Shown here piece by piece: positions 1 through 64,000 of a stretch of 64,000 bases of DNA. The position numbers and the translations under genes are program-made. The stretch lies in NCBI GenBank assembly GCA_021776095.1, contig JAJFGO010000088.1, positions 1-64,000 of the forward strand, in the 5' to 3' direction. Each line of letters begins with the position of its first letter. The stretch's first letter is position 1. The notes beneath the pieces were generated by a model that ran no database searches, was not told the origin of the DNA, and saw only the letters and a program-made list of their open reading frames with translations. Source of the stretch: Kiloniellaceae bacterium (GTDB lineage Bacteria > Pseudomonadota > Alphaproteobacteria > Kiloniellales > J153).

Positions 1-477
1 CCCTTTATCTTACGCCCGCACCGGCCCGGCGACATCGGTTGGATCATCCAACGCCACGCCACCTTCTATGGCGAGGCCTATGGCTGGGACGGAACCTTCG
101 AGACCCTGGTCGCCGAGGTCGCCGCCAAGTTCCTGCGCGACTTCGACCCGGCCAAGGAGCATTGCTGGATCGCCGAACGCGACGGCGCCAATGTCGGTTG
201 CGCCATGCTGGTCAAGGACAGCGCGGAGGTCGCGCGGATTCGCCTGGTTCTGGTCGAACCCAGCGCGCGCGGCCTGGGCATCGGCCACCGCCTGGTGGAG
301 GAATGTCTGGCCTTTGCCCGGCGTGCCGGCTACCGCAAGGTCACCCTCTGGACCAACGACATCCTGCACGCGGCGCGGCGAATTTATCAGCGCGCCGGGT
401 TCCGCCTGGTCGAGGAAAACCCGCACCACAGCTTCGGCCACGATCTGGTCGGACAGACCTGGGAGCTCGACCTCTAA
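1..477 (+). CDS. GNAT-family N-acetyltransferase, C-terminal part (5' end outside window)
   Basis: The reading frame is open from base 1 and ends at TAA 475-477, so the N-terminus is missing. The visible 158 residues form a GNAT acetyltransferase domain. The acetyl-CoA-binding segment is seen as VEPSARGLGIGHRLVEEC, followed by YRKVTLWTN and the strand-helix RRIYQRAGFRLVEE. The opening residues (RPHRPGDIGWIIQRHA) and the ending GHDLVGQTWELDL resemble the acetyltransferase half of MarR-GNAT fusion proteins, so a winged-helix domain may lie upstream of the window. That fusion is an inference from family resemblance. The substrate cannot be told. The next gene, pyrF, starts 64 bases later on the same strand. 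Confidence 0.88.
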   Translation, partial: PFILRPHRPGDIGWIIQRHATFYGEAYGWDGTFETLVAEVAAKFLRDFDPAKEHCWIAERDGANVGCAMLVKDSAEVARIRLVLVEPSARGLGIGHRLVEECLAFARRAGYRKVTLWTNDILHAARRIYQRAGFRLVEENPHHSFGHDLVGQTWELDL

Positions 478-541
478 GCGGTCCTTTGAACTAGGCCCGA
501 CAGCCCGTGACCGCTCACCGGGCCTCTGCTATATCCGGGCC

Positions 542-1294
542 ATGCCCGAAGTACAGCCTCAGACCCTAGATCCGAAAGACTGCATCCTTGTCGGTCTGGA
601 CACGCCCGATCTGGCGCGCGCCGCGAAGCTTGCCGCGATGCTGCGCGGGGCGGTCGGCGGACTCAAGATCGGAAAAGAGTTCTTCACGGCGCAGGGGCCC
701 GATGGCGTGCGCGCGGCAGTCGGGGGCGAGCGCTTGTTTCTCGACCTCAAATTCCACGATATCCCCAACACCGTCGCCGGCGCGGTCCGCGCCGCGGTTC
801 ACCTGCGGCCTTTCATCTTGAACGTCCACGCCTCGGGCGGACGCGCCATGATGCGGGCCGCAGCCCAAGCCGCGCGCGAAACCGCCGAAGACTTGGCGGT
901 GCCGCGCCCCCTGGTTATCGGCGTGACCGTGCTGACCAGCCTGGACGCGGCCGATCTCGAAGTGGTCGGACAACGCGGCCCCGTCGCCGCGCAGGTGTTG
1001 CGTCTGGCCGCCGTGGCCCAGGCGAGTGGGCTGGACGGGGTGGTCTGCAGCCCGCACGAGATCGAGGCCCTACGTAAGCATTGTGGGCCGGACTTCGCCC
1101 TGGTGGTGCCCGGCATTCGCCCGGCTTGGGCGGCCGCGGGCGATCAAAAACGAGTCATGTCCCCGGCGGAGGCGCTCTCGCTGGGCGCCGATTATCTGGT
1201 GATCGGGCGGCCAATCACCGGGCAGGACGATCCGGCCGCCGCCGCGCGGCGCATCGCCCATGAGATCGCGGCGGCGCAACGGGCCGAGCCATGA
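542..1294 (+). CDS. pyrF: Orotidine 5'-phosphate decarboxylase
   Basis: This 250-residue protein decarboxylates OMP to UMP, the last step of de novo pyrimidine synthesis. The catalytic Asp-Lys-Asp triad of the family is visible in DLKFHDIPNT (D68, K70, D73). Other family signatures are the early LVGLDTPD strand, VVCSPHEI and the phosphate-binding VPGIRPAW and YLVIGRPIT near the C-terminus. Length is normal. ATG 542 is chosen because the family motif LVGLD starts about 16 residues later; the same frame is open upstream but that part overlaps the acetyltransferase gene. The stop overlaps the next start as ATGA, so translation is probably coupled to the membrane protein downstream. Confidence 0.95.
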   Translation: MPEVQPQTLDPKDCILVGLDTPDLARAAKLAAMLRGAVGGLKIGKEFFTAQGPDGVRAAVGGERLFLDLKFHDIPNTVAGAVRAAVHLRPFILNVHASGGRAMMRAAAQAARETAEDLAVPRPLVIGVTVLTSLDAADLEVVGQRGPVAAQVLRLAAVAQASGLDGVVCSPHEIEALRKHCGPDFALVVPGIRPAWAAAGDQKRVMSPAEALSLGADYLVIGRPITGQDDPAAAARRIAHEIAAAQRAEP

Positions 1295-2211
1295 GCCAAA
1301 GCAGCGGCCCGCCACCCGCCGCGATTCAGCGCGTGCCGGTCTTCCAGACCATGCGCGAGGCCTACAGGGCCGTGTTCACGTCGCTGCCGCTTTTGTTCAA
1401 GGCCGCGGCCCTACCGTTCCTGCTCTCGCTCGCGATCCTCGGGCTGTCGTTCATGACCGGCGACAGCGCGTTTCTGTCGTTCGTCCTGACGGTGGTCGGC
1501 TTTGTGCCCTATACCTTGTTCGGGGTCGCCTGGCATCGCCTGACCCTGCTCGGCCCCAGCCAAGGCGCGCCGGTCGCGTTTCCCGCGTGGCATCGGCGCC
1601 ATTGGCGCTTCCTGGGTTATGTCGCCACCATGACCGGGCTGTTTTACCTCCTGGTCCTACCCTTTATTGCGTTCGGCTATGGCAACCTTACCGCCGAAGG
1701 CGCTGCGATGGTGGGCACGACGATGGTATTTCTGGCTTTGGCAGTTTTGGCCGCCATCGTCACCCTACCCTATGTGCTGTTGCGGTTCAGTTTCGTGTTT
1801 CCGGCGGCGGCGGTCGACGAGGACTACGGCCTGGCGAACGCCTGGGCGCACACACGCGGCCAGGGGTTCAGGCTCTTGGCGACCCTGTTCGTCACCGCCC
1901 TGCCCATGCTGATCGTGATCGGCATCACCAGTTCGCTGCTGGGCTCGCTGGTCCTGTCCGATGTCGCGGCCACCGCCCAAGGCGCGGACATGAGTCCGGA
2001 GGACGCCTTCCGCCAAGTCATCGCCGACAACGCTGGGCCGTTCATCCTGGTGCAATTGGTGCTTGCCGCCTTGAACTATATCGTCATGGCGCTCATGGTC
2101 TCGGCCATATCGATCGCGTTTATTTTCTGCACCGGCTGGGTGCCCGCGATACCGGCCGGGCCGCCGATGGTGCGTAACGGCGATGACGACGACAACGGTG
2201 CGAACCCATGA
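1291..2211 (+). CDS. Conserved multi-pass inner-membrane protein of unknown function
   Basis: This 306-residue protein has about six hydrophobic segments, for example around residues 35-55, 60-80, 110-135, 145-175, 200-225 and 250-280. No enzymatic or transport motif is recognisable. A Pro-rich cytoplasmic N-terminus precedes the first membrane segment, and the last 20 residues are acidic (a DDDD run). It is sandwiched by 4-base overlaps (ATGA) with pyrF upstream and trpF downstream, so it is part of the same operon. That placement does not indicate a role in pyrimidine or tryptophan metabolism. The overall look recalls the membrane domain found with glycerophosphodiester phosphodiesterases, but this is only a resemblance. 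Confidence 0.85.
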   Translation: MSQSSGPPPAAIQRVPVFQTMREAYRAVFTSLPLLFKAAALPFLLSLAILGLSFMTGDSAFLSFVLTVVGFVPYTLFGVAWHRLTLLGPSQGAPVAFPAWHRRHWRFLGYVATMTGLFYLLVLPFIAFGYGNLTAEGAAMVGTTMVFLALAVLAAIVTLPYVLLRFSFVFPAAAVDEDYGLANAWAHTRGQGFRLLATLFVTALPMLIVIGITSSLLGSLVLSDVAATAQGADMSPEDAFRQVIADNAGPFILVQLVLAALNYIVMALMVSAISIAFIFCTGWVPAIPAGPPMVRNGDDDDNGANP

Positions 2212-2855
2212 CCATCGAAGCGAAAATCTGCGGCATCAACTCGGCCGCCGCCGCCGCCGCCGTGGTCGAAGGCGGCGCGGACTACATCGGCCTGAATTTT
2301 TATCCGCCCAGCCCGCGCGCGCTGACGCCCAAACAGGCCCACGCCATCGCGGCCCAGATGCCGGCGCGGATAAAGAGAGTCGCCCTGCTGGTCGATGCCG
2401 AGGACTCGGCGATCCGCGACATCCGCGACGCCGTGCCGCTCGACCTCCTGCAACTGCACGGCAGCGAAAGCCCTGAGCGGGTGGCGGAGATCAAGGCGCG
2501 TTTCGCCCTGCCGGTCATGAAGGCGATCAAGGTCGCCGGGCCCGACGATGTCGCCGAAGCACGGGCCTACCTCAAGATCGCCGACCGCCTGCTGTTCGAC
2601 GCCAAGCCGCCCAAGGACATGAAGAACGCCCTGCCCGGCGGCAATGCGCTCAGCTTCGACTGGGACTTGCTGGCCGGGCAAAGCTGGCCCATACCCTGGA
2701 TGCTGTCGGGCGGGCTGGAGGCCGCCAACCTGGCCGAGGCGGTGCGCGTCTCGCGGGCCCGCGCGGTCGATGTCTCCTCCGGCGTGGAGGACCGGCCCGG
2801 GGTCAAAAATCCCGCTAAAATCCTCAGCTTTCTGGCGGCCGCCCAGGCCCTCTAG
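2208..2855 (+). CDS. trpF: Phosphoribosylanthranilate isomerase
   Basis: This 215-residue TIM-barrel enzyme converts phosphoribosylanthranilate to CdRP in tryptophan synthesis. Family motifs are AKICGI near the N-terminus (catalytic Cys in KICG), GLNFYPPSPR, LLQLHGSE and, at the C-terminal phosphate site, WMLSGGL and AVDVSSGVEDRPGVK. The ATG overlaps the stop of the upstream membrane-protein gene by four bases. An 87-base gap without a clear terminator separates it from trpB. A GCC-repeat run at 2246-2263 encodes a poly-Ala stretch after residue 11, which is tolerated because it sits in the first helix. Confidence 0.96.
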   Translation: MTIEAKICGINSAAAAAAVVEGGADYIGLNFYPPSPRALTPKQAHAIAAQMPARIKRVALLVDAEDSAIRDIRDAVPLDLLQLHGSESPERVAEIKARFALPVMKAIKVAGPDDVAEARAYLKIADRLLFDAKPPKDMKNALPGGNALSFDWDLLAGQSWPIPWMLSGGLEAANLAEAVRVSRARAVDVSSGVEDRPGVKNPAKILSFLAAAQAL

Positions 2856-2942
2856 GCGCCCCGTCCGGCCGCCCCCGGCATTGCGGCGGCACCGGATATC
2901 GGGCAGAGTGCGCGCGCGTGCGAACCAACAAGAAACGATACC

Positions 2943-4162
<1,220 letters not shown>

Positions 4163-4166
<4 letters not shown>

Positions 4167-5029
4167 GCGCGCCGGAGACGCAGCGCGAAGCAGGCGCGCA
4201 GCCGAGCCGCCTGGAACGGCGCTTCGCCGAGTTGAAGGCGCAAGGGCGCGGCGGCCTGGTCAGCTTCACGACCGCCGGGGACCCGGATTTCGAATCCTCC
4301 CTCGACCTGGTTCGCGGGCTGCCCGGGGCCGGGGTCGACGTGATCGAGTTGGGCATGCCCTTCTCCGACCCCATGGCCGACGGCCCGGCGATTCAGGCCG
4401 CCGGCCTGCGTGCCCTGAAGGCCGGGATGACCCTGGCCAAGACCTTGGATTTGGTCCGCCGCTTTCGCGCGGACGACGACCAGACGCCGGTCATCCTGAT
4501 GGGCTATTTCAACCCGATCTATAGCTACGGCGTGGCGAAGTTCCTGCCCGACGCCTTGGCCGCCGGCGTGGACGGCTTGATCATCGTCGACCTGCCGCCC
4601 GAGGAAGACGACGAGCTTTGCAAGCCGGCCCTGGACGCGGGCCTACATTGGATTCGCTTGGCCACGCCGACGACCGACGATAAACGCCTGCCCACGGTGC
4701 TCGCCAACACCAGCGGGTTCGTCTACTACGTCTCGATCCTGGGGATCACCGGCACCCGCACCGCCTCGGCCGACGTCGTGCGCAAGGCGGTCGAGCGGTT
4801 GAAACGTCACACCGAGCTTCCGGTGGCGGTCGGTTTCGGCATCAAGACGCCGGAGCAGGCAGCGAACATCGCCCGGGTGGCCGATGCGGCGGTGGTCGGC
4901 TCGGCCCTGGTCGAGCGGATCAAGAACGGACTGGACAAGAACGGCAAGCCCACGCCGGGCATGGTGCCGGACCTTTTGGGTTTCGTGCGGGCGCTCGCCG
5001 CCGGCGTGCGCAAGGCGCGCGACGGTTAG
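4163..5029 (+). CDS. trpA: Tryptophan synthase alpha chain
   Basis: This 288-residue TIM-barrel subunit cleaves indole-3-glycerol phosphate to indole, which channels to TrpB. The catalytic Glu and Asp are visible as E62 in ELGMPFSDP and D73 in [35 protein letters not shown] and [11 protein letters not shown] are conserved. The start ATG overlaps the trpB stop. The first 20 residues are a variable extension ahead of the family's first conserved helix. The frame is open far upstream but that part is antiparallel noise over trpB and is not used. Confidence 0.97.
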
Positions 5030-5072
5030 AAGACAAGGCCGGCCCTAGGGCCGCGTCACGGGGGACTGTCAG

Positions 5073-6089
5073 ATGAATTGGATTGCCAATTTCGTCCGTC
5101 CGAAGATCCGCGCCCTCGTCAATCGCGAGGTGCCGGAGAATCTTTGGCACAAGTGTCCATCCTGCGCGCAGATGATCTTTCACCGCGAGTTGGAGGCGAA
5201 GAACCAGGTCTGCCCTCATTGCGGCCATCACATGCGGATCGGCGCGCGTCAGCGCCTGAAGTTGCTGTTCGACGACGGCGAGTTCAACCTTATCGAACTG
5301 CCCGAAACGCCGATCGACCCACTGAAGTTCCGCGATCGCAAACGATATAGCGACCGCCTGAAGGAGGCCCAGGCCAAGGGCGACAGCAAGGAAGCGATCC
5401 TGGTCGCGCACGGTCGCATCGGCGGGATGCCCATCGTGGTCGCCGCCTTCGATTTCGCGTTCATGGGTGGCTCCATGGGTGTCGCGGTCGGCGAAGGCCT
5501 GATCGCGGCGGCGCGCCTGGCGGTCTTGCAGGACGCGGCCCTACTGGCGGTGCCCGCGTCCGGCGGCGCCCGCATGCAGGAAGGCATCTTGTCGCTCATG
5601 CAACTGCCGCGCACGGTGATCGCGGTCGAGGAGGTCAAGCAGGCGGGCTTGCCCTACATCGTGCTGCTGACCGATCCCACAACCGGCGGCGTCTCCGCCT
5701 CTTTCGCCATGCTGGGCGATATCGCGATCGCCGAACCCGGCGCCATCGTCGGCTTTGCCGGGCAGAGGGTGATCGAGGAAACCATCCGCGAGACCCTGCC
5801 CGAGGGATTCCAGCGCGCCGAGTACCTCTTGGAACACGGCATGATCGACATGGTGGTGCATCGCCACGATCTGCGCAGCACCCTGATCCGCGTGCTGCGC
5901 CTGTTGCGCGACAAGGGCCCGGTCGCCGAGGTCGTCGCCCTGCCTCAAGCCGAGGCCGCCGCGCCGAGTTCGGCGAATTCGGGTTCAAGCGACGCCGACC
6001 CGGCCAATGCCGGCGCACCTCCGCTCGGCGCCGCCACGCCCGGCCCGTCCAAGCCCGTGGAAGGGTGCGGCCCGGCCGCCCGGGAGTAA
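5073..6089 (+). CDS. accD: Acetyl-CoA carboxylase carboxyltransferase subunit beta
   Basis: This 338-residue subunit transfers the carboxyl group from carboxybiotin to acetyl-CoA, the first committed step of fatty-acid synthesis. The N-terminal zinc ribbon is C28-x2-C31 and C47-x2-C50. The crotonase-like core has MGGSMGVAVGE, the oxyanion region ASGGARMQEG and LTDPTTGGVSASFAMLGD. The last 50 residues form a low-complexity Ala/Pro/Ser tail beyond the normal domain end, longer than in typical AccD. A GGGGGA ribosome-binding site lies 8 bases before ATG 5073. The trpA-accD-folC order is characteristic of many proteobacteria. Confidence 0.97.
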   Translation: MNWIANFVRPKIRALVNREVPENLWHKCPSCAQMIFHRELEAKNQVCPHCGHHMRIGARQRLKLLFDDGEFNLIELPETPIDPLKFRDRKRYSDRLKEAQAKGDSKEAILVAHGRIGGMPIVVAAFDFAFMGGSMGVAVGEGLIAAARLAVLQDAALLAVPASGGARMQEGILSLMQLPRTVIAVEEVKQAGLPYIVLLTDPTTGGVSASFAMLGDIAIAEPGAIVGFAGQRVIEETIRETLPEGFQRAEYLLEHGMIDMVVHRHDLRSTLIRVLRLLRDKGPVAEVVALPQAEAAAPSSANSGSSDADPANAGAPPLGAATPGPSKPVEGCGPAARE

Positions 6090-6093
6090 CGGG

Positions 6094-7392
6094 ATTACCA
6101 GCGACGCGGTCCTGGCGCGGCTGAACCGGCTGCACCCGAAGATCATTGATCTGTCGCTCGGGCGGGTCGAGCGATTGCTGGCACGCCTGGACCATCCGGA
6201 ATCCCGCGTGCCGCCGGTGGTGCACGTCGCGGGCACCAACGGCAAGGGCTCTCTGCTGGCGTTTTTGGGTGCCATGTTGCGCGCCGCCGGCCAGCGTACT
6301 CAGGTCTACACCTCACCCCATCTGGTGCGGTTTCACGAAAGGATCCGCTTGGCCGGCGGGCCGATCGACGAGGCCGCGCTGATCGCGCTGCTGGAGGCCT
6401 GCGAGGCCGCCAATGGCCCGGACCCGATTACCTTTTTCGAGATCACCACGGCCGCCGCGTTCCTGGCTTTCGCCCGGGATCCGGCCGATATCCTCCTGCT
6501 CGAAACCGGCCTGGGCGGACGCCTGGACGCAACCAACGTGATCGCCCGGCCGCGCCTGACCGCGATCACGCCGGTATCGATCGATCATGTCCAGTATCTG
6601 GGCGAAACCATCGAGGAAATCGCTTTCGAGAAGGCCGGCATCCTGAAATCCGGCGTGCCCGCGGTGGTCGGGCCGCAACAGGCCGCGGCCTTGGCCGTGA
6701 TCGAGGATCGGGCACGGGCGATCGGCGCACCCCTCCGGCGCTTCGGCACCGAGTGGCATGCCGCCGCCAAGGGCGGCGTTCTGCGGTTCGAGGATGCAGC
6801 GGGCCCGCGCGACTATCCCTTGCCGAACCTGCCGGGCGGATTCCAAGTCGAAAACGCCGGGCTGGCCCTGGCCTGCGCCGAGCAACTGCGGGAGTTCGGC
6901 CTGGACGACGCGGCCCGCGCCGCCGGCCTAACTGGCGCCCGCTGGCAAGCGCGATTGCAGCACCTTAGCCAAGGGCGGCTGGTCGCCATGATTCCCGATG
7001 GCTGGGAATTATGGCTCGACGGCGGCCACAACGCATCGGCCGGCGCCGCCCTGGCCGAGGCCGCGAAGGATTGGCGCGCGCGGCCCTTGCACATCGTCTA
7101 CGGCATGCTCAACACCAAGGCGGCGGGCGATTTTCTGCGACCCTTGGCGCCGCTTGCCCGGTCCTTGCACGCGGTCGGTATTCCCGGCGTCGAGGCGGCG
7201 CTTTCGGCCGAGGATGCCGCCGCCGAGGCCACCGCCGCAGGCTTCACGGCGCGGGTCGGCGCGAGCGTCGAGGCGGCGCTCCGCGAGATCGCCGCCGGGG
7301 TGCCGGAGGACGAAGCCCCGGGCCGAATCCTGATCTGCGGCTCGCTCTATCTGGCCGGTACGGTCCTGGCCGATAACGCGGCTTCGGATTGA
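6094..7392 (+). CDS. folC: Folylpolyglutamate synthase / dihydrofolate synthase
   Basis: This Mur-ligase-family enzyme adds glutamate to dihydropteroate and folates. The ATP-binding P-loop HVAGTNGKGS appears about 40 residues in, followed by YTSPHLVRFHERIR, LLETGLGGRLDATN and the C-terminal WLDGGHNA. The start is unusual. The only upstream ATG (6007) is 83 bases inside accD and has no ribosome-binding site, whereas homologous N-termini begin right at TSDAVLARL. In that frame the codon there is ATT (6094), five bases after the accD stop and preceded by GGGAG at 6082-6086. I therefore prefer an ATT start; if wrong, the gene runs 6007-7392. About 432 residues with the ATT start, normal for FolC. 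Confidence 0.94.
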   Translation: MTSDAVLARLNRLHPKIIDLSLGRVERLLARLDHPESRVPPVVHVAGTNGKGSLLAFLGAMLRAAGQRTQVYTSPHLVRFHERIRLAGGPIDEAALIALLEACEAANGPDPITFFEITTAAAFLAFARDPADILLLETGLGGRLDATNVIARPRLTAITPVSIDHVQYLGETIEEIAFEKAGILKSGVPAVVGPQQAAALAVIEDRARAIGAPLRRFGTEWHAAAKGGVLRFEDAAGPRDYPLPNLPGGFQVENAGLALACAEQLREFGLDDAARAAGLTGARWQARLQHLSQGRLVAMIPDGWELWLDGGHNASAGAALAEAAKDWRARPLHIVYGMLNTKAAGDFLRPLAPLARSLHAVGIPGVEAALSAEDAAAEATAAGFTARVGASVEAALREIAAGVPEDEAPGRILICGSLYLAGTVLADNAASD

Positions 7393-7406
7393 TCCCAAAA
7401 GAAAAG

Positions 7407-7430
7407 AACCCCGCCGGGACCGGCGGGGTT
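7407..7430. terminator. Bidirectional rho-independent terminator between folC and trxA
   Basis: A perfect 10-bp GC-rich stem (7407-7416 with 7421-7430) closes a GGAC loop. On the minus strand it is followed by a T-rich tract (complement of 7396-7406), which makes it a strong terminator for trxA. On the plus strand the trailing sequence is only weakly T-rich, so termination of the folC operon would be less efficient. Confidence 0.85.
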
Positions 7431-7460
7431 CGATAACTTTCGCCACAATTGGCGGCGCGT

Positions 7461-7781
7461 TCAGAGCACCGATTCGACCCATTCTTGAAGCTGGTTCTTA
7501 GCCAAGGCGCCGACCTTGGTCGCCGCCACCTGGCCGTCCTTGAACAGCATCAAGGTCGGGATGCCCCGCACGCCGTACTTTTGCGGGGTCAGGGGATTGT
7601 CGTCGATGTTGACCTTGGCGACTGTCACCCGGCCATCCATCTCCCTGGCTATTTCTTCCAGTGCCGGGGCGATCATCTTGCAGGGACCACACCACTCGGC
7701 CCAAAAATCGACCAAAACGGCGCCCTCGGATTTCAAAACATCGCCATCGAAGGAATCGTCGCTTACGTGGACGGTTGGCAT
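7461..7781 (-). CDS. trxA: Thioredoxin
   Basis: This 106-residue thioredoxin reduces protein disulfides. The redox motif WCGPCKM is at residues 30-36 (C31, C34), preceded by LVDFWAEW. The conserved cis-Pro region is [12 protein letters not shown]. Length and architecture are those of TrxA1. The gene follows addA on the same strand after a 91-base gap that can hold its own promoter; a small inverted repeat (TACAT-TTA-ATGTA, 7840-7852) lies there. It ends in the hairpin terminator shared with folC. Confidence 0.97.
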
Positions 7782-7872
7782 GCATACCTCTGGTCGGGAT
7801 TCAGGGCGCGGGCGCGCAGGGGCGCCGGCGGCCTATCGATACATTTAATGTAGGAAAGGGGGGGTGCGAGCG

Positions 7873-10800
7873 TCAAGGTGCGTGAGCCGCCAAGGACGCA
7901 TCGCTGAGTTGCATCAATCGCGGCCCATCGCTCCACAATAATAGGCACTCGATCCGCCGGCCCGGATAAACCCCCGCCAAAACCGCGCGATAGGCGGCCA
8001 TTTGCCGCAGATACAGGGAGGCCACCTCGGCCTCATGCGCCGGGGCCGGGCGATTGGTCTTGAAATCCACAATCCTGACGCGGTCTCGTTCGACCACCAA
8101 GCGGTCGAGCTGGCCGGAGACGACCTCCCCCCCGGCGCCCGACCCGACCACGCCGGCGACCGGCACCTCGGCCCGGCTGCCCGGCCCGAAGATCGAGGCG
8201 AAATCGGGGTCCTCCAGAACCGCCAAGGTGACGGCCGCGATCTCGTCTTTCTGCGCCGCGCTCAAATCCTGGCCGGCAGCCGAGAGGTAGCGCCGCGCGG
8301 CGGCTGGGCGCGCCTCGGCCGGCAAATCGGGCAGGCTTTGCAGCAGGCGGTGAATCAAGTTGCCGCGCAGGAAACGCCGGCCCCGGTCGAGGCCGAGCGG
8401 CGACACCGCCGGGGGCTCCCCCTGGGACGGCCGCGAGGGCGCGAGCGGACGCGGTGGCGCCGCCTCTGGCCGTGGCGCCCGGCATGCCCAGTCCGGCAGT
8501 GGCGCGGTCGCCACAACGGCGCCCGCCACGGCAGCGTCGGCGGCAGCGTCTTCCTTGTCGGGTGCGCTCGTTTGCGGGGTCTTGAGGCGCCACCCGGGGC
8601 CGGTCCAGCCTTCGGCGCCGGGATCGCCCAGCGCGAATTCGACGGCCTCGCCGATCTCGGACAGGGCGGTTTCGACCAAGGTGTGCCAGCACCCGGCCGG
8701 CGGCGCCTTCTGCATGGCCCAGCCGCAGATGTACAGCCGGTCCTCGGCGCGGGTCAGGGCGACGTAGAGCAGGCGCCGGTATTCGCGCTCCTGGGCGGCC
8801 TGGGCCTCGGCCCGGGCCCGCGCCGCGGCCGGGCCGTCCAGAGCCTTGCGCAGGGGCCAGAGCAAAAGCGCCGCCCCATCGCCCTGCTTTTCGTCGTTTA
8901 ACCAGTACAAGCCTTTGCGCGCCTGCGGGGTCTGCAGGGTGTCGGGCAGGAACACCACCGGCGCCTGCAGGCCCTTGGCGCCATGCACGGTCATCACGCG
9001 TACGGCGTCCTGGCCCATCTCCATGTCGCGCTTGACCACTTGGGCGCCGACCTCGACCCAATGGAGAAAACCTTCGAGCGAAGGCGCGTGTTCCTGCTCG
9101 AAGGCGAGGGCGAGGGAAACGAACTCCTCGATCGGATCGTTCGCATCCGGACCCAGGCGCGCGAGCAACCTGGCGCGGCCCGAAGCGCCGCCCCAATCGT
9201 CGGTCAGAATTTGGGCGAAAAGCTCGTGGGGCGGCACGAAATCCGCCCGCGCCAGCAGGTCGGAAAGCCGCGCCCGGGCGGCGCGGCAGTGCGGGTCGCG
9301 CGCCGCGTGCGCGCCCAGAGACTGCCAGAGCGACGTGCGGCCGCGGCCGTGCGCGACGGCATAAAGTTGGTCTTCGTCGAAGCCGATCAAGGGGCCCTTG
9401 AGGACGCTGGCCAGGGTCAGGTCGTCCTCCGGCAAGAGCAGGAAGCGGCCCAGCGCGACCAGATCCATGACCGCAAGCTGATCGCGCAACACCATGCGGT
9501 CGACGCCGGCGACCGGCACCTCCAAGTGTTTCAACTCGCGCACCAGTTCCTCGACAAAGGCATTGCGCCGGCGCACCAACACCAGGATGTCGCCGGGCCG
9601 CAACCGCCGGCGCTTGGAGTCGAGCCAGGCCTCGTGACCGGGCCCCAATTCACCAGGCGCCAAGGTCGCACGGGTCCAATCGTGGATTCGCCGGGCGATC
9701 AGGCGGGCCAGGCGGGTGCGCGCCGGGGTCGCGCCGCGCCGCGCGGTCGGCGGCTCCCAGGGCGCGGGATCGGCGCCGTCCTCGGCCGGGGCCGGGGGCC
9801 AGATCTCGACCGACCCGGCCTGGCCCAGGCGCACCGCGGCATGGGCCAGCGCCGCCTCTCCGAACAAGACCCCGTCGCGCGCGGAGTCTTGCGCGAAGAC
9901 CGCGTCGACCGCGTGCAGGATCGCGGCGCAAGAGCGAAACGAATGAGCCAGATCGACCTTGGCCCAGGTTTGCCCGGCGTCGCGCGCGCGGGCCGCGAAA
10001 TGATCGCGCATGCGGCCGAAGGCCGCCGGGTCGGCGCGCTGAAAGCTGTAGATCGATTGCTTGGCGTCACCGACCGCGAAGACCGTGCGTGGCGTATCGC
10101 GCGCGCCCTCGCCGGCGAAGAACTCCGCGCTCAACATATCGACCACCTCCCACTGTTCGGGATTGGTGTCCTGCGCCTCGTCGATCAGGATGTGGTCGAG
10201 GCCGCCGTCGAGCTTGAACAGGACCCAGGAGGCCGCGCCCTGTTCGGCCAAGAGGTCGCGCGCGCTTAGGATCAGATCGTCGTAATCCAGCAGGGCGCGG
10301 GCCGTCTTTTGCCGTTTGTAGACGTCAAGGATCGCATCGCCGAGCCGGAGCAGCGCCAGTGTCGCGCCGGCAACCCGCAGAGCGTTCAGCTTCGCCCGCG
10401 CCGCGATCAGGCGTTGCGCCTCGCCCGTCATGACGTCCAGGGCGCCGGGCGCATCGGCCTCGGCCGCCTTGGTCAGAAGCCGCGCCCTCGGCACACCTTC
10501 TTGGGTCAAGAACAATGCGCAGTAAGTGTCGAAAGATGCCGCGCGTGTCGCCGCGTCGCCGTCGAGCCAAGCTTGGAGGACCGCGGCCTTGGCGTGTTCG
10601 GCCGCGCTGCCGGCCATGAGTGCCCGAACCGTGAGCCGCAAACCCAGGTGATCGAAAGCCTGGTCCCGGCACGCGCCCTCGAGCGCCTCTTGCGGCGTGT
10701 CCTCCGGCGCGACCTCCAGCAGGCGAAGGACCGCCGTCTCCGCCGCGTCGATGCCGCCGGGACGCCCCAGCAGGCGCTGCAGCCGGCCGCGTTCGCGGGC

Positions 10801-11391
10801 CAATTCCTCCATCAATTCGGCGAAGCCTTGCTCCTGCGCATGGATCGAGACCTCGGCGATATCCCCGGCTAAGTCGGGGGTGCCCAGCACCTCTTCGCGC
10901 GCGGCACGCAGCATCTCCGCCGCCGAGCGCTCGTCCAGCACTTGAAAGTGCGGCGCGATACCGGCCTCGAGCGGAAAGCGGCCGAGCAGCGATTGGCAAA
11001 AGGCATGGATGGTTTGAATCTTCATGCCACCGGGCGCATCGAGCACCCGGGCAAACAACGCGCGCGCGCGCGTGGCCATGGCCTCGTCCGGCGCCTTGCC
11101 AAGCAGCTTCGACAACTCGGCGATCAGAGTCTCGGGCGCGGCCGTCACCCAACGGGCGAGTTGGTCGGCCAGGCGATTGGCCATTTCCGCCGCCGCCGCC
11201 TTGGTGAAGGTCAGGCACAGAATGCGCGCCGGGGCGGTGCCGTGGAGCATAAGACTGAGCACCCGGTCGGTCAGCACCTTGGTCTTGCCGGTGCCGGCCG
11301 AGGCGCCGACCCAGACCGAGGCCGCGGGGTCGGCCGCGGGGCGTTGCGCCGCCGAGGCCGCTTGGCGGGCCCGTTCGGCCTCGGCGCTCAT
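7873..11391 (-). CDS. addA: Double-strand break repair helicase-nuclease AddA
   Basis: This 1172-residue UvrD-like helicase with a C-terminal nuclease domain is a subunit of AddAB, which resects double-strand breaks for RecA. Walker A is GASAGTGKTKVLTDR near residue 35, and motif II is LIDEAQDTNPEQW. DAKQSIYSFQRADP, VMTVHGAKGLQAPVVFLPD and LLYVALTRAEDRLYICGW are helicase motifs III-VI. The nuclease aspartate/lysine are in RVRIVDFKTNRPAP close to the end. ATG 11391 overlaps the addB stop (ATGA). An upstream in-frame ATG would extend it into addB and is less likely. Confidence 0.97.
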   Translation of the reverse strand: MSAEAERARQAASAAQRPAADPAASVWVGASAGTGKTKVLTDRVLSLMLHGTAPARILCLTFTKAAAAEMANRLADQLARWVTAAPETLIAELSKLLGKAPDEAMATRARALFARVLDAPGGMKIQTIHAFCQSLLGRFPLEAGIAPHFQVLDERSAAEMLRAAREEVLGTPDLAGDIAEVSIHAQEQGFAELMEELARERGRLQRLLGRPGGIDAAETAVLRLLEVAPEDTPQEALEGACRDQAFDHLGLRLTVRALMAGSAAEHAKAAVLQAWLDGDAATRAASFDTYCALFLTQEGVPRARLLTKAAEADAPGALDVMTGEAQRLIAARAKLNALRVAGATLALLRLGDAILDVYKRQKTARALLDYDDLILSARDLLAEQGAASWVLFKLDGGLDHILIDEAQDTNPEQWEVVDMLSAEFFAGEGARDTPRTVFAVGDAKQSIYSFQRADPAAFGRMRDHFAARARDAGQTWAKVDLAHSFRSCAAILHAVDAVFAQDSARDGVLFGEAALAHAAVRLGQAGSVEIWPPAPAEDGADPAPWEPPTARRGATPARTRLARLIARRIHDWTRATLAPGELGPGHEAWLDSKRRRLRPGDILVLVRRRNAFVEELVRELKHLEVPVAGVDRMVLRDQLAVMDLVALGRFLLLPEDDLTLASVLKGPLIGFDEDQLYAVAHGRGRTSLWQSLGAHAARDPHCRAARARLSDLLARADFVPPHELFAQILTDDWGGASGRARLLARLGPDANDPIEEFVSLALAFEQEHAPSLEGFLHWVEVGAQVVKRDMEMGQDAVRVMTVHGAKGLQAPVVFLPDTLQTPQARKGLYWLNDEKQGDGAALLLWPLRKALDGPAAARARAEAQAAQEREYRRLLYVALTRAEDRLYICGWAMQKAPPAGCWHTLVETALSEIGEAVEFALGDPGAEGWTGPGWRLKTPQTSAPDKEDAAADAAVAGAVVATAPLPDWACRAPRPEAAPPRPLAPSRPSQGEPPAVSPLGLDRGRRFLRGNLIHRLLQSLPDLPAEARPAAARRYLSAAGQDLSAAQKDEIAAVTLAVLEDPDFASIFGPGSRAEVPVAGVVGSGAGGEVVSGQLDRLVVERDRVRIVDFKTNRPAPAHEAEVASLYLRQMAAYRAVLAGVYPGRRIECLLLWSDGPRLMQLSDASLAAHAP

Positions 11392-14300
11392 GACTCTTCG
11401 CCGCCGTCGTCGCCGGCAGCCCATTCCTGAAGCCGCGCCAGATGGCCATAGTCGCTGTAACGCCCGGCCCATTTCGGGCGGGGCCGGGCCAGGTACGGCG
11501 TCGCCGGATCGTCGAATTCGTCGATCAGATGGCGCAAGCCCACCAAGGCGTCGCCGGCCAGCGCCCCCGTGTCGCCCTTCAGGGGTTTTATCTCGCCGGG
11601 CGGTTCGGCGCCGCGCAGGCGCCAGTGTTCGAGACCCGCGACCGGCGCGGCGGGCACGCCGTCGAAACCGCCGGCCGCCGCGATGGCGGCCTCCAAAGGC
11701 AATTGCGGCGCGAACCCGAAACCAATCTCCTTGGCCGAGGGCACGGTGCCGGTCTTGTAATCCAGGATCGTCAGGGTGCCGTCGGGCCGCACATCGATGC
11801 GATCGGCAATCGCGGTCAGGATGAAGTCACCGCCGGGCGCGGCGATTTCCAGACGTCCCTTGACCTCGGCGAAGCGGCGCCATCCATTTTGCGCGCCGCC
11901 TTCGCGCTCGCGGGCCGCGAACCAGGCGGCGATGCGGATAAAGCGGGGCCACCAGAAGGCGCGCACCCCGGGCGCCGCCGCTTCGGCCTCGAAAACCGCG
12001 CGGCCGCAGGCGATCAGGGCGGCCTCGGGATTTTCCGGCGGGCCATGGGGATGGTCGCGCACGTAGGCTTCCAGGGCGCCGTGCACCAGCTTACCCAAAT
12101 CCGCCGCGCCCGGATCGGCGTCGAGCGGATCGAGTGCCTTGAGCTTCAAAATGCGCCGCGCGTAAAGATCGTAGGGGTCGCGCATCCAGGTCTCGACCGC
12201 GGTGACCGAAAGCTCGCGCGGGCGCTCGGCCACCGGTGGACAGGGGGCCGGCGGGCCGGTGTCGAGCCAGCGCGCCGGGCGGTCCAGCGCCTCCGCCCAG
12301 GCCAGGGGCGCGGCCGTGCCTTGGGCCAGGCCCGGCGCCAGGTCATTCGGTCCGTGGTCGAAGCTCCGCAACAGCGCGGCCAGGCGCAGCAACCAGCGCG
12401 AGGGCACCGTGGGCGTGCCCTCGACCCGGGTGGCCCGAGTCAACACCACCTGGGGCGCGCAAAAGGCCTGGGCGAAATCGTGCGCCGCCAGGCCGATTCG
12501 CCGCTCCGGCGCGGGCAAACCGAAGGTCGCGCGCATGGGCCGGCTCAGCCAAGGCCCCGGTTCGACCTCGGCCGGCCAGGTGCCCTCGTTCAAGCCGCCC
12601 AGGATGACCAAGTCGGCGTGCTGCAACCGCGCCTCCAGCGGGCCCCAGACAGCCAAGCGAGGGTGTCGGCCATAACGCGGGCGTACAACCTGGCCTGCTA
12701 AAAGCGCACTCAAGAGAGCCGGAAAGCGCACACCCATGCCCCGGCCGCCCAGGTCCGGAACCTCCGCGGCGGCGCCGCGTAATTCGGCCATGAAACTGGC
12801 TAGGGCCTCGCCCGCCTCGCCGGACCACAGGCGGTCGGCGCCGGCCGCCTCGTCGATGGCGGCCAGCGCCTCGGCAACCGCGATGTGCGCGTCGAGCAGC
12901 GCGGTCAGACTAGGCGCTGACTTGACCGCTTTGGTCAAGGGAACGCACAGGTTTTCCAGACCCTTAAGCCAGTCGATCAAGGCCCGATCCGCCTTGGCTG
13001 CGCGCAGCGCGCGTTTCAGTCCAGGGAAACCGGGCGCCGGCCGGGCACCGCGCAGGACCGCGCGCTCCAGCGCGCGGACCCGGGCCCGGAAGCGGCCCGG
13101 CGCTTGCCCGCCCGCAGCCAGGGGGTGTTTCAGCGCGGCGAGCAGGGCGAGCGGCGCCAGACCCTCCGCCATCATCTCGGCGGTCAGGCGCAGAAAAGCG
13201 CCGGGCGGCGTATCGGCCAAGGGCGTGCCGGCGGAATCGTCGACCGCGATGCCCCAACGGCCCAGGGCGGCGGCGACCCGCCGCGCCAGGCCCCGGTCCG
13301 GCGTCACCAGCGCCGCGCGGCGCCCCGGGGTTTCAAGCGCCTCACGCAGCAACAAGGCGATAACTCCGGCCTCCTCGCCCGGGCCGGGACAATCTATGCG
13401 CCGAACCCCGGCCAGGGCCTCCTGAACCTCGACCGGCGCGATGGCATCGGCGGCGGCGCGCCATCCAGCGGTCATGTCGGCCGGGGCCATGGCCAGATTG
13501 ATCAGGCGGGCCCGGCTCTCCGGCGCGTCCGGTGGTTCCGATTCGGCGCCGGGCCAAACTTGGACCGCGTCGCGCGCGACCTCCAGGCGGGTCAGCAAGG
13601 CGGCCAGACCGTGTTGCGGATGCGCCGAGTCGTCCGCGACGGCCTGCCAGGTCGGCTCGTCGCAGGCCCGGTCCAGGCCGGGCAGGACAACGGCGCCCTG
13701 GGGCAAGCGGGCGACCACGGCGAGCAGCGCGGCGGTCGCCGGAATACTGCCGGTCGACCCGGCGGCGACGATGGGGCGGTCGGGCGGCGCCGCGGCCCAG
13801 GCGCGCGCTTGCAGTTCCAAAAGGCGGCGGCGGCGCGCGGCCGGGCCGATGCATCCCAGCGCCGCCTCGATCGCCGGCCAACGCTCGGTCAGGATGGCCA
13901 GAAAACGCAAGGTGATCTGCCAGTGATCCGCGTAGTCGGCCGGCGCCAGGTCCTCCAGACCGCCAAAACCCAGTCCCTCGGTCTCGACCTGATCGAGCAG
14001 GCGGGCCAGTTCCGCCGCCAGGCGCGCGGCCTGGTCCTCGCTCGGGCCGCCAGGAGCGGCGGCCTGACCGCGGAGTTGACCGGCCTGCTGAATCAGGCGC
14101 GCGAGCAAGAGTTGCCTGCGCAAGGCGGGCAAGGCGGGCGGCAGGTTCAAAGCGTCGCCCGGCGCCAGGCCCGCCTCCTCGCCGGCCAGGATCAGTTCCT
14201 CGGCGTCCACGTCGCCGAGCGGCACCAGGCGCGGCAGCAGAAGCGACCGCCCGGCGCTGGCGCGTAAGAAGGCCTCCTGCAAAGCGCGGCAGGCGCGCCG

Positions 14301-14456
14301 GGTCGGCAGCAGAATCGTATGCTCGGCCAAGGCTAATGGGTTGCTGCCGGCGCGCTTCAGCAGGCCTTGGGCCAAGGAGTCAACGAAGGAGACAGTGGGC
14401 GCAATGCTGTAGACCGCAGGTGCGCGCTGACCGGCCGCCGGCGCGCGGTCGTTCAT
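11388..14456 (-). CDS. addB: Double-strand break repair protein AddB
   Basis: This 1022-residue partner of AddA has an inactivated helicase-like fold plus a RecB-type nuclease. The nuclease motif near the C-terminus is TILDYKTGTVPSAKE followed by the Gln-containing FAPQLPLEAA. The N-terminal TILLPTRRACRALQEAF replaces a true Walker A, as expected for alphaproteobacterial AddB. The gene overlaps murU upstream and addA downstream by four bases each, so five genes from tsaE to addA appear to form one translationally coupled operon. Confidence 0.95.
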   Translation of the reverse strand: MNDRAPAAGQRAPAVYSIAPTVSFVDSLAQGLLKRAGSNPLALAEHTILLPTRRACRALQEAFLRASAGRSLLLPRLVPLGDVDAEELILAGEEAGLAPGDALNLPPALPALRRQLLLARLIQQAGQLRGQAAAPGGPSEDQAARLAAELARLLDQVETEGLGFGGLEDLAPADYADHWQITLRFLAILTERWPAIEAALGCIGPAARRRRLLELQARAWAAAPPDRPIVAAGSTGSIPATAALLAVVARLPQGAVVLPGLDRACDEPTWQAVADDSAHPQHGLAALLTRLEVARDAVQVWPGAESEPPDAPESRARLINLAMAPADMTAGWRAAADAIAPVEVQEALAGVRRIDCPGPGEEAGVIALLLREALETPGRRAALVTPDRGLARRVAAALGRWGIAVDDSAGTPLADTPPGAFLRLTAEMMAEGLAPLALLAALKHPLAAGGQAPGRFRARVRALERAVLRGARPAPGFPGLKRALRAAKADRALIDWLKGLENLCVPLTKAVKSAPSLTALLDAHIAVAEALAAIDEAAGADRLWSGEAGEALASFMAELRGAAAEVPDLGGRGMGVRFPALLSALLAGQVVRPRYGRHPRLAVWGPLEARLQHADLVILGGLNEGTWPAEVEPGPWLSRPMRATFGLPAPERRIGLAAHDFAQAFCAPQVVLTRATRVEGTPTVPSRWLLRLAALLRSFDHGPNDLAPGLAQGTAAPLAWAEALDRPARWLDTGPPAPCPPVAERPRELSVTAVETWMRDPYDLYARRILKLKALDPLDADPGAADLGKLVHGALEAYVRDHPHGPPENPEAALIACGRAVFEAEAAAPGVRAFWWPRFIRIAAWFAAREREGGAQNGWRRFAEVKGRLEIAAPGGDFILTAIADRIDVRPDGTLTILDYKTGTVPSAKEIGFGFAPQLPLEAAIAAAGGFDGVPAAPVAGLEHWRLRGAEPPGEIKPLKGDTGALAGDALVGLRHLIDEFDDPATPYLARPRPKWAGRYSDYGHLARLQEWAAGDDGGEES

Positions 14457-15208
14457 TCTTGGACCCAGTGGACGCTCAGGTACTGCAGCGCGTCCTCGAC
14501 CTCCCGCAAGTGTTCAGGCGTGCCGATGTGGAACCATTCGCCGTCATGGCGCAGACCCCAAAGACGCTCGCGCTCCGCCGCGATGTCGTACACGCGGTTG
14601 AGCGAGAAGGCGCCCTCCGGCGTGTCGTCGAACAGCCGTGGATGGAGAATTTGCAAGCCGGCGAACACGAAGGGCGCGACCTCGCGCTCGCCCCGGCGAC
14701 GCAGGCGTCCGTCGGGGCCGAGAATGAAGTCGCCGCGACCTTCGTAGCCAACCGCAAAGGCCGTGGGATGCATGAGCAGGAGTGCATCCATCCGCGCATC
14801 GTCCCACGCCGCCGCCAGTCGGCGCAGCGCCGGGGTACAACTGTCCAGCCAACAGACGTCGCCGTTGATCACGAAGAAGGCCTCGGCGCCCAAAAGCGGC
14901 AGGGCATGACGCACGCCACCGCCGGTTTCCAGACGATCGGCCTCACGCGAGAACACGACACGCGGTCGGGCGCGATCCTTCAGGTGGGCTTCGATCTGCT
15001 CGCCCAGATAGTGCAGGTTGACCACGGCCTCAGCGACCCCGGCGGCTGCCAAACGATCGAGCACCGTGTCGATCATGGGCCGCCCGCACACCTCAATCAG
15101 CGGCTTGGGCGTGTTTGCCGTCAGGGGTCGCATCCGCTCGCCCAGGCCGGCGGCCAGGACCATGGCCCGGTGCGGCATGGCCGCGGGCGGATTGCCGGTG
15201 GTGGTCAC
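14453..15208 (-). CDS. murU: N-acetylmuramate-1-phosphate uridylyltransferase (MurU-type nucleotidyltransferase)
   Basis: This 251-residue sugar nucleotidyltransferase has the classic N-terminal signature MVLAAGLGERMRPLT followed by PKPLIEVCGRPMI, and FFVINGDVCWLD for the metal site. Next to an AmgK-type kinase, this family is MurU, which makes UDP-MurNAc from MurNAc-1-P in the peptidoglycan-recycling bypass known from Pseudomonas and many proteobacteria. GTG 15208 is preferred as start because it overlaps the amgK stop as GTGA; ATG 15178 is the alternative and would remove ten residues. Confidence 0.92.
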   Translation of the reverse strand: MTTTGNPPAAMPHRAMVLAAGLGERMRPLTANTPKPLIEVCGRPMIDTVLDRLAAAGVAEAVVNLHYLGEQIEAHLKDRARPRVVFSREADRLETGGGVRHALPLLGAEAFFVINGDVCWLDSCTPALRRLAAAWDDARMDALLLMHPTAFAVGYEGRGDFILGPDGRLRRRGEREVAPFVFAGLQILHPRLFDDTPEGAFSLNRVYDIAAERERLWGLRHDGEWFHIGTPEHLREVEDALQYLSVHWVQE

Positions 15209-16224
15209 GGCAGGGCCCCCGGCGGCGCGACCCGCTGCGCGGCGGGGATTTCGCGGTCGAACCAGGCCTTGACCGTCGCCAACGCCGGCTTTTCCAAATC
15301 CGCCTCGAGCAAGCGCCAGACGCGCGGGATGTGGCGCAGGTACTGCGGCTTGGCATCGCGCCGGCACAAGCGGGTGAAGATGCCGATGATCTTGGCCGCG
15401 CGCTGCGCCCCCAGGACCGCATAGGAGTCCAGAAACGCGGCGCGATCCAAATCCGGAAAGGCGTCGAGATAGCGCGTCAGCATGGCCTCCACTATAGTCG
15501 GCGAGATATCGCGCCGGGCATCTTCCAGCAAGGATACAACGTCGTAGGACATGGGCCCAATGACCGCGTCCTGAAAATCGAGCAGCCCGCAGGCCGCGAT
15601 CCCGTCGCGCCCTTCGACCAACATGAGGTTGTCTACATGGTAGTCGCGCAGTACCAGGGTATCGGGCGCGCCGTGCGCCAAGGGCAAGACCGCACGCCAA
15701 GCCTCCAGGTACGACTCACCGGGCGCCGCCGGCGTTGCCTCGCCGCGTACGGCGGGCAGGAACCACGCTGGCAGCAGCGCTACCTCGTCGAGCAAGCGCG
15801 CCTCATCATAGGGCGGCAAGGCCTCGGCCGCCGGCATCCCGGGCCGCCAAGCGCGATGCAAGGCGATCAGAACATCAATCGCCAGGCGATAGAGTTCGGC
15901 CTCCGCGGCGCCTTCGCTTAAGGCCCGTGTGAAGGTACGGTCGCCGAAATCCTCGAGCAGCAACAGGCCGGCCGGCTCGTCCAAGTGCAGCGGGCGTGGC
16001 GCGCTAAGCCCGAGATCGAGCAGTTGCCGGGCGATCCGCAAAAAGTCCTGCACGTTCTCACGCGGCGGCGGGGCATCCATCAGCACCGCGCGCCGCGCGC
16101 CCCGGGTTACCCGGTCGTAGCGGCGGAACGAGGCGTCTGCGGCCAACAAGACGCGCCGGGCCCCGCTCCAACCGGCCGAGGCCAGGAAGGCGTCGATCAG
16201 CGCGTCGCGGTTAGCCGAATTCAT
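15205..16224 (-). CDS. amgK: Anomeric MurNAc/GlcNAc kinase (AmgK-type phosphotransferase)
   Basis: This 339-residue aminoglycoside-phosphotransferase-fold kinase has LLLLEDFGDRTF, the catalytic loop LRDYHVDNLM and the metal motif GLLDFQDAVIGPMSYDV. With murU immediately downstream it is assigned as AmgK, which phosphorylates free MurNAc at the anomeric position during cell-wall recycling and lowers fosfomycin sensitivity in species that have it (known for the family). The start MNSANRDA (16224) overlaps tsaE by 14 bases; a longer start at 16257 is possible. Confidence 0.92.
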   Translation of the reverse strand: MNSANRDALIDAFLASAGWSGARRVLLAADASFRRYDRVTRGARRAVLMDAPPPRENVQDFLRIARQLLDLGLSAPRPLHLDEPAGLLLLEDFGDRTFTRALSEGAAEAELYRLAIDVLIALHRAWRPGMPAAEALPPYDEARLLDEVALLPAWFLPAVRGEATPAAPGESYLEAWRAVLPLAHGAPDTLVLRDYHVDNLMLVEGRDGIAACGLLDFQDAVIGPMSYDVVSLLEDARRDISPTIVEAMLTRYLDAFPDLDRAAFLDSYAVLGAQRAAKIIGIFTRLCRRDAKPQYLRHIPRVWRLLEADLEKPALATVKAWFDREIPAAQRVAPPGALP

Positions 16225-16717
16225 GGAGTCCCTCGCAGCGTTGCGCCCAGGTGCCATGGCCGGTCACCGCGACCCGGCGCGCCTCAGGATCCTCGACGAA
16301 AGTGAGCCGCAGGTCGAGCCGCTCGTCCGGCAACAAGGAGCCCAGGCGTTCCGGCCACTCGATCAGGGGAATACCCTCGGTCAAAGCCTCTTCGAAACCC
16401 AACTCATAGACTTCCTCCGGGCGCTCCAGGCGATAAAGGTCGAAGTGCCAGACCGCGGCGGGCGCTCGCTCGTAGACCTGCAGCAGGGTAAAGGTGGGGC
16501 TGGGCACCTCCTCCCCCGGCGCACCGTCGGGAAGCGGCGGCAGAGCGTTTATGAAGGCCCGCGCGAAGGTCGTCTTGCCGGCGCCCAGGTCGCCGCCAAG
16601 GGCGATGACATCGCCAGTGCGCACGCATGCGGCGACAGCCCGTGCCAGGGCGGCGGTCGCCCCGATATCAGGCAGATCGAGCTCGAACGAGACGGAGCGC
16701 GGAAGCGGCGCGGCCAT
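16211..16717 (-). CDS. tsaE: tRNA threonylcarbamoyladenosine biosynthesis ATPase TsaE
   Basis: This 168-residue P-loop ATPase of the t6A pathway works with TsaB and TsaD. Walker A is GGDLGAGKTTFARAFI at about residues 44-60, followed by PSPTFTLLQVYE and the hallmark HFDLYRLERPEEVYELGFEEA. The position at the head of the murU-amgK cluster is common in alphaproteobacteria. ATG 16717 is chosen because conserved sequence begins right after MAAPLPRS; longer starts would intrude into the divergent promoter region. Confidence 0.95.
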   Translation of the reverse strand: MAAPLPRSVSFELDLPDIGATAALARAVAACVRTGDVIALGGDLGAGKTTFARAFINALPPLPDGAPGEEVPSPTFTLLQVYERAPAAVWHFDLYRLERPEEVYELGFEEALTEGIPLIEWPERLGSLLPDERLDLRLTFVEDPEARRVAVTGHGTWAQRCEGLHEFG

Positions 16718-16859
16718 GGCCCGAGCTTGTAGCGGGCGCGGGGTGAGCCGGCAACCGGGCAGTGAGCATCGGCACCGGCGGTTAACGGCAAGTCTTGCAA
16801 ACTGACGCCGTCCATGGTTCAGCTTGGCACCCAATCGAGAGCCGGGAGCCCCAGCAAAC

Positions 16860-17876
16860 ATGAGCGATCACACCACAGATATCGCCATCGTCGGCGCCGG
16901 ACCGGTCGGCCTCTTCGCGATCTTCGAATGCGGCATGCTGAAAATGCGCTGCCATGTAATCGACGCCTTGGAGGCCTTGGGCGGACAGTGCGCGGCCTTG
17001 TATCCAGAAAAGCCGATTTATGACATTCCCGGCTTCCCTGAGATCCGAGCCGATCGTATCGTCGAACATCTGGCCGAACAGGCCGCGCCCTTCGATCCGG
17101 TCTATCACCTGGGCCAGCAGGTCAGCGCCCTGACGCCGAAGGGCGAGCGCTGGCTGGTGGAAACCTCGGCCGGCACGCGCATCGATGCCCGGGCCGTGAT
17201 CGTCGCCGCCGGCGGCGGCGCGTTCGGCGCGAACCGCCCGCCGTTGCCGCGCCTAGCCGAGTTCGAAGGCCACAGCGTGTTCTATCTGGTCAAGCGGCGC
17301 GAGGATTTTCGCGGCAAGCGCATCGTGATCGCGGGCGGCGGCGATTCGGCGCTCGATTGGGTGCTCTCGCTAGCCGAGCTGGCCGAGAAGATTTACGTGG
17401 TGCACCGACGGCCCAAGTTCCGCGGCACACCGGACAGCGTCGCCCGCCTGCATGCCCTGGCCGAGAACGATGGGCCGGTCGAGCTTGTGGTGCCCTATCA
17501 ACTGTCCGGGCTGGAGGGCGAGGGCGGGCGCCTGGAGGCGGTAACGGTCAAGACCCTAGAGGGCGAAACCCGGCGCCTGGACGCGGAGATTCTGCTGCCG
17601 TTTTTCGGCCTGTCCATGAACCTGGGGCCGATCGCAGATTGGGGCCTGGCGCTCGACCACGGCCAGGTCGCGGTCGACCCGACAAACTGTCAGACCAGCG
17701 CGCCCGGCGTCTTCGCGGTCGGCGACATCGCCAGTTACCCGGGCAAGCTGAAACTCATCCTGTGCGGTTTCTCCGAAGCGGCCATGGCGGCGCACGCCAT
17801 CTATGGCCTGGTGCATCCCGATCAGGCGCTGCACTGGGAATACTCGACCACCAAGGGCGTGCCCGGACACAAGTGA
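16860..17876 (+). CDS. Ferredoxin--NADP+ reductase, thioredoxin-reductase-like type
   Basis: This 338-residue two-dinucleotide-domain flavoprotein has an N-terminal FAD motif IAIVGAGPVGLFAIF. LGGQCAALYPEKPIYDIPGFP is diagnostic of the TrxR-like FNR subfamily and lacks the redox-active CxxC of thioredoxin reductase. The NADPH motif is IVIAGGGDSALDW and the second FAD motif is AVGDIASYPGKLKLILCGFSEAA. The family shuttles electrons between NADPH and ferredoxin or flavodoxin. It is transcribed divergently from tsaE with 142 bases between starts. Its exact partner is not shown by context. Confidence 0.92.
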   Translation: MSDHTTDIAIVGAGPVGLFAIFECGMLKMRCHVIDALEALGGQCAALYPEKPIYDIPGFPEIRADRIVEHLAEQAAPFDPVYHLGQQVSALTPKGERWLVETSAGTRIDARAVIVAAGGGAFGANRPPLPRLAEFEGHSVFYLVKRREDFRGKRIVIAGGGDSALDWVLSLAELAEKIYVVHRRPKFRGTPDSVARLHALAENDGPVELVVPYQLSGLEGEGGRLEAVTVKTLEGETRRLDAEILLPFFGLSMNLGPIADWGLALDHGQVAVDPTNCQTSAPGVFAVGDIASYPGKLKLILCGFSEAAMAAHAIYGLVHPDQALHWEYSTTKGVPGHK

Positions 17877-17995
17877 TCCGGGGGCCGGACTCAAATCGGC
17901 CGGCGTCCCGCTTAATCGAGCCTTAACCGTGAGGGTCGAGGCTAACGCCCGTGACCGCCCGCGATACGGCGGCGGTTAGGTGCTAAGGTCCGAGA

Positions 17996-18739
17996 ATGGA
18001 GAGCGGCGAGACTCGAGGCATGGATGGGGCCCTGCCCTTGGCGGAGGCAGCGGCCCGCTTGGGCTTGAGCCGCGACGCCCTGCGCATGCGAATTCGCCGC
18101 GGCAAGGCGCGCGGCTTCAAGCACGGCGGTCAGGTTTTCGTCTGGCTCGACGACGCGGCGCTGGCGGCGGCCAAGGCAAAGCAGGGCCCGGCGCGCCACC
18201 CCGCCGCGGCCAGCGCCGCACAACGCGACGGCGCTGTGCCGCCCGCCGCCGCTCCGAATAGCGATGCTTGGTCCGCTCTGGCGGCGCTTCAAAAGGAAGA
18301 GATTGCGCGTCTGATCGGCGAGACCGAGCGCCTGAACGTACGCCTCGACCGGCACTTGGAAGAGATGAGCGAGATGCGCCAGATGTTGCAGCGCGAGCAG
18401 GTCTTGCGTCAGCAAGAACAAGCTCTGCGCCGCGACGTACAGAGTCTGCTGGAGCGTTTGGTTACCCATCCATCCCTGGGGGCTCCGCTGGCCGCGGCCA
18501 CCTCGCCGGAATCGGCGCCCCTAACCGCCACCGAGCCTTCCCCCGCAACGAATATGCCGGAAACGCCGAATGCACCCGGAACACCGGAGACACCGGCGGC
18601 CGACGGCAGCCTGGCAGAGATGCTCAAGCAAATCGGCCAATCGCTGCGCGAGGTGGAAGCCCGCGACGCCGCGCGCAGGGCCCCCGAGACACCCCAGCCG
18701 TCCGAAGCGCCGGGCCCAACCCGGCCCGAGGATGCATGA
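17996..18739 (+). CDS. Hypothetical protein with N-terminal helix-turn-helix and coiled coil
   Basis: This 247-residue protein is not recognised as a named family. Residues 12-60 read as a MerR/excisionase-type DNA-binding helix-turn-helix (LAEAAARLGLSRDALRMRIR, then RRGKARGFKHGGQVFVW). Residues 95-160 form a strongly charged, heptad-like coiled coil rich in Glu, Arg and Gln. The rest is a Pro/Ala/Thr-rich low-complexity tail ending acidic. The layout suggests a DNA-tethering or nucleoid-structural protein rather than an effector-binding regulator (inference). An AAGG site precedes ATG 17996. It stands alone between the flavoprotein and gdhB. Confidence 0.75.
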   Translation: MESGETRGMDGALPLAEAAARLGLSRDALRMRIRRGKARGFKHGGQVFVWLDDAALAAAKAKQGPARHPAAASAAQRDGAVPPAAAPNSDAWSALAALQKEEIARLIGETERLNVRLDRHLEEMSEMRQMLQREQVLRQQEQALRRDVQSLLERLVTHPSLGAPLAAATSPESAPLTATEPSPATNMPETPNAPGTPETPAADGSLAEMLKQIGQSLREVEARDAARRAPETPQPSEAPGPTRPEDA

Positions 18740-18743
18740 ATCA

Positions 18744-18770
18744 GGCGCCGGTGCGGCGCCGATCATTTTT
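18744..18770 (+). terminator. Possible intrinsic terminator after the HTH/coiled-coil gene
   Basis: GGCGCC at 18744-18749 pairs with GGCGCC at 18755-18760 around a GGTGC loop, followed after five bases by TTTTT (18766-18770). The stem is only six base pairs and the T-tract is short and displaced, so this is a modest candidate. Confidence 0.4.
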
Positions 18771-18894
18771 CCCCATTTTCCCGTGGATGCGTTAGTTTGC
18801 CATAGTTAACCCGGCTTGACTGGGCCATGGGGGCCAAGTGAGGGCGCGCGCAGGGGCGAAAATTGAAAAACAGATTTCGGATAGCGGGGCAAAC

Positions 18895-21800
18895 ATGACA
18901 GCACGGGGAGAGCGAGCAAAAGCGAAATTGATCGAAAAGGTCGTCGAACGCGCCCACGAGCGACTTGAGCCGGCCCGAGCCGCCCTCGCGGAGCCCTTTA
19001 TCCAGCAATTTTTCGCACACGTGCCGCCCGACGACATCCTCAACGAGCAACCCGACAATCTCTACGGCGCGGCCATGACCCTTTGGGCCCTTGGGAAATC
19101 GCGCGAGGTCAACATCTCTGACCGGTCCGCCAAAGTTCGGGTCTACAATCCGCGACCCGAGGAGCAGGGTTGGCGCTCGTCGCACACGATCGCGGAAATC
19201 ATCAACGACGACATGCCGTTTCTGGTCGATTCGGTGACCTCGGCGCTATCCGATCTGGGTGTCGAGGTTTACCTCGTGATCCATCCGATCCTGCGGGTCA
19301 AGCGCAAGGCTAACGGCAAGGTGGCCGAGTTTCTGGACCCGGAAACCGCTGGCGACGACGTGCCGCGCGAATCCTTCATGCACGTCCAGATCAGCGAACA
19401 ACCGGCCGAGGCCCACAAGGACATCAGGCGCCGCCTGGAGACCGTGCTGAGCGACGTGCGCGCCGCAGTCGAGGACTGGCGCGAAATGCGCGCGTACTTA
19501 CGTGAAACTCTGGAAACCCTGCGCTCCTCGCCACCGCCGCTGCCGGCCGAGGAGATCGAGGAGGGCGTCGCCTTCCTGGAATGGATGGACGACGACCACT
19601 TCACTTTTTTGGGCAGCCGGCAATATAGCTTTACCGGCACGGGAAGCGATGCGGTCGCGCAGATTCCAGCCGGCAGCGGCCTAGGCGTTTTGCGCGACGA
19701 ACAGGTCTCCGTGTTCGACGGTCTGCGCAACTTGGGCGCCCTGCCGGCCGAGGTGCGCGATTTCGTGACCCAGCCGGTCCTGATTCGCTGCACCAAGTCG
19801 AACCGCCGCTCGACCGTGCATCGCCCGGTCCATATGGACACCGTGGCCATCAAGTGCTTCGACGACAAAGGGCAGGCCATCGGGGAACGCCTCTTTGTCG
19901 GTCTGTTCACCTCGGTCGCCTACTCCCGCTCGCCCCGCGAGATTCCTTTGTTGCGGCAGAAAATCGACCGCGCCGCCGAGCTTGCCGACTTTGCGCCTAA
20001 TAGCCATGACGGCAAGGCGCTCATGCACATCCTGGAAACCTTCCCGCGCGACGAGTTGTTTCAGATCCCGGCCGGGGAGTTGCTCGAGGTTGCCATGGGC
20101 ATCCTGCATCTGCAGGAGCGGCAGCGCATCGCGCTGTTCGTGCGCCGCGATCCCTTCGAACGCTTTGTCTCCTGCCTCGTCTTCGTGCCGCGCGATCGTT
20201 ACGACACCGCGTTGCGCCGCCGCTTCCAAAGCATCTTGGCCGAAGCATACGGCGGCGAGGTAACCGCCTTTTACACCCACCTGACCGACGAGGCGCTGGC
20301 CCGCATTCACGTCATCGTCAAGACCAAGCGCGGCGCGATTCCTGAAGTCGACCATGCCACGCTGGAAGGCAGTCTGGTGGAAGCCGGACGGTCGTGGTCC
20401 GATCGCCTGCAAAAGGCCCTGATCGAAGACCGGGGCGAAGAGCGCGGCCTGCGCCTGCTGCATCGCTACGCCCAGGCGTTTCCCCCCAACTACCTGAGCC
20501 GCTTCAGCGAGCAGGCTGCCGTCTTCGACATCGCGCGGATCGAGCAGGCGCTGAGCCGCAATGACCTGGCGATGAATCTCTACCGTCCGATCGAGGCGGA
20601 GGACGACGAGGTCCGCTTCAAGGTCTATGTCATCGGCGCACCGGTGCCCTTGTCCGACATTCTGCCCATGCTCGAGAACATGGGCCTGAAGGTGATCAGC
20701 GAGATCCCTTATGACGTTCGGCCCGCCGGCACGGAAAAGCCGGTCTGGATGCACGATTTCGTCATGCGCACCCAAGGCGGTGCAACCATCGACGTCACCG
20801 CGGTCAAGGACGCCTTTCACGAGGCCTTTTCCGCAGTCTGGCACGGCGAGTTGGAGAACGACGGATTCAACAAGCTGGTGCTGCACGTCGGCCTGCGCGC
20901 ACGCGAGGTTCTGGTGCTGCGTGCCTATTGCAAGTATTTGCGTCAGGCGGCTATTCCCTTCAGCCAGGCCTATATGGAAGCGACCCTGTGGCAGAATCCG
21001 GAAATCGCGCGGAACTTGGTCGATTTGTTCCTAGCCCGCTTCGCCGGTGGAGGGGACGGTGCCAAGGCGGGTGAACCGGAGGCCATAATCGCCGGGATCC
21101 AAGCCGCCTTGGAAGACGTCAGCAATCTCGACGACGACCGCATCATCCGCCGTTTCCTCAATTGCATCGAATCCACCCTGCGAACCAATTTTGCGCAAAA
21201 GGCCAAAGACGGTGGACCGAAGCCTTATCTATCCCTGAAGTTCGATTCGCAAAAATTGGAGGAGTTGCCGGCACCTCGGCCGTTCCGTGAGATCTTCGTC
21301 TACAGCCCACGGGTCGAAGGCGTGCATCTGCGTTTCGGCATGGTCGCGCGCGGCGGCCTGCGCTGGTCGGACCGGCGTGAGGATTTCCGCACCGAGATCC
21401 TGGGCTTGGTCAAGGCGCAACAGGTCAAGAACGCGGTCATCGTGCCAGTCGGCTCCAAGGGCGGCTTCGTCCTCAAGCAGCAGCCGGCGCCCGAGGCGGG
21501 GCGCGAGGCCTTCCTTGAAGAGGGCATCACCTGTTACAAGATGTTCATCTCCGGCCTGCTCGACATCACCGACAATCTGGCCAGCGGCAATTTGGTGCCG
21601 CCGGGCGATGTGGTGCGCCGCGACGGCGACGATCCTTACCTGGTGGTCGCCGCCGACAAGGGTACAGCGACCTTCTCCGACATCGCGAATTCGGTCTCGG
21701 CCGACTACGGATTTTGGCTCGACGATGCCTTCGCCTCCGGCGGTTCGGCCGGCTACGATCACAAAAAGATGGCAATTACCGCGCGCGGCGCCTGGGAATG

Positions 21801-23751
21801 CGTGAAGCACCATTTCCGCGAGTTGGGCAAGAACATCCAAGAGCAAGATTTCACCGTGGTTGGGGTCGGCGACATGTCGGGCGACGTCTTCGGCAACGGC
21901 ATGCTGCTGTCGCAGCACATCGCTTTGGTCGGGGCGTTCAATCACATGCACATCTTCGTCGATCCTGACCCGGATCCAGAAACCAGTTGGCAAGAACGCA
22001 AGCGTCTGTTCGACCTGCCGCGCTCGGCCTGGAGCGACTACAACGCCAAGCTGATTTCCAAGGGTGGCGGGATTTTCGAGCGCAAGGCGAAGTCCATTCC
22101 GGTCTCGGCTGAGATGAAACGCTGTTTCGGGCTCGAGGGCGACAAAGCGACGCCGAACACGCTTATGACCGCCATGTTGAAGGCCGACGTGGAGCTACTG
22201 TGGTTCGGCGGTATCGGCACCTATATCAAGTCGAGCCAAGAAACCAATCAGGACGCCGGCGATCGGGCCAACGACGCGATCCGTATCGACGGCCGGGACG
22301 TCAGGGCCAAGGTCATGGGCGAAGGCGCCAACCTCGGCACCACCCAACGTGGGCGGATCGAGTTTGCCTTGTCCGGCGGACACGGCAACACCGATTCAAT
22401 CGACAACTCGGCCGGCGTCGATTGCTCGGACCATGAGGTCAACATTAAGATTCTGCTTGGCGAAGTGGTGAGCGCCGGCGACATGACCCGCAAGCAACGC
22501 GACGCCCTTCTGGTCAAGATGACCGACGAGGTTGCCGATCTGGTCTTGCGCGACAACTATCTGCAAAGTCACTCCATCTCGGTGACCAACAGCCTGGGCA
22601 TGCACCTTCTCGATCGCCTGGCGCGTTTCATGCGCGTGCTGGAAAAGGCCGGACGCCTGGACCGCGCGATTGAATACCTGCCGGACGACGAGATCATCGC
22701 CGAGCGCCTGGCCGCCGGTATCGGCCTGACCCGGCCGGAAATCTCGGTCCTGCTGTCTTATTCGAAGATCACGCTTTACGACGAGTTGTTGTCATCCGAT
22801 CTACCGGACGACCCCTATATGTCGCGGGATTTGTCGCAGTATTTCCCCAAACCCCTACGCGAGAAATTCAAGAAACAGATTTCCAAGCACCGGCTGCGCC
22901 GCGAGATTGTCGCAACCGTGGTGACCAACGATATCGTCAACCGGGCCGGCATCACCTTCATGCATGAGGTCAGGGAAAAGTCCGGCTTGCTGGCCGCCGA
23001 TGTCGCGCGCGCCTACACGATCAGCCGCGAGGTCTTCGGGATGCAAGCCCTCTATGCGCAGATCGAAGCCCTGGACAACCAGGTTCCGGCCGCCGTGCAA
23101 ACCGCCATGCAGACCGAATGCGGCCGCTCGATCGAACGTACCACCGTGTGGATCTTGCGCCATGCCACGCGCCCGCTCAGCATCGAGAACGAAGTGGCCA
23201 CCTACGCGGAAGAGATCAATCGCATCGCGGAAAACCTGCAGGACATTTTGATGGAGTCCGACCGTGAGGTCCTGGCGGCGCGAACCTCGAGCCTAACGGC
23301 CTCGGGTGTGCCTGACCTTCTGGCGCAACGGATCGCCAGCTTGCCCTTGCTCTATGCCGGCTGCGATATCGTGCGCATTGCGCGCGGCGGGTCCATGGGC
23401 GTGCTGGAGGTCGGCAAGGCCTACTTCGCGATCGGCGCACGTTTCGGCTTCGACTGGCTGCGCCGGGCCGCCGGCCGCCTGCCGAGCGACAGCGCCTGGG
23501 ACAAATTGGCAGTCACCGCCATCGTCGACGATCTCTATGGGCACCAAGGCGAGCTGACCTCGCGGGTCGTGAATGGCGGCGCCAAGGAACTGGACGCGCC
23601 AGAAGAGATCATCGACATCTGGGCCGATGGACGCCGGCCCCTGGTCGCGCGCACCGAACAGCTTTTGGGCGAGTTGCAGACCGTGGGCACGCCAGACTTG
23701 GCCATGCTCGCGGTCGCGAACCGGCAACTTCGCGCCATGGTCGATAGCTGA
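18895..23751 (+). CDS. gdhB: NAD-specific glutamate dehydrogenase, large (about 180 kDa) class
   Basis: This roughly 1618-residue protein converts glutamate to 2-oxoglutarate and ammonium with NAD+. The catalytic core contains GGLRWSDRREDFRTEILGL with VPVGSKGGFV, and DKGTATFSDIAN. GVGDMSGDVFGNGML lies in the nucleotide-binding domain. The long N-terminal part holds the ACT-like regulatory segments typical of this class, which is tetra- or hexameric and allosterically controlled in studied relatives. Start ATG 18895 is chosen (MTARGERAKAKLIEKV); a GTG at 18838 would add 19 residues. It is followed at 17 bases by a small hypothetical gene. Confidence 0.96.
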   Translation: MTARGERAKAKLIEKVVERAHERLEPARAALAEPFIQQFFAHVPPDDILNEQPDNLYGAAMTLWALGKSREVNISDRSAKVRVYNPRPEEQGWRSSHTIAEIINDDMPFLVDSVTSALSDLGVEVYLVIHPILRVKRKANGKVAEFLDPETAGDDVPRESFMHVQISEQPAEAHKDIRRRLETVLSDVRAAVEDWREMRAYLRETLETLRSSPPPLPAEEIEEGVAFLEWMDDDHFTFLGSRQYSFTGTGSDAVAQIPAGSGLGVLRDEQVSVFDGLRNLGALPAEVRDFVTQPVLIRCTKSNRRSTVHRPVHMDTVAIKCFDDKGQAIGERLFVGLFTSVAYSRSPREIPLLRQKIDRAAELADFAPNSHDGKALMHILETFPRDELFQIPAGELLEVAMGILHLQERQRIALFVRRDPFERFVSCLVFVPRDRYDTALRRRFQSILAEAYGGEVTAFYTHLTDEALARIHVIVKTKRGAIPEVDHATLEGSLVEAGRSWSDRLQKALIEDRGEERGLRLLHRYAQAFPPNYLSRFSEQAAVFDIARIEQALSRNDLAMNLYRPIEAEDDEVRFKVYVIGAPVPLSDILPMLENMGLKVISEIPYDVRPAGTEKPVWMHDFVMRTQGGATIDVTAVKDAFHEAFSAVWHGELENDGFNKLVLHVGLRAREVLVLRAYCKYLRQAAIPFSQAYMEATLWQNPEIARNLVDLFLARFAGGGDGAKAGEPEAIIAGIQAALEDVSNLDDDRIIRRFLNCIESTLRTNFAQKAKDGGPKPYLSLKFDSQKLEELPAPRPFREIFVYSPRVEGVHLRFGMVARGGLRWSDRREDFRTEILGLVKAQQVKNAVIVPVGSKGGFVLKQQPAPEAGREAFLEEGITCYKMFISGLLDITDNLASGNLVPPGDVVRRDGDDPYLVVAADKGTATFSDIANSVSADYGFWLDDAFASGGSAGYDHKKMAITARGAWECVKHHFRELGKNIQEQDFTVVGVGDMSGDVFGNGMLLSQHIALVGAFNHMHIFVDPDPDPETSWQERKRLFDLPRSAWSDYNAKLISKGGGIFERKAKSIPVSAEMKRCFGLEGDKATPNTLMTAMLKADVELLWFGGIGTYIKSSQETNQDAGDRANDAIRIDGRDVRAKVMGEGANLGTTQRGRIEFALSGGHGNTDSIDNSAGVDCSDHEVNIKILLGEVVSAGDMTRKQRDALLVKMTDEVADLVLRDNYLQSHSISVTNSLGMHLLDRLARFMRVLEKAGRLDRAIEYLPDDEIIAERLAAGIGLTRPEISVLLSYSKITLYDELLSSDLPDDPYMSRDLSQYFPKPLREKFKKQISKHRLRREIVATVVTNDIVNRAGITFMHEVREKSGLLAADVARAYTISREVFGMQALYAQIEALDNQVPAAVQTAMQTECGRSIERTTVWILRHATRPLSIENEVATYAEEINRIAENLQDILMESDREVLAARTSSLTASGVPDLLAQRIASLPLLYAGCDIVRIARGGSMGVLEVGKAYFAIGARFGFDWLRRAAGRLPSDSAWDKLAVTAIVDDLYGHQGELTSRVVNGGAKELDAPEEIIDIWADGRRPLVARTEQLLGELQTVGTPDLAMLAVANRQLRAMVDS

Positions 23752-23768
23752 AGGCGGGTCGACGGTTT

Positions 23769-24266
23769 GTGGCCCTGACTTGGACCACCGAGGATTTCGA
23801 TCGGCTTTCCTGGCACGACAACGCGCTCTATGGGGTGCGCCTAGCGGTCGCCGATCCGGAGGCCGGGGACTGGCGCTCGGACCTGATCCTCGAGATCGAC
23901 CATATCGTCGAATGGATTTGCGCCAGTGCGCCGGATCAGCGTGTGAGATTTCGTGTCGCGCCGGCGCGCCTGGTGTTTCACGATACGACGGATCTGGACC
24001 TTCGCCTCAATTGGGGTGACAGCGGAGCGCAGACAAATTTGACCGAAGCCTCGATTGACCGGATTGAGCGGGCCCGTGTCCAGGATCAGAAGATTTGCCT
24101 GGATCGACCGTATTACCGCTGGGCGATCGAAATGAATTGGCCCCGCGGCGGGCGGATCGCATTCGGTGCGTCGGGCTTTACCTTGACCCTTCTGGCCGAC
24201 CCGGCCCTATCCGATCAACAGGTGCTGTTGCCTGCCGAACGCGCCCGGCGGCTTAGCTCAGCCTGA
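23769..24266 (+). CDS. Conserved hypothetical protein
   Basis: This 165-residue soluble protein starts with GTG 17 bases after the gdhB stop, so it may be co-transcribed. Conserved-looking features are [12 protein letters not shown] near the start, [13 protein letters not shown], and [14 protein letters not shown]. Metal or nucleotide motifs are absent, as are a signal peptide and membrane segments. The sequence looks like a small beta-rich cytoplasmic protein found beside other genes in alphaproteobacteria; its function is unknown. Its last 14 bases overlap the 3' end of the convergent ybjQ-like gene. Confidence 0.75.
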
Positions 24267-24567
24267 CCGCCGTGCCGCTGGCGCTGACCATCAGCATGGA
24301 ATCACCGACGGTCTCGTAATCCAGATCGACCGCCAGGATCGCGGTCGCGCCCAGCTCGCGGGCCTGTTCGACCATGTCCTCCATGGCCGCCTCCTTGGCA
24401 CCCTTCAAAGCTTTCTCGTAGCCGCCGGCGCGGCCGCCAACGATATCGCGCACCCGGGCGAAGATATCGCGGAACATATTGGCGCCAACTATGGCGTCGC
24501 CGCTGACAATGCCCAGGTATTCCGCCGCCGGGCGGCCGGCAATCTCATTGGTGGTGACGACAAGCAT
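24253..24567 (-). CDS. YbjQ/UPF0145 family protein
   Basis: This 104-residue protein of the YbjQ (UPF0145) family is recognised by [31 protein letters not shown], the helix [15 protein letters not shown] and the ending [12 protein letters not shown]. It is a small oligomeric fold sometimes described as a heavy-metal-binding domain, but its physiological role is not established. ATG 24567 matches the family's N-terminus. It converges on the preceding gene with a 14-base overlap of coding ends. Confidence 0.9.
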
Positions 24568-24950
24568 GAAATTCCCCTTTTGCCTCTTGTGGCCCGGCCA
24601 GGGCCGCGCCGCACAGCCTAACCCGGGCACCGGCCCCGAGAAAAGAAGCGGTGGCGTGGGCGCCCGCCCGGAACTCCGGAGTCGGCATATTGGACAGTTT
24701 GCCCTAATATTTCTAGGGCATTATGTCATAATTAGTGCTGTATAGGACATTATAGCCGATATTAACATATAATATAAACTACTTATTTAAATAAATACAC
24801 TCACAATCCATGTTTTTGGAGATTTTTATTGCATCTATTCTCTATTTTCTACATACTGAGGGTCGCTTTTGAGATCGAATGGTTAAGAGGCCCCGCGCCA
24901 AGCAACCACGTTGCGGACCTCAGGACGTCACGAGATCGAGGAGGACACCC
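24568..24950. other. 383-base intergenic stretch with an AT-rich island
   Basis: There is no gene here. Positions 24721-24840 contain 30 G or C in 120 bases (25%), against well over 60% around it. The stretch has many TA steps, a perfect 12-base palindrome TTATTTAAATAA (24783-24794) and related sub-repeats GCATTAT and ACATTAT. It lies upstream of the small membrane protein gene and may act as its promoter/silencer region; MucR/Ros-type regulators of alphaproteobacteria bind such DNA. Confidence 0.7.
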
Positions 24951-25259
24951 ATGGCCGACGCTACCTTCACGCCGACGGCTTTCCTGAACGAGACGCTGGA
25001 ATCGGCGAGCTCCGGTTTGATTCCCGCCGTTATCGGGGCCACTGGGGCCGGACTCGGGATGTTCGCCCTGACCCCCTTTCTGGCGCCTGCCAGTGTTCCC
25101 ATAAGCCTGGCCGGCATGGTTTTAGCCATGCGCAGCCGCAACCCGGTGGCTCTGGTGCTGGGCGCTCTGGGGATCGTGTGGGCGCTAACCGCGCTGCTGC
25201 GATCGGATACCTTCTGGACTATCTTCGCGACCCTGGCCGCAAGCCTGCAACCAATCTAG
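24951..25259 (+). CDS. Small hydrophobic membrane protein, unknown function
   Basis: This 102-residue protein has a short soluble N-terminus (MADATFTPTAFLNETLES). Two to three hydrophobic segments follow at about 20-42 (PAVIGATGAGLGMFALTPFL), 47-60 and 66-82. No family is recognised. GAGGAG at 24937-24942 is a good ribosome-binding site before ATG 24951. The TAG stop lies within the left end of a large inverted repeat. The gene stands alone behind the AT-rich island. Confidence 0.7.
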   Translation: MADATFTPTAFLNETLESASSGLIPAVIGATGAGLGMFALTPFLAPASVPISLAGMVLAMRSRNPVALVLGALGIVWALTALLRSDTFWTIFATLAASLQPI

Positions 25260-25421
25260 AGCATATTCCGATCATATCGCGGCCATTGATGGCGCCATAT
25301 GATGGCTCTCGGCGAGGCACGGAACGGCGCGCGAGGTGGGGCAGCGGGCACGTTTCGTACCGACGCCTAGGGGCTGATTTGGCGCCATCAAATGGCGCGA
25401 TATGATCGGAATATGCTCTAG
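25256..25421. repeat. Large inverted repeat with CTAGAGCATATTCC ends
   Basis: The left arm 25256-25297 and right arm 25380-25421 (reverse complement) match over 42 positions. The outer 26 bases are identical and the inner part differs only by a small shift; an 82-base loop lies between. The terminal CTAG on each side supplies the TAG stop codons of both flanking convergent genes. It could form a long hairpin in either transcript and act as a bidirectional terminator. A 34-base stretch of its right arm recurs with 31 identities at 33812-33845. Confidence 0.9.
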
Positions 25422-25960
25422 CCGAGTGGCGCCAGCCCCATGCGCGCGCGCAGCAATTCGTTCAGGCAAGCGCGGGGCTCGATCCTTTGCGCCGCGTCGT
25501 CGCGCGCCTCGAGATAGCTGACTCGGGGGCCCCCGGGCTCCTCATAGAGAAACACATCGAACACGCAGGTCCGGCTGCGATACTGCCAGATCTGGGCCGG
25601 GGCCTCGTTGCGGATCAAGCTCGGCTGCCCGAGCAGAGCGTCGAGCGCCACAGGATCCACCCCATAGAGCTGCTGCGGATCGTCATCGACCACCGGCTCG
25701 GGCGGCGCCGGCGGTTCCGGTGGCAAATTGGCGATCGCGGGACCGGATGCACCGGCCTCGATGACCGAGCCCGCATCCGGAGCGGCGGGGCTAGCGCCGG
25801 AGTTCGAGACGACCGGGGAAGCCGGCGCTGATTTAACGCCGGACTCGGACGCGCCCTGACAGGCTGTGAGCAACCCGGCCAGCACTGCGGCGCAAATTAG
25901 GCCGCGCACAGGTCGCGCGAAGCGGCAAGTAGCCATGAGGTCCGGCACGGAGATTCGCAT
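25418..25960 (-). CDS. Outer-membrane-type lipoprotein, unknown function
   Basis: This 180-residue lipoprotein has an Arg-containing n-region, a hydrophobic h-region LICAAVLAGLL and a lipobox LTAC with C34. A Ser/Ala/Pro-rich tether follows to about residue 90. The C-terminal small domain (YGVDPVALDALLGQPSLI then IWQYRSRTCVFDVFLYEE) resembles compact SmpA/OmlA-like beta-hairpin domains, with two Cys that could pair. ATG 25960 directly abuts the bactofilin stop; an inner ATG at 25936 is also possible. The stop codon is inside the inverted repeat. Confidence 0.8.
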   Translation of the reverse strand: MRISVPDLMATCRFARPVRGLICAAVLAGLLTACQGASESGVKSAPASPVVSNSGASPAAPDAGSVIEAGASGPAIANLPPEPPAPPEPVVDDDPQQLYGVDPVALDALLGQPSLIRNEAPAQIWQYRSRTCVFDVFLYEEPGGPRVSYLEARDDAAQRIEPRACLNELLRARMGLAPLG

Positions 25961-26788
25961 TCAGGCCCGACGCGGCCCACCGGGCGTGCCGGCCCGCGCA
26001 TCCTTGCCCTGACCTCTGACCTGTCCCGTGGCTTGATCCCCGGTCAGGCCGAAATCGCCGACAATAACGCCGCCACGTTCAATCTCGATTTCGCCATAGC
26101 GCACCGTGCCCGTGAAGCGGCCGTTGGATTTCAAACTCAAAACGCCCTGGACCTCCAGCTCGCCCTCGAAATCGCCATCCAGCGCACAGCTATCGACCCG
26201 GGCGGTACCGCGAAAACGGCCGTGACGTGCCACTTCCAGGCGTCCCGTCTCGCTAACCTCGCCTTCAACCAGGCCTTCCACCACCAAACGCTCGCAGGCC
26301 ATGATCTCGCCGCTAAGGTGTATCTGGGGACCGACCAGCATGAGCCCGCCGAAACTCTGCACCTCGGCCCCCGGCGCCGCGCCGGGCGCCTTGGGCCGCG
26401 CGCCGGACACCGGATAGGGCGGGATAACCGGGCGCGCCGGAACCGAAGATTGGGCCGGGCTCGTGGGCCGGGCCAGCGGTGGGGTCATCGGACGCGAGGC
26501 CGCTTGGCCCGCCGGCTGTGCCATGGGCGGCGCAACGGGGCGCGTCACGGCGCCGCTCGGCTCGACGGATTTCAAGTGCGCCGGTTTGGCGCTGCCCAGG
26601 GTGGGACCGGCAGCCAAGCCGGCCGTGTTGCGCCGCCGCGGAAGCTCCAGGCGCGGCGGTGGCATCCGATCGGGCGCCTGCGATGTGTCGGGAGATTCGT
26701 TCTGGGAAGCGCCGGCCCCGTTTCCCTTGCCGGAATGGGCTCCAGCCGTATTGCCGGTTCGTGCGCCCTGGCGAAACTTCTTGAACAT
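25961..26788 (-). CDS. Bactofilin (polymer-forming cytoskeletal protein)
   Basis: This 275-residue protein has a 130-residue Pro/Ala/Gly-rich disordered N-terminus (MFKKFRQG start). The bactofilin beta-helix spans about residues 140-255: FGGLMLVGPQIHLSGEI, LVVEGLVEGEV, GRLEVARHGRFRG and GDFEGELEVQGVLSL, with regular repeats of about 17 residues. Bactofilins form nucleotide-free filaments that organise envelope growth, stalks or chromosomes. It sits between an EI24-type membrane protein gene and a lipoprotein gene on the same strand. The unusually long disordered N-terminus may mediate membrane or partner binding (inference). Confidence 0.93.
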   Translation of the reverse strand: MFKKFRQGARTGNTAGAHSGKGNGAGASQNESPDTSQAPDRMPPPRLELPRRRNTAGLAAGPTLGSAKPAHLKSVEPSGAVTRPVAPPMAQPAGQAASRPMTPPLARPTSPAQSSVPARPVIPPYPVSGARPKAPGAAPGAEVQSFGGLMLVGPQIHLSGEIMACERLVVEGLVEGEVSETGRLEVARHGRFRGTARVDSCALDGDFEGELEVQGVLSLKSNGRFTGTVRYGEIEIERGGVIVGDFGLTGDQATGQVRGQGKDARAGTPGGPRRA

Positions 26789-26838
26789 GCCGTTGCTATC
26801 CCTTCGCTGGGCCAGACGATTTATTCGGCGCGGGCCCT

Positions 26839-27582
26839 TTAACGCGGCGCCTCCAGCACGGCCTCGGCATCCGCGCGCCGCCGCAAGCCCTCGAACACGT
26901 GGAGCATGAAACCGGTCGCCACGATCGGCATAACCAGGTTGATAAGCGGCAAAGTCAGTAGGAAAGCGATCACCGCTCCCGCCAATAATACCCGCCCCCG
27001 ATAACCCTGGCGTAAGCGCTTAACCGTTGCCACGTCGTAGCGGCGCACCGCCACCAGTTCGAAATACTCCCGGCCCAGAAGATAGCCGTTGAGTAGATAG
27101 AACACAAAAAGATTGAGGGGCGGCACGAACAGCAAGATCAGGTAAAGAGGCAGGGCAATCAGGTTGAGTGCCAGCACAACCACGGCGAAAACCAGCCCCG
27201 TCAGGATCGCCTCGCCGACCGGCTGCGCGCGGGCCTTGGGCAACCCAGGATAGTGCCGGCGCTCTACAGCCTCCGCGATGTCCTCGAGCAGGACCGACAT
27301 GACCCCGGCCATAACGGCGGGAAACAGAAAAGAGCTAGCAACCAGAACCCCGGCCACGGCGGCGGCGCCGTAGGCCCACTCGACGACCCGTACCAAGGTG
27401 CTCTCCGGATCGCCTTGGGCGACCCAGGCAGCCAGATATTCGCCCAGCCAATCCAAACCTAACCAAGCGGCAGCCCACAGCGCCAAAAAAACGCCGAGCG
27501 ACAACCAGAGCGACCGCATAAACACCCGGCGAAACGCCGGGTCGCTCGCCTGCGCGAAGGACTTGGTCAGGGCTGAGAACAT
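26839..27582 (-). CDS. EI24/CysZ-like multi-pass membrane protein
   Basis: This roughly 247-residue protein has an N-terminal FSALTKSFAQASDPAFRRV. Membrane segments lie at about 22-45, 65-95, 140-180 and 205-235, and a conserved NLFVFYLLNGYLLGREYFELVA stretch is diagnostic of the EI24 domain (shared with CysZ sulfate-permease-like proteins). ATG 27582 is preferred over 27606 because conserved residues begin there. No sulfur genes are nearby, so a sulfate role is not supported by context. Confidence 0.85.
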   Translation of the reverse strand: MFSALTKSFAQASDPAFRRVFMRSLWLSLGVFLALWAAAWLGLDWLGEYLAAWVAQGDPESTLVRVVEWAYGAAAVAGVLVASSFLFPAVMAGVMSVLLEDIAEAVERRHYPGLPKARAQPVGEAILTGLVFAVVVLALNLIALPLYLILLFVPPLNLFVFYLLNGYLLGREYFELVAVRRYDVATVKRLRQGYRGRVLLAGAVIAFLLTLPLINLVMPIVATGFMLHVFEGLRRRADAEAVLEAPR

Positions 27583-27764
27583 GGCTCCAGGGTTTAGCGC
27601 GGGCAAAAGACGGGAACAAGGTGCGCGCGCAGTGTCTCGCCCCCTTGCCCCTATCCTTACTCTGGCTATACTCGCGCCGCGCGCGGGCAGGGGGAACTTA
27701 GCGGGAACCTGCCCCGATTGAGCGGGCCCGGCCCAAACCTCTGGAAATTGCGGAACTTTCGATC

Positions 27765-28763
27765 ATGACCAACCAGGCCATCGACGTCCTCGGCATCGGC
27801 AACGCCATTGTCGATGTCATATCCCAAGCCGACGATGCCTTCTTGCAGGCCCGATCGCTGACCAAGGGAACCATGGCGCTGATCGACGCCGCGCGCGCGG
27901 AGGAGCTTTATGCCCTCATGGGCCCGGGCATCGAGATGTCCGGCGGCTCGGCGGCCAATACCATGGCCGGCCTCGCCTCCCTGGGCGGACAGGGGGCTTT
28001 CATCGGCAAGGTCCGCAACGACCAGCTGGGCGGCATTTTTCGCCACGATATCCGCGCCAACGGCCTGACCTTCGACACTCCAGCCTCGACCGAGGGGCAG
28101 CCGACCGCGCGCTGCCTGATCTTCGTGACCCCGGATGCCCAGCGCACCATGAACACCTTTCTCGGCGCCTCGGTCGCGCTCGGCCCCGAGGATTTGGACG
28201 CCGAATTGATCGAGCGGGCCAAGATCACCTACCTGGAAGGCTATCTCTGGGATGCCCCGGCGGCCAAAGAGGCCTTCGTCCAGGCGGCGCGCATCGCCCA
28301 TAAGGCGGGCCGGCGGGTCGCCCTGAGCCTGTCCGACCCCTTCTGCGTCGAGCGCCACCGGGAGTCCTTCCTGGACTTGGTCGAGGCGCATATCGACCTT
28401 CTCTTCGCCAACGAGGTGGAGATCTGCACGCTTTACGGGGTTCACGACTTCGATGCCGCCCTGCAGAAGGTGCGCGGCCATTGCGAGGTCGCGGTTCTGA
28501 CCCGCAGCGCCCGCGGCGCGGTCGTGCTCTCCGGCGAAGAGGTGCACGTGGTGGACGCGGAGCCGGTCGCGCAGGTGGTCGATACCACCGGGGCCGGGGA
28601 TCTCTACGCCGCCGGGTTCCTGTTCGGCTATACCCGGGGCAAGAACCTCTACGATTGCGGCCGGATCGGCGCCATTGCCTCGGCAGAGGTTATTTCCCAT
28701 TTTGGGGCCCGGCCCGAGGTTTCCCTGGCCGGACTAGTGGAATATCGCCTTGGCCATACCTAA
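27765..28763 (+). CDS. PfkB-family sugar/nucleoside kinase, adenosine kinase type
   Basis: This 332-residue ribokinase-fold enzyme has LGIGNAIVDVISQ near the start, GGSAANTMAGLASLGG (substrate site), GKVRNDQLGG, and the C-terminal anion-hole/catalytic motif DTTGAGDLYAAGFLFGY. The catalytic base is the Asp of TGAGD. The overall pattern matches adenosine kinases of alphaproteobacteria, which salvage adenosine to AMP. No other purine gene is adjacent, so the substrate assignment comes from family resemblance only. Confidence 0.9.
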   Translation: MTNQAIDVLGIGNAIVDVISQADDAFLQARSLTKGTMALIDAARAEELYALMGPGIEMSGGSAANTMAGLASLGGQGAFIGKVRNDQLGGIFRHDIRANGLTFDTPASTEGQPTARCLIFVTPDAQRTMNTFLGASVALGPEDLDAELIERAKITYLEGYLWDAPAAKEAFVQAARIAHKAGRRVALSLSDPFCVERHRESFLDLVEAHIDLLFANEVEICTLYGVHDFDAALQKVRGHCEVAVLTRSARGAVVLSGEEVHVVDAEPVAQVVDTTGAGDLYAAGFLFGYTRGKNLYDCGRIGAIASAEVISHFGARPEVSLAGLVEYRLGHT

Positions 28764-28970
28764 GTAACGGTTTTGCTTTAGCTTCGCCCTCGTGCCTTGA
28801 GGGACCCGGCACAGGGCCCGCGATTTAAGCTAGCCGAAAGCCTAACGAAAAGCCGAACCCGGTGTGGGTGCCGGCCAAAAGCGTAATCCGACCCAATCCG
28901 ATCGGATCGTGCTATCTAACCAGTTGATTTGTCGCATTTTCCGAGTTGGCGGACCGATTTCGATTTCGCC

Positions 28971-28984
28971 TGAAAATGCTCTAG
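28971..28984. repeat. Partial copy of the CTAGAGCA-ended element upstream of typA
   Basis: On the minus strand this reads CTAGAGCATTTTCA, sharing the CTAGAGCAT terminus with the element at 25256. It lies 28 bases before the typA start. No convincing second arm was found, although a loosely similar GTGCTATCTAAC sequence occurs at 28909-28920. Confidence 0.45.
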
Positions 28985-29011
28985 ATAACCTCGAACACAG
29001 AGTTTGACATC

Positions 29012-30844
29012 ATGGCCACCCCCGCGCTGCGTAATGTGGCGATCATTGCCCATGTCGACCACGGCAAGACCACGCTGGTCGATCAATTGTTGCGCCAATC
29101 GGGCACCTTCCGAGAGAAGGAGCAGGTCGCCGAACGCGCCATGGACAGCAACGATCTGGAGCGCGAGCGCGGTATCACGATCCTGGCCAAGTGCACGGCA
29201 GTCGAGTGGAACGGCGTACGCGTCAACATCGTCGACACCCCTGGGCACGCCGATTTCGGCGGTGAGGTGGAGCGTATCCTCTCCATGGTCGACGGCGTGC
29301 TGCTGCTGGTCGACGCCGCCGAGGGGCCCATGCCGCAGACCAAGTTCGTCACCATGAAAGCCCTAGCGCGCGGCCTGAAGCCGATTGTCGTGATCAACAA
29401 GGCCGACCGCCCGGACGGCGATCCGCACGACGCGCACAGCAAGGTCTTCGACCTTTTCGCCGCGCTCGGCGCCAGCGACGAGCAGCTCGATTTCCCGGCG
29501 CTCTTCGCCTCGGCCAAGCAGGGCTGGGCGGTGAGCGATCTGGACGATCCGCGCCAAGACATGACACCACTTTTCGACCTGATTCTGCACCACGTCCCAC
29601 CGCCCAAAGGCGACCGCGATGGCGCCTTCGCCATGCTGGTTACCCTGCTGGAAGCCGATCCCTATCTGGGCCGGGTCCTGACCGGCCGGATTCTTTCCGG
29701 CACCGCCCGGGTCAATATGAACATCAAGGCCCGGCATCAATTCGGCGATTCGGTCGAGGACGGCCGCCTGACCAAGTTGCTCGCCTTTCGCGGGCTAAAG
29801 CGCGTGCCGGTTGAAGAGGCCTCGGCCGGCGATATCGTCGCCATCGCCGGCCTGGCGGAGGCAACGGTCGCCGATACCATCTGCGCGTCCGACTTCGAAG
29901 GCGCCATCCCGGCCCAGCCGATCGATCCCCCGACCCTGGCCATGACATTTTCGGTCAACGATTCGCCGCTTGCCGGGCGCGAAGGCGACAAGGTGACCAG
30001 CCGCATGATCCGCACGCGCCTGCTGCGCGAAGCGGAGGGCAATGTTGCGATCCGGGTCACCGAAACCGCCGATAAGGATGCCTTCGAGGTTGCCGGGCGC
30101 GGTGAGCTTCAGTTGGGCGTCTTGATCGAAACCCTGCGCCGTGAAGGCTTTGAGCTGTCGATCAGCCGGCCGCGCGTCTTGTATCGCGACGACCCGGACA
30201 CCGGCCAGCGCATGGAGCCGATCGAGGAAGTCCAGATCGACGTCGACGAGGATTACGCCGGCGTGGTGGTCGAAGGCATGAGCGAACGCAAGGCGGAGAT
30301 GACCGGCATGGCGCCGTCGAGCGGCGGCAAGGTGCGGATCGGCTTCCTGGCGCCCTCCCGCGGCCTGATCGGTTATCATGGCGAATTCATGACCTCGACC
30401 CGAGGTACGGGGATCATGAACCGGGTGTTTCATGGCTATGCGCCCTACAAGGGGGCGGTCCAGGGCCGGCGTGCCGGTGTGCTGATCTCGACCGGAAACG
30501 GCAACGCCGTGCCCTATGCCCTGTGGAACCTGGAGGAGCGTGGCGTCATGTTCGTCACCCCTGGCACCGCCATCTATCAGGGCATGATCATCGGCGAGCA
30601 CAGCCGGGGTAACGACCTTGAAGTCAATCCGCTGAAGGCCAAGCAGTTGACCAACATGCGGGCATCCGGCAAGGACGAGGCGGTGCGCCTGACAACGCCC
30701 CGAACCATGAGCCTGGAGCAGGCCGTCGCCTATATCGCCGATGACGAGTTGGTCGAGGTCACGCCGAAATCGATCCGCCTGCGCAAGGCCGAGCTGGACC
30801 CGCACGAGCGCAAGAAGCAAAGCCGCCTGAAGGATGCCGGATAG
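29012..30844 (+). CDS. typA: Ribosome-associated GTPase TypA/BipA
   Basis: This 610-residue translational GTPase has G1 [10 protein letters not shown] near residue 11, effector region ERERGITI, G3 [14 protein letters not shown] and G4 NKADRPD. EF-G-like domains and the C-terminal TypA-specific domain follow ([17 protein letters not shown] and [12 protein letters not shown]). It binds the 70S ribosome and supports 50S assembly and growth at low temperature or under stress. Full length. It is preceded by a 248-base non-coding gap containing a partial palindromic repeat. Confidence 0.97.
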
Positions 30845-30900
30845 CAACGGAGCAACAGGAGCAAACTATCGGGTGATCGGCGCGCGCAATTCATTCGCCT

Positions 30901-30996
30901 GTCATCCCGGAAAGCGCCGTCAGGGGCTTACCCGGGATCTTGGGTGCGTGGGGAACGCGAAGATCCCGGCTCTCGCTGACGCTCGGCCGGGATGAC
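30901..30996. repeat. Inverted repeat with GTCATCCCGG/CCGGGATGAC ends
   Basis: GTCATCCCGG (30901-30910) is mirrored by CCGGGATGAC (30987-30996). An inner pair CCGGGATCTT / AAGATCCCGG lies near 30932-30941 and 30960-30969. This outer motif is a widespread intergenic repeat type in alphaproteobacteria. The right end contains the ATG used as the start of the following AmpG gene. Confidence 0.8.
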
Positions 30997-32314
30997 GGCA
31001 CGAATAAATAGCTGGCGCGCGGCCCTCCTGGTCTACCGCGACCGGCGGTTGCTGTTCATCCTTCTGATGGGCTTCGCCAGCGGCCTGCCGCTGCTCTTGA
31101 CCCTGTCCACCCTGTCGTATTGGCTGGCCAGCGTCGGCGTCGACAAGACCGCGATCGGCCTCTTCGCCCTGGTCGGCCTGCCCTACGGCGTTAAATTCCT
31201 CTGGGCCCCGGTCCTGGACCATCTGCGCGTGCCCTGGCTGTCGGCACGCCTGGGGCGCCGGCGCGCCTGGGCCCTGGTCATCCAAGCGGCCCTGGTCGTC
31301 GCGATCCTCGCGCTCGGCTGGACCGACCCAAGCGTGGCACCCTGGACCACGGCCGCCGCCGCCTTCGTGGTCGCCATCTTTTCCGCCAGTCAGGACATCG
31401 TAATCGATGCCTATCGGATCGAGATCCTGGCCGCGCACGAGCAAGGCGCCGGGGCCGCCGCCACGCAAACCGGTTATCGCGTCGGCCTGCTCTTGGCCGG
31501 GGCGGGCGCGATCGCACTGTCGGATTTTGTCGGCTGGCCGGTGGTCTTCGCGGCGCTCGCGGGCCTGGTCGCCTGCACCATGGTCGTGGTGCTGCTGGCA
31601 CCCCGCCCCGGGGTCGAATCGGAATTCGAGCGCGCGGGGAAATTAACGGCCGAACCGGGGGCTGGGCCCTCGCGCGCCGACTGGTTCGAAACGGCAGTGG
31701 TCGCGCCGCTCGCCGATATCCTACGCCGGCCCGGCTGGCTGGCCATCCTGGCTTTCGTCCTGCTTTACAAATTCGGCGACGCGATCGGCGGGGTCATGGC
31801 CAACCCCTTTTATGTGGAGATCGGGTTCACCGGCATTGAGATCGCTGGCGTGACTAAGGTCTTCGGCATGATCGCGACCCTATTGGGCGTCTTCGCCGGT
31901 GGCCTTCTGGTCGCGCGTTACGGCGTGTTTCGCGCCTTGCTGGTGGGCGGCATCTTGCAGGCGGCGAGCAACCTCCTATTCGCGGCGCAGGCGGCCATCG
32001 GTCCCGATGTCAGCTTCCTGGCCGTGACCATCGGCGCCGACAACTTCACCGGCGGCCTGGGCTCGGCCGCCTTCGTCGCCTATCTTTCCGGCCTGTGCAA
32101 TGTCGCCTTCACCGGCACGCAATACGCGCTTTTGACCTCCTTCATGGCCGCCGGGCGCACCGTGCTGTCCTCCGGTGGCGGCTGGCTGGCCGACCAGATG
32201 GATTGGATCATGTTCTTCGTGCTGACCACCGGCCTAGCCGTGCCGGGCCTGCTGCTTCTGCTGATTCTGATGCGCCTGCCCGCGGCGCGCCTGGTTGGGG
32301 CACCTGGTCGTTGA
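30992..32314 (+). CDS. ampG: AmpG-type muropeptide permease (MFS transporter)
   Basis: This 440-residue, about 12-segment MFS protein has near its N-terminus the AmpG signature LLMGFASGLPLLLTLSTLSYW, and GLFALVGLPYGVKFLWAPVLD shortly after. AmpG imports anhydro-muropeptides from the periplasm for peptidoglycan recycling, which fits AmgK and MurU at 14.5-16.2 kb of this window. ATG 30992 lies inside a repeat end (GGGATGAC); no better start is present before the first membrane segment. The stop overlaps the TTG start of the macrodomain gene. Confidence 0.88.
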   Translation: MTARINSWRAALLVYRDRRLLFILLMGFASGLPLLLTLSTLSYWLASVGVDKTAIGLFALVGLPYGVKFLWAPVLDHLRVPWLSARLGRRRAWALVIQAALVVAILALGWTDPSVAPWTTAAAAFVVAIFSASQDIVIDAYRIEILAAHEQGAGAAATQTGYRVGLLLAGAGAIALSDFVGWPVVFAALAGLVACTMVVVLLAPRPGVESEFERAGKLTAEPGAGPSRADWFETAVVAPLADILRRPGWLAILAFVLLYKFGDAIGGVMANPFYVEIGFTGIEIAGVTKVFGMIATLLGVFAGGLLVARYGVFRALLVGGILQAASNLLFAAQAAIGPDVSFLAVTIGADNFTGGLGSAAFVAYLSGLCNVAFTGTQYALLTSFMAAGRTVLSSGGGWLADQMDWIMFFVLTTGLAVPGLLLLLILMRLPAARLVGAPGR

Positions 32315-32820
32315 GCGCGCGGCTGGAAATTCACGATGGCGACATCACCACGCTGGCGTTCGACGCCATCGTCAATGCCGCCAACGAGCGGCTCGCGGCC
32401 GGCGGCGGTGTGTGCGGCGCCATACACCGCGCGGCCGGGCCGGAACTGGCCGAAGCCTGCCGCACCGCCGGCCCATGTCCAACCGGCGAGGCGCGCATCA
32501 CACTGGGGTTCCGCCTCCAGGCGCGCCACGTGATTCACGCGGTTGGTCCGGTCTGGCAGGGCGGCGACCAGGGCGAGGACGCCCTGCTGGGCGCGGCCTA
32601 CGAAAACGCCCTGACGCTCGCGGCACGGCACGGCCTGAAATCGATCGCCTTCCCAGCGATCTCGACCGGGATTTACGGCTTTCCCCTGGCACGCGCGACC
32701 AGGATCGCGGTATCCACCGCGCGCGCTTGGTGCGAGGCCAACCCGAGTTTCGAGCGCGTGGTCTTTTGCGTGTTCGGCGCCGAGGCGGCGGCCGCGTACC
32801 GCAAGGCTATGGGTCGGTAA
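32311..32820 (+). CDS. Macrodomain protein (ADP-ribose / O-acetyl-ADP-ribose hydrolase type)
   Basis: This 169-residue single macrodomain has IHDGDITTLAFDAIVNAANERL followed by GGGVCGAIHRAAGPEL, the adenine- and ribose-binding motifs of the MacroD/YmdB class, then FPAISTGIYGFPLARAT. Such enzymes hydrolyse O-acetyl-ADP-ribose or mono-ADP-ribosyl protein. TTG 32311 is chosen because it overlaps the ampG stop as TTGA and the fold begins right there. An upstream extension of the frame lies inside ampG. Confidence 0.92.
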   Translation: MSARLEIHDGDITTLAFDAIVNAANERLAAGGGVCGAIHRAAGPELAEACRTAGPCPTGEARITLGFRLQARHVIHAVGPVWQGGDQGEDALLGAAYENALTLAARHGLKSIAFPAISTGIYGFPLARATRIAVSTARAWCEANPSFERVVFCVFGAEAAAAYRKAMGR

Positions 32821-32848
32821 GCGAGGCTTCGGGACCCGTGGGGCGCAC

Positions 32849-33760
32849 ATGAGCCTGTTCCTGGATGTCGTCACCGGCATCACCATTCCGCTGGTCTTGC
32901 TGATCGGCTTCGGCTTCTTGCTGCAAACCCGGGTCGGGCTTGAGACCGCCACGCTCAACCGCCTGGTCGTCTACGGCACCCTGCCGGCCCTCTTGATCCT
33001 CAGCCTGTCGCGCGCCGATTTGCCCTTGGCCGAGGTTCAGGCCACGGTGCTGTTCACCATCGCGCAGTTCTTCGGACTCATGGCCCTGGGCTGGGCGGCG
33101 GCCGTGGCGCTGCGCCTAGATCCCAGCTATCGCCCGGTGATCGCTCTGGCTGCGCCCTTCGCCAACACCGGCAACTATGGCATTCCGGTCATCGAGCTGA
33201 CCTTCGGCATCGCCTACGTGCCGCACCAGGCGATCATCACCACCATACTGACCGTGCTGATCTTGGGGCTAAGCCCCTTTATCCTGGCGAGCGGCAAGGG
33301 CTGGCGCGCGTCCATCATGGGCGCTCTGCGCACCCCGGTGATCCCGGCGATCGTCCTGGGCCTGGCCTTGAATGCCCTGGACCTGGCGCTGCCCCAGATC
33401 CTGGCCGCACCCTTGGAATTGGTCGCGGCGGCCAACACGCCGGTTGCGCTGATCGCGCTCGGCGCGCAGTTGGGCACCGGTACCTGGGCCATCGCCCGCA
33501 CGCCGGTCGCCTTGGGCATCGGCCTGCGGCTGATTGCCGGGCCTCTGGTGACCTGGACCGCGCTCATGGCACTCGGCCTGCCGGAGGGCCTGAACGACCT
33601 TCTGCTGGTCGGCGCCGGCCTGCCGGTCGGCATCCTGCTGCCGATCTTTTGCGCCGAGTACGACCGCCACCCCCGCGCCGCCTCGGCCATGGTCGCGGTC
33701 TCGACCGCCCTTAGTCCGGTGGTGATAACCTTGCTGGTGCTGGCCGCGCGCGCGACCTGA
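32849..33760 (+). CDS. AEC-family (auxin efflux carrier-like) transporter
   Basis: This 303-residue membrane protein has about ten hydrophobic segments. It shows the AEC/PIN-like pattern LNRLVVYGTLPALLILSLS in the first half and AAPFANTGNYGIPVIEL around residue 105, where the broken-helix substrate site lies. The C-terminal half repeats the topology, ending GLPVGILLPIFCAEYDRHP. Bacterial members export malate, malonate or related organic acids, but the substrate cannot be read from this sequence. The 3' end faces phoB. Confidence 0.88.
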   Translation: MSLFLDVVTGITIPLVLLIGFGFLLQTRVGLETATLNRLVVYGTLPALLILSLSRADLPLAEVQATVLFTIAQFFGLMALGWAAAVALRLDPSYRPVIALAAPFANTGNYGIPVIELTFGIAYVPHQAIITTILTVLILGLSPFILASGKGWRASIMGALRTPVIPAIVLGLALNALDLALPQILAAPLELVAAANTPVALIALGAQLGTGTWAIARTPVALGIGLRLIAGPLVTWTALMALGLPEGLNDLLLVGAGLPVGILLPIFCAEYDRHPRAASAMVAVSTALSPVVITLLVLAARAT

Positions 33761-33811
33761 GGTTAGACCGCAAGTGGGCCGCAACGACGTCCAGCGGGCG
33801 CGATAAACCGG

Positions 33812-33845
33812 TCAAATGGTGCAATATGGTCGGAATATGCTCTAG
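33812..33845. repeat. Solo half of the CTAGAGCATATTCC inverted repeat
   Basis: Thirty-one of 34 bases match the right arm of the 25.4 kb element (25388-25421). No matching left arm occurs within the 80-base gap. Its terminal CTAG provides the TAG stop codon of phoB. It lies between the convergent AEC transporter and phoB genes. Confidence 0.8.
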
Positions 33846-34537
33846 GCCGCGCTCGATTGGTCCAAGGCATAACCCGCGGCGCGTACGGTGCGGATCAGAT
33901 CGGCATCGCCATCACCGTTGAGCGCCTTGCGCAGGCGCCGGATGTGAACGTCGACGGTACGCGCCTCGACATAAACATCGTGGCCCCACACTGCGTCCAA
34001 GAGCTGTTCCCGGCTGAACACACGGCGGGGGTTGCGCAACAGGTAATGGAGGAGGCGGAATTCGGTCGGCCCCAAGTGGATCGCGCGGCCATCTCGGCGT
34101 ACCCGATGGGCGGTCAGGTCCATGGACAGGTCCGCGAAGATCAGGGTCTCCACCTGCCGGTCGGGCCGCGCCCGGCGCAAGAGCGCGCGTATGCGCGCGA
34201 TCAGTTCGACCGGCGAGAACGGCTTGGTAACATAGTCGTCGGCCCCGCCTTGCAGGCCGCGCACCTTGTCGGCCTCCTCGCCGCGCGCGGTCAGCATGAT
34301 GATCGGCACCGCGCGCGAATCCGGTTTGCGGCGCAGGCGCCGGCAAACCTCGATGCCCGACATGACCGGCAGCATCCAATCCAAGACAATAAGGTCGGGC
34401 TTGGTTTCCTCGGCCCGCAGCAAGGCTTCCTCGCCATCGCCCGCCTCGCTGACCTCAAAACCTTCGCGCTCCAGATTATAACGCAGAAGGGTGACTAAGG
34501 CCGCCTCGTCTTCGACAATCAGTATTTTCTCTGCCAT
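33842..34537 (-). CDS. phoB: Phosphate regulon response regulator PhoB
   Basis: This 231-residue OmpR-family regulator has a receiver domain with D10 in VEDEAAL, phospho-acceptor D53 in VLDWMLPVMSG and K105 in TKPFSPVEL. The winged-helix output domain has GPTEFRLLHYLLRNPRRVFSREQLLDAVWG and VDVHIRRLRKAL. It binds Pho boxes when phosphate is low. ATG 34537 (MAEKILIV) is preferred; an ATG at 34558 would add seven residues. It is the last gene of pstSCAB-phoU-phoB, and no PhoR kinase gene lies in the window. Confidence 0.96.
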   Translation of the reverse strand: MAEKILIVEDEAALVTLLRYNLEREGFEVSEAGDGEEALLRAEETKPDLIVLDWMLPVMSGIEVCRRLRRKPDSRAVPIIMLTARGEEADKVRGLQGGADDYVTKPFSPVELIARIRALLRRARPDRQVETLIFADLSMDLTAHRVRRDGRAIHLGPTEFRLLHYLLRNPRRVFSREQLLDAVWGHDVYVEARTVDVHIRRLRKALNGDGDADLIRTVRAAGYALDQSSAA

Positions 34538-34560
34538 TGATTTTTCTCGACTCGCCATTC

Positions 34561-35295
34561 CTAGGTGTCCTCCGCAGGTGCCGCCGGTACGACCACGGAA
34601 AAACTGGAGGTATCGCCCTTGGGCCGGCCACCTTCGATTCGCTTCCCGGTCGCCAGGAAGTGGATCGTCTCCGCGATATTGGTCGCGTGATCGCCCATGC
34701 GTTCGATGTTTTTGGCGATGAAGATCAAGTGGGTCCCGGCCGAAATGTTGCGCGGGTCCTCCATCATATAGGTCAAGATTTCCCGGAATAGACCGGTGTA
34801 CATCTCGTCGACTTCTTCGTCCCGGTGCCAAACATCGAGTGCTTTTTCGGCATCGAGCGCAACATAGGCATCGAGGGTGTCCTTGATGATCGATTGAACC
34901 AGGCGGCCCATGCGCGGGATCGCGACAACCGGCGCGATGGGCGGGGATTGATTGATCGCGATCACCCGCTTAGCGATGTTTTTCGCGTAGTCGCCGATGC
35001 GCTCCAAATCGCTGGAAATCTTGAACGCCGCCAAGGCCTGGCGCAAATCGTCGGCCATGGGTTGGCGCAAAGCAAGCAACCGCACAACGTCCTGATCGAG
35101 GCGTTCTTCCAGGTCGTCGATCGAAGAGTCCTGCTGCACCACCTGCGCGGCAAGTTCGCTATCGCGTTTGATCAGCGCCTGCATAACGGTGGCCAGTTGC
35201 GATTCCGCCATGCCGCCCATGCGGATCACGATTTCGCCCAGGCTGTGCAACTGCTCGTCGAAGGACTTGACGATATGTTGCGGCGGATTGGTCAT
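34561..35295 (-). CDS. phoU: Phosphate signalling protein PhoU
   Basis: This 244-residue all-helical protein is made of two three-helix bundles. The start HIVKSFDEQLHSLGEIVIRMG and the metal-binding E/DxxxD motifs (DLERIGDYAKNIAKR in the first half and NIERMGDHATNIAE in the second) are diagnostic. PhoU connects the Pst transporter to the PhoR/PhoB pair and dampens the response when phosphate is plentiful. The acidic, Ala-rich last 25 residues are variable. Confidence 0.97.
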   Translation of the reverse strand: MTNPPQHIVKSFDEQLHSLGEIVIRMGGMAESQLATVMQALIKRDSELAAQVVQQDSSIDDLEERLDQDVVRLLALRQPMADDLRQALAAFKISSDLERIGDYAKNIAKRVIAINQSPPIAPVVAIPRMGRLVQSIIKDTLDAYVALDAEKALDVWHRDEEVDEMYTGLFREILTYMMEDPRNISAGTHLIFIAKNIERMGDHATNIAETIHFLATGKRIEGGRPKGDTSSFSVVVPAAPAEDT

Positions 35296-35312
35296 GTTGC
35301 GCGCCTTCCTGC

Positions 35313-36134
35313 CTAACCGAAGCGGCCGGTGATGTAATCCCGGGTCCGCTCGTCCTGAGGGGTCGTAAAGATCATTTCGGTATCGCCATGTTCGACCAGC
35401 GTCCCCAAATGAAAGAAAGCGGTCTGCTGCGATACCCGCGCCGCCTGCTGCATGGAATGAGTCACGATCACCATGGTCAGATTCGCACGCAGCTCGTCCA
35501 TCAACTCCTCGATCCGGGCCGTCGCGATCGGGTCGAGAGCGGAACACGGCTCATCCATGAGAATGACCTCGGGGTCGACCGCGATCGCGCGCGCGATACA
35601 CAGGCGCTGTTGCTGACCGCCCGACAAGCCGGTGCCCGATTCGTTCAGGCGATCCTTGACCTCTTGCCACAGGCCGGCGCGTACCAGGCTGTTTTGGACG
35701 ATCTCGTCAAGCTCGCCGCGATTGGCCGCCAGGCCGTGTATCCGCGGCCCATAGGCAACGTTGTCGTAGATCGACTTGGGGAAGGGGTTCGGCTTTTGAA
35801 ACACCATGCCGACCCGCGCGCGAAGGTGCACCACGTCGAGCGCGGGGTCGTAGACGTCTTTCCCGTCCACTTCCAGGGTGCCGGTGACACGGCAACCCTC
35901 GATCACGTCGTTCATGCGGTTGAAACATCGCAGGAAGGTCGACTTGCCGCAGCCTGAGGGCCCGATCAGGGCCGTCACCTGATTCGCGCCGATATCGAGC
36001 GTGACGTCCTTAATGGCCTGCGTCTCGTTATAATAAACGTTCACGTCGCGCGCGCGCATCTTAACCGGCGCGGCCTGCGGGGCAGTGCCCGGACCGGGTT
36101 CGGACTCGACCTCAGCTAGAACCGCCATTTCCAT
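35313..36134 (-). CDS. pstB: Phosphate ABC transporter ATP-binding protein PstB
   Basis: This 273-residue ABC ATPase has Walker [21 protein letters not shown], signature [16 protein letters not shown], and Walker [15 protein letters not shown] followed by [17 protein letters not shown] after Walker A is specific for PstB. A 25-residue Glu/Pro-rich extension precedes the conserved start. It lies 17 bases from phoU and 11 bases from pstA. Confidence 0.97.
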
Positions 36135-36145
36135 CTTCCTCTCCC

Positions 36146-37450
36146 TTACCAGCGCCGCTCGAAGCGTTTGCGCACGACGACGGCCAAGGCGTTCATGGCT
36201 ATCAGAAATGCCAGAAGCACCATGATCGCGGCGCTTGTCTTTGCCACGAAAGCGCGTTCCGGACTATCCGCCCAAAGATAAATCTGCACCGGCAAGACGG
36301 TCGAGGGGTCGGTGAAGCCACCCGGCACGTCGACAATGAAGGCCACCATGCCGATCATCAAGAGCGGCGCGGATTCGCCCAGGGCCTGGGCCATGCCGAT
36401 GATCGTGCCGGTCAACATGCCCGGCATGGCGAGCGGCAGCACATGATGGGTCACGGCCTGCAAGTGCGATGCACCGACGCCGAGCGCCGCCTCGCGGACC
36501 GAGGGCGGCACGGCCTTCAAGGCGGCCCGCCCGGCGATGATGATGGTCGGCAAGGTCATGAGCGCGAGCACCATGCCGCCGACCAGCGGGGCCGAGCGGG
36601 GCAAGCCGAAAAAATTCAAAAACACCGCCAGGCCGAGCAAGCCGAACACAATGGAGGGCACCGCCGCCAGGTTGTTGATGTTGACCTCGATCAGGTCGGT
36701 CCAGCGGTTCTTGGGGGCGAACTCCTCCAGATAAACCGCGGCCAACACGCCGGCCGGAAAGCTGAGCACCAGGGTCACCAGCAAGGTCAGGAACGAACCG
36801 ACCACGGCACCCCGAATTCCCGCCAGTTCCGGTTCCCGCGAATCGCCCGTGGCGAAAAAGGTCGTGTTGAACTTCGATCGTACCGCGCCGCGCGCCTCAA
36901 GGGTGTCGAACCAAGCAATTTCCTGGTCCTTCACGCGCCGGTCCGCGGCGGCCACGTCGCGGGCGATCTTGCCCTTGGCAAAACTGTCGATATCGTCGGA
37001 GGTCTTGAGCCAAACCGTTTGGGAACCGCCAATCAGGCCGGGGTCGGACAGGACCATGTTCTGCAGTGTCAGTCCGGCACCGGAACTGATCATCCTGACC
37101 AGGGTCCGTTTCGCGCGGCGTTCGGTGACCTCGGGAAACTGCGCCTGCATGGCCCGGTGGACCAGGGTCTGATAGTTCGCGAACCGCAAGATCTCGGGGT
37201 CGCGCGTACCATCAGGGTCGATCGTTTCCGGATCGAATTCGATCTCCAGGACGATCTCGGTCTGAAAGAACGCCGTATAGCCGTTCGCGACGATGGTCCC
37301 GAGCAGCAGCAACAGAATCGCGGCCCCAGTGAAAACGGCGCCCAGGCCATAGAGCCGGAACCGGCGCTCCGCCGCCCTGCGGCGCGCCAGGCGCGCGGGC
37401 GAGAGTTTGGAACGCCCGGCCGGTTCGGCGAATTGGGCGGCGTCAGTCAT
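36146..37450 (-). CDS. pstA: Phosphate ABC transporter permease PstA, long alphaproteobacterial form
   Basis: This 434-residue permease has an N-terminal cytoplasmic tail, a first membrane segment ([20 protein letters not shown]) and a roughly 150-residue periplasmic insertion. Five membrane segments follow, with the ABC coupling motif [25 protein letters not shown]. Ordinary PstA is near 280-300 residues; the long N-terminal region is the extra domain seen in alphaproteobacterial PstA. ATG 37450 overlaps the pstC stop by eight bases. Confidence 0.95.
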
Positions 37451-38825
37451 ATTTTTCACGGTATCGGCGCACGATATACAGCGCGGCCACATTGAGCGTC
37501 AGGGTGACGGTGAAAAGCACCAACCCCAGGGCGAAAGCGGCCAGGGTCTTGGCGCTGTCAAATTCCTGATCGCCGACCAGCAGGGTCACAATCTGCACCG
37601 TGACCGTGGTCACCGCCTCCAAGGGATTGGCGCTGAGGTTCGCGGCCAGGCCGGCGGCCATGACCACGATCATAGTTTCGCCGATCGCCCGGCTGACCGC
37701 CAGCAGCAAACCGCCGACAATGCCCGGCAAGGCGGCCGGGAAAATCACCTGCTTGATGGTTTCCGACTTGGTCGCGCCCAGCGCATAGGCGCCGTCGCGC
37801 AAGGATTGCGGTACCGCGTTCATAACGTCGTCCGACAGCGAAGAAATGAAGGGAATGATCATGATCCCCATAACGCCGCCGGCCGCCAACGCCGATTCGG
37901 ACGAGACGCTGAGGCCCAGTGACTCACCGAAATTGCGCACGAAGGGCGCGACCGTGAGCGCGGCAAAGAAGCCGTAGACCACGGTCGGCACGCCGGCCAG
38001 GATTTCCAGCATGGGCTTGGCTGTGGCGCGAAACCGCGGGCCCGCGTACTCCGACATATAGATCGCGGACAGCAGCCCGATCGGCGCCGCGACGCACATG
38101 GCGATAAAGGTGATCAAGAAGGTGCCCGCGAATAAGGGGACCGCGCCGAACGCGCCGGACGCACCGACCTGATCGGCGCGCAGGGCCGTCTGCGGGCTCC
38201 AATGCAGACCGAAAAGAAAATCGAAAAACGGCACCTCGGCGAAGAAACGCAGGGCCTCGAACAGCAGCGACAGAACGATGCCCAGAGTCGTGAGAACCGC
38301 GATCGTCGAGGCTACGAGCATGATGCCCCGGACGATCTTTTCGACCTCGTTGCGGGCGCGGTAGGCGGGGCCGACCAAACGGACCGCCCGGACCGCACCG
38401 AACGCCCCGACAGCCACGGCCACCACGACCATGGCAGCGAGCCCGAGGGTGCGAAAACGGTTATAGTCCTCGGCCGCGGCTTGCAGGGCGGGGTCGAGAT
38501 CGCCGCTCACGATATTACCGCCGGCCAGGCTCCTCACATCGAGGATAAGGAGGTTCAGGCGGTCCGGTTCCAAGGCGCGCGCCGCATCGGGCAATCGAGC
38601 GATCAATATCCATTCCGCAATCTGCGGTTCGGCAATCGACCAAAGAACGATCAACAGCAGGCTAGGCAGGGCGCACCACAAGGCAGCGTAGGCGCCGTGA
38701 TACTGCGACCGGGAATGCAGACGCACTTTTCCCGTGCGACCAACGGCCAGCGCGCGGCGGCTGCCTACGACATAGGCAACCGAGGACAAGATTAGAAGCG
38801 CGGCAATGATGAGTGTTATCTGCAT
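37443..38825 (-). CDS. pstC: Phosphate ABC transporter permease PstC, long form
   Basis: This 460-residue permease has two membrane segments with a periplasmic region in the N-terminal 170 residues, an extension over E. coli PstC. The standard permease domain follows: FLITFIAMCVAAPIGLLSAIY, and the coupling helix DGAYALGATKSETIKQVIFPAALPG near the C-terminal third. It pairs with PstA in the inner membrane. A 98-base gap separates it from pstS without a clear terminator. Confidence 0.95.
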   Translation of the reverse strand: MQITLIIAALLILSSVAYVVGSRRALAVGRTGKVRLHSRSQYHGAYAALWCALPSLLLIVLWSIAEPQIAEWILIARLPDAARALEPDRLNLLILDVRSLAGGNIVSGDLDPALQAAAEDYNRFRTLGLAAMVVVAVAVGAFGAVRAVRLVGPAYRARNEVEKIVRGIMLVASTIAVLTTLGIVLSLLFEALRFFAEVPFFDFLFGLHWSPQTALRADQVGASGAFGAVPLFAGTFLITFIAMCVAAPIGLLSAIYMSEYAGPRFRATAKPMLEILAGVPTVVYGFFAALTVAPFVRNFGESLGLSVSSESALAAGGVMGIMIIPFISSLSDDVMNAVPQSLRDGAYALGATKSETIKQVIFPAALPGIVGGLLLAVSRAIGETMIVVMAAGLAANLSANPLEAVTTVTVQIVTLLVGDQEFDSAKTLAAFALGLVLFTVTLTLNVAALYIVRRYREKYD

Positions 38826-38923
38826 GGCCGTGACGAACTCATCTAAACGTTTTCAGCGGGCGGCGCGAGACCAAGTAATGCACCGGGCCGGCAGCCGCAA
38901 CGGCCGCCGGCGCGGTGTGTGTC

Positions 38924-39976
38924 CTACATGGACAGCGGCGATAGACCGGTCGCCTGCATACGCATGGCCTTGCGGTCTGCCATCGGCAAGGGGATCAAGC
39001 CCTTGTCGACCAGGTAACCGTCTTCTCCCCAGGCACGATCGGACGTGAACTCGGTCACGAATTGCTCGATGCCGGGAATCGCGCCCACATGCTGTTGCTT
39101 GACGTAGAAAAAGAGCGAACGCGAGATGCCATAGTCGCCCGAGGCGATGTTCTCAAAGGTCGGCTCGACACCGCCGATCTTGGCGCCCTTGATCTTGTCG
39201 GCGTTCTGGTCGAGGAAGCTGAAGCCGAAGATGCCGACCGCCTTGGGATTGGCTTCCAGCTTTTGAACGATCAGGTTGTCGTTCTCGCCAGCTTCGATGA
39301 AGGCGCCGTCCTCGCGAATGCCGTGGGCGATGCCCTTAAAGGCCTTTTTGTCGGACTTGCGCAACGTCGCCAGGGTTTCGATTTTTTTGGCCCCGCCTTC
39401 CATGGCCAGCTCGACGAAGGCATCGCGAGTGCCGCTGGTCGGAGGTGGGCCCAGAACCTCGATCTTCATCTTCGGCAAGGCAGGGTCGATCTGATCCCAG
39501 GTGGTGTAGGGGTTGTCGATCAACTTGCCGTTCGCGTCCGGGATCTGCTTGGCCAGGGCCAGGAAGACCTGCTTCTTGGACAAGACCATATCCGGGCCGG
39601 TCTTCGCGCTGCCCAAAACGATCCCGTCGAAGCCGATCTTGACCTCGGTGATCGCCACGCCGTTCTTGGTGCAGGTTTCGTACTCGGACTTCTTGATCCG
39701 GCGTGAGGCGTTGGTGATATCCGGGTGCTGCTCGCCAACCCCGGCGCAGAATAGCTTCATGCCACCGCCGGAGCCGGTGCTTTCCACCACCGGGGTCTTG
39801 AAACTCGTGCTCTTGCCGAACTGCTCCGCCACGGTGGTCGAGAACGGATAGACGGTGGAGGAGCCGACGATGCGGATTTGATCGCGGGCCTGGGCGGCAC
39901 CGCTGGTCAAAGCGATAGCGCCGGCGAGAACTGCGCCGGCGAGGATCGCCGGTGTCATGCGTTGGTAGGTCACCAA
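38924..39976 (-). CDS. pstS: Periplasmic phosphate-binding protein PstS
   Basis: This 350-residue binding protein has a Sec signal peptide (hydrophobic AILAGAVLAGAIALTSGAA, cleavage after AQA near residue 30). The mature start is IRIVGSSTVYPFSTTVAEQF, and ESTGSGGGMKLFC and NASRRIKK contain the phosphate-liganding Ser/Gly residues. It belongs to the roughly 340-residue PstS class found in alphaproteobacteria and marine bacteria. The Pho box lies 108 bases upstream. It is the first gene of the Pst operon. Confidence 0.96.
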   Translation of the reverse strand: MVTYQRMTPAILAGAVLAGAIALTSGAAQARDQIRIVGSSTVYPFSTTVAEQFGKSTSFKTPVVESTGSGGGMKLFCAGVGEQHPDITNASRRIKKSEYETCTKNGVAITEVKIGFDGIVLGSAKTGPDMVLSKKQVFLALAKQIPDANGKLIDNPYTTWDQIDPALPKMKIEVLGPPPTSGTRDAFVELAMEGGAKKIETLATLRKSDKKAFKGIAHGIREDGAFIEAGENDNLIVQKLEANPKAVGIFGFSFLDQNADKIKGAKIGGVEPTFENIASGDYGISRSLFFYVKQQHVGAIPGIEQFVTEFTSDRAWGEDGYLVDKGLIPLPMADRKAMRMQATGLSPLSM

Positions 39977-40310
39977 TTTCCCCTTTGGTTTCAGTGGGCC
40001 CGGACTCCCGGGGTCCTAGCGATGGGCCACGGCCGGGTCGATGTCGTTCCACAGGCAACCTAGGGATCCTCCGCAACACCAATATGACGGTTTTGTAAAG
40101 GTTTTGTGACAGCCGGGCCGGATCCAGCAAAGCGGCCCCAGTGGCTCTTAGGATAACGTGATTAATACCGCTTTCGCATAGCTGCACTGCAATATCTGGC
40201 CATATAAATACCTGTACTTAAACTCTATATTGACATTGTGCGACGCACCATAGATCGAACCGGAACCGAACAAACAGGCGCGGTCGGATCGAAACGGAGT
40301 TGAAGGCAAA
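39977..40310. other. 333-base divergent regulatory region with Pho box and AT-rich segment
   Basis: This non-coding region lies between pstS (-) and a small gene (+). It holds the Pho box at 40084-40112. A segment at 40140-40235 is clearly more AT-rich than the surroundings and contains a TTGACA at 40230-40235 pointing toward the small gene, without a clear -10 at standard spacing. Confidence 0.65.
40084..40112 (-). promoter_or_regulatory. Triple-repeat Pho box upstream of pstS
   Basis: Read on the minus strand there are three heptamers, CTGTCAC, CCTTTAC and CCGTCAT. Each is separated by AAAA, giving the 11-base spacing of PhoB direct repeats (consensus CTGTCAT with AT-rich spacers). It lies about 108 bases from the pstS ATG and is oriented toward pstS. 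Confidence 0.9.
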
Positions 40311-40469
40311 ATGAGCGCTATGAAAAGCTTTGAAGAAACCTATCCGGCCTATCCCTTTCGGCCGCTGGTCGAGTTCGGCCTGGCCCTGAGCGGCCTGTTC
40401 GTCAGGCCTCCCACGCCACGCGCCGAGACCGCCAAGGGCCCAAAGGACGGCGCCTACCAGGCTAACTAA
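40311..40469 (+). CDS. Small protein of 52 residues, unknown function
   Basis: Translation gives a 52-residue protein beginning MSAMKSFEETYPAYPFRPLV and ending DGAYQAN. It has an amphipathic to mildly hydrophobic stretch (EFGLALSGLFV) and an Arg/Pro-rich tail. GAAGG five bases before ATG 40311 is a convincing ribosome-binding site. It is transcribed divergently from the Pst operon across the region containing the Pho box, so phosphate control is possible but not shown. No homologue is recognised. Confidence 0.55.
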   Translation: MSAMKSFEETYPAYPFRPLVEFGLALSGLFVRPPTPRAETAKGPKDGAYQAN

Positions 40470-40494
40470 CCCCCTCTGAGACCGCGCCGCGCGG

Positions 40495-41082
40495 CTATTC
40501 GCCGGCCGCCTTCTCCGCGTCATGGTGGCGCATCATGAGGGGCGCCTGCGCCAGAGCGAACAGTAAGGTCAAGGCGATCAGCCCAAAGACCTTGAACGTG
40601 ACCCAGAAGTCGGTCGATTGGGTCCGCCAGACAACTTCGTTCAGTGCCGCCATGGCGGCGAAAAACAAGCCGTAGCGCAGGGTTAAGCGGCGCCAGCCGC
40701 GGTCGTCCATGGGCCAGGCAGCGCCGAGCAACAGCTTGAGCAGGGGCCGTCCCACCGCCAGGCCGCCCAGCAAGACCACCGAAAACAAGGCCTGCACGAT
40801 GGTCGGCTTCATCTTGATGAAGGTGTCGTCGTTAAACCACAAGGTCAGCCCGCCGAACACACCGACGACCACCGCCGTGATGAGCGGCATCCAGGGCACG
40901 CGCCGTGCGAAGACCAGGGATAGGCACAGGCCCAACGCGGTTGCCGCCAGCAGGACCCCGGTAGCGGGCATCAAGCCATAGACCATATAGGCAATGAAAA
41001 ACGCGGCGAGCGGTCCGTACTCGACGGCGGGCTTAAGCCATTTCGGGGCGGTGCGCTGAATCATAAAGCCGGAAATCAACAT
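40495..41082 (-). CDS. Inner-membrane septation protein A family (YciB/IspZ)
   Basis: This 195-residue, five- to six-segment membrane protein has PKWLKPAVEYGPLAAFFIAYM near its start. WPMDDRGWRRLTLRYGLFF and ALNEVVWRTQSTDFWVTFKVFG are characteristic of IspZ/YciB, which is linked to cell-envelope and septum integrity in enterobacteria. ATG 41082 is chosen (MLISGFMIQR); a start at 41064 is also possible. It converges with the small gene across a 25-base gap. Confidence 0.92.
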   Translation of the reverse strand: MLISGFMIQRTAPKWLKPAVEYGPLAAFFIAYMVYGLMPATGVLLAATALGLCLSLVFARRVPWMPLITAVVVGVFGGLTLWFNDDTFIKMKPTIVQALFSVVLLGGLAVGRPLLKLLLGAAWPMDDRGWRRLTLRYGLFFAAMAALNEVVWRTQSTDFWVTFKVFGLIALTLLFALAQAPLMMRHHDAEKAAGE

Positions 41083-41206
41083 GGACAGGATGGATCGGGC
41101 GCGCAGAATACTCCGGCGGCCCCGGCGAACCAAGTCGCGCTTGGGCAGCGCGGCGCCATGTTGTTATGTTACGCCGGCAAAGGGAAACCGCATCTAGGGC
41201 CATACC

Positions 41207-42967
41207 ATGTCGAGCGTGTCGCGCCATCCGGGACATCTTATTTTCGCCGCCGCCTGCCTGAGCGGCATAATCGCCGGCCCTGGCTTGGCGGCAGAAGCCC
41301 CGGCCCCCGGTCAGATCGTCGGATATGCCAAGGCGGACCGCAGCGGCGCCTCTCAGGCCTGGGAACTGCCGCCGGATAAGCCCTACCTTTACGTGCCCAG
41401 TCTGCCCGCCGCCTTGGGCGGCCGGATCGCGACGGTCGAGACCGGGCCGGAGGTCGGCGTCGCCTTGTTCCAGGACCCCTATTTCACAACCCGCGACCGG
41501 GGCTGCCAGCCGGCCCTAGGCACGCCGCGGCAGCCGCACTTGGCTTGGCTCGGCGCGACTGCGCGCTTCGCGCCCGCACCGCCAGGGCAACCCAAGGAGA
41601 CACCGCCGGGGCCTAGCAACGCTCCGGCCGCCGGCGCGGCCAAGGACATCGGCGGGTACCGATCGCTCATCCTGTACCGCACCGACCTGGGCCCGCCGCC
41701 GGGCGCCCTCTTGCTCGACCGGCGTGCGACCGTCGGGTTGCGTTGCGCCAACCCGGCATACAAAACGGTCTACAACCGGATTTTCGTGCCCATGGCGGAG
41801 GCGCCGCAGGCCGAGCGCTGCTTCGATCTGGTCGGCAATTACCCCAGCGCATCCGGGACGTTTCAACTGGACTTTCTCGGCAGCGACCGACTGACCCTTC
41901 TGATGCCCGGCGATATGGCGGAACGTTACGCGGCAATCCGCCACGACATTACCGTCACCTTGTTCGATGGCCTATCGTGCCAGGGCGCCGCGATCTCGCT
42001 GGACAGCCGGGCCCGGATCGGCCGCGACGTCCGCTTGAGCGAACTCAATTTCCGGGACCGGGCGCGGTCCATGCGCGTGAGCTACGACTACGGCAATGCC
42101 GACGCCTTCCTGGTGCGCAAGCCCGCACCGCCGGCCGTGCCGGCGCCCGCGGCCCCCACGGCCCCCACGGCCGCCAAAGGGAGTGAGGCCGGGACCGCGA
42201 CAAGCACGGCCTCCCCCGCCGACCGGCCTCAAGCCCCGGCGGCCGAGGTTCTCGCGGCCCGGCCGATCGACGATCCGGCGATCGGCGGCGCTACGCAAGA
42301 CACGACGGAAGTACCAAAGCCCCCCGCCGCAAAACACCCGGCCAAGGCCGCATCCAAAGAACCGGCCAGTCCGGCCGCCAAGGCCGTGACGCCAAAGCCC
42401 GCGCCTGCGGCCACGGCGGCACCGCGGAAAACGCCGGTGGCGGCCCGGACCGCAACACCGGCGGACGCGCCCGTGAAGCCGCCCGTTGCCGCGCCCGCTA
42501 AGGCGCCGGTAGCCGCGCCGGCCGAGCCCGCCCCCAAACCCTTAGCTCAAGCGCCTGCCAAGGCGGCGCCGAAAGCCGCCGCGCCCCAAGTCGCGGTGGG
42601 AGAACCGATTCCGGACCGCCCGGCGGGTGGCAGGCTGACCACAGCGCCGACGGTCCATACCATGCCCAAGCTCAGCCCGGTCATGCGGTCGCCCGATGCC
42701 CAGGTCGCGGCCTTACCTAACGCGCCCCAGACCTTCCAGTTTCCCGTGCACAACTTGTATCGGCTCAGCCACTGCTTGTATTGGCAACGCGAATGCGGCC
42801 AGGCGGCGGCCACCGCCTGGTGTCAGACCAAGGGTTTTGGCCAGGCCATCGATTGGTCGATCGACAGGAATATCGGCGCGACCTTCCCGACCTATTTTTT
42901 GGGCGATCAGCAGGTCTGCGCGCAATTCGTGTGCGATGGCTTCAAGGAAATCACCTGCGGCCCCTAG
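41207..42967 (+). CDS. Secreted multidomain protein: crystallin-like domain, Pro/Ala linker, Cys-rich C-terminus
   Basis: This 586-residue protein has a Sec signal peptide (IFAAACLSGIIAGPGLAAEA). Residues 60-285 contain sheet-rich segments ending in beta/gamma-crystallin-like signatures: VTLFDGLSCQGAAISLDS followed by LSELNFRDRARSMRVSYD. Residues 300-470 are an Ala/Pro/Lys/Thr-rich low-complexity linker of TonB-like composition. The last 70 residues are a compact domain with six Cys (HCLYWQREC, WCQTKGF, VCAQFVCDGF, ITC), suggesting three disulfides. It is probably periplasmic or surface-exposed; no enzyme motif is seen. No operon partner: the next gene starts 203 bases later. Confidence 0.8.
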   Translation: MSSVSRHPGHLIFAAACLSGIIAGPGLAAEAPAPGQIVGYAKADRSGASQAWELPPDKPYLYVPSLPAALGGRIATVETGPEVGVALFQDPYFTTRDRGCQPALGTPRQPHLAWLGATARFAPAPPGQPKETPPGPSNAPAAGAAKDIGGYRSLILYRTDLGPPPGALLLDRRATVGLRCANPAYKTVYNRIFVPMAEAPQAERCFDLVGNYPSASGTFQLDFLGSDRLTLLMPGDMAERYAAIRHDITVTLFDGLSCQGAAISLDSRARIGRDVRLSELNFRDRARSMRVSYDYGNADAFLVRKPAPPAVPAPAAPTAPTAAKGSEAGTATSTASPADRPQAPAAEVLAARPIDDPAIGGATQDTTEVPKPPAAKHPAKAASKEPASPAAKAVTPKPAPAATAAPRKTPVAARTATPADAPVKPPVAAPAKAPVAAPAEPAPKPLAQAPAKAAPKAAAPQVAVGEPIPDRPAGGRLTTAPTVHTMPKLSPVMRSPDAQVAALPNAPQTFQFPVHNLYRLSHCLYWQRECGQAAATAWCQTKGFGQAIDWSIDRNIGATFPTYFLGDQQVCAQFVCDGFKEITCGP

Positions 42968-43170
42968 CCACGCGCATTCTACCCCTGAATTCGTCGCCGT
43001 CTTAGCCCCGCCGCGCGGGCTGGGTTGGGGTAAAAATTGTCTAAAATGCTGAATATTTTCAACGCGTTATTTGTTCTTAGACGAAGCAAGGATTAAGGCT
43101 TTGGAAAACTTGTGCCTGTAGAACTGAACAGGGATGAAGAAACCGCCAATGCAGATTAGGAGGCACAAAG

Positions 43171-43587
43171 TTGTCCTACGCCACCGATACCGCCGTCGCA
43201 CGTAGCAAGCCCACGAAGAGAGTCACCTCCGCGACGCAAAGGAGCGCCGGCCGGCATCGGACATCGCCCGAGGAAGTGCTGGCGCACTATCTGAAACGGG
43301 TCGACCCAGAGATCGCCGCCAGCTTCACCGAACCGCAACGCGAAGCCATCAAGTCAATGCTGGGTGCCCGGGGCATGACCAAGCATGCGGTCGAGGTGCG
43401 CCACTCCATCCCCTTCGGCAAGCGCAGCCTTTATTTCGTCTGTCTGATCGGCAAGGAGGGACGCTCCCTGCACCGCATATATCGCGAGAGCGCGGTATCG
43501 AGGCCCCTCAACATCGTGTTCTATCTGTGCCTCGCAGCGCTGGTGAGCGCGCCGGTCCTGGGTATGATGCTGGCGTTGGGGCTTTAA
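43171..43587 (+). CDS. Small C-terminally anchored membrane protein
   Basis: This 138-residue protein starts with TTG, supported by a strong AGGAGG at 43158-43163. It has a basic N-terminus, a helical segment PEEVLAHYLKRVDPEIAASF and a C-terminal hydrophobic anchor of about 22 residues (LNIVFYLCLAALVSAPVLG). Family unknown. Upstream bases 43020-43110 are AT-rich and probably hold the promoter. The predicted topology places the bulk of the protein in the cytoplasm. Confidence 0.72.
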   Translation: MSYATDTAVARSKPTKRVTSATQRSAGRHRTSPEEVLAHYLKRVDPEIAASFTEPQREAIKSMLGARGMTKHAVEVRHSIPFGKRSLYFVCLIGKEGRSLHRIYRESAVSRPLNIVFYLCLAALVSAPVLGMMLALGL

Positions 43588-43720
43588 GGGCCAGCGCACC
43601 CAACGCCTCCACCATCGTTTAGGCTCGGCCTCAACGGCTGACAGCGCGCGCCGGTGTCGGCTATGATCGCGCCATGGGGCACCCAGGACAGAATCGAAAG
43701 CCTCCGGCCCGAGGCCGGCC

Positions 43721-44218
43721 ATGGCGCCGGTAAAGCAGGCCGGAAACCTCAGTGTACTCCAAGCGCCGAGCGGTCCCGATCTGGCTCGGGGTGTCTGCCG
43801 CGGGCTGTATCACCTAGGCTATAACTGTTTGACCGAGTTCAAATTGACCTCGCGCCGCCGGGTCGACGTGATCGGCATGGATGCCAGCGGCGTGATCCTA
43901 ATCGTCGAGATCAAATCAAGCATTGAAGATTTTCGCGCCGACCGGAAATGGCAAGAATACCTGGCGTTTTGCGACTTTTTCTTTTTCGCGGTGGGGCAAG
44001 ACTTTCCGCGCGAGGTCCTGCCGGCGGACTGCGGACTGCTGATTGCCGATCCTTACACCGCTGCGGTTGTCCGGGATGCGCCCCTTTTAAAGCTTAACGC
44101 CGCGCGCCGCCGGGCTCAGACTCTGCGCTTCGCCCACACCGCGGCGCAGCGCTTGGCCCGCTTCACCGATTCCGCCCCCTTGGCACGCCCAGGCCTAGAG
44201 CAATATCTGAACGGATAG
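43721..44218 (+). CDS. mmcB: MmcB-family DNA repair protein
   Basis: This 165-residue protein of the MmcB family (SOS/mitomycin-C-related in Caulobacter) has the nuclease-like fold core RRVDVIGMDASGVILIVEIKSSIEDFRADRKW, where D, E and K (in EIKSS) form a PD-(D/E)xK-type site. YLAFCDFFFFAVGQDFP and GLLIADPYTA follow. The last seven residues (LEQYLNG) and stop are encoded by the left end of a palindromic repeat. Confidence 0.9.
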   Translation: MAPVKQAGNLSVLQAPSGPDLARGVCRGLYHLGYNCLTEFKLTSRRRVDVIGMDASGVILIVEIKSSIEDFRADRKWQEYLAFCDFFFFAVGQDFPREVLPADCGLLIADPYTAAVVRDAPLLKLNAARRRAQTLRFAHTAAQRLARFTDSAPLARPGLEQYLNG

Positions 44219-44257
44219 AACCGATACGGTTCGATTCGTTCAGATGAAATTGCTCTA
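44196..44257. repeat. Palindromic repeat with TAGAGCA/TGCTCTA ends, first of a tandem pair
   Basis: The arms TAGAGCAATATCTGAACG and CGTTCAGATGAAATTGCTCTA pair with a small bulge. A nested GAACCG-ATA-CGGTTC hairpin (44218-44232) sits at the tip. The left arm overlaps the last codons of mmcB. Confidence 0.88.
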
Positions 44258-44270
44258 CTCTTCAATGAGG

Positions 44271-44335
44271 TAGAGCAGCTTTATCCGGTCCCTTGGATCG
44301 CTGAAAGCGAGTCCAATGGATCGGATGCTGCTCTA
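44271..44335. repeat. Palindromic repeat with TAGAGCAGC/GCTGCTCTA ends, second of the pair
   Basis: The outer arms are TAGAGCAGC (44271-44279) and GCTGCTCTA (44327-44335). ATCCG and CGGAT pair inside them. The inner hairpin TTGGATCGCT / AGCGAGTCCAA closes on a GAA tip. It lies 13 bases after the first element, between the convergent mmcB and phosphatase genes, and is a likely bidirectional terminator. Confidence 0.88.
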
Positions 44336-44421
44336 GCCTCCGACCCCAACCAGGTATGGCATCCGGCCACCGCCTCTTGTGATCTGCGTCGCCTGAAAGT
44401 GGCCCATTCGGCCCAAGATAG

Positions 44422-45186
44422 CTAACCGGCGTGAAGGAAGCGGTGCTCCGTCCCCTCCAGGATCAGCGCGGTTAGAGCGTCGCCGTAGACCGCACCGGTG
44501 TCGATGCCGATGCGGTTGGCGCGGACCTCGGGCGCGCGGACCGGTGTGTGGCCGTGCACGACGATCTTGCCGTGATCGGCATCCGAATCGAGAAAATCGT
44601 CGCGGATCCAAATGAGATCGTGACTGTCTTGCGCATGGAGCGGCACACCGGGGCGCACACCCGCATGAACGAAGAAGTAATCGCCTTCCACATGGCTATA
44701 ACGTAGCGCGCGCAGAAAGTCCGCATGCTCCGCCGGCACGCACGCACGCATGGCTTCGCCCACCGCCGCACCGCCATCCGCCCAAACCGCCGGATCGACG
44801 CCGTAGCTGAGCAGGGTCGCATCGGCGCCGTTCCGCCGCCAGCCATGAGACGCCGCCGCCCCCTCGATCAGGTCGAGAAGCATGATGTCGTGATTGCCGA
44901 TCAGAAAAACCCGGTCGAAGCTCGGCAGGCTGTCGGCGATGAGGATATCCAGCAGGCCCCGGGAATCCGGCCCCCGGTCGATATAATCGCCAAGATAAAC
45001 CGCGAGCAGCCGCTCGGGCGGCGACCCATCGGCCTGGGGCACCTGGGAATCCCGGAGGATCGAATCATGCAGCGCCCGCAGCTTGCCGGTGCAGCCATGG
45101 CTGTCGCCGATGGCATAGATCCGGGTTCCGGGCGGCACGCAGGGCCGCTGGACCGCAGAGCCGGATTTTCCGCTGCCCGCCGCCAT
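44422..45186 (-). CDS. Metallophosphoesterase, bacterial PPP-type serine/threonine phosphatase-like
   Basis: This 254-residue calcineurin-fold enzyme has metal motifs AIGDSHGCTGKL (the family GDxHG), YLGDYIDRGPDSRG (GDxxDRG), LIGNHD (GNHD) and, toward the C-terminus, FVHAGVRPGVPL and VHGHTPV. This matches the PPP/ApaH-like class rather than nucleotide-specific cyclic phosphodiesterases. Substrates could be phosphoproteins or dinucleotide polyphosphates. It is transcribed convergently to mmcB and divergently to the GGDEF-EAL-like gene. Confidence 0.92.
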   Translation of the reverse strand: MAAGSGKSGSAVQRPCVPPGTRIYAIGDSHGCTGKLRALHDSILRDSQVPQADGSPPERLLAVYLGDYIDRGPDSRGLLDILIADSLPSFDRVFLIGNHDIMLLDLIEGAAASHGWRRNGADATLLSYGVDPAVWADGGAAVGEAMRACVPAEHADFLRALRYSHVEGDYFFVHAGVRPGVPLHAQDSHDLIWIRDDFLDSDADHGKIVVHGHTPVRAPEVRANRIGIDTGAVYGDALTALILEGTEHRFLHAG

Positions 45187-45324
45187 GGCTGGTCAGACCA
45201 AGGCCCGTTTCGGGCCCAAAGCGCTGCCACCGGAGGCCGTTACGGCAAATTTAAATAAATCGTAATGCTGGCAGACCAAAATCATGTTTTCCAAGGGATT
45301 ATCCAATACTGGCCGCCTATTCCC

Positions 45325-46557
45325 ATGAATATCGCCAATCAAACGATCCCCGCTCAGCAGGAATCCGCACTTCTCGACTTTGTGGCGCGCATTCGCAAGA
45401 GTACAGCCGGCCGCAACGCCATCCACGTTCACATGTCGGCTCTGCAGCCCACCAACCGGCATCCTAGTCGCCTGCGCATCGCCGCCCTGGCCTTCGAGCC
45501 GCTCGTCATCGGGTTCGAGGGGACTGTCTTTCACCTCCGCAACGCCGATTTCGTCGTATTCTGCAAGGGCGCGCCCCCGGAGACCGTTAAGCGCGCAATC
45601 TTACACATTCAAAACTTGTTCATTGACGACCCGGCAATCAAGGACGCCGGGCCCGATCAAATGAGCTTCTGTACGCATTTCGACGTGCATCGCGAATACA
45701 AATTGGTGTTGGCGCTGTCGGAACAGGCTTTCGAATCCGCCCGGCAGCACCACGATGCGCTCGGCGGTGTGTCCTCGCAGGATACGGCGCGACCGCCTCA
45801 ACGCGCGCTCGATCCCAAGATGCTGGGCCGTATTCAATCGGCCATCTCCCAGGCCGATTTGACCAACGTGATCCGCCGCCAAATGGTCTGCGCCTTAGTG
45901 TCCGGACAAGCGCCGCAACCGGTCTTCACCGAAGTCTTCACCTCTATCGCCGCCCTGCGCGAGGTCATTTCGCCGGAGATCGACATATCCAAGAACCCTT
46001 GGCTGTTCCAGGACTTGGCCACTTACCTCGACCGGCGGGTCATTTCATTTCTTGCCCATAAGGACGACTCATCGCTGCATCAGGCTTTCAGCCTGAACCT
46101 CAACGTATGCAGCTTGGCCAGCCCCGAGTTCCTGTCCCTGGACCGGGAAATGAGCGGCGAAGCGCGCCGTTCGGTGGTCGTTGAGCTCCAATTGATCGAT
46201 ATTCTGGCCGGCCTGGACGACTTTCTGTTCGCCCGCAACTTCCTGCGTGAGCGCCGTTACCGGTTTTGCCTGGACGGCATGACCCACCAGTCCTTGCCCA
46301 TGATCAATTTCAAGCATCTGGACGTCGATCTGGTGAAGGTTATTTGGAGCCCCGCGCTGCACCAAGAAGCGATGCGCAAGGACAGCGCGGTTCACGAGGC
46401 GATTGCCGCCATAGAGGCCAAGCGCGTGATATTGATCCGATGCGATGATGAATTGGCCATCGAGACCGGCCAGGCCCTGGGCGTATCGATGTTTCAGGGC
46501 TTTCTCATCGACAAGATGGCGAAAGCGCGCCGGCCGGTCAAACTGGCCAGCGGGTGA
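45325..46557 (+). CDS. Degenerate GGDEF-EAL-like protein
   Basis: This roughly 410-residue protein has in residues 230-390 a recognisable EAL-domain skeleton: FSLNLNVCSLASPEF, SVVVELQLIDIL, RYRFCLDGMTHQSLP, HLDVDLVKV and GVSMFQGFLI. The catalytic EAL and DDFGTG motifs are replaced, so phosphodiesterase activity is unlikely. Residues 60-120 (VFHLRNADFVVFCKGAPPE) resemble a GGDEF fold without the GGDEF loop. It probably acts as a non-catalytic receptor or protein-interaction domain (inference). ATG 45325 is preferred; ATG 45265 would add 20 residues. The next gene is an ABC ATPase 100 bases downstream. Confidence 0.78.
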   Translation: MNIANQTIPAQQESALLDFVARIRKSTAGRNAIHVHMSALQPTNRHPSRLRIAALAFEPLVIGFEGTVFHLRNADFVVFCKGAPPETVKRAILHIQNLFIDDPAIKDAGPDQMSFCTHFDVHREYKLVLALSEQAFESARQHHDALGGVSSQDTARPPQRALDPKMLGRIQSAISQADLTNVIRRQMVCALVSGQAPQPVFTEVFTSIAALREVISPEIDISKNPWLFQDLATYLDRRVISFLAHKDDSSLHQAFSLNLNVCSLASPEFLSLDREMSGEARRSVVVELQLIDILAGLDDFLFARNFLRERRYRFCLDGMTHQSLPMINFKHLDVDLVKVIWSPALHQEAMRKDSAVHEAIAAIEAKRVILIRCDDELAIETGQALGVSMFQGFLIDKMAKARRPVKLASG

Positions 46558-46657
46558 ATGCGCGCACGCCGCTAAACTGCCCATGGCGCCGCGCGTCGAG
46601 CGAGGGGCCCAGGCCATACGACTGGCAACCCGCCACAAAGGATGCCATATCCAATTC

Positions 46658-47494
46658 ATGAACGATTCGGTCATCGAAGTTTCCCATCTGGCGAAGTCGT
46701 TCAACGGGACCGTGGCGGTCCGCGACGCCAGCTTTTGCGTCGCGCGGGGCCAGACCGTGGCGTTATTGGGCGCGAACGGCGCCGGCAAGACCACGACTAT
46801 TTCCATGCTGCTGGGCCTAGTCCTGCCGAGCGCGGGCAGCATCCGCGTCTTGGGCCAGGACATGGTGCGCCATCGTCACCGTGTCTTACCCCGGATGAAT
46901 TTCTCCTCGCCCTATGTCGATCTGCCGCGGCGCCTAACGGTCGAGCAGAACCTGATGTTTTTCGCCCGCCTTTACGGCGTTGCGGCGCCCCGGGCACGGC
47001 TTGGCGAGCTGGCCCGAGATTTGGACCTGACCGGCCTGCTCAAAAAGCCGAGCGGACAGCTTTCCGCCGGGCAAAAGACCCGGGTGTCCTTGGCCAAGGC
47101 TCTGATCAACGATCCCGAGTTGCTGTTGCTTGACGAGCCGACAGCCTCACTCGATCCTGAAACGGCGAACTGGATGCGCGACTACCTCAAGCGCTACCAG
47201 GCGCAAGGCGGCTGCGCCATCTTGCTCGCCTCCCACAACATGGCGGAGGTCGAACGCCTGGCGCACGAGGTCCTAATGATGCGCCAGGGGGGGATCGTGG
47301 ATCGGGGCGCGCCCGCGGCCCTGATCGAACGCTACGGGCGGCGCGACATGGAGGAGGTTTTCCTGGATATCGCGCGCGGCGCCCGGCCACCGGGGCACGA
47401 AAACGCAACGCTGCCGGTTTTGGAGCCGCGCGCGGCGGCCAGTCCGGCAATCGATCGCGCAAACCCGGCGGCCAAAGCGGCTGCGGCCCGATGA
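46658..47494 (+). CDS. ABC-2-type transporter ATP-binding protein
   Basis: This 278-residue ABC ATPase has Walker A LLGANGAGKTTTISML near residue 40, signature QLSAGQKTRVSLAKAL, Walker B ELLLLDEPTASLDPE and the H-loop ASHNMAEVERL. The Ala-rich C-terminal extension is variable. It is closest to the exporter (ABC-2, drug/polysaccharide/Nod-like) ATPases. The frame is open upstream of ATG 46658, but conserved sequence starts there. The stop overlaps the permease start as ATGA. Confidence 0.92.
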   Translation: MNDSVIEVSHLAKSFNGTVAVRDASFCVARGQTVALLGANGAGKTTTISMLLGLVLPSAGSIRVLGQDMVRHRHRVLPRMNFSSPYVDLPRRLTVEQNLMFFARLYGVAAPRARLGELARDLDLTGLLKKPSGQLSAGQKTRVSLAKALINDPELLLLDEPTASLDPETANWMRDYLKRYQAQGGCAILLASHNMAEVERLAHEVLMMRQGGIVDRGAPAALIERYGRRDMEEVFLDIARGARPPGHENATLPVLEPRAAASPAIDRANPAAKAAAAR

Positions 47495-48333
47495 ACGGTG
47501 GCGCGGATACCATGGCCCCGTCGGCCACGTCCATGATCGCGGCGACATCGCAGCGGATCGGCGCCGTGGTCCTGCGCCATGCCTTTCTGATGCGCACATC
47601 TTGGCCGCGGATCTTCGAGCTGATGTATTGGCCGACCATACAGATGGTCTTGTGGGGTTTCATCACGCGCTTCCTGCTGACCAATAGTTCCTACATCGCA
47701 CAAGCGGCCGGGGTGTTGATTTCCGCGGTCTTGTTGTGGGACGTGCTGTTTCGCGGGCAGCTCGGCTTCAGTCTTTCGTTCCTTGAGGAAATCTGGTCGC
47801 GCAATCTGGGCAACCTGTCGGTCAGCCCCCTGCGCCCGGCCGAATTCCTGGTGGCACTCACGGTCATGAGCTTGCTGAGGACGCTGATCGGCGTATTGCC
47901 GGCGGCCGGTTTGGCGATCGTGTTCTACGACGCCAACCTTTTCGCCCTGGGCCTGCCGCTAATCGGTTTCTTCGCCTGCCTACTGATGTTTGGCTGGGCT
48001 ATCGGCATGATGGTATGCGCCCTGATCCTGCGCGTCGGCCAAGGGGCCGAAAGCGTCGCCTGGCTGGCGATCTTCCTGATCGCGCCGGTCAGCGCGATTT
48101 ACTATCCGGTATCGGTCCTGCCGGATTGGCTACAGGTGGTGGCCTGGATGCTGCCCAGCGCGCCGGTCTTCGAAGGCATGCGCGCAATCCTGATCGACGG
48201 CACGGTTCGCCTCGATCTCATGGCCCACGCCTTCGGCTTGATCCTGGTCTACCTGGCCATCGGCGCCAGTCTCTTTCTCTTCGCCTTTCATGTCGCGCGC
48301 CGGCGCGGCCTGTTGCTACAGATCGGCGAATAG
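47491..48333 (+). CDS. ABC-2-type transporter permease
   Basis: This 280-residue permease has six membrane segments (about 45-70, 75-95, 125-150, 155-185, 190-215 and 240-265) preceded by a Thr/Ala-rich cytoplasmic N-terminus. The ABC-2 pattern is visible in SRNLGNLSVSPLRPAEFL and in IAPVSAIYYPVSVLPDWLQ. It forms a minimal exporter with the overlapping ATPase gene. Neither membrane-fusion nor glycosyltransferase genes are adjacent, so the substrate is open. Confidence 0.9.
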   Translation: MNGGADTMAPSATSMIAATSQRIGAVVLRHAFLMRTSWPRIFELMYWPTIQMVLWGFITRFLLTNSSYIAQAAGVLISAVLLWDVLFRGQLGFSLSFLEEIWSRNLGNLSVSPLRPAEFLVALTVMSLLRTLIGVLPAAGLAIVFYDANLFALGLPLIGFFACLLMFGWAIGMMVCALILRVGQGAESVAWLAIFLIAPVSAIYYPVSVLPDWLQVVAWMLPSAPVFEGMRAILIDGTVRLDLMAHAFGLILVYLAIGASLFLFAFHVARRRGLLLQIGE

Positions 48334-48352
48334 CGGCCCGACGGACCGAGGT

Positions 48353-48853
48353 CTAACTCCGCAATCGCGCGTCGTCGAAAATGATCAAGGACATCATTTG
48401 CTCGACGCGATCGCCGCCGCCGGTCAAGGGCACGATCAGGCGATTGGACACGATGTGTTCGCGGTCGCGAATCGGCGGTGTGGGCCGAGACAGAGACGGC
48501 CAGGCCGTGGTAACGATCTGCGTATACATCGCCACTTGCTGCGCGCAAACCTCCTCGTCATAAGCGTCCTCGAACCATAGCCCGGTCGCGTCGCGGCCGA
48601 AGCGGTCGACAACGCCGGATCCAACCAGGCGTATCCGGAAACGTGGCGCATCCGACGACCAATCGGTCTCGATCAACGATAGCCAGGGCAAAAGGTTAGG
48701 GATATCGATCGGGTCGATGTCTTTGCGTGCCGGCAAGCGCCCAGCCCTGAACTTGGAGCGCCAATAATCGAAGAGCTGGCGATGCTCCGGCAACTCCAAG
48801 GTTTCGGCGAAAGTATTCAGTTCGTGCTGATCGATCACGATTGGGCCCCCCAT
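48353..48853 (-). CDS. PAS-domain protein (PAS_5-type single domain)
   Basis: This 166-residue protein begins with a helix (LPEHRQLFDYWRSKF) then LPARKDIDPIDIPNLLPWLSLIE and RFRIRLVGSGVVDRFGRDATG, the pattern of stand-alone PAS_5-family proteins common in alphaproteobacteria. No kinase, cyclase or DNA-binding domain is attached, so it likely acts through a partner. The C-terminal beta sheet ends in MSLIIFDDARL. It converges with the ABC permease across 19 bases. Confidence 0.85.
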   Translation of the reverse strand: MGGPIVIDQHELNTFAETLELPEHRQLFDYWRSKFRAGRLPARKDIDPIDIPNLLPWLSLIETDWSSDAPRFRIRLVGSGVVDRFGRDATGLWFEDAYDEEVCAQQVAMYTQIVTTAWPSLSRPTPPIRDREHIVSNRLIVPLTGGGDRVEQMMSLIIFDDARLRS

Positions 48854-48924
48854 TTGGGGCTATGGTTCTCGTTCAGCTAAGCAATGTCAAACACTTAACA
48901 CGGATAGCGCGAGCGTACGTACAC

Positions 48925-49956
48925 CTATGCAGGACCGCTAACGCCTGCCGCCGCGAAACTCGCCATACCCGCGTGGCAGGCGCAGGCCGCGCGCAGCAGC
49001 GGCACCGCAAGCACGGCGCCCGAACCTTCGCCCAATCGCATGCCCAGATCCAGAATGGCTCGCTGGCCCAGGCGTTGTAGCAGGCGCGCGTGCCCCGGTT
49101 CGACGGAAACATGGGCAACGACACAATGATCCAGGGCCTTTGGGTCCAGGGCGTGCAAAACCGCGGCCGCTGCCGTGCAGGCATAGCCATCGAGCACGAC
49201 CGGCGTGCGGGCCAGGCGAGCCGCCATGATCGCGCCCAAGATCGCCGCCAACTCCAAGCCGCCGAAATGGCGCAAAATTTCCAGCGGGTCGCTCAGCGCC
49301 GCTTTGTGCTTGGCGACCGCCGCTTCGATCAACGCTGTCTTGTGGGCCAGGCGGGCATCGTCGATGCCGGTACCGCGCCCGGTCCAATCGGCCGCCGCGC
49401 CGCCGAACAAGGCGTGACACAAGGCCGCGGCGCTGGTCGTGTTGCCGATTCCCATCTCGCCCAGGCATAGAAGGTCGATACCCGATTCGACCGTCATCAT
49501 GCCGTAGGCAATGGCGCGCGCGCAGTCGTCCTCGGACATGGCCGGCTGTTCGGTGAAATCCTGGGTCGGTTCGTCGAGCGCCAGCTCGTAAACCCGCAGA
49601 TCGGCGTTGGCCAGGGCGCAAAGCTGGTTCACCGCCGCGCCGCCGTCGATAAAATTTTGCACCATCTGCTTGGTGACCGCCGCCGGATAGGCGGAGACGC
49701 CACGTGCCGCGATACCGTGATTGCCGGCGAAGACGGCGGCGTAGGGCCGTTCGATTCGCGGCGGGTGTCGGCCCTGCCAAGTGGCCAGCCAGGCGGTCAA
49801 TTCCTCGAGCCGGCCGAGGGCGCCGGCCGGTTTAGTTAGCTGCGCTTCGCGCGCCGCGGCAGCGGCGGCGGCCTCGATATCGGGTCCTGGCAGCTCGCCC
49901 AGCAGCGCGCGTATCTCGTCGAAATTGGCCGGCGTCTCGGACGAGGTATCGCTCAT
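48925..49956 (-). CDS. cobT: Nicotinate-nucleotide--dimethylbenzimidazole phosphoribosyltransferase
   Basis: This 343-residue enzyme makes alpha-ribazole phosphate for the lower ligand of cobalamin. PAGALGRLEELTAWLA near residue 40, VFAGNHGIAARGVSAYP, LLCLGEMGIGNTTSAAAL and VLDGYACTAAAAVLHALDP are family motifs; the catalytic Glu is expected near the C-terminus (EPGHARLLQRLG region). It is divergent from the rhodanese gene. Confidence 0.96.
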   Translation of the reverse strand: MSDTSSETPANFDEIRALLGELPGPDIEAAAAAAAREAQLTKPAGALGRLEELTAWLATWQGRHPPRIERPYAAVFAGNHGIAARGVSAYPAAVTKQMVQNFIDGGAAVNQLCALANADLRVYELALDEPTQDFTEQPAMSEDDCARAIAYGMMTVESGIDLLCLGEMGIGNTTSAAALCHALFGGAAADWTGRGTGIDDARLAHKTALIEAAVAKHKAALSDPLEILRHFGGLELAAILGAIMAARLARTPVVLDGYACTAAAAVLHALDPKALDHCVVAHVSVEPGHARLLQRLGQRAILDLGMRLGEGSGAVLAVPLLRAACACHAGMASFAAAGVSGPA

Positions 49957-50143
49957 GTCAAAGCCTATCGGTTCAAAGTCCGCCAGACATGCCGCGCCCA
50001 GCGGGTCGGCGCAAGGCCGACTTGCGGCGGGCAGCTGTCAGGGGTATGAAGGGCCGGTCGGGGAGATGCGGTCTCCCGGCCTTCCCAAGGCGATTCATCG
50101 CCCAAGCACCGCTTAACGCTCCGACACCAGGAGGGTTGAGCTC

Positions 50144-50491
50144 ATGGGTGACGACGTCCGCTTCATTTCCATACAAGATTTAATTCCGCGCCTCGGCGTG
50201 CGGGATTGTCCGAGTCTAATCGACGTGCGCCGTGCCGAGGCCTTTGAATCCGCCGCCGACATGATCCCGGGGGCGGCGTGGCGCGACCCGGCCGAAGTCG
50301 AGGTCTGGGCCCACCAAATCCCGGCGGACGCCGACGTCGTCGTCTATTGCGTTCACGGTCACGAGGTAAGTCAGGGCGCTGCGGCGACTCTGCGCCGACT
50401 TGGTCGGAGCGCGGTTTATCTGGAGGGCGGCCTCGAAGGTTACCGCGTCGCGGGCGGCGATCTAATCGCTCGCCCGGACCGCGCGGAGTGA
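50144..50491 (+). CDS. Rhodanese-like sulfurtransferase, single domain
   Basis: This 115-residue rhodanese fold has SLIDVRRAEAFESAADMIPGAAW and the active-site loop YCVHGHEVSQ with C69, followed by YLEGGLEGYRVAGG. A loop of CVHGHEVS type fits a thiosulfate sulfurtransferase or arsenate-reductase-like member. Only 11 bases separate it from chrA; the pair sits between cobT and cobS. Confidence 0.9.
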   Translation: MGDDVRFISIQDLIPRLGVRDCPSLIDVRRAEAFESAADMIPGAAWRDPAEVEVWAHQIPADADVVVYCVHGHEVSQGAAATLRRLGRSAVYLEGGLEGYRVAGGDLIARPDRAE

Positions 50492-50502
50492 GGCGCCGCG
50501 CC

Positions 50503-51861
50503 ATGCACCAAGTCTCTTTCCGCGAAGCCGTCGGCGTTTGGCTGCGTATCGGCCTGACCAGCTTCGGCGGACCGGCTGGGCAGATCGCCCTCATGCACCG
50601 CATCCTGGTCGAGGAGAAGCGCTGGATCAGCGAGAGCCGTTTCTTGCATGCCCTCAACTATTGCATGCTGCTGCCCGGCCCGGAGGCGCAGCAGCTCGCC
50701 ACCTATGTGGGTTGGCTGCTGCACCGCACGGCGGGCGGCTTGGTCGCCGGGACCTTGTTCATCCTGCCCGGCGCTGGGGTGATCTTAGGACTCAGCCTGC
50801 TGTACGCCGGGTTCCAGGATCTCTCTTTGGTTCAGTCTATTTTCTACGGCATCAAGGCCGCCGTGCTGGCGGTCGTGATCGAGGCTGTGCTGCGCATCGG
50901 CAAACGCGCCCTTGCCAATGCCGCCATGGTCGCCCTGGCCGGCACCGCCTTTGTCGCGATCTTCTTCTTCGCCGTGCCGTTCCCGATCATCGTGATCGGC
51001 GCCGGGCTGATCGGTCTCCTGGGCGGGGTTTTCGCGCCGGCTCATTTCGCGGCCAAACAGCGCCACGACCCCAAGGACGGCAGCAGCGGCCCGGTCCTGG
51101 ACGCGGCGCTCGACGACGGCCAGTTGGCGCATACCCGGCCCTCGGCGGCCAGGGCGGCGGGTGTGCTCGCGGTTTGGCTGCCGCTTTGGTTCGTTCCGCT
51201 TTTGCTCCTGGCCGCGGTCCTGGGTCTGGACCACACCTTTACCCAGCAAGGCCTGTTCTTCAGCAAGATGTCCCTGGTCACATTCGGCGGCGCCTATGCG
51301 GTGCTCTCCTATGTGGCGCAGGAGGCGGTCGGGACCTATGCCTGGCTGTCGCCTGGCGAGATGCTGGACGGCCTGGGCCTGGCGGAGACGACGCCGGGGC
51401 CGCTGATCCTGGTCCTGGAGTTCGTCGGCTTCCTGGGCGCTTATCGCGGGGCGGGCGCGCTCGACCCCATGCTGGCCGGCGTCTTGGGGGCGCTGCTCAC
51501 GCTTTGGGTCACCTTCGTGCCCTGTTTTCTGTGGATCTTTCTGGGCGCACCTTATGTCGAGGCCTTGCGCGGGCACCGCACCCTCGATGCCGTGCTATCC
51601 GCTATTACCGCCGCTGTGGTCGGCGTGATCTTGAACCTGGCGATCTGGTTCGCCCTGCACGTGGTCTTCGCCCGGGTCGACGAGGTTCGCGCCGCCGGGG
51701 GCTTGCGGCTCTATGTACCGGATTGGACCAGCCTCGACCCAGCGGCGGCGGCGCTGGCGGCGGCCGCCATGCTGGCCATGATCCGCTTCAAGCTCGGCAT
51801 GATCCCGACCCTCCTGGCCAGCGCAGTCTTGGGCGCCCTGTGGCACAGCGTGATGCGCTAG
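50503..51861 (+). CDS. chrA: Chromate efflux transporter, CHR family two-domain
   Basis: This 452-residue protein has two homologous CHR domains. The first is VWLRIGLTSFGGPAGQIALMH with LPGPEAQQLATYVGW; the second is KMSLVTFGGAYAVLSYVAQ with LAETTPGPLILVLEFVGF. This matches long-form ChrA proteins that expel chromate by proton motive force; some CHR proteins have other roles, so the substrate is by family only. ATG 50503 fits the conserved start. No chrB gene is nearby. Confidence 0.93.
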   Translation: MHQVSFREAVGVWLRIGLTSFGGPAGQIALMHRILVEEKRWISESRFLHALNYCMLLPGPEAQQLATYVGWLLHRTAGGLVAGTLFILPGAGVILGLSLLYAGFQDLSLVQSIFYGIKAAVLAVVIEAVLRIGKRALANAAMVALAGTAFVAIFFFAVPFPIIVIGAGLIGLLGGVFAPAHFAAKQRHDPKDGSSGPVLDAALDDGQLAHTRPSAARAAGVLAVWLPLWFVPLLLLAAVLGLDHTFTQQGLFFSKMSLVTFGGAYAVLSYVAQEAVGTYAWLSPGEMLDGLGLAETTPGPLILVLEFVGFLGAYRGAGALDPMLAGVLGALLTLWVTFVPCFLWIFLGAPYVEALRGHRTLDAVLSAITAAVVGVILNLAIWFALHVVFARVDEVRAAGGLRLYVPDWTSLDPAAAALAAAAMLAMIRFKLGMIPTLLASAVLGALWHSVMR

Positions 51862-51928
51862 GCCCGGCTTGCCTGGCTGCGAAAGCGGCCTATAACCAGC
51901 CGGCAAGTTAGACTGGAAACCGGCCATA

Positions 51929-52708
51929 GTGACCCGCCCCTCGCCCTTATCGACCTTGTGGACCGACTTCACCCTCTCCGCCGGGTTGCTGACCCGCCTG
52001 CCCCTAGGCCGGGGCCGGAGTCCGGAGGCGGGCGAGATGGCGCGCGCCGCGCGCGTCCTGCCGCTGGTCGGGATCCTGGTTGCCCTGGGCGGCGCCTTGG
52101 CTTTTTGGCTGGCCCAAGGGCTCGGTCTACCGCTGCCAGCCTGCGCCCTGATCGCCGTGGCCGCGACCGTCCTGCTGACCGGAGCCCTGCACGAGGACGG
52201 CCTGGCCGATGTCGCCGACGGGTTCGGCGGCGGCGCGGCACGCGAGCACAAGCTGCGGATCATGCGCGACAGCCGTATCGGCACCTACGGCGTGCTCGCC
52301 CTGGTGCTGTCTGTCGCCCTGCGCGCCGCCGCCCTGGCCGGGATCGGCGCCGTGGGCGGTGCCATGGCGGTCGCCTTAACCCTGATCGGCGCCCATGCCC
52401 TCTCGCGCGCCTCCCTGCCCGCGATCATGGCGGCTCTGCCTTTGGCTCGTGGCGATGGCCTGGCGGCCCAGGTCGGCCGGACAGAGACTCGGAACGCGGC
52501 CACGGCCGCCGCCCTGGGCGCGGCCATCGCGCTGCTGGCGCTTGGCCCGGCCGCCGGACTTGCCGCCCTGGCCGCCGCCGGAGCCGGGGCCGGGGCGATC
52601 GCGGCGCTGGCCCAGGCACAGATCGGCGGTTACACGGGGGATGTCCTGGGCGCCGCGGAACAGGCGGCGCAGACGGCGGCGCTGCTCACCGCGGCGGCCC
52701 TGGCATGA
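51929..52708 (+). CDS. cobS: Adenosylcobinamide-GDP ribazoletransferase (cobalamin synthase)
   Basis: This 259-residue membrane enzyme joins alpha-ribazole to adenosylcobinamide-GDP. TDFTLSAGLLTRLPLGR opens it, and the family motif GALHEDGLADVADGFGGG, with HDGL-type acidic residues for metal, then REHKLRIMRDSRIGTYG, are present. Several hydrophobic segments follow. GTG 51929 is the start. The stop overlaps cobC as ATGA. Confidence 0.95.
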   Translation: MTRPSPLSTLWTDFTLSAGLLTRLPLGRGRSPEAGEMARAARVLPLVGILVALGGALAFWLAQGLGLPLPACALIAVAATVLLTGALHEDGLADVADGFGGGAAREHKLRIMRDSRIGTYGVLALVLSVALRAAALAGIGAVGGAMAVALTLIGAHALSRASLPAIMAALPLARGDGLAAQVGRTETRNAATAAALGAAIALLALGPAAGLAALAAAGAGAGAIAALAQAQIGGYTGDVLGAAEQAAQTAALLTAAALA

Positions 52709-53373
52709 GCCCGAATAGTACCACGACCCGCTGGTGGTGGATCCGCCACGCCCCGGTGATCGGCCACGGCGGGCTGATCTACGGTCAGGACGATCACGAC
52801 TGCGATTGCTCAGACGTGGAGACCTTCCGCCGCCTGGCCAAGGTTCTGCCGAACCGGGCGCTTTGGGTGACCAGCCACCTCAAGCGCACCCACCGCACGG
52901 CGGACTCGATCCTGGCCCAGCGCCCGGACGAAGCGCCGCCGCAGCGCCTGGTGGAAGAATCTCTGGCCGAACAGCACTTCGGCGCCTGGCAGGGCATAAG
53001 CAGCAAGGAATTGAGCCAGGGGCGCGACGGTGCCTGGCACCGTTTCTGGCTGGCGCCTGCCCACGAGGCGCCACCGGAAGGCGAGAGCTTCGTCGACTTG
53101 ACCGCGCGGGTCACCGCCACGGTCGAGCGCCTCTCCCAGGCCCATGCCGGTCGCGACATCGTCGCCGTCACTCACGGCGGCACCATCCGCTCAGCCCTGT
53201 CGCTGGCCTTGGGCCTGGAGCCGGAACGGGCCCTGTCGATCGCAGTCGACAATTGCTCGCTCACCTGCCTGGATCACATCCACGGCACCGCCGGCAGCCA
53301 CGCCCCGGACGATCACGGCGTCTGGCGCGTGCGCCTGGTCAACGCCACCCGCAACGCCCTGGACCCACGCTAG
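52705..53373 (+). CDS. cobC: Histidine phosphatase, probable alpha-ribazole phosphatase CobC
   Basis: This 222-residue histidine phosphatase has WWWIRHAPVIG (the family RHG/RHA catalytic His), TSHLKRTHRTAD and ESLAEQHFGAWQG, with the second His in VAVTHGGTIRSAL. Overlap with cobS and the family pattern argue for alpha-ribazole-5'-phosphate phosphatase in the nucleotide-loop branch of cobalamin synthesis. Confidence 0.9.
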   Translation: MSPNSTTTRWWWIRHAPVIGHGGLIYGQDDHDCDCSDVETFRRLAKVLPNRALWVTSHLKRTHRTADSILAQRPDEAPPQRLVEESLAEQHFGAWQGISSKELSQGRDGAWHRFWLAPAHEAPPEGESFVDLTARVTATVERLSQAHAGRDIVAVTHGGTIRSALSLALGLEPERALSIAVDNCSLTCLDHIHGTAGSHAPDDHGVWRVRLVNATRNALDPR

Positions 53374-53497
53374 GATTAAGCCGGACAACCGCCACGCGAA
53401 GGGGGATTCCGTTCTGCGGCGAAGCTGTTAGACTCCCGCGCAAGGGGCCGATTCGCCCGCTTCCCGATTCCCTCAAGAATGGAGGAGATTTCATTCC

Positions 53498-54226
53498 ATG
53501 ACGCGTATCCAGAATACCGCGCGCGGCGCCGGGTCCTTGACCCGCCGCGCGATTCTGACGCTCGCCGCGACGATACCGCTGCTGGCCCTAAGCGTTTCGC
53601 CGGGGCCGGCCCTCGCGGATACCAAGGGCAACGAACTGGTCGAGGAGTCGCGCGTTTCCCTGGAACGCCTGATGAGCGATTCCAACATGCCGGAGTTCAA
53701 GCGATATCTGGCCAAGGCGCGCGGCGTTCTGATCTTTCCGGAACTCATCAAGGGCGGCTTCATCTTGGGCGCCGAGGGCGGTTCAGGTGTCCTGCTGGTG
53801 CGCGGTGCCGACGGCACCTGGAGCGCGCCGGCGTTTTATACCCTGGCGGCGGGCAGCATCGGCCTACAGATCGGCGCGCAACTCTCCGAGGCCGTGTTCA
53901 CGGTCATGACCGATAGCGCGGTCGAGGCCCTCTTGAAAAGCGAGTTCAAGCTGGGCGCGGATGCCAGCGTCGCCATGGGCCCCCTGGGCGCGGGGATCGA
54001 GGCCTCGAGCACAACCAATGTGGGCGCGGACATCTATGCCTTTTCGCGCGCGGTCGGGCTGTTCGGCGGTGGCGCGCTGGAAGGCGGAAAGATCATCAGC
54101 CGCCGGGAATTGAACGACGACTACTACGGCGCGCCGGCCCCGGCCCGCGCCGTGGTGATCGAGCGCAAATTCTTCAACCCCCAGTCCGACAAGCTGCGCA
54201 CCGCCTTGTCGCAACGCCCGCTTTAG
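53498..54226 (+). CDS. SYLF-domain (YSC84-like) exported lipid-binding protein
   Basis: This 242-residue protein has a twin-arginine-like/Sec signal (LTRRAILTLAATIPLLAL, cleavage near ALA-DT about residue 41) and a SYLF/YSC84 domain: FPELIKGGFILGAEGGSGVLLVR, then PAFYTLAAGSIGLQIGAQLSE and the Gly-rich SRAVGLFGGGALEGG. SYLF proteins bind phosphoinositide or other lipids in studied eukaryotes; the bacterial role is unclear. It lies between cobC and the cobD-like gene, converging on the latter with a 13-base gap. Confidence 0.92.
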   Translation: MTRIQNTARGAGSLTRRAILTLAATIPLLALSVSPGPALADTKGNELVEESRVSLERLMSDSNMPEFKRYLAKARGVLIFPELIKGGFILGAEGGSGVLLVRGADGTWSAPAFYTLAAGSIGLQIGAQLSEAVFTVMTDSAVEALLKSEFKLGADASVAMGPLGAGIEASSTTNVGADIYAFSRAVGLFGGGALEGGKIISRRELNDDYYGAPAPARAVVIERKFFNPQSDKLRTALSQRPL

Positions 54227-54239
54227 ACCGCCTAGCGGA

Positions 54240-55154
54240 TTAGACGGCCAAGCGGACCAGGGCCACGGCGCCGATCAAACCGGCGTCGATCAGGCAGGCC
54301 ACCGCGAAGACGACCAGCGCGCGGTTGAGACGTAGCGAGGGTTTCACCACCGCCAGCACGGCGCCCAACAGCCCGTCGGCCGGGGCCGCCCCCTTGAAGG
54401 CCCGGCGCAGGCCCGCCATACCCTGGCCGCCCGGCACGAAGGCGGCGGCAAGCGCCAGAAACAGCGCCCCGACCCGATCGGGCAGCCAAGCGACGGCGCG
54501 CGCCAGGGAGCGGGCACCATCGCCGAAGGCACCGGTCGGGCCCAAGGTGGCGGCCATGATATAGGCGCTCTGCTGCACCAGGAGGCCGGGCAGGCCGAGC
54601 ACGATGTACCACAAGACCGGGGCCATGAGGCGACTGGCGAAGCGCCGGCCGAGCGCCTCCAAAGCCGCTGCGATCAGGCCCTGGGCCTCCAAATTGTCGA
54701 TCTGCTCGGGCCTCAGGGTCTCGGCCGCCAAGGGGCGCAGCGCCTCGCGCGCGCTCACCAGGCTGCGGCTGGCGAGCGCGTCCTGCACCGCCTCGCCTAG
54801 ACGCCAGGTCGCGCGCTGATCGATCAAGAGGATGAGCAGGAACAACTCCAGGGTCCAGGCGAAAGGATAGTGGCGCGTGACCAGAGCGGCCAGCCACCCG
54901 AGGGCGAGGGCACAGAGGGCCAAACCACCGGCCACCAGGGCACCCCGGCGGCGGCATGCCGCTGCGCCGCGGTCCACGCGATTGAGCCGGTGCGCCAGAT
55001 CCAAACACACGGCTGCTAGGGCACGACGCGGATTACCGGTCCAGGCGAAGCGCAGCGCCCGACCGCCCAGATAGGCCTCGGCGGCGAGTGAGATCAGCAA
55101 CAGGAAAAGCGGATCGGCCGCGCCCCAGGCGCCGGGCGGAGAAGTCCAGGACAT
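54240..55154 (-). CDS. Divergent CobD/CbiB-like membrane protein
   Basis: This 304-residue, four- to five-segment membrane protein aligns by eye with the middle of adenosylcobinamide-phosphate synthase CobD/CbiB: AEAYLGGRALRFAW, the helix AVQDALASRSLVSAREAL, then LRPEQIDNLEAQGLIAAALEAL, APVLWYIVLGLPGLLVQQSA and WLPDRVGALFLALAAAF. The canonical motifs (HPV near the start, ENTxDGVxAPL, SMxGHR and the C-terminal HPSPNAG) are altered or missing. It is placed in a cobalamin cluster, so it may be a diverged CobD or a paralogue with another role; a functional CobD elsewhere is likely. Confidence 0.68.
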   Translation of the reverse strand: MSWTSPPGAWGAADPLFLLLISLAAEAYLGGRALRFAWTGNPRRALAAVCLDLAHRLNRVDRGAAACRRRGALVAGGLALCALALGWLAALVTRHYPFAWTLELFLLILLIDQRATWRLGEAVQDALASRSLVSAREALRPLAAETLRPEQIDNLEAQGLIAAALEALGRRFASRLMAPVLWYIVLGLPGLLVQQSAYIMAATLGPTGAFGDGARSLARAVAWLPDRVGALFLALAAAFVPGGQGMAGLRRAFKGAAPADGLLGAVLAVVKPSLRLNRALVVFAVACLIDAGLIGAVALVRLAV

Positions 55155-55217
55155 GCCCGATCCTGAATCGCGCTCGGGCCTACGTCAATCCAGACCCTAA
55201 ACGCGCACTTCCGCCTA

Positions 55218-56096
55218 TCAATCAGGTAGCCTTGCGCCCGCCATGATCCAGTCGCGGAAGGCTCTGAGTTCCGGCCTGTCGAGGGCGCCTTTGGGATAGG
55301 CCAGGAAGTATCCGTAATCGCCCAACTCCACCGGGGAAATTTGGACCAGAGTTCCGGCGGCAAGCTCGTCCGCAACCAAAGCGTCGTTTAAGGCGACGCC
55401 CTGGCCGTCGATCACCGCCTGCACCCGCACGTTCGGGTCCGGGATGACCAGATGATCTCGCAGCGGGCCAAGAGGCAGGCCCGCCGCTTTATGCCAGTCG
55501 AGCCACGATTCGCTTCCGTCGCGGTCGTGCAGCAAGGTCAGGGCCGGAAGCGCCGCGGCCACCCCGAGTTCGTCGACCTGCCGGGCAATGGCCGCCCCAG
55601 CGGTCGGAAAAGCCGGGCAGGGGAACAGCCTTTCAATCTCCAAATCGGTCCAATCGCCTTTACCCCAGCGAATCGCCATGTCGATGTTGTGCGCCGGCAG
55701 ATCGATCAAGTCGATCAAGGGCTGCAGGCGCAGGGCGATCCGCAGGTGTTCGGCCATGAAGATCATCAAGCGCGGCGACAGCCAGCGTGAGGCGAAGTAG
55801 GTCGACATGCCGATGGTGATGTGCCCGGAGTCCTCCTCGCGCAGGCCGTCAATCTCTCGCTCGAGGTCGTCAAAGGCGGCCTGAGAGGCATGCCAGAGCC
55901 GCGCGCCCTTTTCGCTGAGCGCGATACCGCGCGGCCGTCGCGCGAAGACCTTGAACCCGAGTTCGGCCTCCAGCCTCTTGATCTGATAGCTGACCGCGCC
56001 CTTGGTCAGGTGGAGTTCTTCCGCCGCCGCCGTGAAGCTCAGATGCCGGGCCACCACGTCGAAGAGCCGAAGGTTGTCGTATGACCGAAATCGCAT
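55218..56096 (-). CDS. LysR-family transcriptional regulator (GcvA-like)
   Basis: This 292-residue regulator has an N-terminal winged helix-turn-helix: LRLFDVVARHLSFTAAAEELHLTKGAVSYQIKRLE followed by LGFKVFARRPRGIALSEKG, strongly GcvA-like. The C-terminal substrate-binding domain runs from about residue 95. It is transcribed away from mttB across a 117-base intergenic region that contains two T-N11-A-type palindromes, and likely controls mttB and the GcvT-like gene. Confidence 0.93.
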   Translation of the reverse strand: MRFRSYDNLRLFDVVARHLSFTAAAEELHLTKGAVSYQIKRLEAELGFKVFARRPRGIALSEKGARLWHASQAAFDDLEREIDGLREEDSGHITIGMSTYFASRWLSPRLMIFMAEHLRIALRLQPLIDLIDLPAHNIDMAIRWGKGDWTDLEIERLFPCPAFPTAGAAIARQVDELGVAAALPALTLLHDRDGSESWLDWHKAAGLPLGPLRDHLVIPDPNVRVQAVIDGQGVALNDALVADELAAGTLVQISPVELGDYGYFLAYPKGALDRPELRAFRDWIMAGARLPD

Positions 56097-56113
56097 CCTC
56101 TGCGTCTAATATA

Positions 56114-56158
56114 TTTGAACGGTTGGTACAAATCATTTGGTTTGCATAGCCGCCAAAT
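56114..56158. promoter_or_regulatory. Candidate LysR operators in the lysR-mttB intergenic region
   Basis: TTTG-N11-CAAA spans 56114-56132 and ATTTGG-N12-CCAAAT spans 56135-56158. Both are dyads of the T-N11-A class expected for LysR regulators, lying between the divergent starts at 56096 and 56214. Confidence 0.6.
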
Positions 56159-56213
56159 AACTCGCCTCATGAGGACTATAACGAGCCTATCTGGAGACTA
56201 AATTTTTTGATCT

Positions 56214-57797
56214 ATGGTTGTCGCCGTGCCCAAAGCTGACCGAGACATTCCAAGGCCCGGCGCCGCCACCCGCAGGGAGCGCAGCGGCGGCCGCGCCGCC
56301 CGTGTGGCGCGCCGCAACGGCCCCGGCGTCGGGGCGGCCCCGACCGTCTTTCGCCGCAAGATACCCACCTACAGTCTGCTGGATGAGGACGCGCTGCTGC
56401 GCTTGGACGCGCATGCCGATTGGATCCTGCGGGAAATCGGCATCGAGTTTCGCGGCGACGAAGAGGCCCTGCGGCTTTTTCGGCAAGCCGGCGCCACGGT
56501 CAAGGGCGCGCGGGTGCGCTTCGACACCGGGCTGGCGCGGGCGCTGTGTTCTAGCGCGCCCGCGCGCTTCGTCATGAATGGGCGCGACCCAGCCTCCTCG
56601 ATCGTCCTGGGCGGCGACCACGTCGTCTTCATGCCCGCCTATGGGCCGCCCTTCGTCACCGACCTCGAGCGCGGGCGCCGCTATGCCACCATCGAGGACT
56701 TTCGCAACTTCGTGAAGCTCGCCTACGCCTCGCCCTGGTTGAACCATTCCGGCGGCACGGTGTGCGAGCCGGTCGACCTGCCGGTCAACAAGCGCCATCT
56801 GGACATGGTCTATGCCCATCTGCGCTACTCCACCAAGCCCTTCATGGGATCGGTCACGGCGCCGGAGCGCGCCGAGGATTCCATCGCCATGGCGCGCCTG
56901 GTCTTCGGCGACGCCTTCATGGAAGACAACTGCGTCATTCAGGGCAACATCAACGTCAATTCGCCGCTGGTGTACGATCACGTCATGTCCGGCGCGCTCA
57001 AAGCCTATGCGCGCGCCAATCAAAGCGTCGTCGTTTCGCCCTTCATTTTGGGCGGCGCCATGGGGCCGGTCACTCAAGCGGCCTTGCTGGCGCAGGCCCA
57101 CGCCGAAGCCATGGCCGGCATCGCGCTCAGCCAGCTCGTGCGCAAAGGCGCGCCGGTGGTCTACGGCAACTTTCTGACCACCATGGACTTGAAGAGCGGG
57201 GCGCCGACCTTCGGCACGCCAGAGGCCAACCTTTCCACTTTCGCGATTGCTCAGCTCTGCCGGCGGCTGAAGCTGCCGCTGCGATGCGGCGGCCACCTCA
57301 CGGCCTCGAAGGTGGCCGACGGTCAAGCCATGCAGGAATCCGTCGCCAGCATGATGTCCGGCATCTTGGCCGGGTCGAACTTCGTCTTCCACGCGGCGGG
57401 CTGGCTGGAAGGCGGCCTGACCATGGGCTACGAGAAATTCGTCATGGATCTGGATCACTGCGGCATGGTGCTGCGCATGATGGGCGGCCTGAGCATCGAC
57501 GCGGGCGACTTGGCGGCGGACGCCTATCGGGAGGCGGGGCCGGGCGGGAACTTCCTGAGCACCGCCCACACCTTGGCCCATTTCGAGACCGCCAACTATG
57601 CCTCGGACCTGGCCGATACGGCGTCCTTCGAGCAATGGCAGGAGAACGGCCGTCTCGACCTCGAAAGTCGCGCGAGCCGGCGTTGGAAAGACATGCTGGC
57701 CGACTATCGCGCGCCACCCTTGGAACCGGCGATCGACGACGCCTTGCATGATTTCATGGCGCGCAAGAAATCGTCGCTGCCCGATCAATGGCACTGA
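56214..57797 (+). CDS. MttB-superfamily methyltransferase, non-pyrrolysine type
   Basis: This 527-residue barrel protein of the trimethylamine methyltransferase (MttB) superfamily contains IPTYSLLDEDALLRLDAHAD, SIVLGGDHVVFMPAYGPPF, LNHSGGTVCEP, VYAHLRYSTKPFMGS and VVSPFILGGAMGPVT. The frame is uninterrupted (no in-frame TAG), so it belongs to the pyrrolysine-free group whose studied members demethylate quaternary amines such as glycine betaine, proline betaine or carnitine to a corrinoid protein. An Arg/Ala-rich leader of about 45 residues precedes the fold. A GcvT-like gene follows at 55 bases. Confidence 0.92.
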   Translation: MVVAVPKADRDIPRPGAATRRERSGGRAARVARRNGPGVGAAPTVFRRKIPTYSLLDEDALLRLDAHADWILREIGIEFRGDEEALRLFRQAGATVKGARVRFDTGLARALCSSAPARFVMNGRDPASSIVLGGDHVVFMPAYGPPFVTDLERGRRYATIEDFRNFVKLAYASPWLNHSGGTVCEPVDLPVNKRHLDMVYAHLRYSTKPFMGSVTAPERAEDSIAMARLVFGDAFMEDNCVIQGNINVNSPLVYDHVMSGALKAYARANQSVVVSPFILGGAMGPVTQAALLAQAHAEAMAGIALSQLVRKGAPVVYGNFLTTMDLKSGAPTFGTPEANLSTFAIAQLCRRLKLPLRCGGHLTASKVADGQAMQESVASMMSGILAGSNFVFHAAGWLEGGLTMGYEKFVMDLDHCGMVLRMMGGLSIDAGDLAADAYREAGPGGNFLSTAHTLAHFETANYASDLADTASFEQWQENGRLDLESRASRRWKDMLADYRAPPLEPAIDDALHDFMARKKSSLPDQWH

Positions 57798-57852
57798 ATT
57801 CGGCCGCACCACCATCGTCCTACAAAACCCGAAAGAAAGAGGGAGCATCGTC

Positions 57853-58956
57853 ATGAGCGATTCATCGCGTGTGTCCGCGCTGGCTTCTCGTCACCGCGAT
57901 CTGGGATCGGGCCTTGAAGACTGGAATGGCATGGGCACGGCCTGGAGCTACGACACCGATCCCAACGACGAACACGACGCCGTTCGCGAGGCCGCAGGGC
58001 TGTTCGACATGTCGCCCTTGAAGAAGGTGTATCTGCGCGGCCCCGACGCGGCGCGAGTGGCGGACCACATGATCACCCGCGATATGACGAAGATTTATCC
58101 GGGCAAGTCGGCCTATGGCGCCATTTTGTCCGCGCAGGGGACAGTCTGCGACGACGCGATTATCGCCAACAACGGCGGCGACGAATGGCTGCTGTGCCAT
58201 GGCTCCGGCGAGAGCATGGAACGGCTGCGGGAATCGGCGGCCGGCAAGAACGTCGACATCGAATTCACCGACGATTTGCACATGATCTCGCTGCAGGGGC
58301 CCAAGGCCCTAAAACTCTTGGACCGGCGCACGCCCACGGACCTTGGTGCCTTGAGGTACTTTCATCACGAGGCGAGCGAGCTTTTCGGACGCAAGTGCCG
58401 CATGTCCCGCACCGGCTATTCCGGCGAACGTGGTTATGAAATCCTAGCGACCGCGTCGGCGGTCGGCGATCTCTGGGACAACATTCTGGGCGAGGGCAAG
58501 GCCGAGGGCATCATGCCGTGCTCGTTTGCCGCGCTCGACAAGGTGCGGGTCGAGGCCGCGCTGCTGTTCTATGGCTACGACATGACCGACGAACATAGCC
58601 CCTGGGAAGTCGGCCTCGGTTTCACGGTCAGCCGCAGCAAGGGGGATTTCCGCGGCAAGGAGGCGGTCTTTGCCCGCGAGGGCCAGGAGCGTTTCCTATT
58701 GGCCGGCATCTCCGCCGACCACGGCGAGGCCCTTGCAGGCGGAGAAACACTGCGCCTCGACGGCCGGGAGGTGGGCGTCGTCAATAGCCCAGCCTATTCG
58801 CACCGCATGAAGAAGTCCCTCGCGCTCGTCCATCTGCACGCCGATGCCATGCCGCCAGGAACCGCGCTCGAAGTCGCAGGCGAAAGTTTCACCTGTTCCG
58901 CACGGGTCGAAAGTTTGCCGTTCTACGATCCGCAGAAGATCCGCGTGCGGGCGTGA
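57853..58956 (+). CDS. GcvT-family (folate-binding) aminomethyl/methyl transferase
   Basis: This 367-residue GcvT-fold protein has REAAGLFDMSPLKKVYLRGPDA and the conserved Asp pair in GTVCDDAIIANN. LCHGSGESMERL, SLQGPKALKLL, MSRTGYSGERGYEI and ALDKVRVEAALLFYGYDM are the folate-binding core, and the C-terminal barrel reads VGVVNSPAYSHRMKKSLAL. Such proteins pass C1 groups to tetrahydrofolate. Next to MttB, it probably takes the methyl group to THF, or handles dimethylglycine or sarcosine. It is distinct from glycine-cleavage GcvT by context (no gcvH/gcvP). Confidence 0.9.
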   Translation: MSDSSRVSALASRHRDLGSGLEDWNGMGTAWSYDTDPNDEHDAVREAAGLFDMSPLKKVYLRGPDAARVADHMITRDMTKIYPGKSAYGAILSAQGTVCDDAIIANNGGDEWLLCHGSGESMERLRESAAGKNVDIEFTDDLHMISLQGPKALKLLDRRTPTDLGALRYFHHEASELFGRKCRMSRTGYSGERGYEILATASAVGDLWDNILGEGKAEGIMPCSFAALDKVRVEAALLFYGYDMTDEHSPWEVGLGFTVSRSKGDFRGKEAVFAREGQERFLLAGISADHGEALAGGETLRLDGREVGVVNSPAYSHRMKKSLALVHLHADAMPPGTALEVAGESFTCSARVESLPFYDPQKIRVRA

Positions 58957-59015
58957 CCGCTGGGCGACGATTTCCCACTTGCGAGTAAGGGCCACCAGCC
59001 GGCCTCGTACGCCGG

Positions 59016-59456
59016 TTATTCCCGCGTCCGCCGCTCGGCCAGCAGGCGTTCGGGGGGCAGATCGAGTACAGCGCAAATCTCCGCGAAGCGGGCGCGCTCG
59101 GGGGCGCTGAATATGCCATCGGATTCGCTCACCGACAGGGCAATACGCGCGATGAGTTCGGCCGCCTCCCGATCGGCGGCGATGCGCCTAAGTTTACTGA
59201 GCAGAACCTGCTCGGCCACTACCGGGTTATCGCGTAGCTCGCCGAAAAATCCGTCGAGGATCTGCACTGCTTTGTGCGGGTCGTAAATCCTGAGCCGCTC
59301 CAGGCGCGCCAGGATTTCGTCGATGCGGTAGCGCTCGGAGAGCGTGACCTTGCCGTCGGCCTGGGCCGCGAGTGCGCTGGCCGCCATGGCACCTTTCAGG
59401 AAGTCGCGATTCCTGTGCTGCGCGATCCGCTCGTTGAATTCATCCAGGATGCTCAT
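59016..59456 (-). CDS. TerB-like (DnaJ-associated/tellurite-type) helical protein
   Basis: This 146-residue all-helical protein with a TerB-like pattern has AALAAQADGKVTLSERYRIDEIL and the second metal-site-like IALSVSESDGIFSAPERARFAEI. TerB folds bind metal and act in stress or membrane contexts, but this short form has no tellurite genes nearby. ATG 59456 is chosen. It separates the betaine-type methyltransferase genes from the phosphodiesterase gene. Confidence 0.85.
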   Translation of the reverse strand: MSILDEFNERIAQHRNRDFLKGAMAASALAAQADGKVTLSERYRIDEILARLERLRIYDPHKAVQILDGFFGELRDNPVVAEQVLLSKLRRIAADREAAELIARIALSVSESDGIFSAPERARFAEICAVLDLPPERLLAERRTRE

Positions 59457-59574
59457 CGCAATGGGCGCCTCCCCCAAGACGCGCCGCGCAGACGCATGAC
59501 CGATGCCATCTGCCTAGTCAAATGCATGCGAATAATTCTCAAGAGAAAATGCTGCCAGACCGCGTGCGGCCAGT

Positions 59575-60381
59575 CTACTCCGCCGCGCTATAGCGTTCGG
59601 TGCCCGGCGGCACGATCTCGCGATTCAAATAGTCGTGGTGATGGACCACGGTGAGATCTTCGGAGATCAAGATCACATTGTAGGCCGGCGGCTCGAAGCA
59701 GTAGGGCATGGAGCGCTTGACCCCGAAGTCGAGCGGCACCTGGTGCACGGTCGAGCGCAAGGCGGAATAGGGGATGCCGCGCCAGCTTCCGCTGACCGGA
59801 CGATGGACATGGCCGAAAAAAATGTGGCGGATGTCGGCGCCGCCGTCGATCGCCTCGGCGAAACCATTTTCGTCCAGCAAGCGTATCCTGTCGAGGTTGG
59901 GGATGCCGATGTCGAAGGGCGGATGGTGCAAGAAGAGATAGACCGGCCGCCCGGCCGAGTCGCTCAGACAGGCGCGCAGCCAGGCCTGGCGCGCCGCGCA
60001 AAAGGCCCCTGCGGCGGTGCCCGGCTCGTGAGTGTCGAGCAAGACCAGATCCCCGGCGGAGGACCGCACGACGCTCTGCACGAAGCCGCTTTCGTCGCGC
60101 GGCGTCTCCGGGAAGGCTTCGGCGAAGCGGTCGCGGTGGTCGTGGTTGCCGACCAGTAGCCGGTAGGGCAGGCGCAAGGCCGAGAGAACCTCGCGCAAGG
60201 CCGCGTAAGCCTCGGGGGCGCCCTTATCGGCCAAGTCGCCGGTGAAGAGGCAAAGCTCGGCGTCCGCGTGATGGACGTTGATATCCTCGATCGCGGCGGT
60301 CAGGCGCTCGCGCGGATCGATCCCGAACAGGCGCGTGCCCGGCGGCACGAAATGCAAATCGGAGACCTGAACCAATTTCAT
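59575..60381 (-). CDS. Class III cyclic-nucleotide/glycerophosphodiester phosphodiesterase (GpdQ/CpdA-like)
   Basis: This 268-residue calcineurin-fold phosphodiesterase has LVQVSDLHFVPPG (DxH), LFTGDLADKGAPEAY (GD), LLVGNHDHR (GNHD), LFLHHPPFDIG and FFGHVHRPVSGSW (GHxH). This order matches GpdQ and CpdA/Icc. Adjacent ugp-type transport genes favour a glycerophosphodiesterase role, releasing sn-glycerol 3-phosphate and an alcohol such as choline or glycerol. The 75-base gap to ugpC and same strand suggest one operon. Confidence 0.9.
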   Translation of the reverse strand: MKLVQVSDLHFVPPGTRLFGIDPRERLTAAIEDINVHHADAELCLFTGDLADKGAPEAYAALREVLSALRLPYRLLVGNHDHRDRFAEAFPETPRDESGFVQSVVRSSAGDLVLLDTHEPGTAAGAFCAARQAWLRACLSDSAGRPVYLFLHHPPFDIGIPNLDRIRLLDENGFAEAIDGGADIRHIFFGHVHRPVSGSWRGIPYSALRSTVHQVPLDFGVKRSMPYCFEPPAYNVILISEDLTVVHHHDYLNREIVPPGTERYSAAE

Positions 60382-60456
60382 GGCGCAACCTCGATCGAAT
60401 GTCTACCTGATAGGTACCCTATTCGGCCGGTCAAAAGCGAGCATCCCGTGGCGGGC

Positions 60457-61536
60457 TCAGGCTTCTAGGCGCCTGCCATCATCGGGATCGAAGAGGTGCA
60501 TGTTTTTTGGGTCTATGGAGAGCGGCAAGACCTCGCCCTGGCCGATGGTTCTTATGCCGCTAAGGCGAACGGTCAAATCGGAACCGCCATTGCCAAACGT
60601 CCCGTGCACCAGCGTGTCGGCGCCCAGATGCTCGACGACATCTACTGTGTGCGAGGTCTTTTCCGCATTGCTGTCGTCTACATGAAGATGTTCGGGGCGC
60701 ATGCCGACGTTGACCGGGCGGTTTGCGTGCTTTGAGAAATCCTGCGCAAGACTGAGGGTATTGCCGCCTGGAAATTCGACCTCTTTTCCATCTTCACTTA
60801 TTTTTGCATCCAGAAAATTCATGGAGGGAGAGCCGATGAACCCCGCTACGAATGCCGTCGCCGGGCGTTCGTAGAGTTCGATCGGCGTGCCCAGTTGCTC
60901 CACGTGCCCGCCGTTAAGGACCATCAGCCGGTGGCCCAGGGTCATCGCCTCAACCTGGTCATGAGTGACATAGACGCTGGTAATGCCGAGGCGTTCCTGA
61001 AGTTTCTTGATTTCCAGGCGCATCTGAACGCGCAGCTTGGCGTCCAAGTTGGAGAGCGGCTCGTCGAACAGAAAGACGCTGGGCTCGCGAACGATGGCAC
61101 GGCCCATGGCGACGCGCTGCCGTTGACCACCGCTGAGTTGCCGAGGGGACCGCTTCAGGTAGTCGCCGATCTCCAGAATTTCGGCTGTCCGATTGACCCG
61201 TCTTTCGATTTCATCCTTGGGGACACCCTTGATTTTCAATCCGTATGCCATGTTGTTGTAAACCGACATATGGGGATAGAGCGCATAGTTCTGGAACACC
61301 ATGGCGATATCGCGCTCGGCCGGTTCCAAATCGTTGACGACACGATTCCCGATCGAAGCTTCCCCCTGGGTAATTTTCTCCAGGCCGGCAATCATGCGCA
61401 GAAGCGTCGACTTGCCACAGCCGCTGGGGCCGACGATGACGACAAATTCGCCATCGCGGATATGCCAGTCGATGTCGTGGAGAACCGCAACGTCACCATA
61501 GGATTTAGAAACTTTGTTTAGGTGTATTTCGGCCAT
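60457..61536 (-). CDS. ugpC: Ugp-type ABC transporter ATP-binding protein
   Basis: This 359-residue CUT1-class ATPase has Walker [11 protein letters not shown] at residues 35-44, signature [18 protein letters not shown], Walker [17 protein letters not shown] and the C-terminal MalK-like TOBE regulatory domain from about residue 240 ([14 protein letters not shown]). UgpC and MalK-type ATPases are near-identical in pattern; the UgpC name rests on the UgpA/UgpE-like permeases and the UgpB-like binding protein of the same operon. Confidence 0.9.
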
Positions 61537-61557
61537 ATTGAAGAACCCAATTTCGGT

Positions 61558-62406
61558 CTATTTTTCCGTCTCCGTCAAACCCCTGACGAAGAGTCGTTGC
61601 ATGAATATGACGACGAACACCGGCGGGAACATGGCCAGCAGCGACGTCATCATAATCTGATGCCAATCGGGGGATTGTTCGGCCGCTTCCAGCATCTGCT
61701 TGATACCCATGACGACGGTGTACATGCTCTGATCGGTGGTCACCAGCAGCGGCCACAGGTACTGGTTCCAGCCATAGATGAAGAGGATGACGAACAGGGC
61801 GGCGATATTAGTGCGCGACAAGGGAACCAGAATATCGACAAAGAACCGCATCGGCCCGGCGCCGTCTATGCGCGCCGCCTCCAACAACTCGTCGGGTATC
61901 GTCAGAAACACTTGACGAAACATGAAGGTCGCCGTCGCCGAAGCAATCAGCGGGACGCTCAAACCCCAGTAGGTATTGAGCATGCCGAGATTGGCCACCA
62001 CTTCGAATGTCGGCAAAATGCGGACCTCGACCGGCAGCATCAAGGTGATGAAAATCATCCAGAAGAAGCCCATGCGGAACGGGAACTTGAAATAGACGAT
62101 GGCGAAAGCCGAGATCAAGGAAATGGCGATCTTCCCGACGGCAATCATCATGGCCATGATCAGGCTGTTGACCATCATAAAGCCGACCGGCGGCGCGCCG
62201 GCGCCTTCGAGCCCTTTGAACAGCGTCAATTCGAGATTGTTGAAGAACTGATCGCCGGGAAGCAGCGGCAACGGAATTTGCACCATGCGCGCGGCTTCGT
62301 GAGTCGAGGCGACAAATGTAATCCATATGGGAAACGCTATGATCGCGACGCCGAAGATCAGCACTAGATGCGAAACGAAAGTCACGATGGGCCGGTGTTC
62401 AATCAT
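61558..62406 (-). CDS. ugpE: Ugp-type ABC transporter permease, UgpE-like
   Basis: This 282-residue permease has six membrane segments and the CUT1 coupling motif EAARIDGAGPMRFFVDILVPLSR. VASTHEAARMVQIPLPLLPGDQFF is the periplasmic loop typical for UgpE. Start ATG 62406 overlaps the ugpA stop by one base (TGATG). Pairs with UgpA in the inner membrane. Confidence 0.9.
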   Translation of the reverse strand: MIEHRPIVTFVSHLVLIFGVAIIAFPIWITFVASTHEAARMVQIPLPLLPGDQFFNNLELTLFKGLEGAGAPPVGFMMVNSLIMAMMIAVGKIAISLISAFAIVYFKFPFRMGFFWMIFITLMLPVEVRILPTFEVVANLGMLNTYWGLSVPLIASATATFMFRQVFLTIPDELLEAARIDGAGPMRFFVDILVPLSRTNIAALFVILFIYGWNQYLWPLLVTTDQSMYTVVMGIKQMLEAAEQSPDWHQIMMTSLLAMFPPVFVVIFMQRLFVRGLTETEK

Positions 62407-63287
62407 CAGTAATCGACCTTCTTTTCCACATAGCGGAATTGAATGACGGTCAGCGAAATTACGATCAGCATTAGGATTACCGACTGCGCCGCCGAGCCAC
62501 CAAGGTCGAGGCCGATGAAACCATCGTTAAAAACTTTGTAGACCAGTATCTCGGTCGCCTTTGCCGGCCCTCCCTGGGTGACGGCATGAACGATACCGAA
62601 GGTCTCAAAAAAGGCGAAAACAACGTTGATCACCATCAGGAAGAATGTGGTCGGAGAGATCAGAGGGAAGATAATCGAGAAAAAGCGCCGCGTCGGTCCG
62701 GCGCCGTCGATAGCCGCCGCCTCGATCAACGACTTGGGGATCGACTGCATGGCGGCAAGAAAGAAAAGGAAATTATAGGCGACCTGTTTCCAGGCCGAGG
62801 CAATGATCACCAGGAACATCGCCTCGCCGCCGTTCAGCTTGTGGTTCCACTCGTATCCCAGGACGCCCAGGGTGTAGGTGAAGATGCCTAAGGTCGGGTC
62901 GAACATGAAGACCCACAGCGCGCCGGAAACCACGGGCGCCACGGCATAGGGCCATATTAGAAACGTTCGGTAGGTCGTTGCGCCCTTGATCACCCGATCG
63001 GCCATCGCCGCCAGGGTCAAGGCGAAAGCCATGGACAAAAAGGCGACCGAGAATGAGAAAAAAATCGTGCGCTGGAAAGCACCGAGATAATGCTCGTCGC
63101 CGAACAGTTCAATGAAATTGTCGAACCAAACGAATTCGCTGCTCAGTCCGAAGGCGTCCTCGACCAGAAGCGACTGATAGAGCGCCTGGCTCGCCGGCCA
63201 GATGAAGAACACCACCGTGATGATGATCTGCGGCGCGACAAGCAAGAACGGCAGAAATGAGGGTTCGAAATGGACGCGTTTCAGCAT
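62406..63287 (-). CDS. ugpA: Ugp-type ABC transporter permease, UgpA-like
   Basis: This 293-residue permease has six membrane segments; [19 protein letters not shown] opens it, with a periplasmic loop up to [19 protein letters not shown] and the coupling motif [45 protein letters not shown] near the C-terminus is typical of UgpA. It is preceded by an intergenic hairpin after ugpB. Confidence 0.9.
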
Positions 63288-63315
63288 GACGCACCGGCAA
63301 GGAGGCGGGGCGCGT

Positions 63316-63348
63316 GGGCGGCACGCGCGATAACCGCGCGCGCCGCCC
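63316..63348 (-). other. Stable hairpin between ugpB and ugpA
   Basis: GGGCGGC and GCCGCCC form a 7-bp stem, followed after one mismatch by CGCGCG/CGCGCG around an ATAAC loop. No T-run follows in the minus direction, so it is more likely an mRNA-stabilising or attenuating hairpin that lets ugpB be expressed above the permease genes than a full terminator. Confidence 0.55.
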
Positions 63349-63372
63349 TTACCCCAAACTTAACCTGGGGCT

Positions 63373-64000
63373 TTAGCTCCCCGCGTTGGCTTTCTCGAAC
63401 TTTCTGAGCAGCTTGTTGCCACGCGTCGCTGCGTCGTCGAGCGCCTGGTCCGCCGTCTTCGTGCCGTTCCAGACCGCTTCCATCTCTTCGTTGATGATGT
63501 CACGGATCTGGACGAAGCTGCCGAACCGCAGGCCACGCGAATTCGGCGTCGGCTTATTCAAGCTGAGTTGCTTAATAGCGGTATCGGTGCCCGGGTTCGT
63601 GCCGTAGAACCCTTGCTTTTTGGACAGCTCGTAGGCCGGCGTGGTGATCGGCACGTAACCGGTTTCCTGATGCCACCAAGCCTGAACCTCCGGCGACGAC
63701 AAGTAGTTCATGAAATGGCCGACACCCTTGTAATCACCCGCGTCATGCCCTCTGAGCACCCACAAGGTGGCCCCGCCGATGATCGAGTTTTGCGGCTTGC
63801 TGGCGGCGGCGGTGTCGAGCGGCAGCATGGACTGACCGAAGTCGAACTTGGCCTGCTTCTTGATACTGCCGTAATAGGCAGATGAATTCATCCACATGCC
63901 GCATTCACCGTTGGTGAACATCGAAAGGCTGTCGCCCCGGCGCCCGCCATAGGTAAACAGTTTGTCCTTGGACCACTTGGCGATGGTGGCGAGGCGTTTT
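63373..64000 (-). CDS. ugpB: Extracellular solute-binding protein, UgpB-like (5' end outside window)
   Basis: The visible 209 residues are the C-terminal part of a CUT1-family binding protein, and the frame continues past base 64000. The segment WSKDKLFTYGGRRGD followed by MFTNGECGMWMNSSAYYG, then LWVLRGHDAGDYKGVGHFMNYL and KQGFYGTNPGTDTAIKQL, is typical of UgpB, which binds sn-glycerol 3-phosphate or glycerophosphocholine. It ends 85 bases before ugpA. Confidence 0.88.
   Translation of the reverse strand, partial: KRLATIAKWSKDKLFTYGGRRGDSLSMFTNGECGMWMNSSAYYGSIKKQAKFDFGQSMLPLDTAAASKPQNSIIGGATLWVLRGHDAGDYKGVGHFMNYLSSPEVQAWWHQETGYVPITTPAYELSKKQGFYGTNPGTDTAIKQLSLNKPTPNSRGLRFGSFVQIRDIINEEMEAVWNGTKTADQALDDAATRGNKLLRKFEKANAGS

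Follow-up and report, generated by a model that had tools for sequence, protein, structure and literature searches.

A putative stop-preserving miniature transposon at the ends of two convergent genes in a Kiloniellaceae genome, and the Y-shaped fold of its family

Two convergent genes in the window, by which we mean the whole 64,000-nucleotide stretch of Kiloniellaceae bacterium DNA that was analysed (contig JAJFGO010000088.1, positions 1 to 64,000), finish at opposite tips of a single inverted repeat, and the question is how one repeat came to carry the stop codons of both. The preliminary description, made from the sequence of the window, reported arms that match over 42 bases (the outer 26 identical) around an 82-base loop, recognised the CTAG at each end as the stop of one gene (25257-25259 and 25418-25420), and offered two origins: the repeat inserted and became the 3' end of both genes, or it evolved as a shared terminator. 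Re-measurement returned the same 42-base arms, with 26 identical terminal bases and an 82-base loop, and extended the arms to 45 nt each with 91% complementarity and 76 nt between them; the double stop was confirmed from the sequence. Folded as a single strand, the repeat reaches -113.8 kcal/mol (z = -14.4), a value matched by 0 of 200 shuffles, and its terminal 20-mer has three matches in the window at up to 3 mismatches, compared to 0 in 100 shuffles. The features used in the argument are listed below.

24951..25259, + strand: membrane-protein gene (predicted, by eye), 102 aa
25256..25300, + strand: left inverted-repeat arm, outer 26 bases the same as in the right arm
25257..25258, no strand: left TA of the putative target duplication, inside CTAG 25256-25259
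25257..25259, + strand: TAG stop of the small membrane-protein gene; the TA would be the target's and the G the element's
25259..25418, no strand: putative miniature transposon body, 160 bp, GAGC...GCTC, with the end stem and one hairpin arm
25377..25421, - strand: right inverted-repeat arm, outer 26 bases the same as in the left arm
25418..25420, - strand: TAG stop (CTA on the + strand) of the lipoprotein-like gene; the TA would be the target's and the G the complement of the element's last base, C
25418..25960, - strand: lipoprotein-like gene (by eye), 180 aa
25419..25420, no strand: right TA of the putative target duplication, inside CTAG 25418-25421
33766..33845 (about), no strand: second, shortened copy, with part of arm 1 and the right terminal repeat
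33842..34537, - strand: PhoB-like gene (by eye); its TAG stop coincides with the CTAG end of the second copy

The names membrane protein, lipoprotein, PhoB, nth, MFS, purH, and ABC-F were all given by eye, and neither the 102-aa nor the 180-aa flanking protein had a Pfam or NCBIfam match at E 0.01. On the evidence of its sequence, we take the inverted repeat at 25256-25421 to be a non-autonomous miniature transposon (MITE). The window copy is a shortened form without the other arm of the complete 266-268 bp copies.

The repeat is a member of a dispersed family, as had been supposed from the window, with approximately 16 copies in its own genome plus relatives elsewhere. All of the two-ended copies in the own genome are short (35, 48, 162-164, and 266-268 bp); of the others, one of ~247 bp extends across two contigs and two have lost one end. 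These copies with a lost end or a split over contigs (L038/L040, L041, and L046) are counted among the 16 and are left out of the set of 113 elements described below, and matches at C9:58935 and C14:39642 were excluded from the copy count. Compared with the rest of the genome, the window copy has a best full-length match of 84% and partial matches of up to 86% over ~130 bp and of 98% over 48-49 bp. The earlier statement that a 34-base part of the arm recurs at 33.8 kb was right about the presence of a copy at that position, but the match is inexact (91% identity over 34 nt) and represents one end of a truncated copy that extends further. The contigs of the draft assembly break in or beside several copies (L031, L038, L040, and L063, at the ends of C36, C60, C82, and C33). 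A 48-bp copy (L045 1594-1641) appears by eye to occupy the loop of a hairpin rich in GC, GGGGTCT...AGACCCC, which is possibly a host terminator.

An end-pairing script was applied to the own and related loci; with a spurious pair of 46 bp in L206 removed, it gave 113 elements with paired ends: 75 of type A, with ends TA/GAGC...GCTC/TA (the slash marks the element boundary), and 38 of type B, with ends TACC...GGTA. The own two-ended copies have TA on both sides in 13 of 13 cases and CTAG directly at both ends in 12 of 13, the thirteenth having CTAA on one side. Across type A, TA was present on both sides of 67 of the 75 elements and was inside CTAG on the left for 59 and on the right for 57, counts that are biased because TA formed part of the type-A search pattern (the type-B pattern included a single flanking A/T). 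A recount used anchors free of the tested bases on 82 cores, of which 8 had short flanks, 6 had no paired anchor, 46 were type A, and 22 were type B. With GAGC as the sole anchor, TA was found on both sides of 35 of the 46 type-A cores and CTA at 26 of 46, the next base being mixed. For type B, 30 pairs had TNA on both sides and were identical in 20 (shuffled mean 10.8, p 0.0002), and the flanking triples in the recount were identical in 11 of 22. The proposal that the repeat inserted is supported by this apparent target-site duplication of TA. With G as its first base and C as its last, the element body inserted at TA would yield TAG on the left and CTA on the right, and a TAG or TAA stop at the target would stay a TAG stop. 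Insertion into a stop codon need not harm the gene if it proceeds in this manner.

The positions of the copies relative to genes were then compared with those of CTAG sites. Among the 16 own copies, 10 have an end that is the TAG of a called gene, versus 45 of 162 non-genic CTAG sites of the DNA sampled (p = 0.006); 10 are located between convergent genes, versus 34 of 162 background CTAG sites (p = 0.0009); and 12 are within 40 bp of a gene 3' end, versus 70 of 162 (p = 0.014). The suggestion that other copies might exist and concentrate between convergent genes accordingly stands for the own genome but is weak in the wider set, where convergent genes flank 15 of the 51 other type-A copies for which a neighbour was called on each side, and 23 of all 62 other type-A copies coincide with a stop (p = 0.12, not significant, with the own-genome CTAG background reused for the comparison). 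Taken over all genomes, 30 of 75 type-A and 10 of 38 type-B elements are on stops, and 3 of the 75 have stops at both ends. Two type-A elements besides the window copy have both ends as stops (L090 1343-1610 and L138 3834-4103). CTAG is scarce in the own genome (436 occurrences versus 1562 expected in 464 kb), and 52 of the 433 element-free CTAG sites are stops; part of the stop pattern accordingly reflects where CTAG occurs and is tolerated. Genes were called with a simple codon-usage caller, and a few copies were treated individually. L031/L063, which lies one codon before a TGA, was excluded as a stop but scored as convergent on the basis of the contig end of C33; for L038, no right neighbour was called. 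The contexts of both were entered by hand in the enrichment test. The left end of L034 looks like a real stop, matching the gene end in G001 and G002, and was missed by the caller and not counted, and the right open frame of L037 overlaps a better gene on the opposite strand and was left out of the stop count.

For the mobility of the family, an IS630-type transposase acting on TA/GAGC ends may have moved the copies or may still do so. RUP and Correia elements are familiar MITEs with TA targets. IS630 elements insert at TA according to PMC2170065, which also cites the 1991 paper of Tenzen and Ohtsubo, whose title states a CTAG preference. The repeat is like the IS630/Tc1-mariner elements and the TA-target MITEs in having TA on both sides, CTAG as the preferred site, and inverted ends, and like the MITEs it has no transposase; judged in this way, it belongs to a familiar general class of miniature transposons and is IS630-like in its target. 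An element with the same kind of ends is found in a genome of the same order (G047), where L371 1305-2397 is an IS630-family insertion sequence of ~1.09 kb with TA/GAGC...GCTC/TA ends in CTAG, its left end being the TAG stop of an ABC-F-like gene. The transposase matches NCBIfam IS630 (E 2.3e-32, 112.6 bits, cut-off 100) and Pfam DDE_3 (7.2e-29), is split over two frames, and is probably inactive. This element and the repeat have in common only about the outer dozen bases, and the inner end sequence differs; by analogy of the ends, it is a candidate partner rather than a proven one. No full-length transposon with the same inner ends was present beside end matches in 20 stretches of five relatives, and DDE_3 matches occurred in three of eight genomes, with none in G001-G003, which carry copies. 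IS5-type insertion sequences have TNA-like targets, resembling the TNA flanks of the type-B relatives that are identical in 20 of 30 pairs. Their transposases (DUF4096) are present in 12 of 14 genomes, and some of the elements, such as L390, start with GAGC, so that IS630 is not the sole candidate; none of the inspected IS5-type loci, however, had ends matching the repeat or TACCAA ends.

The complete copies differ from TA-target MITEs, as far as the available descriptions of the latter go, in having a conserved Y-shaped core. The large form folds into an end stem bearing two hairpin arms (z -11.6), and the core consists of this end stem, two arms that are inverted relatives of each other, and the junction motifs CATTTSACCG / CGGCCTNCGGTGG / CATSAAATG. 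A consensus fold derived from 42 diverse cores contains 69 pairs, 51 of them with changes on both sides. Pairing was observed in 94.5% of the cells of the 42 cores, compared to 76.1% when shuffled and at most 41.4% when slid, and 505 cells were changed on both sides, compared to 133.9 when shuffled and at most 124 when slid. The 42 cores were picked as diverse from the 82, with 9 coming from BLAST-found loci and 33 from a pattern scan that demanded the first two junction motifs, and no motif in any of them deviates by more than one mismatch. This selection accounts in part for how constant the junction letters are; the arms were not subject to it. Arm 1 resembles the reverse complement of arm 2 (z of 2 or more) in 39 of the 42 cores, as opposed to 8 of 42 for the same-sense control. 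Pairs of the G-U and A-C kinds were counted at 97 to 46 overall, 82 to 18 in arm 1, and 15 to 27 in arm 2; the sign differs between the arms, so neither strand is clearly favoured. The inverted repeats of mobile elements can be homogenised, yet the many compensatory states found between genomes argue for selection on the fold, and the complete element seems to be selected for its folded shape. The likeliest reason is that the DNA or RNA, in its folded state, is important to the propagation of the element itself.

The distribution of the family is patchy. In a DNA comparison, 15 of 37 relatives besides the own genome gave matches, and the exact core pattern occurred, besides the own genome, in 2 of 189 further genomes of the class, with 0 in the control. 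A pattern scan of contigs yielded at least 116 stretches; the 80 that were listed are labelled as Alphaproteobacteria of several orders or as unresolved Proteobacteria, apart from one labelled Phycisphaerales. This last stretch (L182, JAJDDH010000211.1) carries the repeat core and possibly represents contamination of that genome bin. At the gathering threshold, Rfam (release 15) gave no match to the repeat in the window or in eight loci with cores. The same search identified a chrB-b RNA elsewhere in the window (RF03086, 50058-50112 on the + strand, 42.6 bits against a gathering threshold of 36.5), just upstream of a called gene at 50144. We suggest, as a tentative reading that we hold with slightly more doubt than belief, that the Y core is a selected functional module in Alphaproteobacteria that has been passed between the TA/GAGC (CTAG) and TACC (TNA) transposition systems, with the stop-containing targets allowing spread on gene ends. 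Both types of target contain stops (TAG/TAA for the one and TAA/TGA for the other), so if this reading is true, the module would spread on gene ends without breaking genes.

The ends of the orthologous genes in related genomes bear on whether the stops are older than the element. In G003, the two flanking genes end at the same residues as in the window, the lipoprotein gene with GGC-TAG and the membrane-protein gene with ATC-TAG, each within a CTAG without the element; in G001 and G002, the stop of the membrane-protein gene is TAA. Comparable gene ends were seen for other copies: in G002 the stop of the L044 gene is part of a CTAG, in G001 that of the L036 gene is TAG, and no element could be recognised in the 60 bases displayed. 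The L038 gene keeps the same final codon position in G001, G002, and G003, but with TGA. The ortholog of the L044 gene in G003 has a stop followed by letters resembling a decayed end. In G001, the stop codon of the ortholog (L343) instead carries a palindrome of its own, 26 bp long and with CTAG ends. Among 14 joined sites in six genomes, none was both contiguous on its two flanks and empty. We conclude that both flanking stops are probably older than the repeat, and by parsimony the element-free state of G003 would be ancestral. The suggestion that the repeat became the 3' end of both genes is not supported by these relatives, in which both genes end at the same residues without it, whereas the idea of an insertion gains from the TA on both sides within CTAG together with the orthologous gene ends that lack the element.

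Gene order in the relatives indicates that the window repeat likely sits at a rearrangement junction. In G001, G002, G004, G006, and G007, an MFS-like gene comes after the membrane-protein gene; in G003, this place is taken by a purH-like gene. The gene facing the lipoprotein gene is nth, immediately so in G001, G005, and G008 and across a single small intervening gene in G002 and G003. In the own genome, the order is membrane-protein gene, element, lipoprotein gene, while nth and the MFS-like gene are adjacent elsewhere; the four genes have swapped partners reciprocally, for which an inversion would suffice. That nth lies next to the MFS-like gene speaks against a misassembly of the window, where the repeat has a best full-length match of 84% to the rest of the genome. 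At this reciprocal junction (L385, G000:C94), the C-terminus of nth is altered and rich in lysine, and the gene borders directly on the start of the MFS-like gene. Neither an element nor the small gene of G002 and G003 was found at the nth-MFS-like junction of the own genome. The flanks of another own copy, C61:77448, lie in G001 at 14 kb from the lipoprotein gene (left flank) and 22 kb from the membrane-protein gene (right flank), and in G003 the left flank is on the contig of the membrane-protein gene, which makes the history more complex than one inversion. Synteny was kept at 0 of 4 element sites that could be mapped on both sides (3 by DNA and the window site by protein, in draft genomes), and of 4 control sites 2 were kept, 1 had ~1.9 kb in between, and 1 was kept only in G008, the numbers being small.

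The exchange could have taken place through this family by either of two routes. One is recombination between a copy at the first stop and a copy at the second; the other is an aberrant one-ended transposition, by which a copy would have entered the second CTAG stop. Either would leave one element bearing both stops. The missing element at the nth-MFS-like junction fits one-ended transposition better, or else a later loss. A simpler history would be a single insertion into a pre-existing four-base overlap in which the convergent genes shared one CTAG as both of their stops. Element-free CTAG sites that are double stops do exist (3 in 464 kb), the TA on both sides fits such an insertion directly, and L090 and L138 provide two other double-stop copies. 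The flanking genes are, however, not neighbours in G001, G002, or G003, so that a single insertion would need an earlier rearrangement exact at both stops, and we consider this history unlikely. An exchange with this element at its junction is a likelier source of the double stop than a single insertion. The explanation that we prefer, and regard as probable, is that of a MITE targeting the TA of CTAG, with stop-preserving insertion, exchange of partners through the element, and mobilisation of the IS630 type.

Two readings that do not start from a transposon relate to the transcripts and to the fold. A shared bidirectional terminator, in which the hairpin arose by selection, or was recruited, to stop transcription of the two convergent genes, would draw on the very stable hairpin and on the enrichment of the own copies between convergent genes, but tracts of at least 5 T in the 8 bases outside occur at only 2 of 222 element ends, no terminator was called at the repeat by a scan that covers loops of 3-8 only, copies are also present between tandem and divergent genes, and the convergent enrichment is weak outside the own genome. 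We reject a canonical intrinsic terminator because T-tracts are nearly absent outside the ends and none was called at the repeat, leaving that part of the preliminary description unsupported, and we judge a shared terminator in the broader sense to be quite improbable. Still more improbable, in our view, is a structured RNA element (an mRNA 3'-end stabiliser or a small RNA) spread by selection and not a transposon relic. The strong covariation of the 69-pair consensus fold is what such an RNA would display, and yet there are flanking duplications, two types of ends that are each tied to their own target, a patchy distribution, several size variants, and an excess of G-U pairs in arm 1 only with no strand clearly favoured.

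Membership in a known group of bacterial repeats was considered in the same manner. The REP/BIME repeats, which are moved by RAYT proteins, are palindromic, extragenic, and modular like the repeat studied here, which differs from them, by description, in its flanking TA/TNA duplication and its 26-bp perfect terminal repeat. The Caulobacter CcrM-associated intergenic repeats (CIR) were reportedly studied by Chen and Shapiro in 2003. The family resembles CIR in several respects, including the alphaproteobacterial hosts, the intergenic location, and the two long arms joined by a linker. These traits of CIR, as well as their conservation between alphaproteobacteria, are given in section 7 of PMC2229807 and in PMC10969869. 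Against this likeness, the GANTC sequence that defines CIR, where it lies in an exposed loop, is present in 7 of the 82 cores versus 39.2 expected from base composition, the core is ~212 bp and not ~110, about twice the size, flanking duplications are present, and so is an end-to-end stem, which the same section of PMC2229807 gives to other repeats and not to CIR. Comparing with CIR by their description, we reject membership on the basis of the depletion of GANTC and regard it as extremely improbable. QMITE2 of Coxiella is also a MITE found mostly at gene 3' ends, being located mainly in 3' untranslated regions (PMC10969869), and the description given there mentions no stop-codon rule.

A search of titles and abstract openings of open-licence papers returned no account of stop-preserving insertion or of such a fold, an absence of weak weight given that scope. 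The results nevertheless provide a simple rule for harmless transposon insertion on stop codons, in that the first base of the element would complete the TAG, and they would account for the striking coincidence of two gene ends at one repeat as the likely scar of a rearrangement. The repeat family is absent from Rfam, and its fold, unlike its sequence, is kept between distant genomes. Because of this fold, it can be tested whether a folded single strand is required for the movement of small bacterial transposons.
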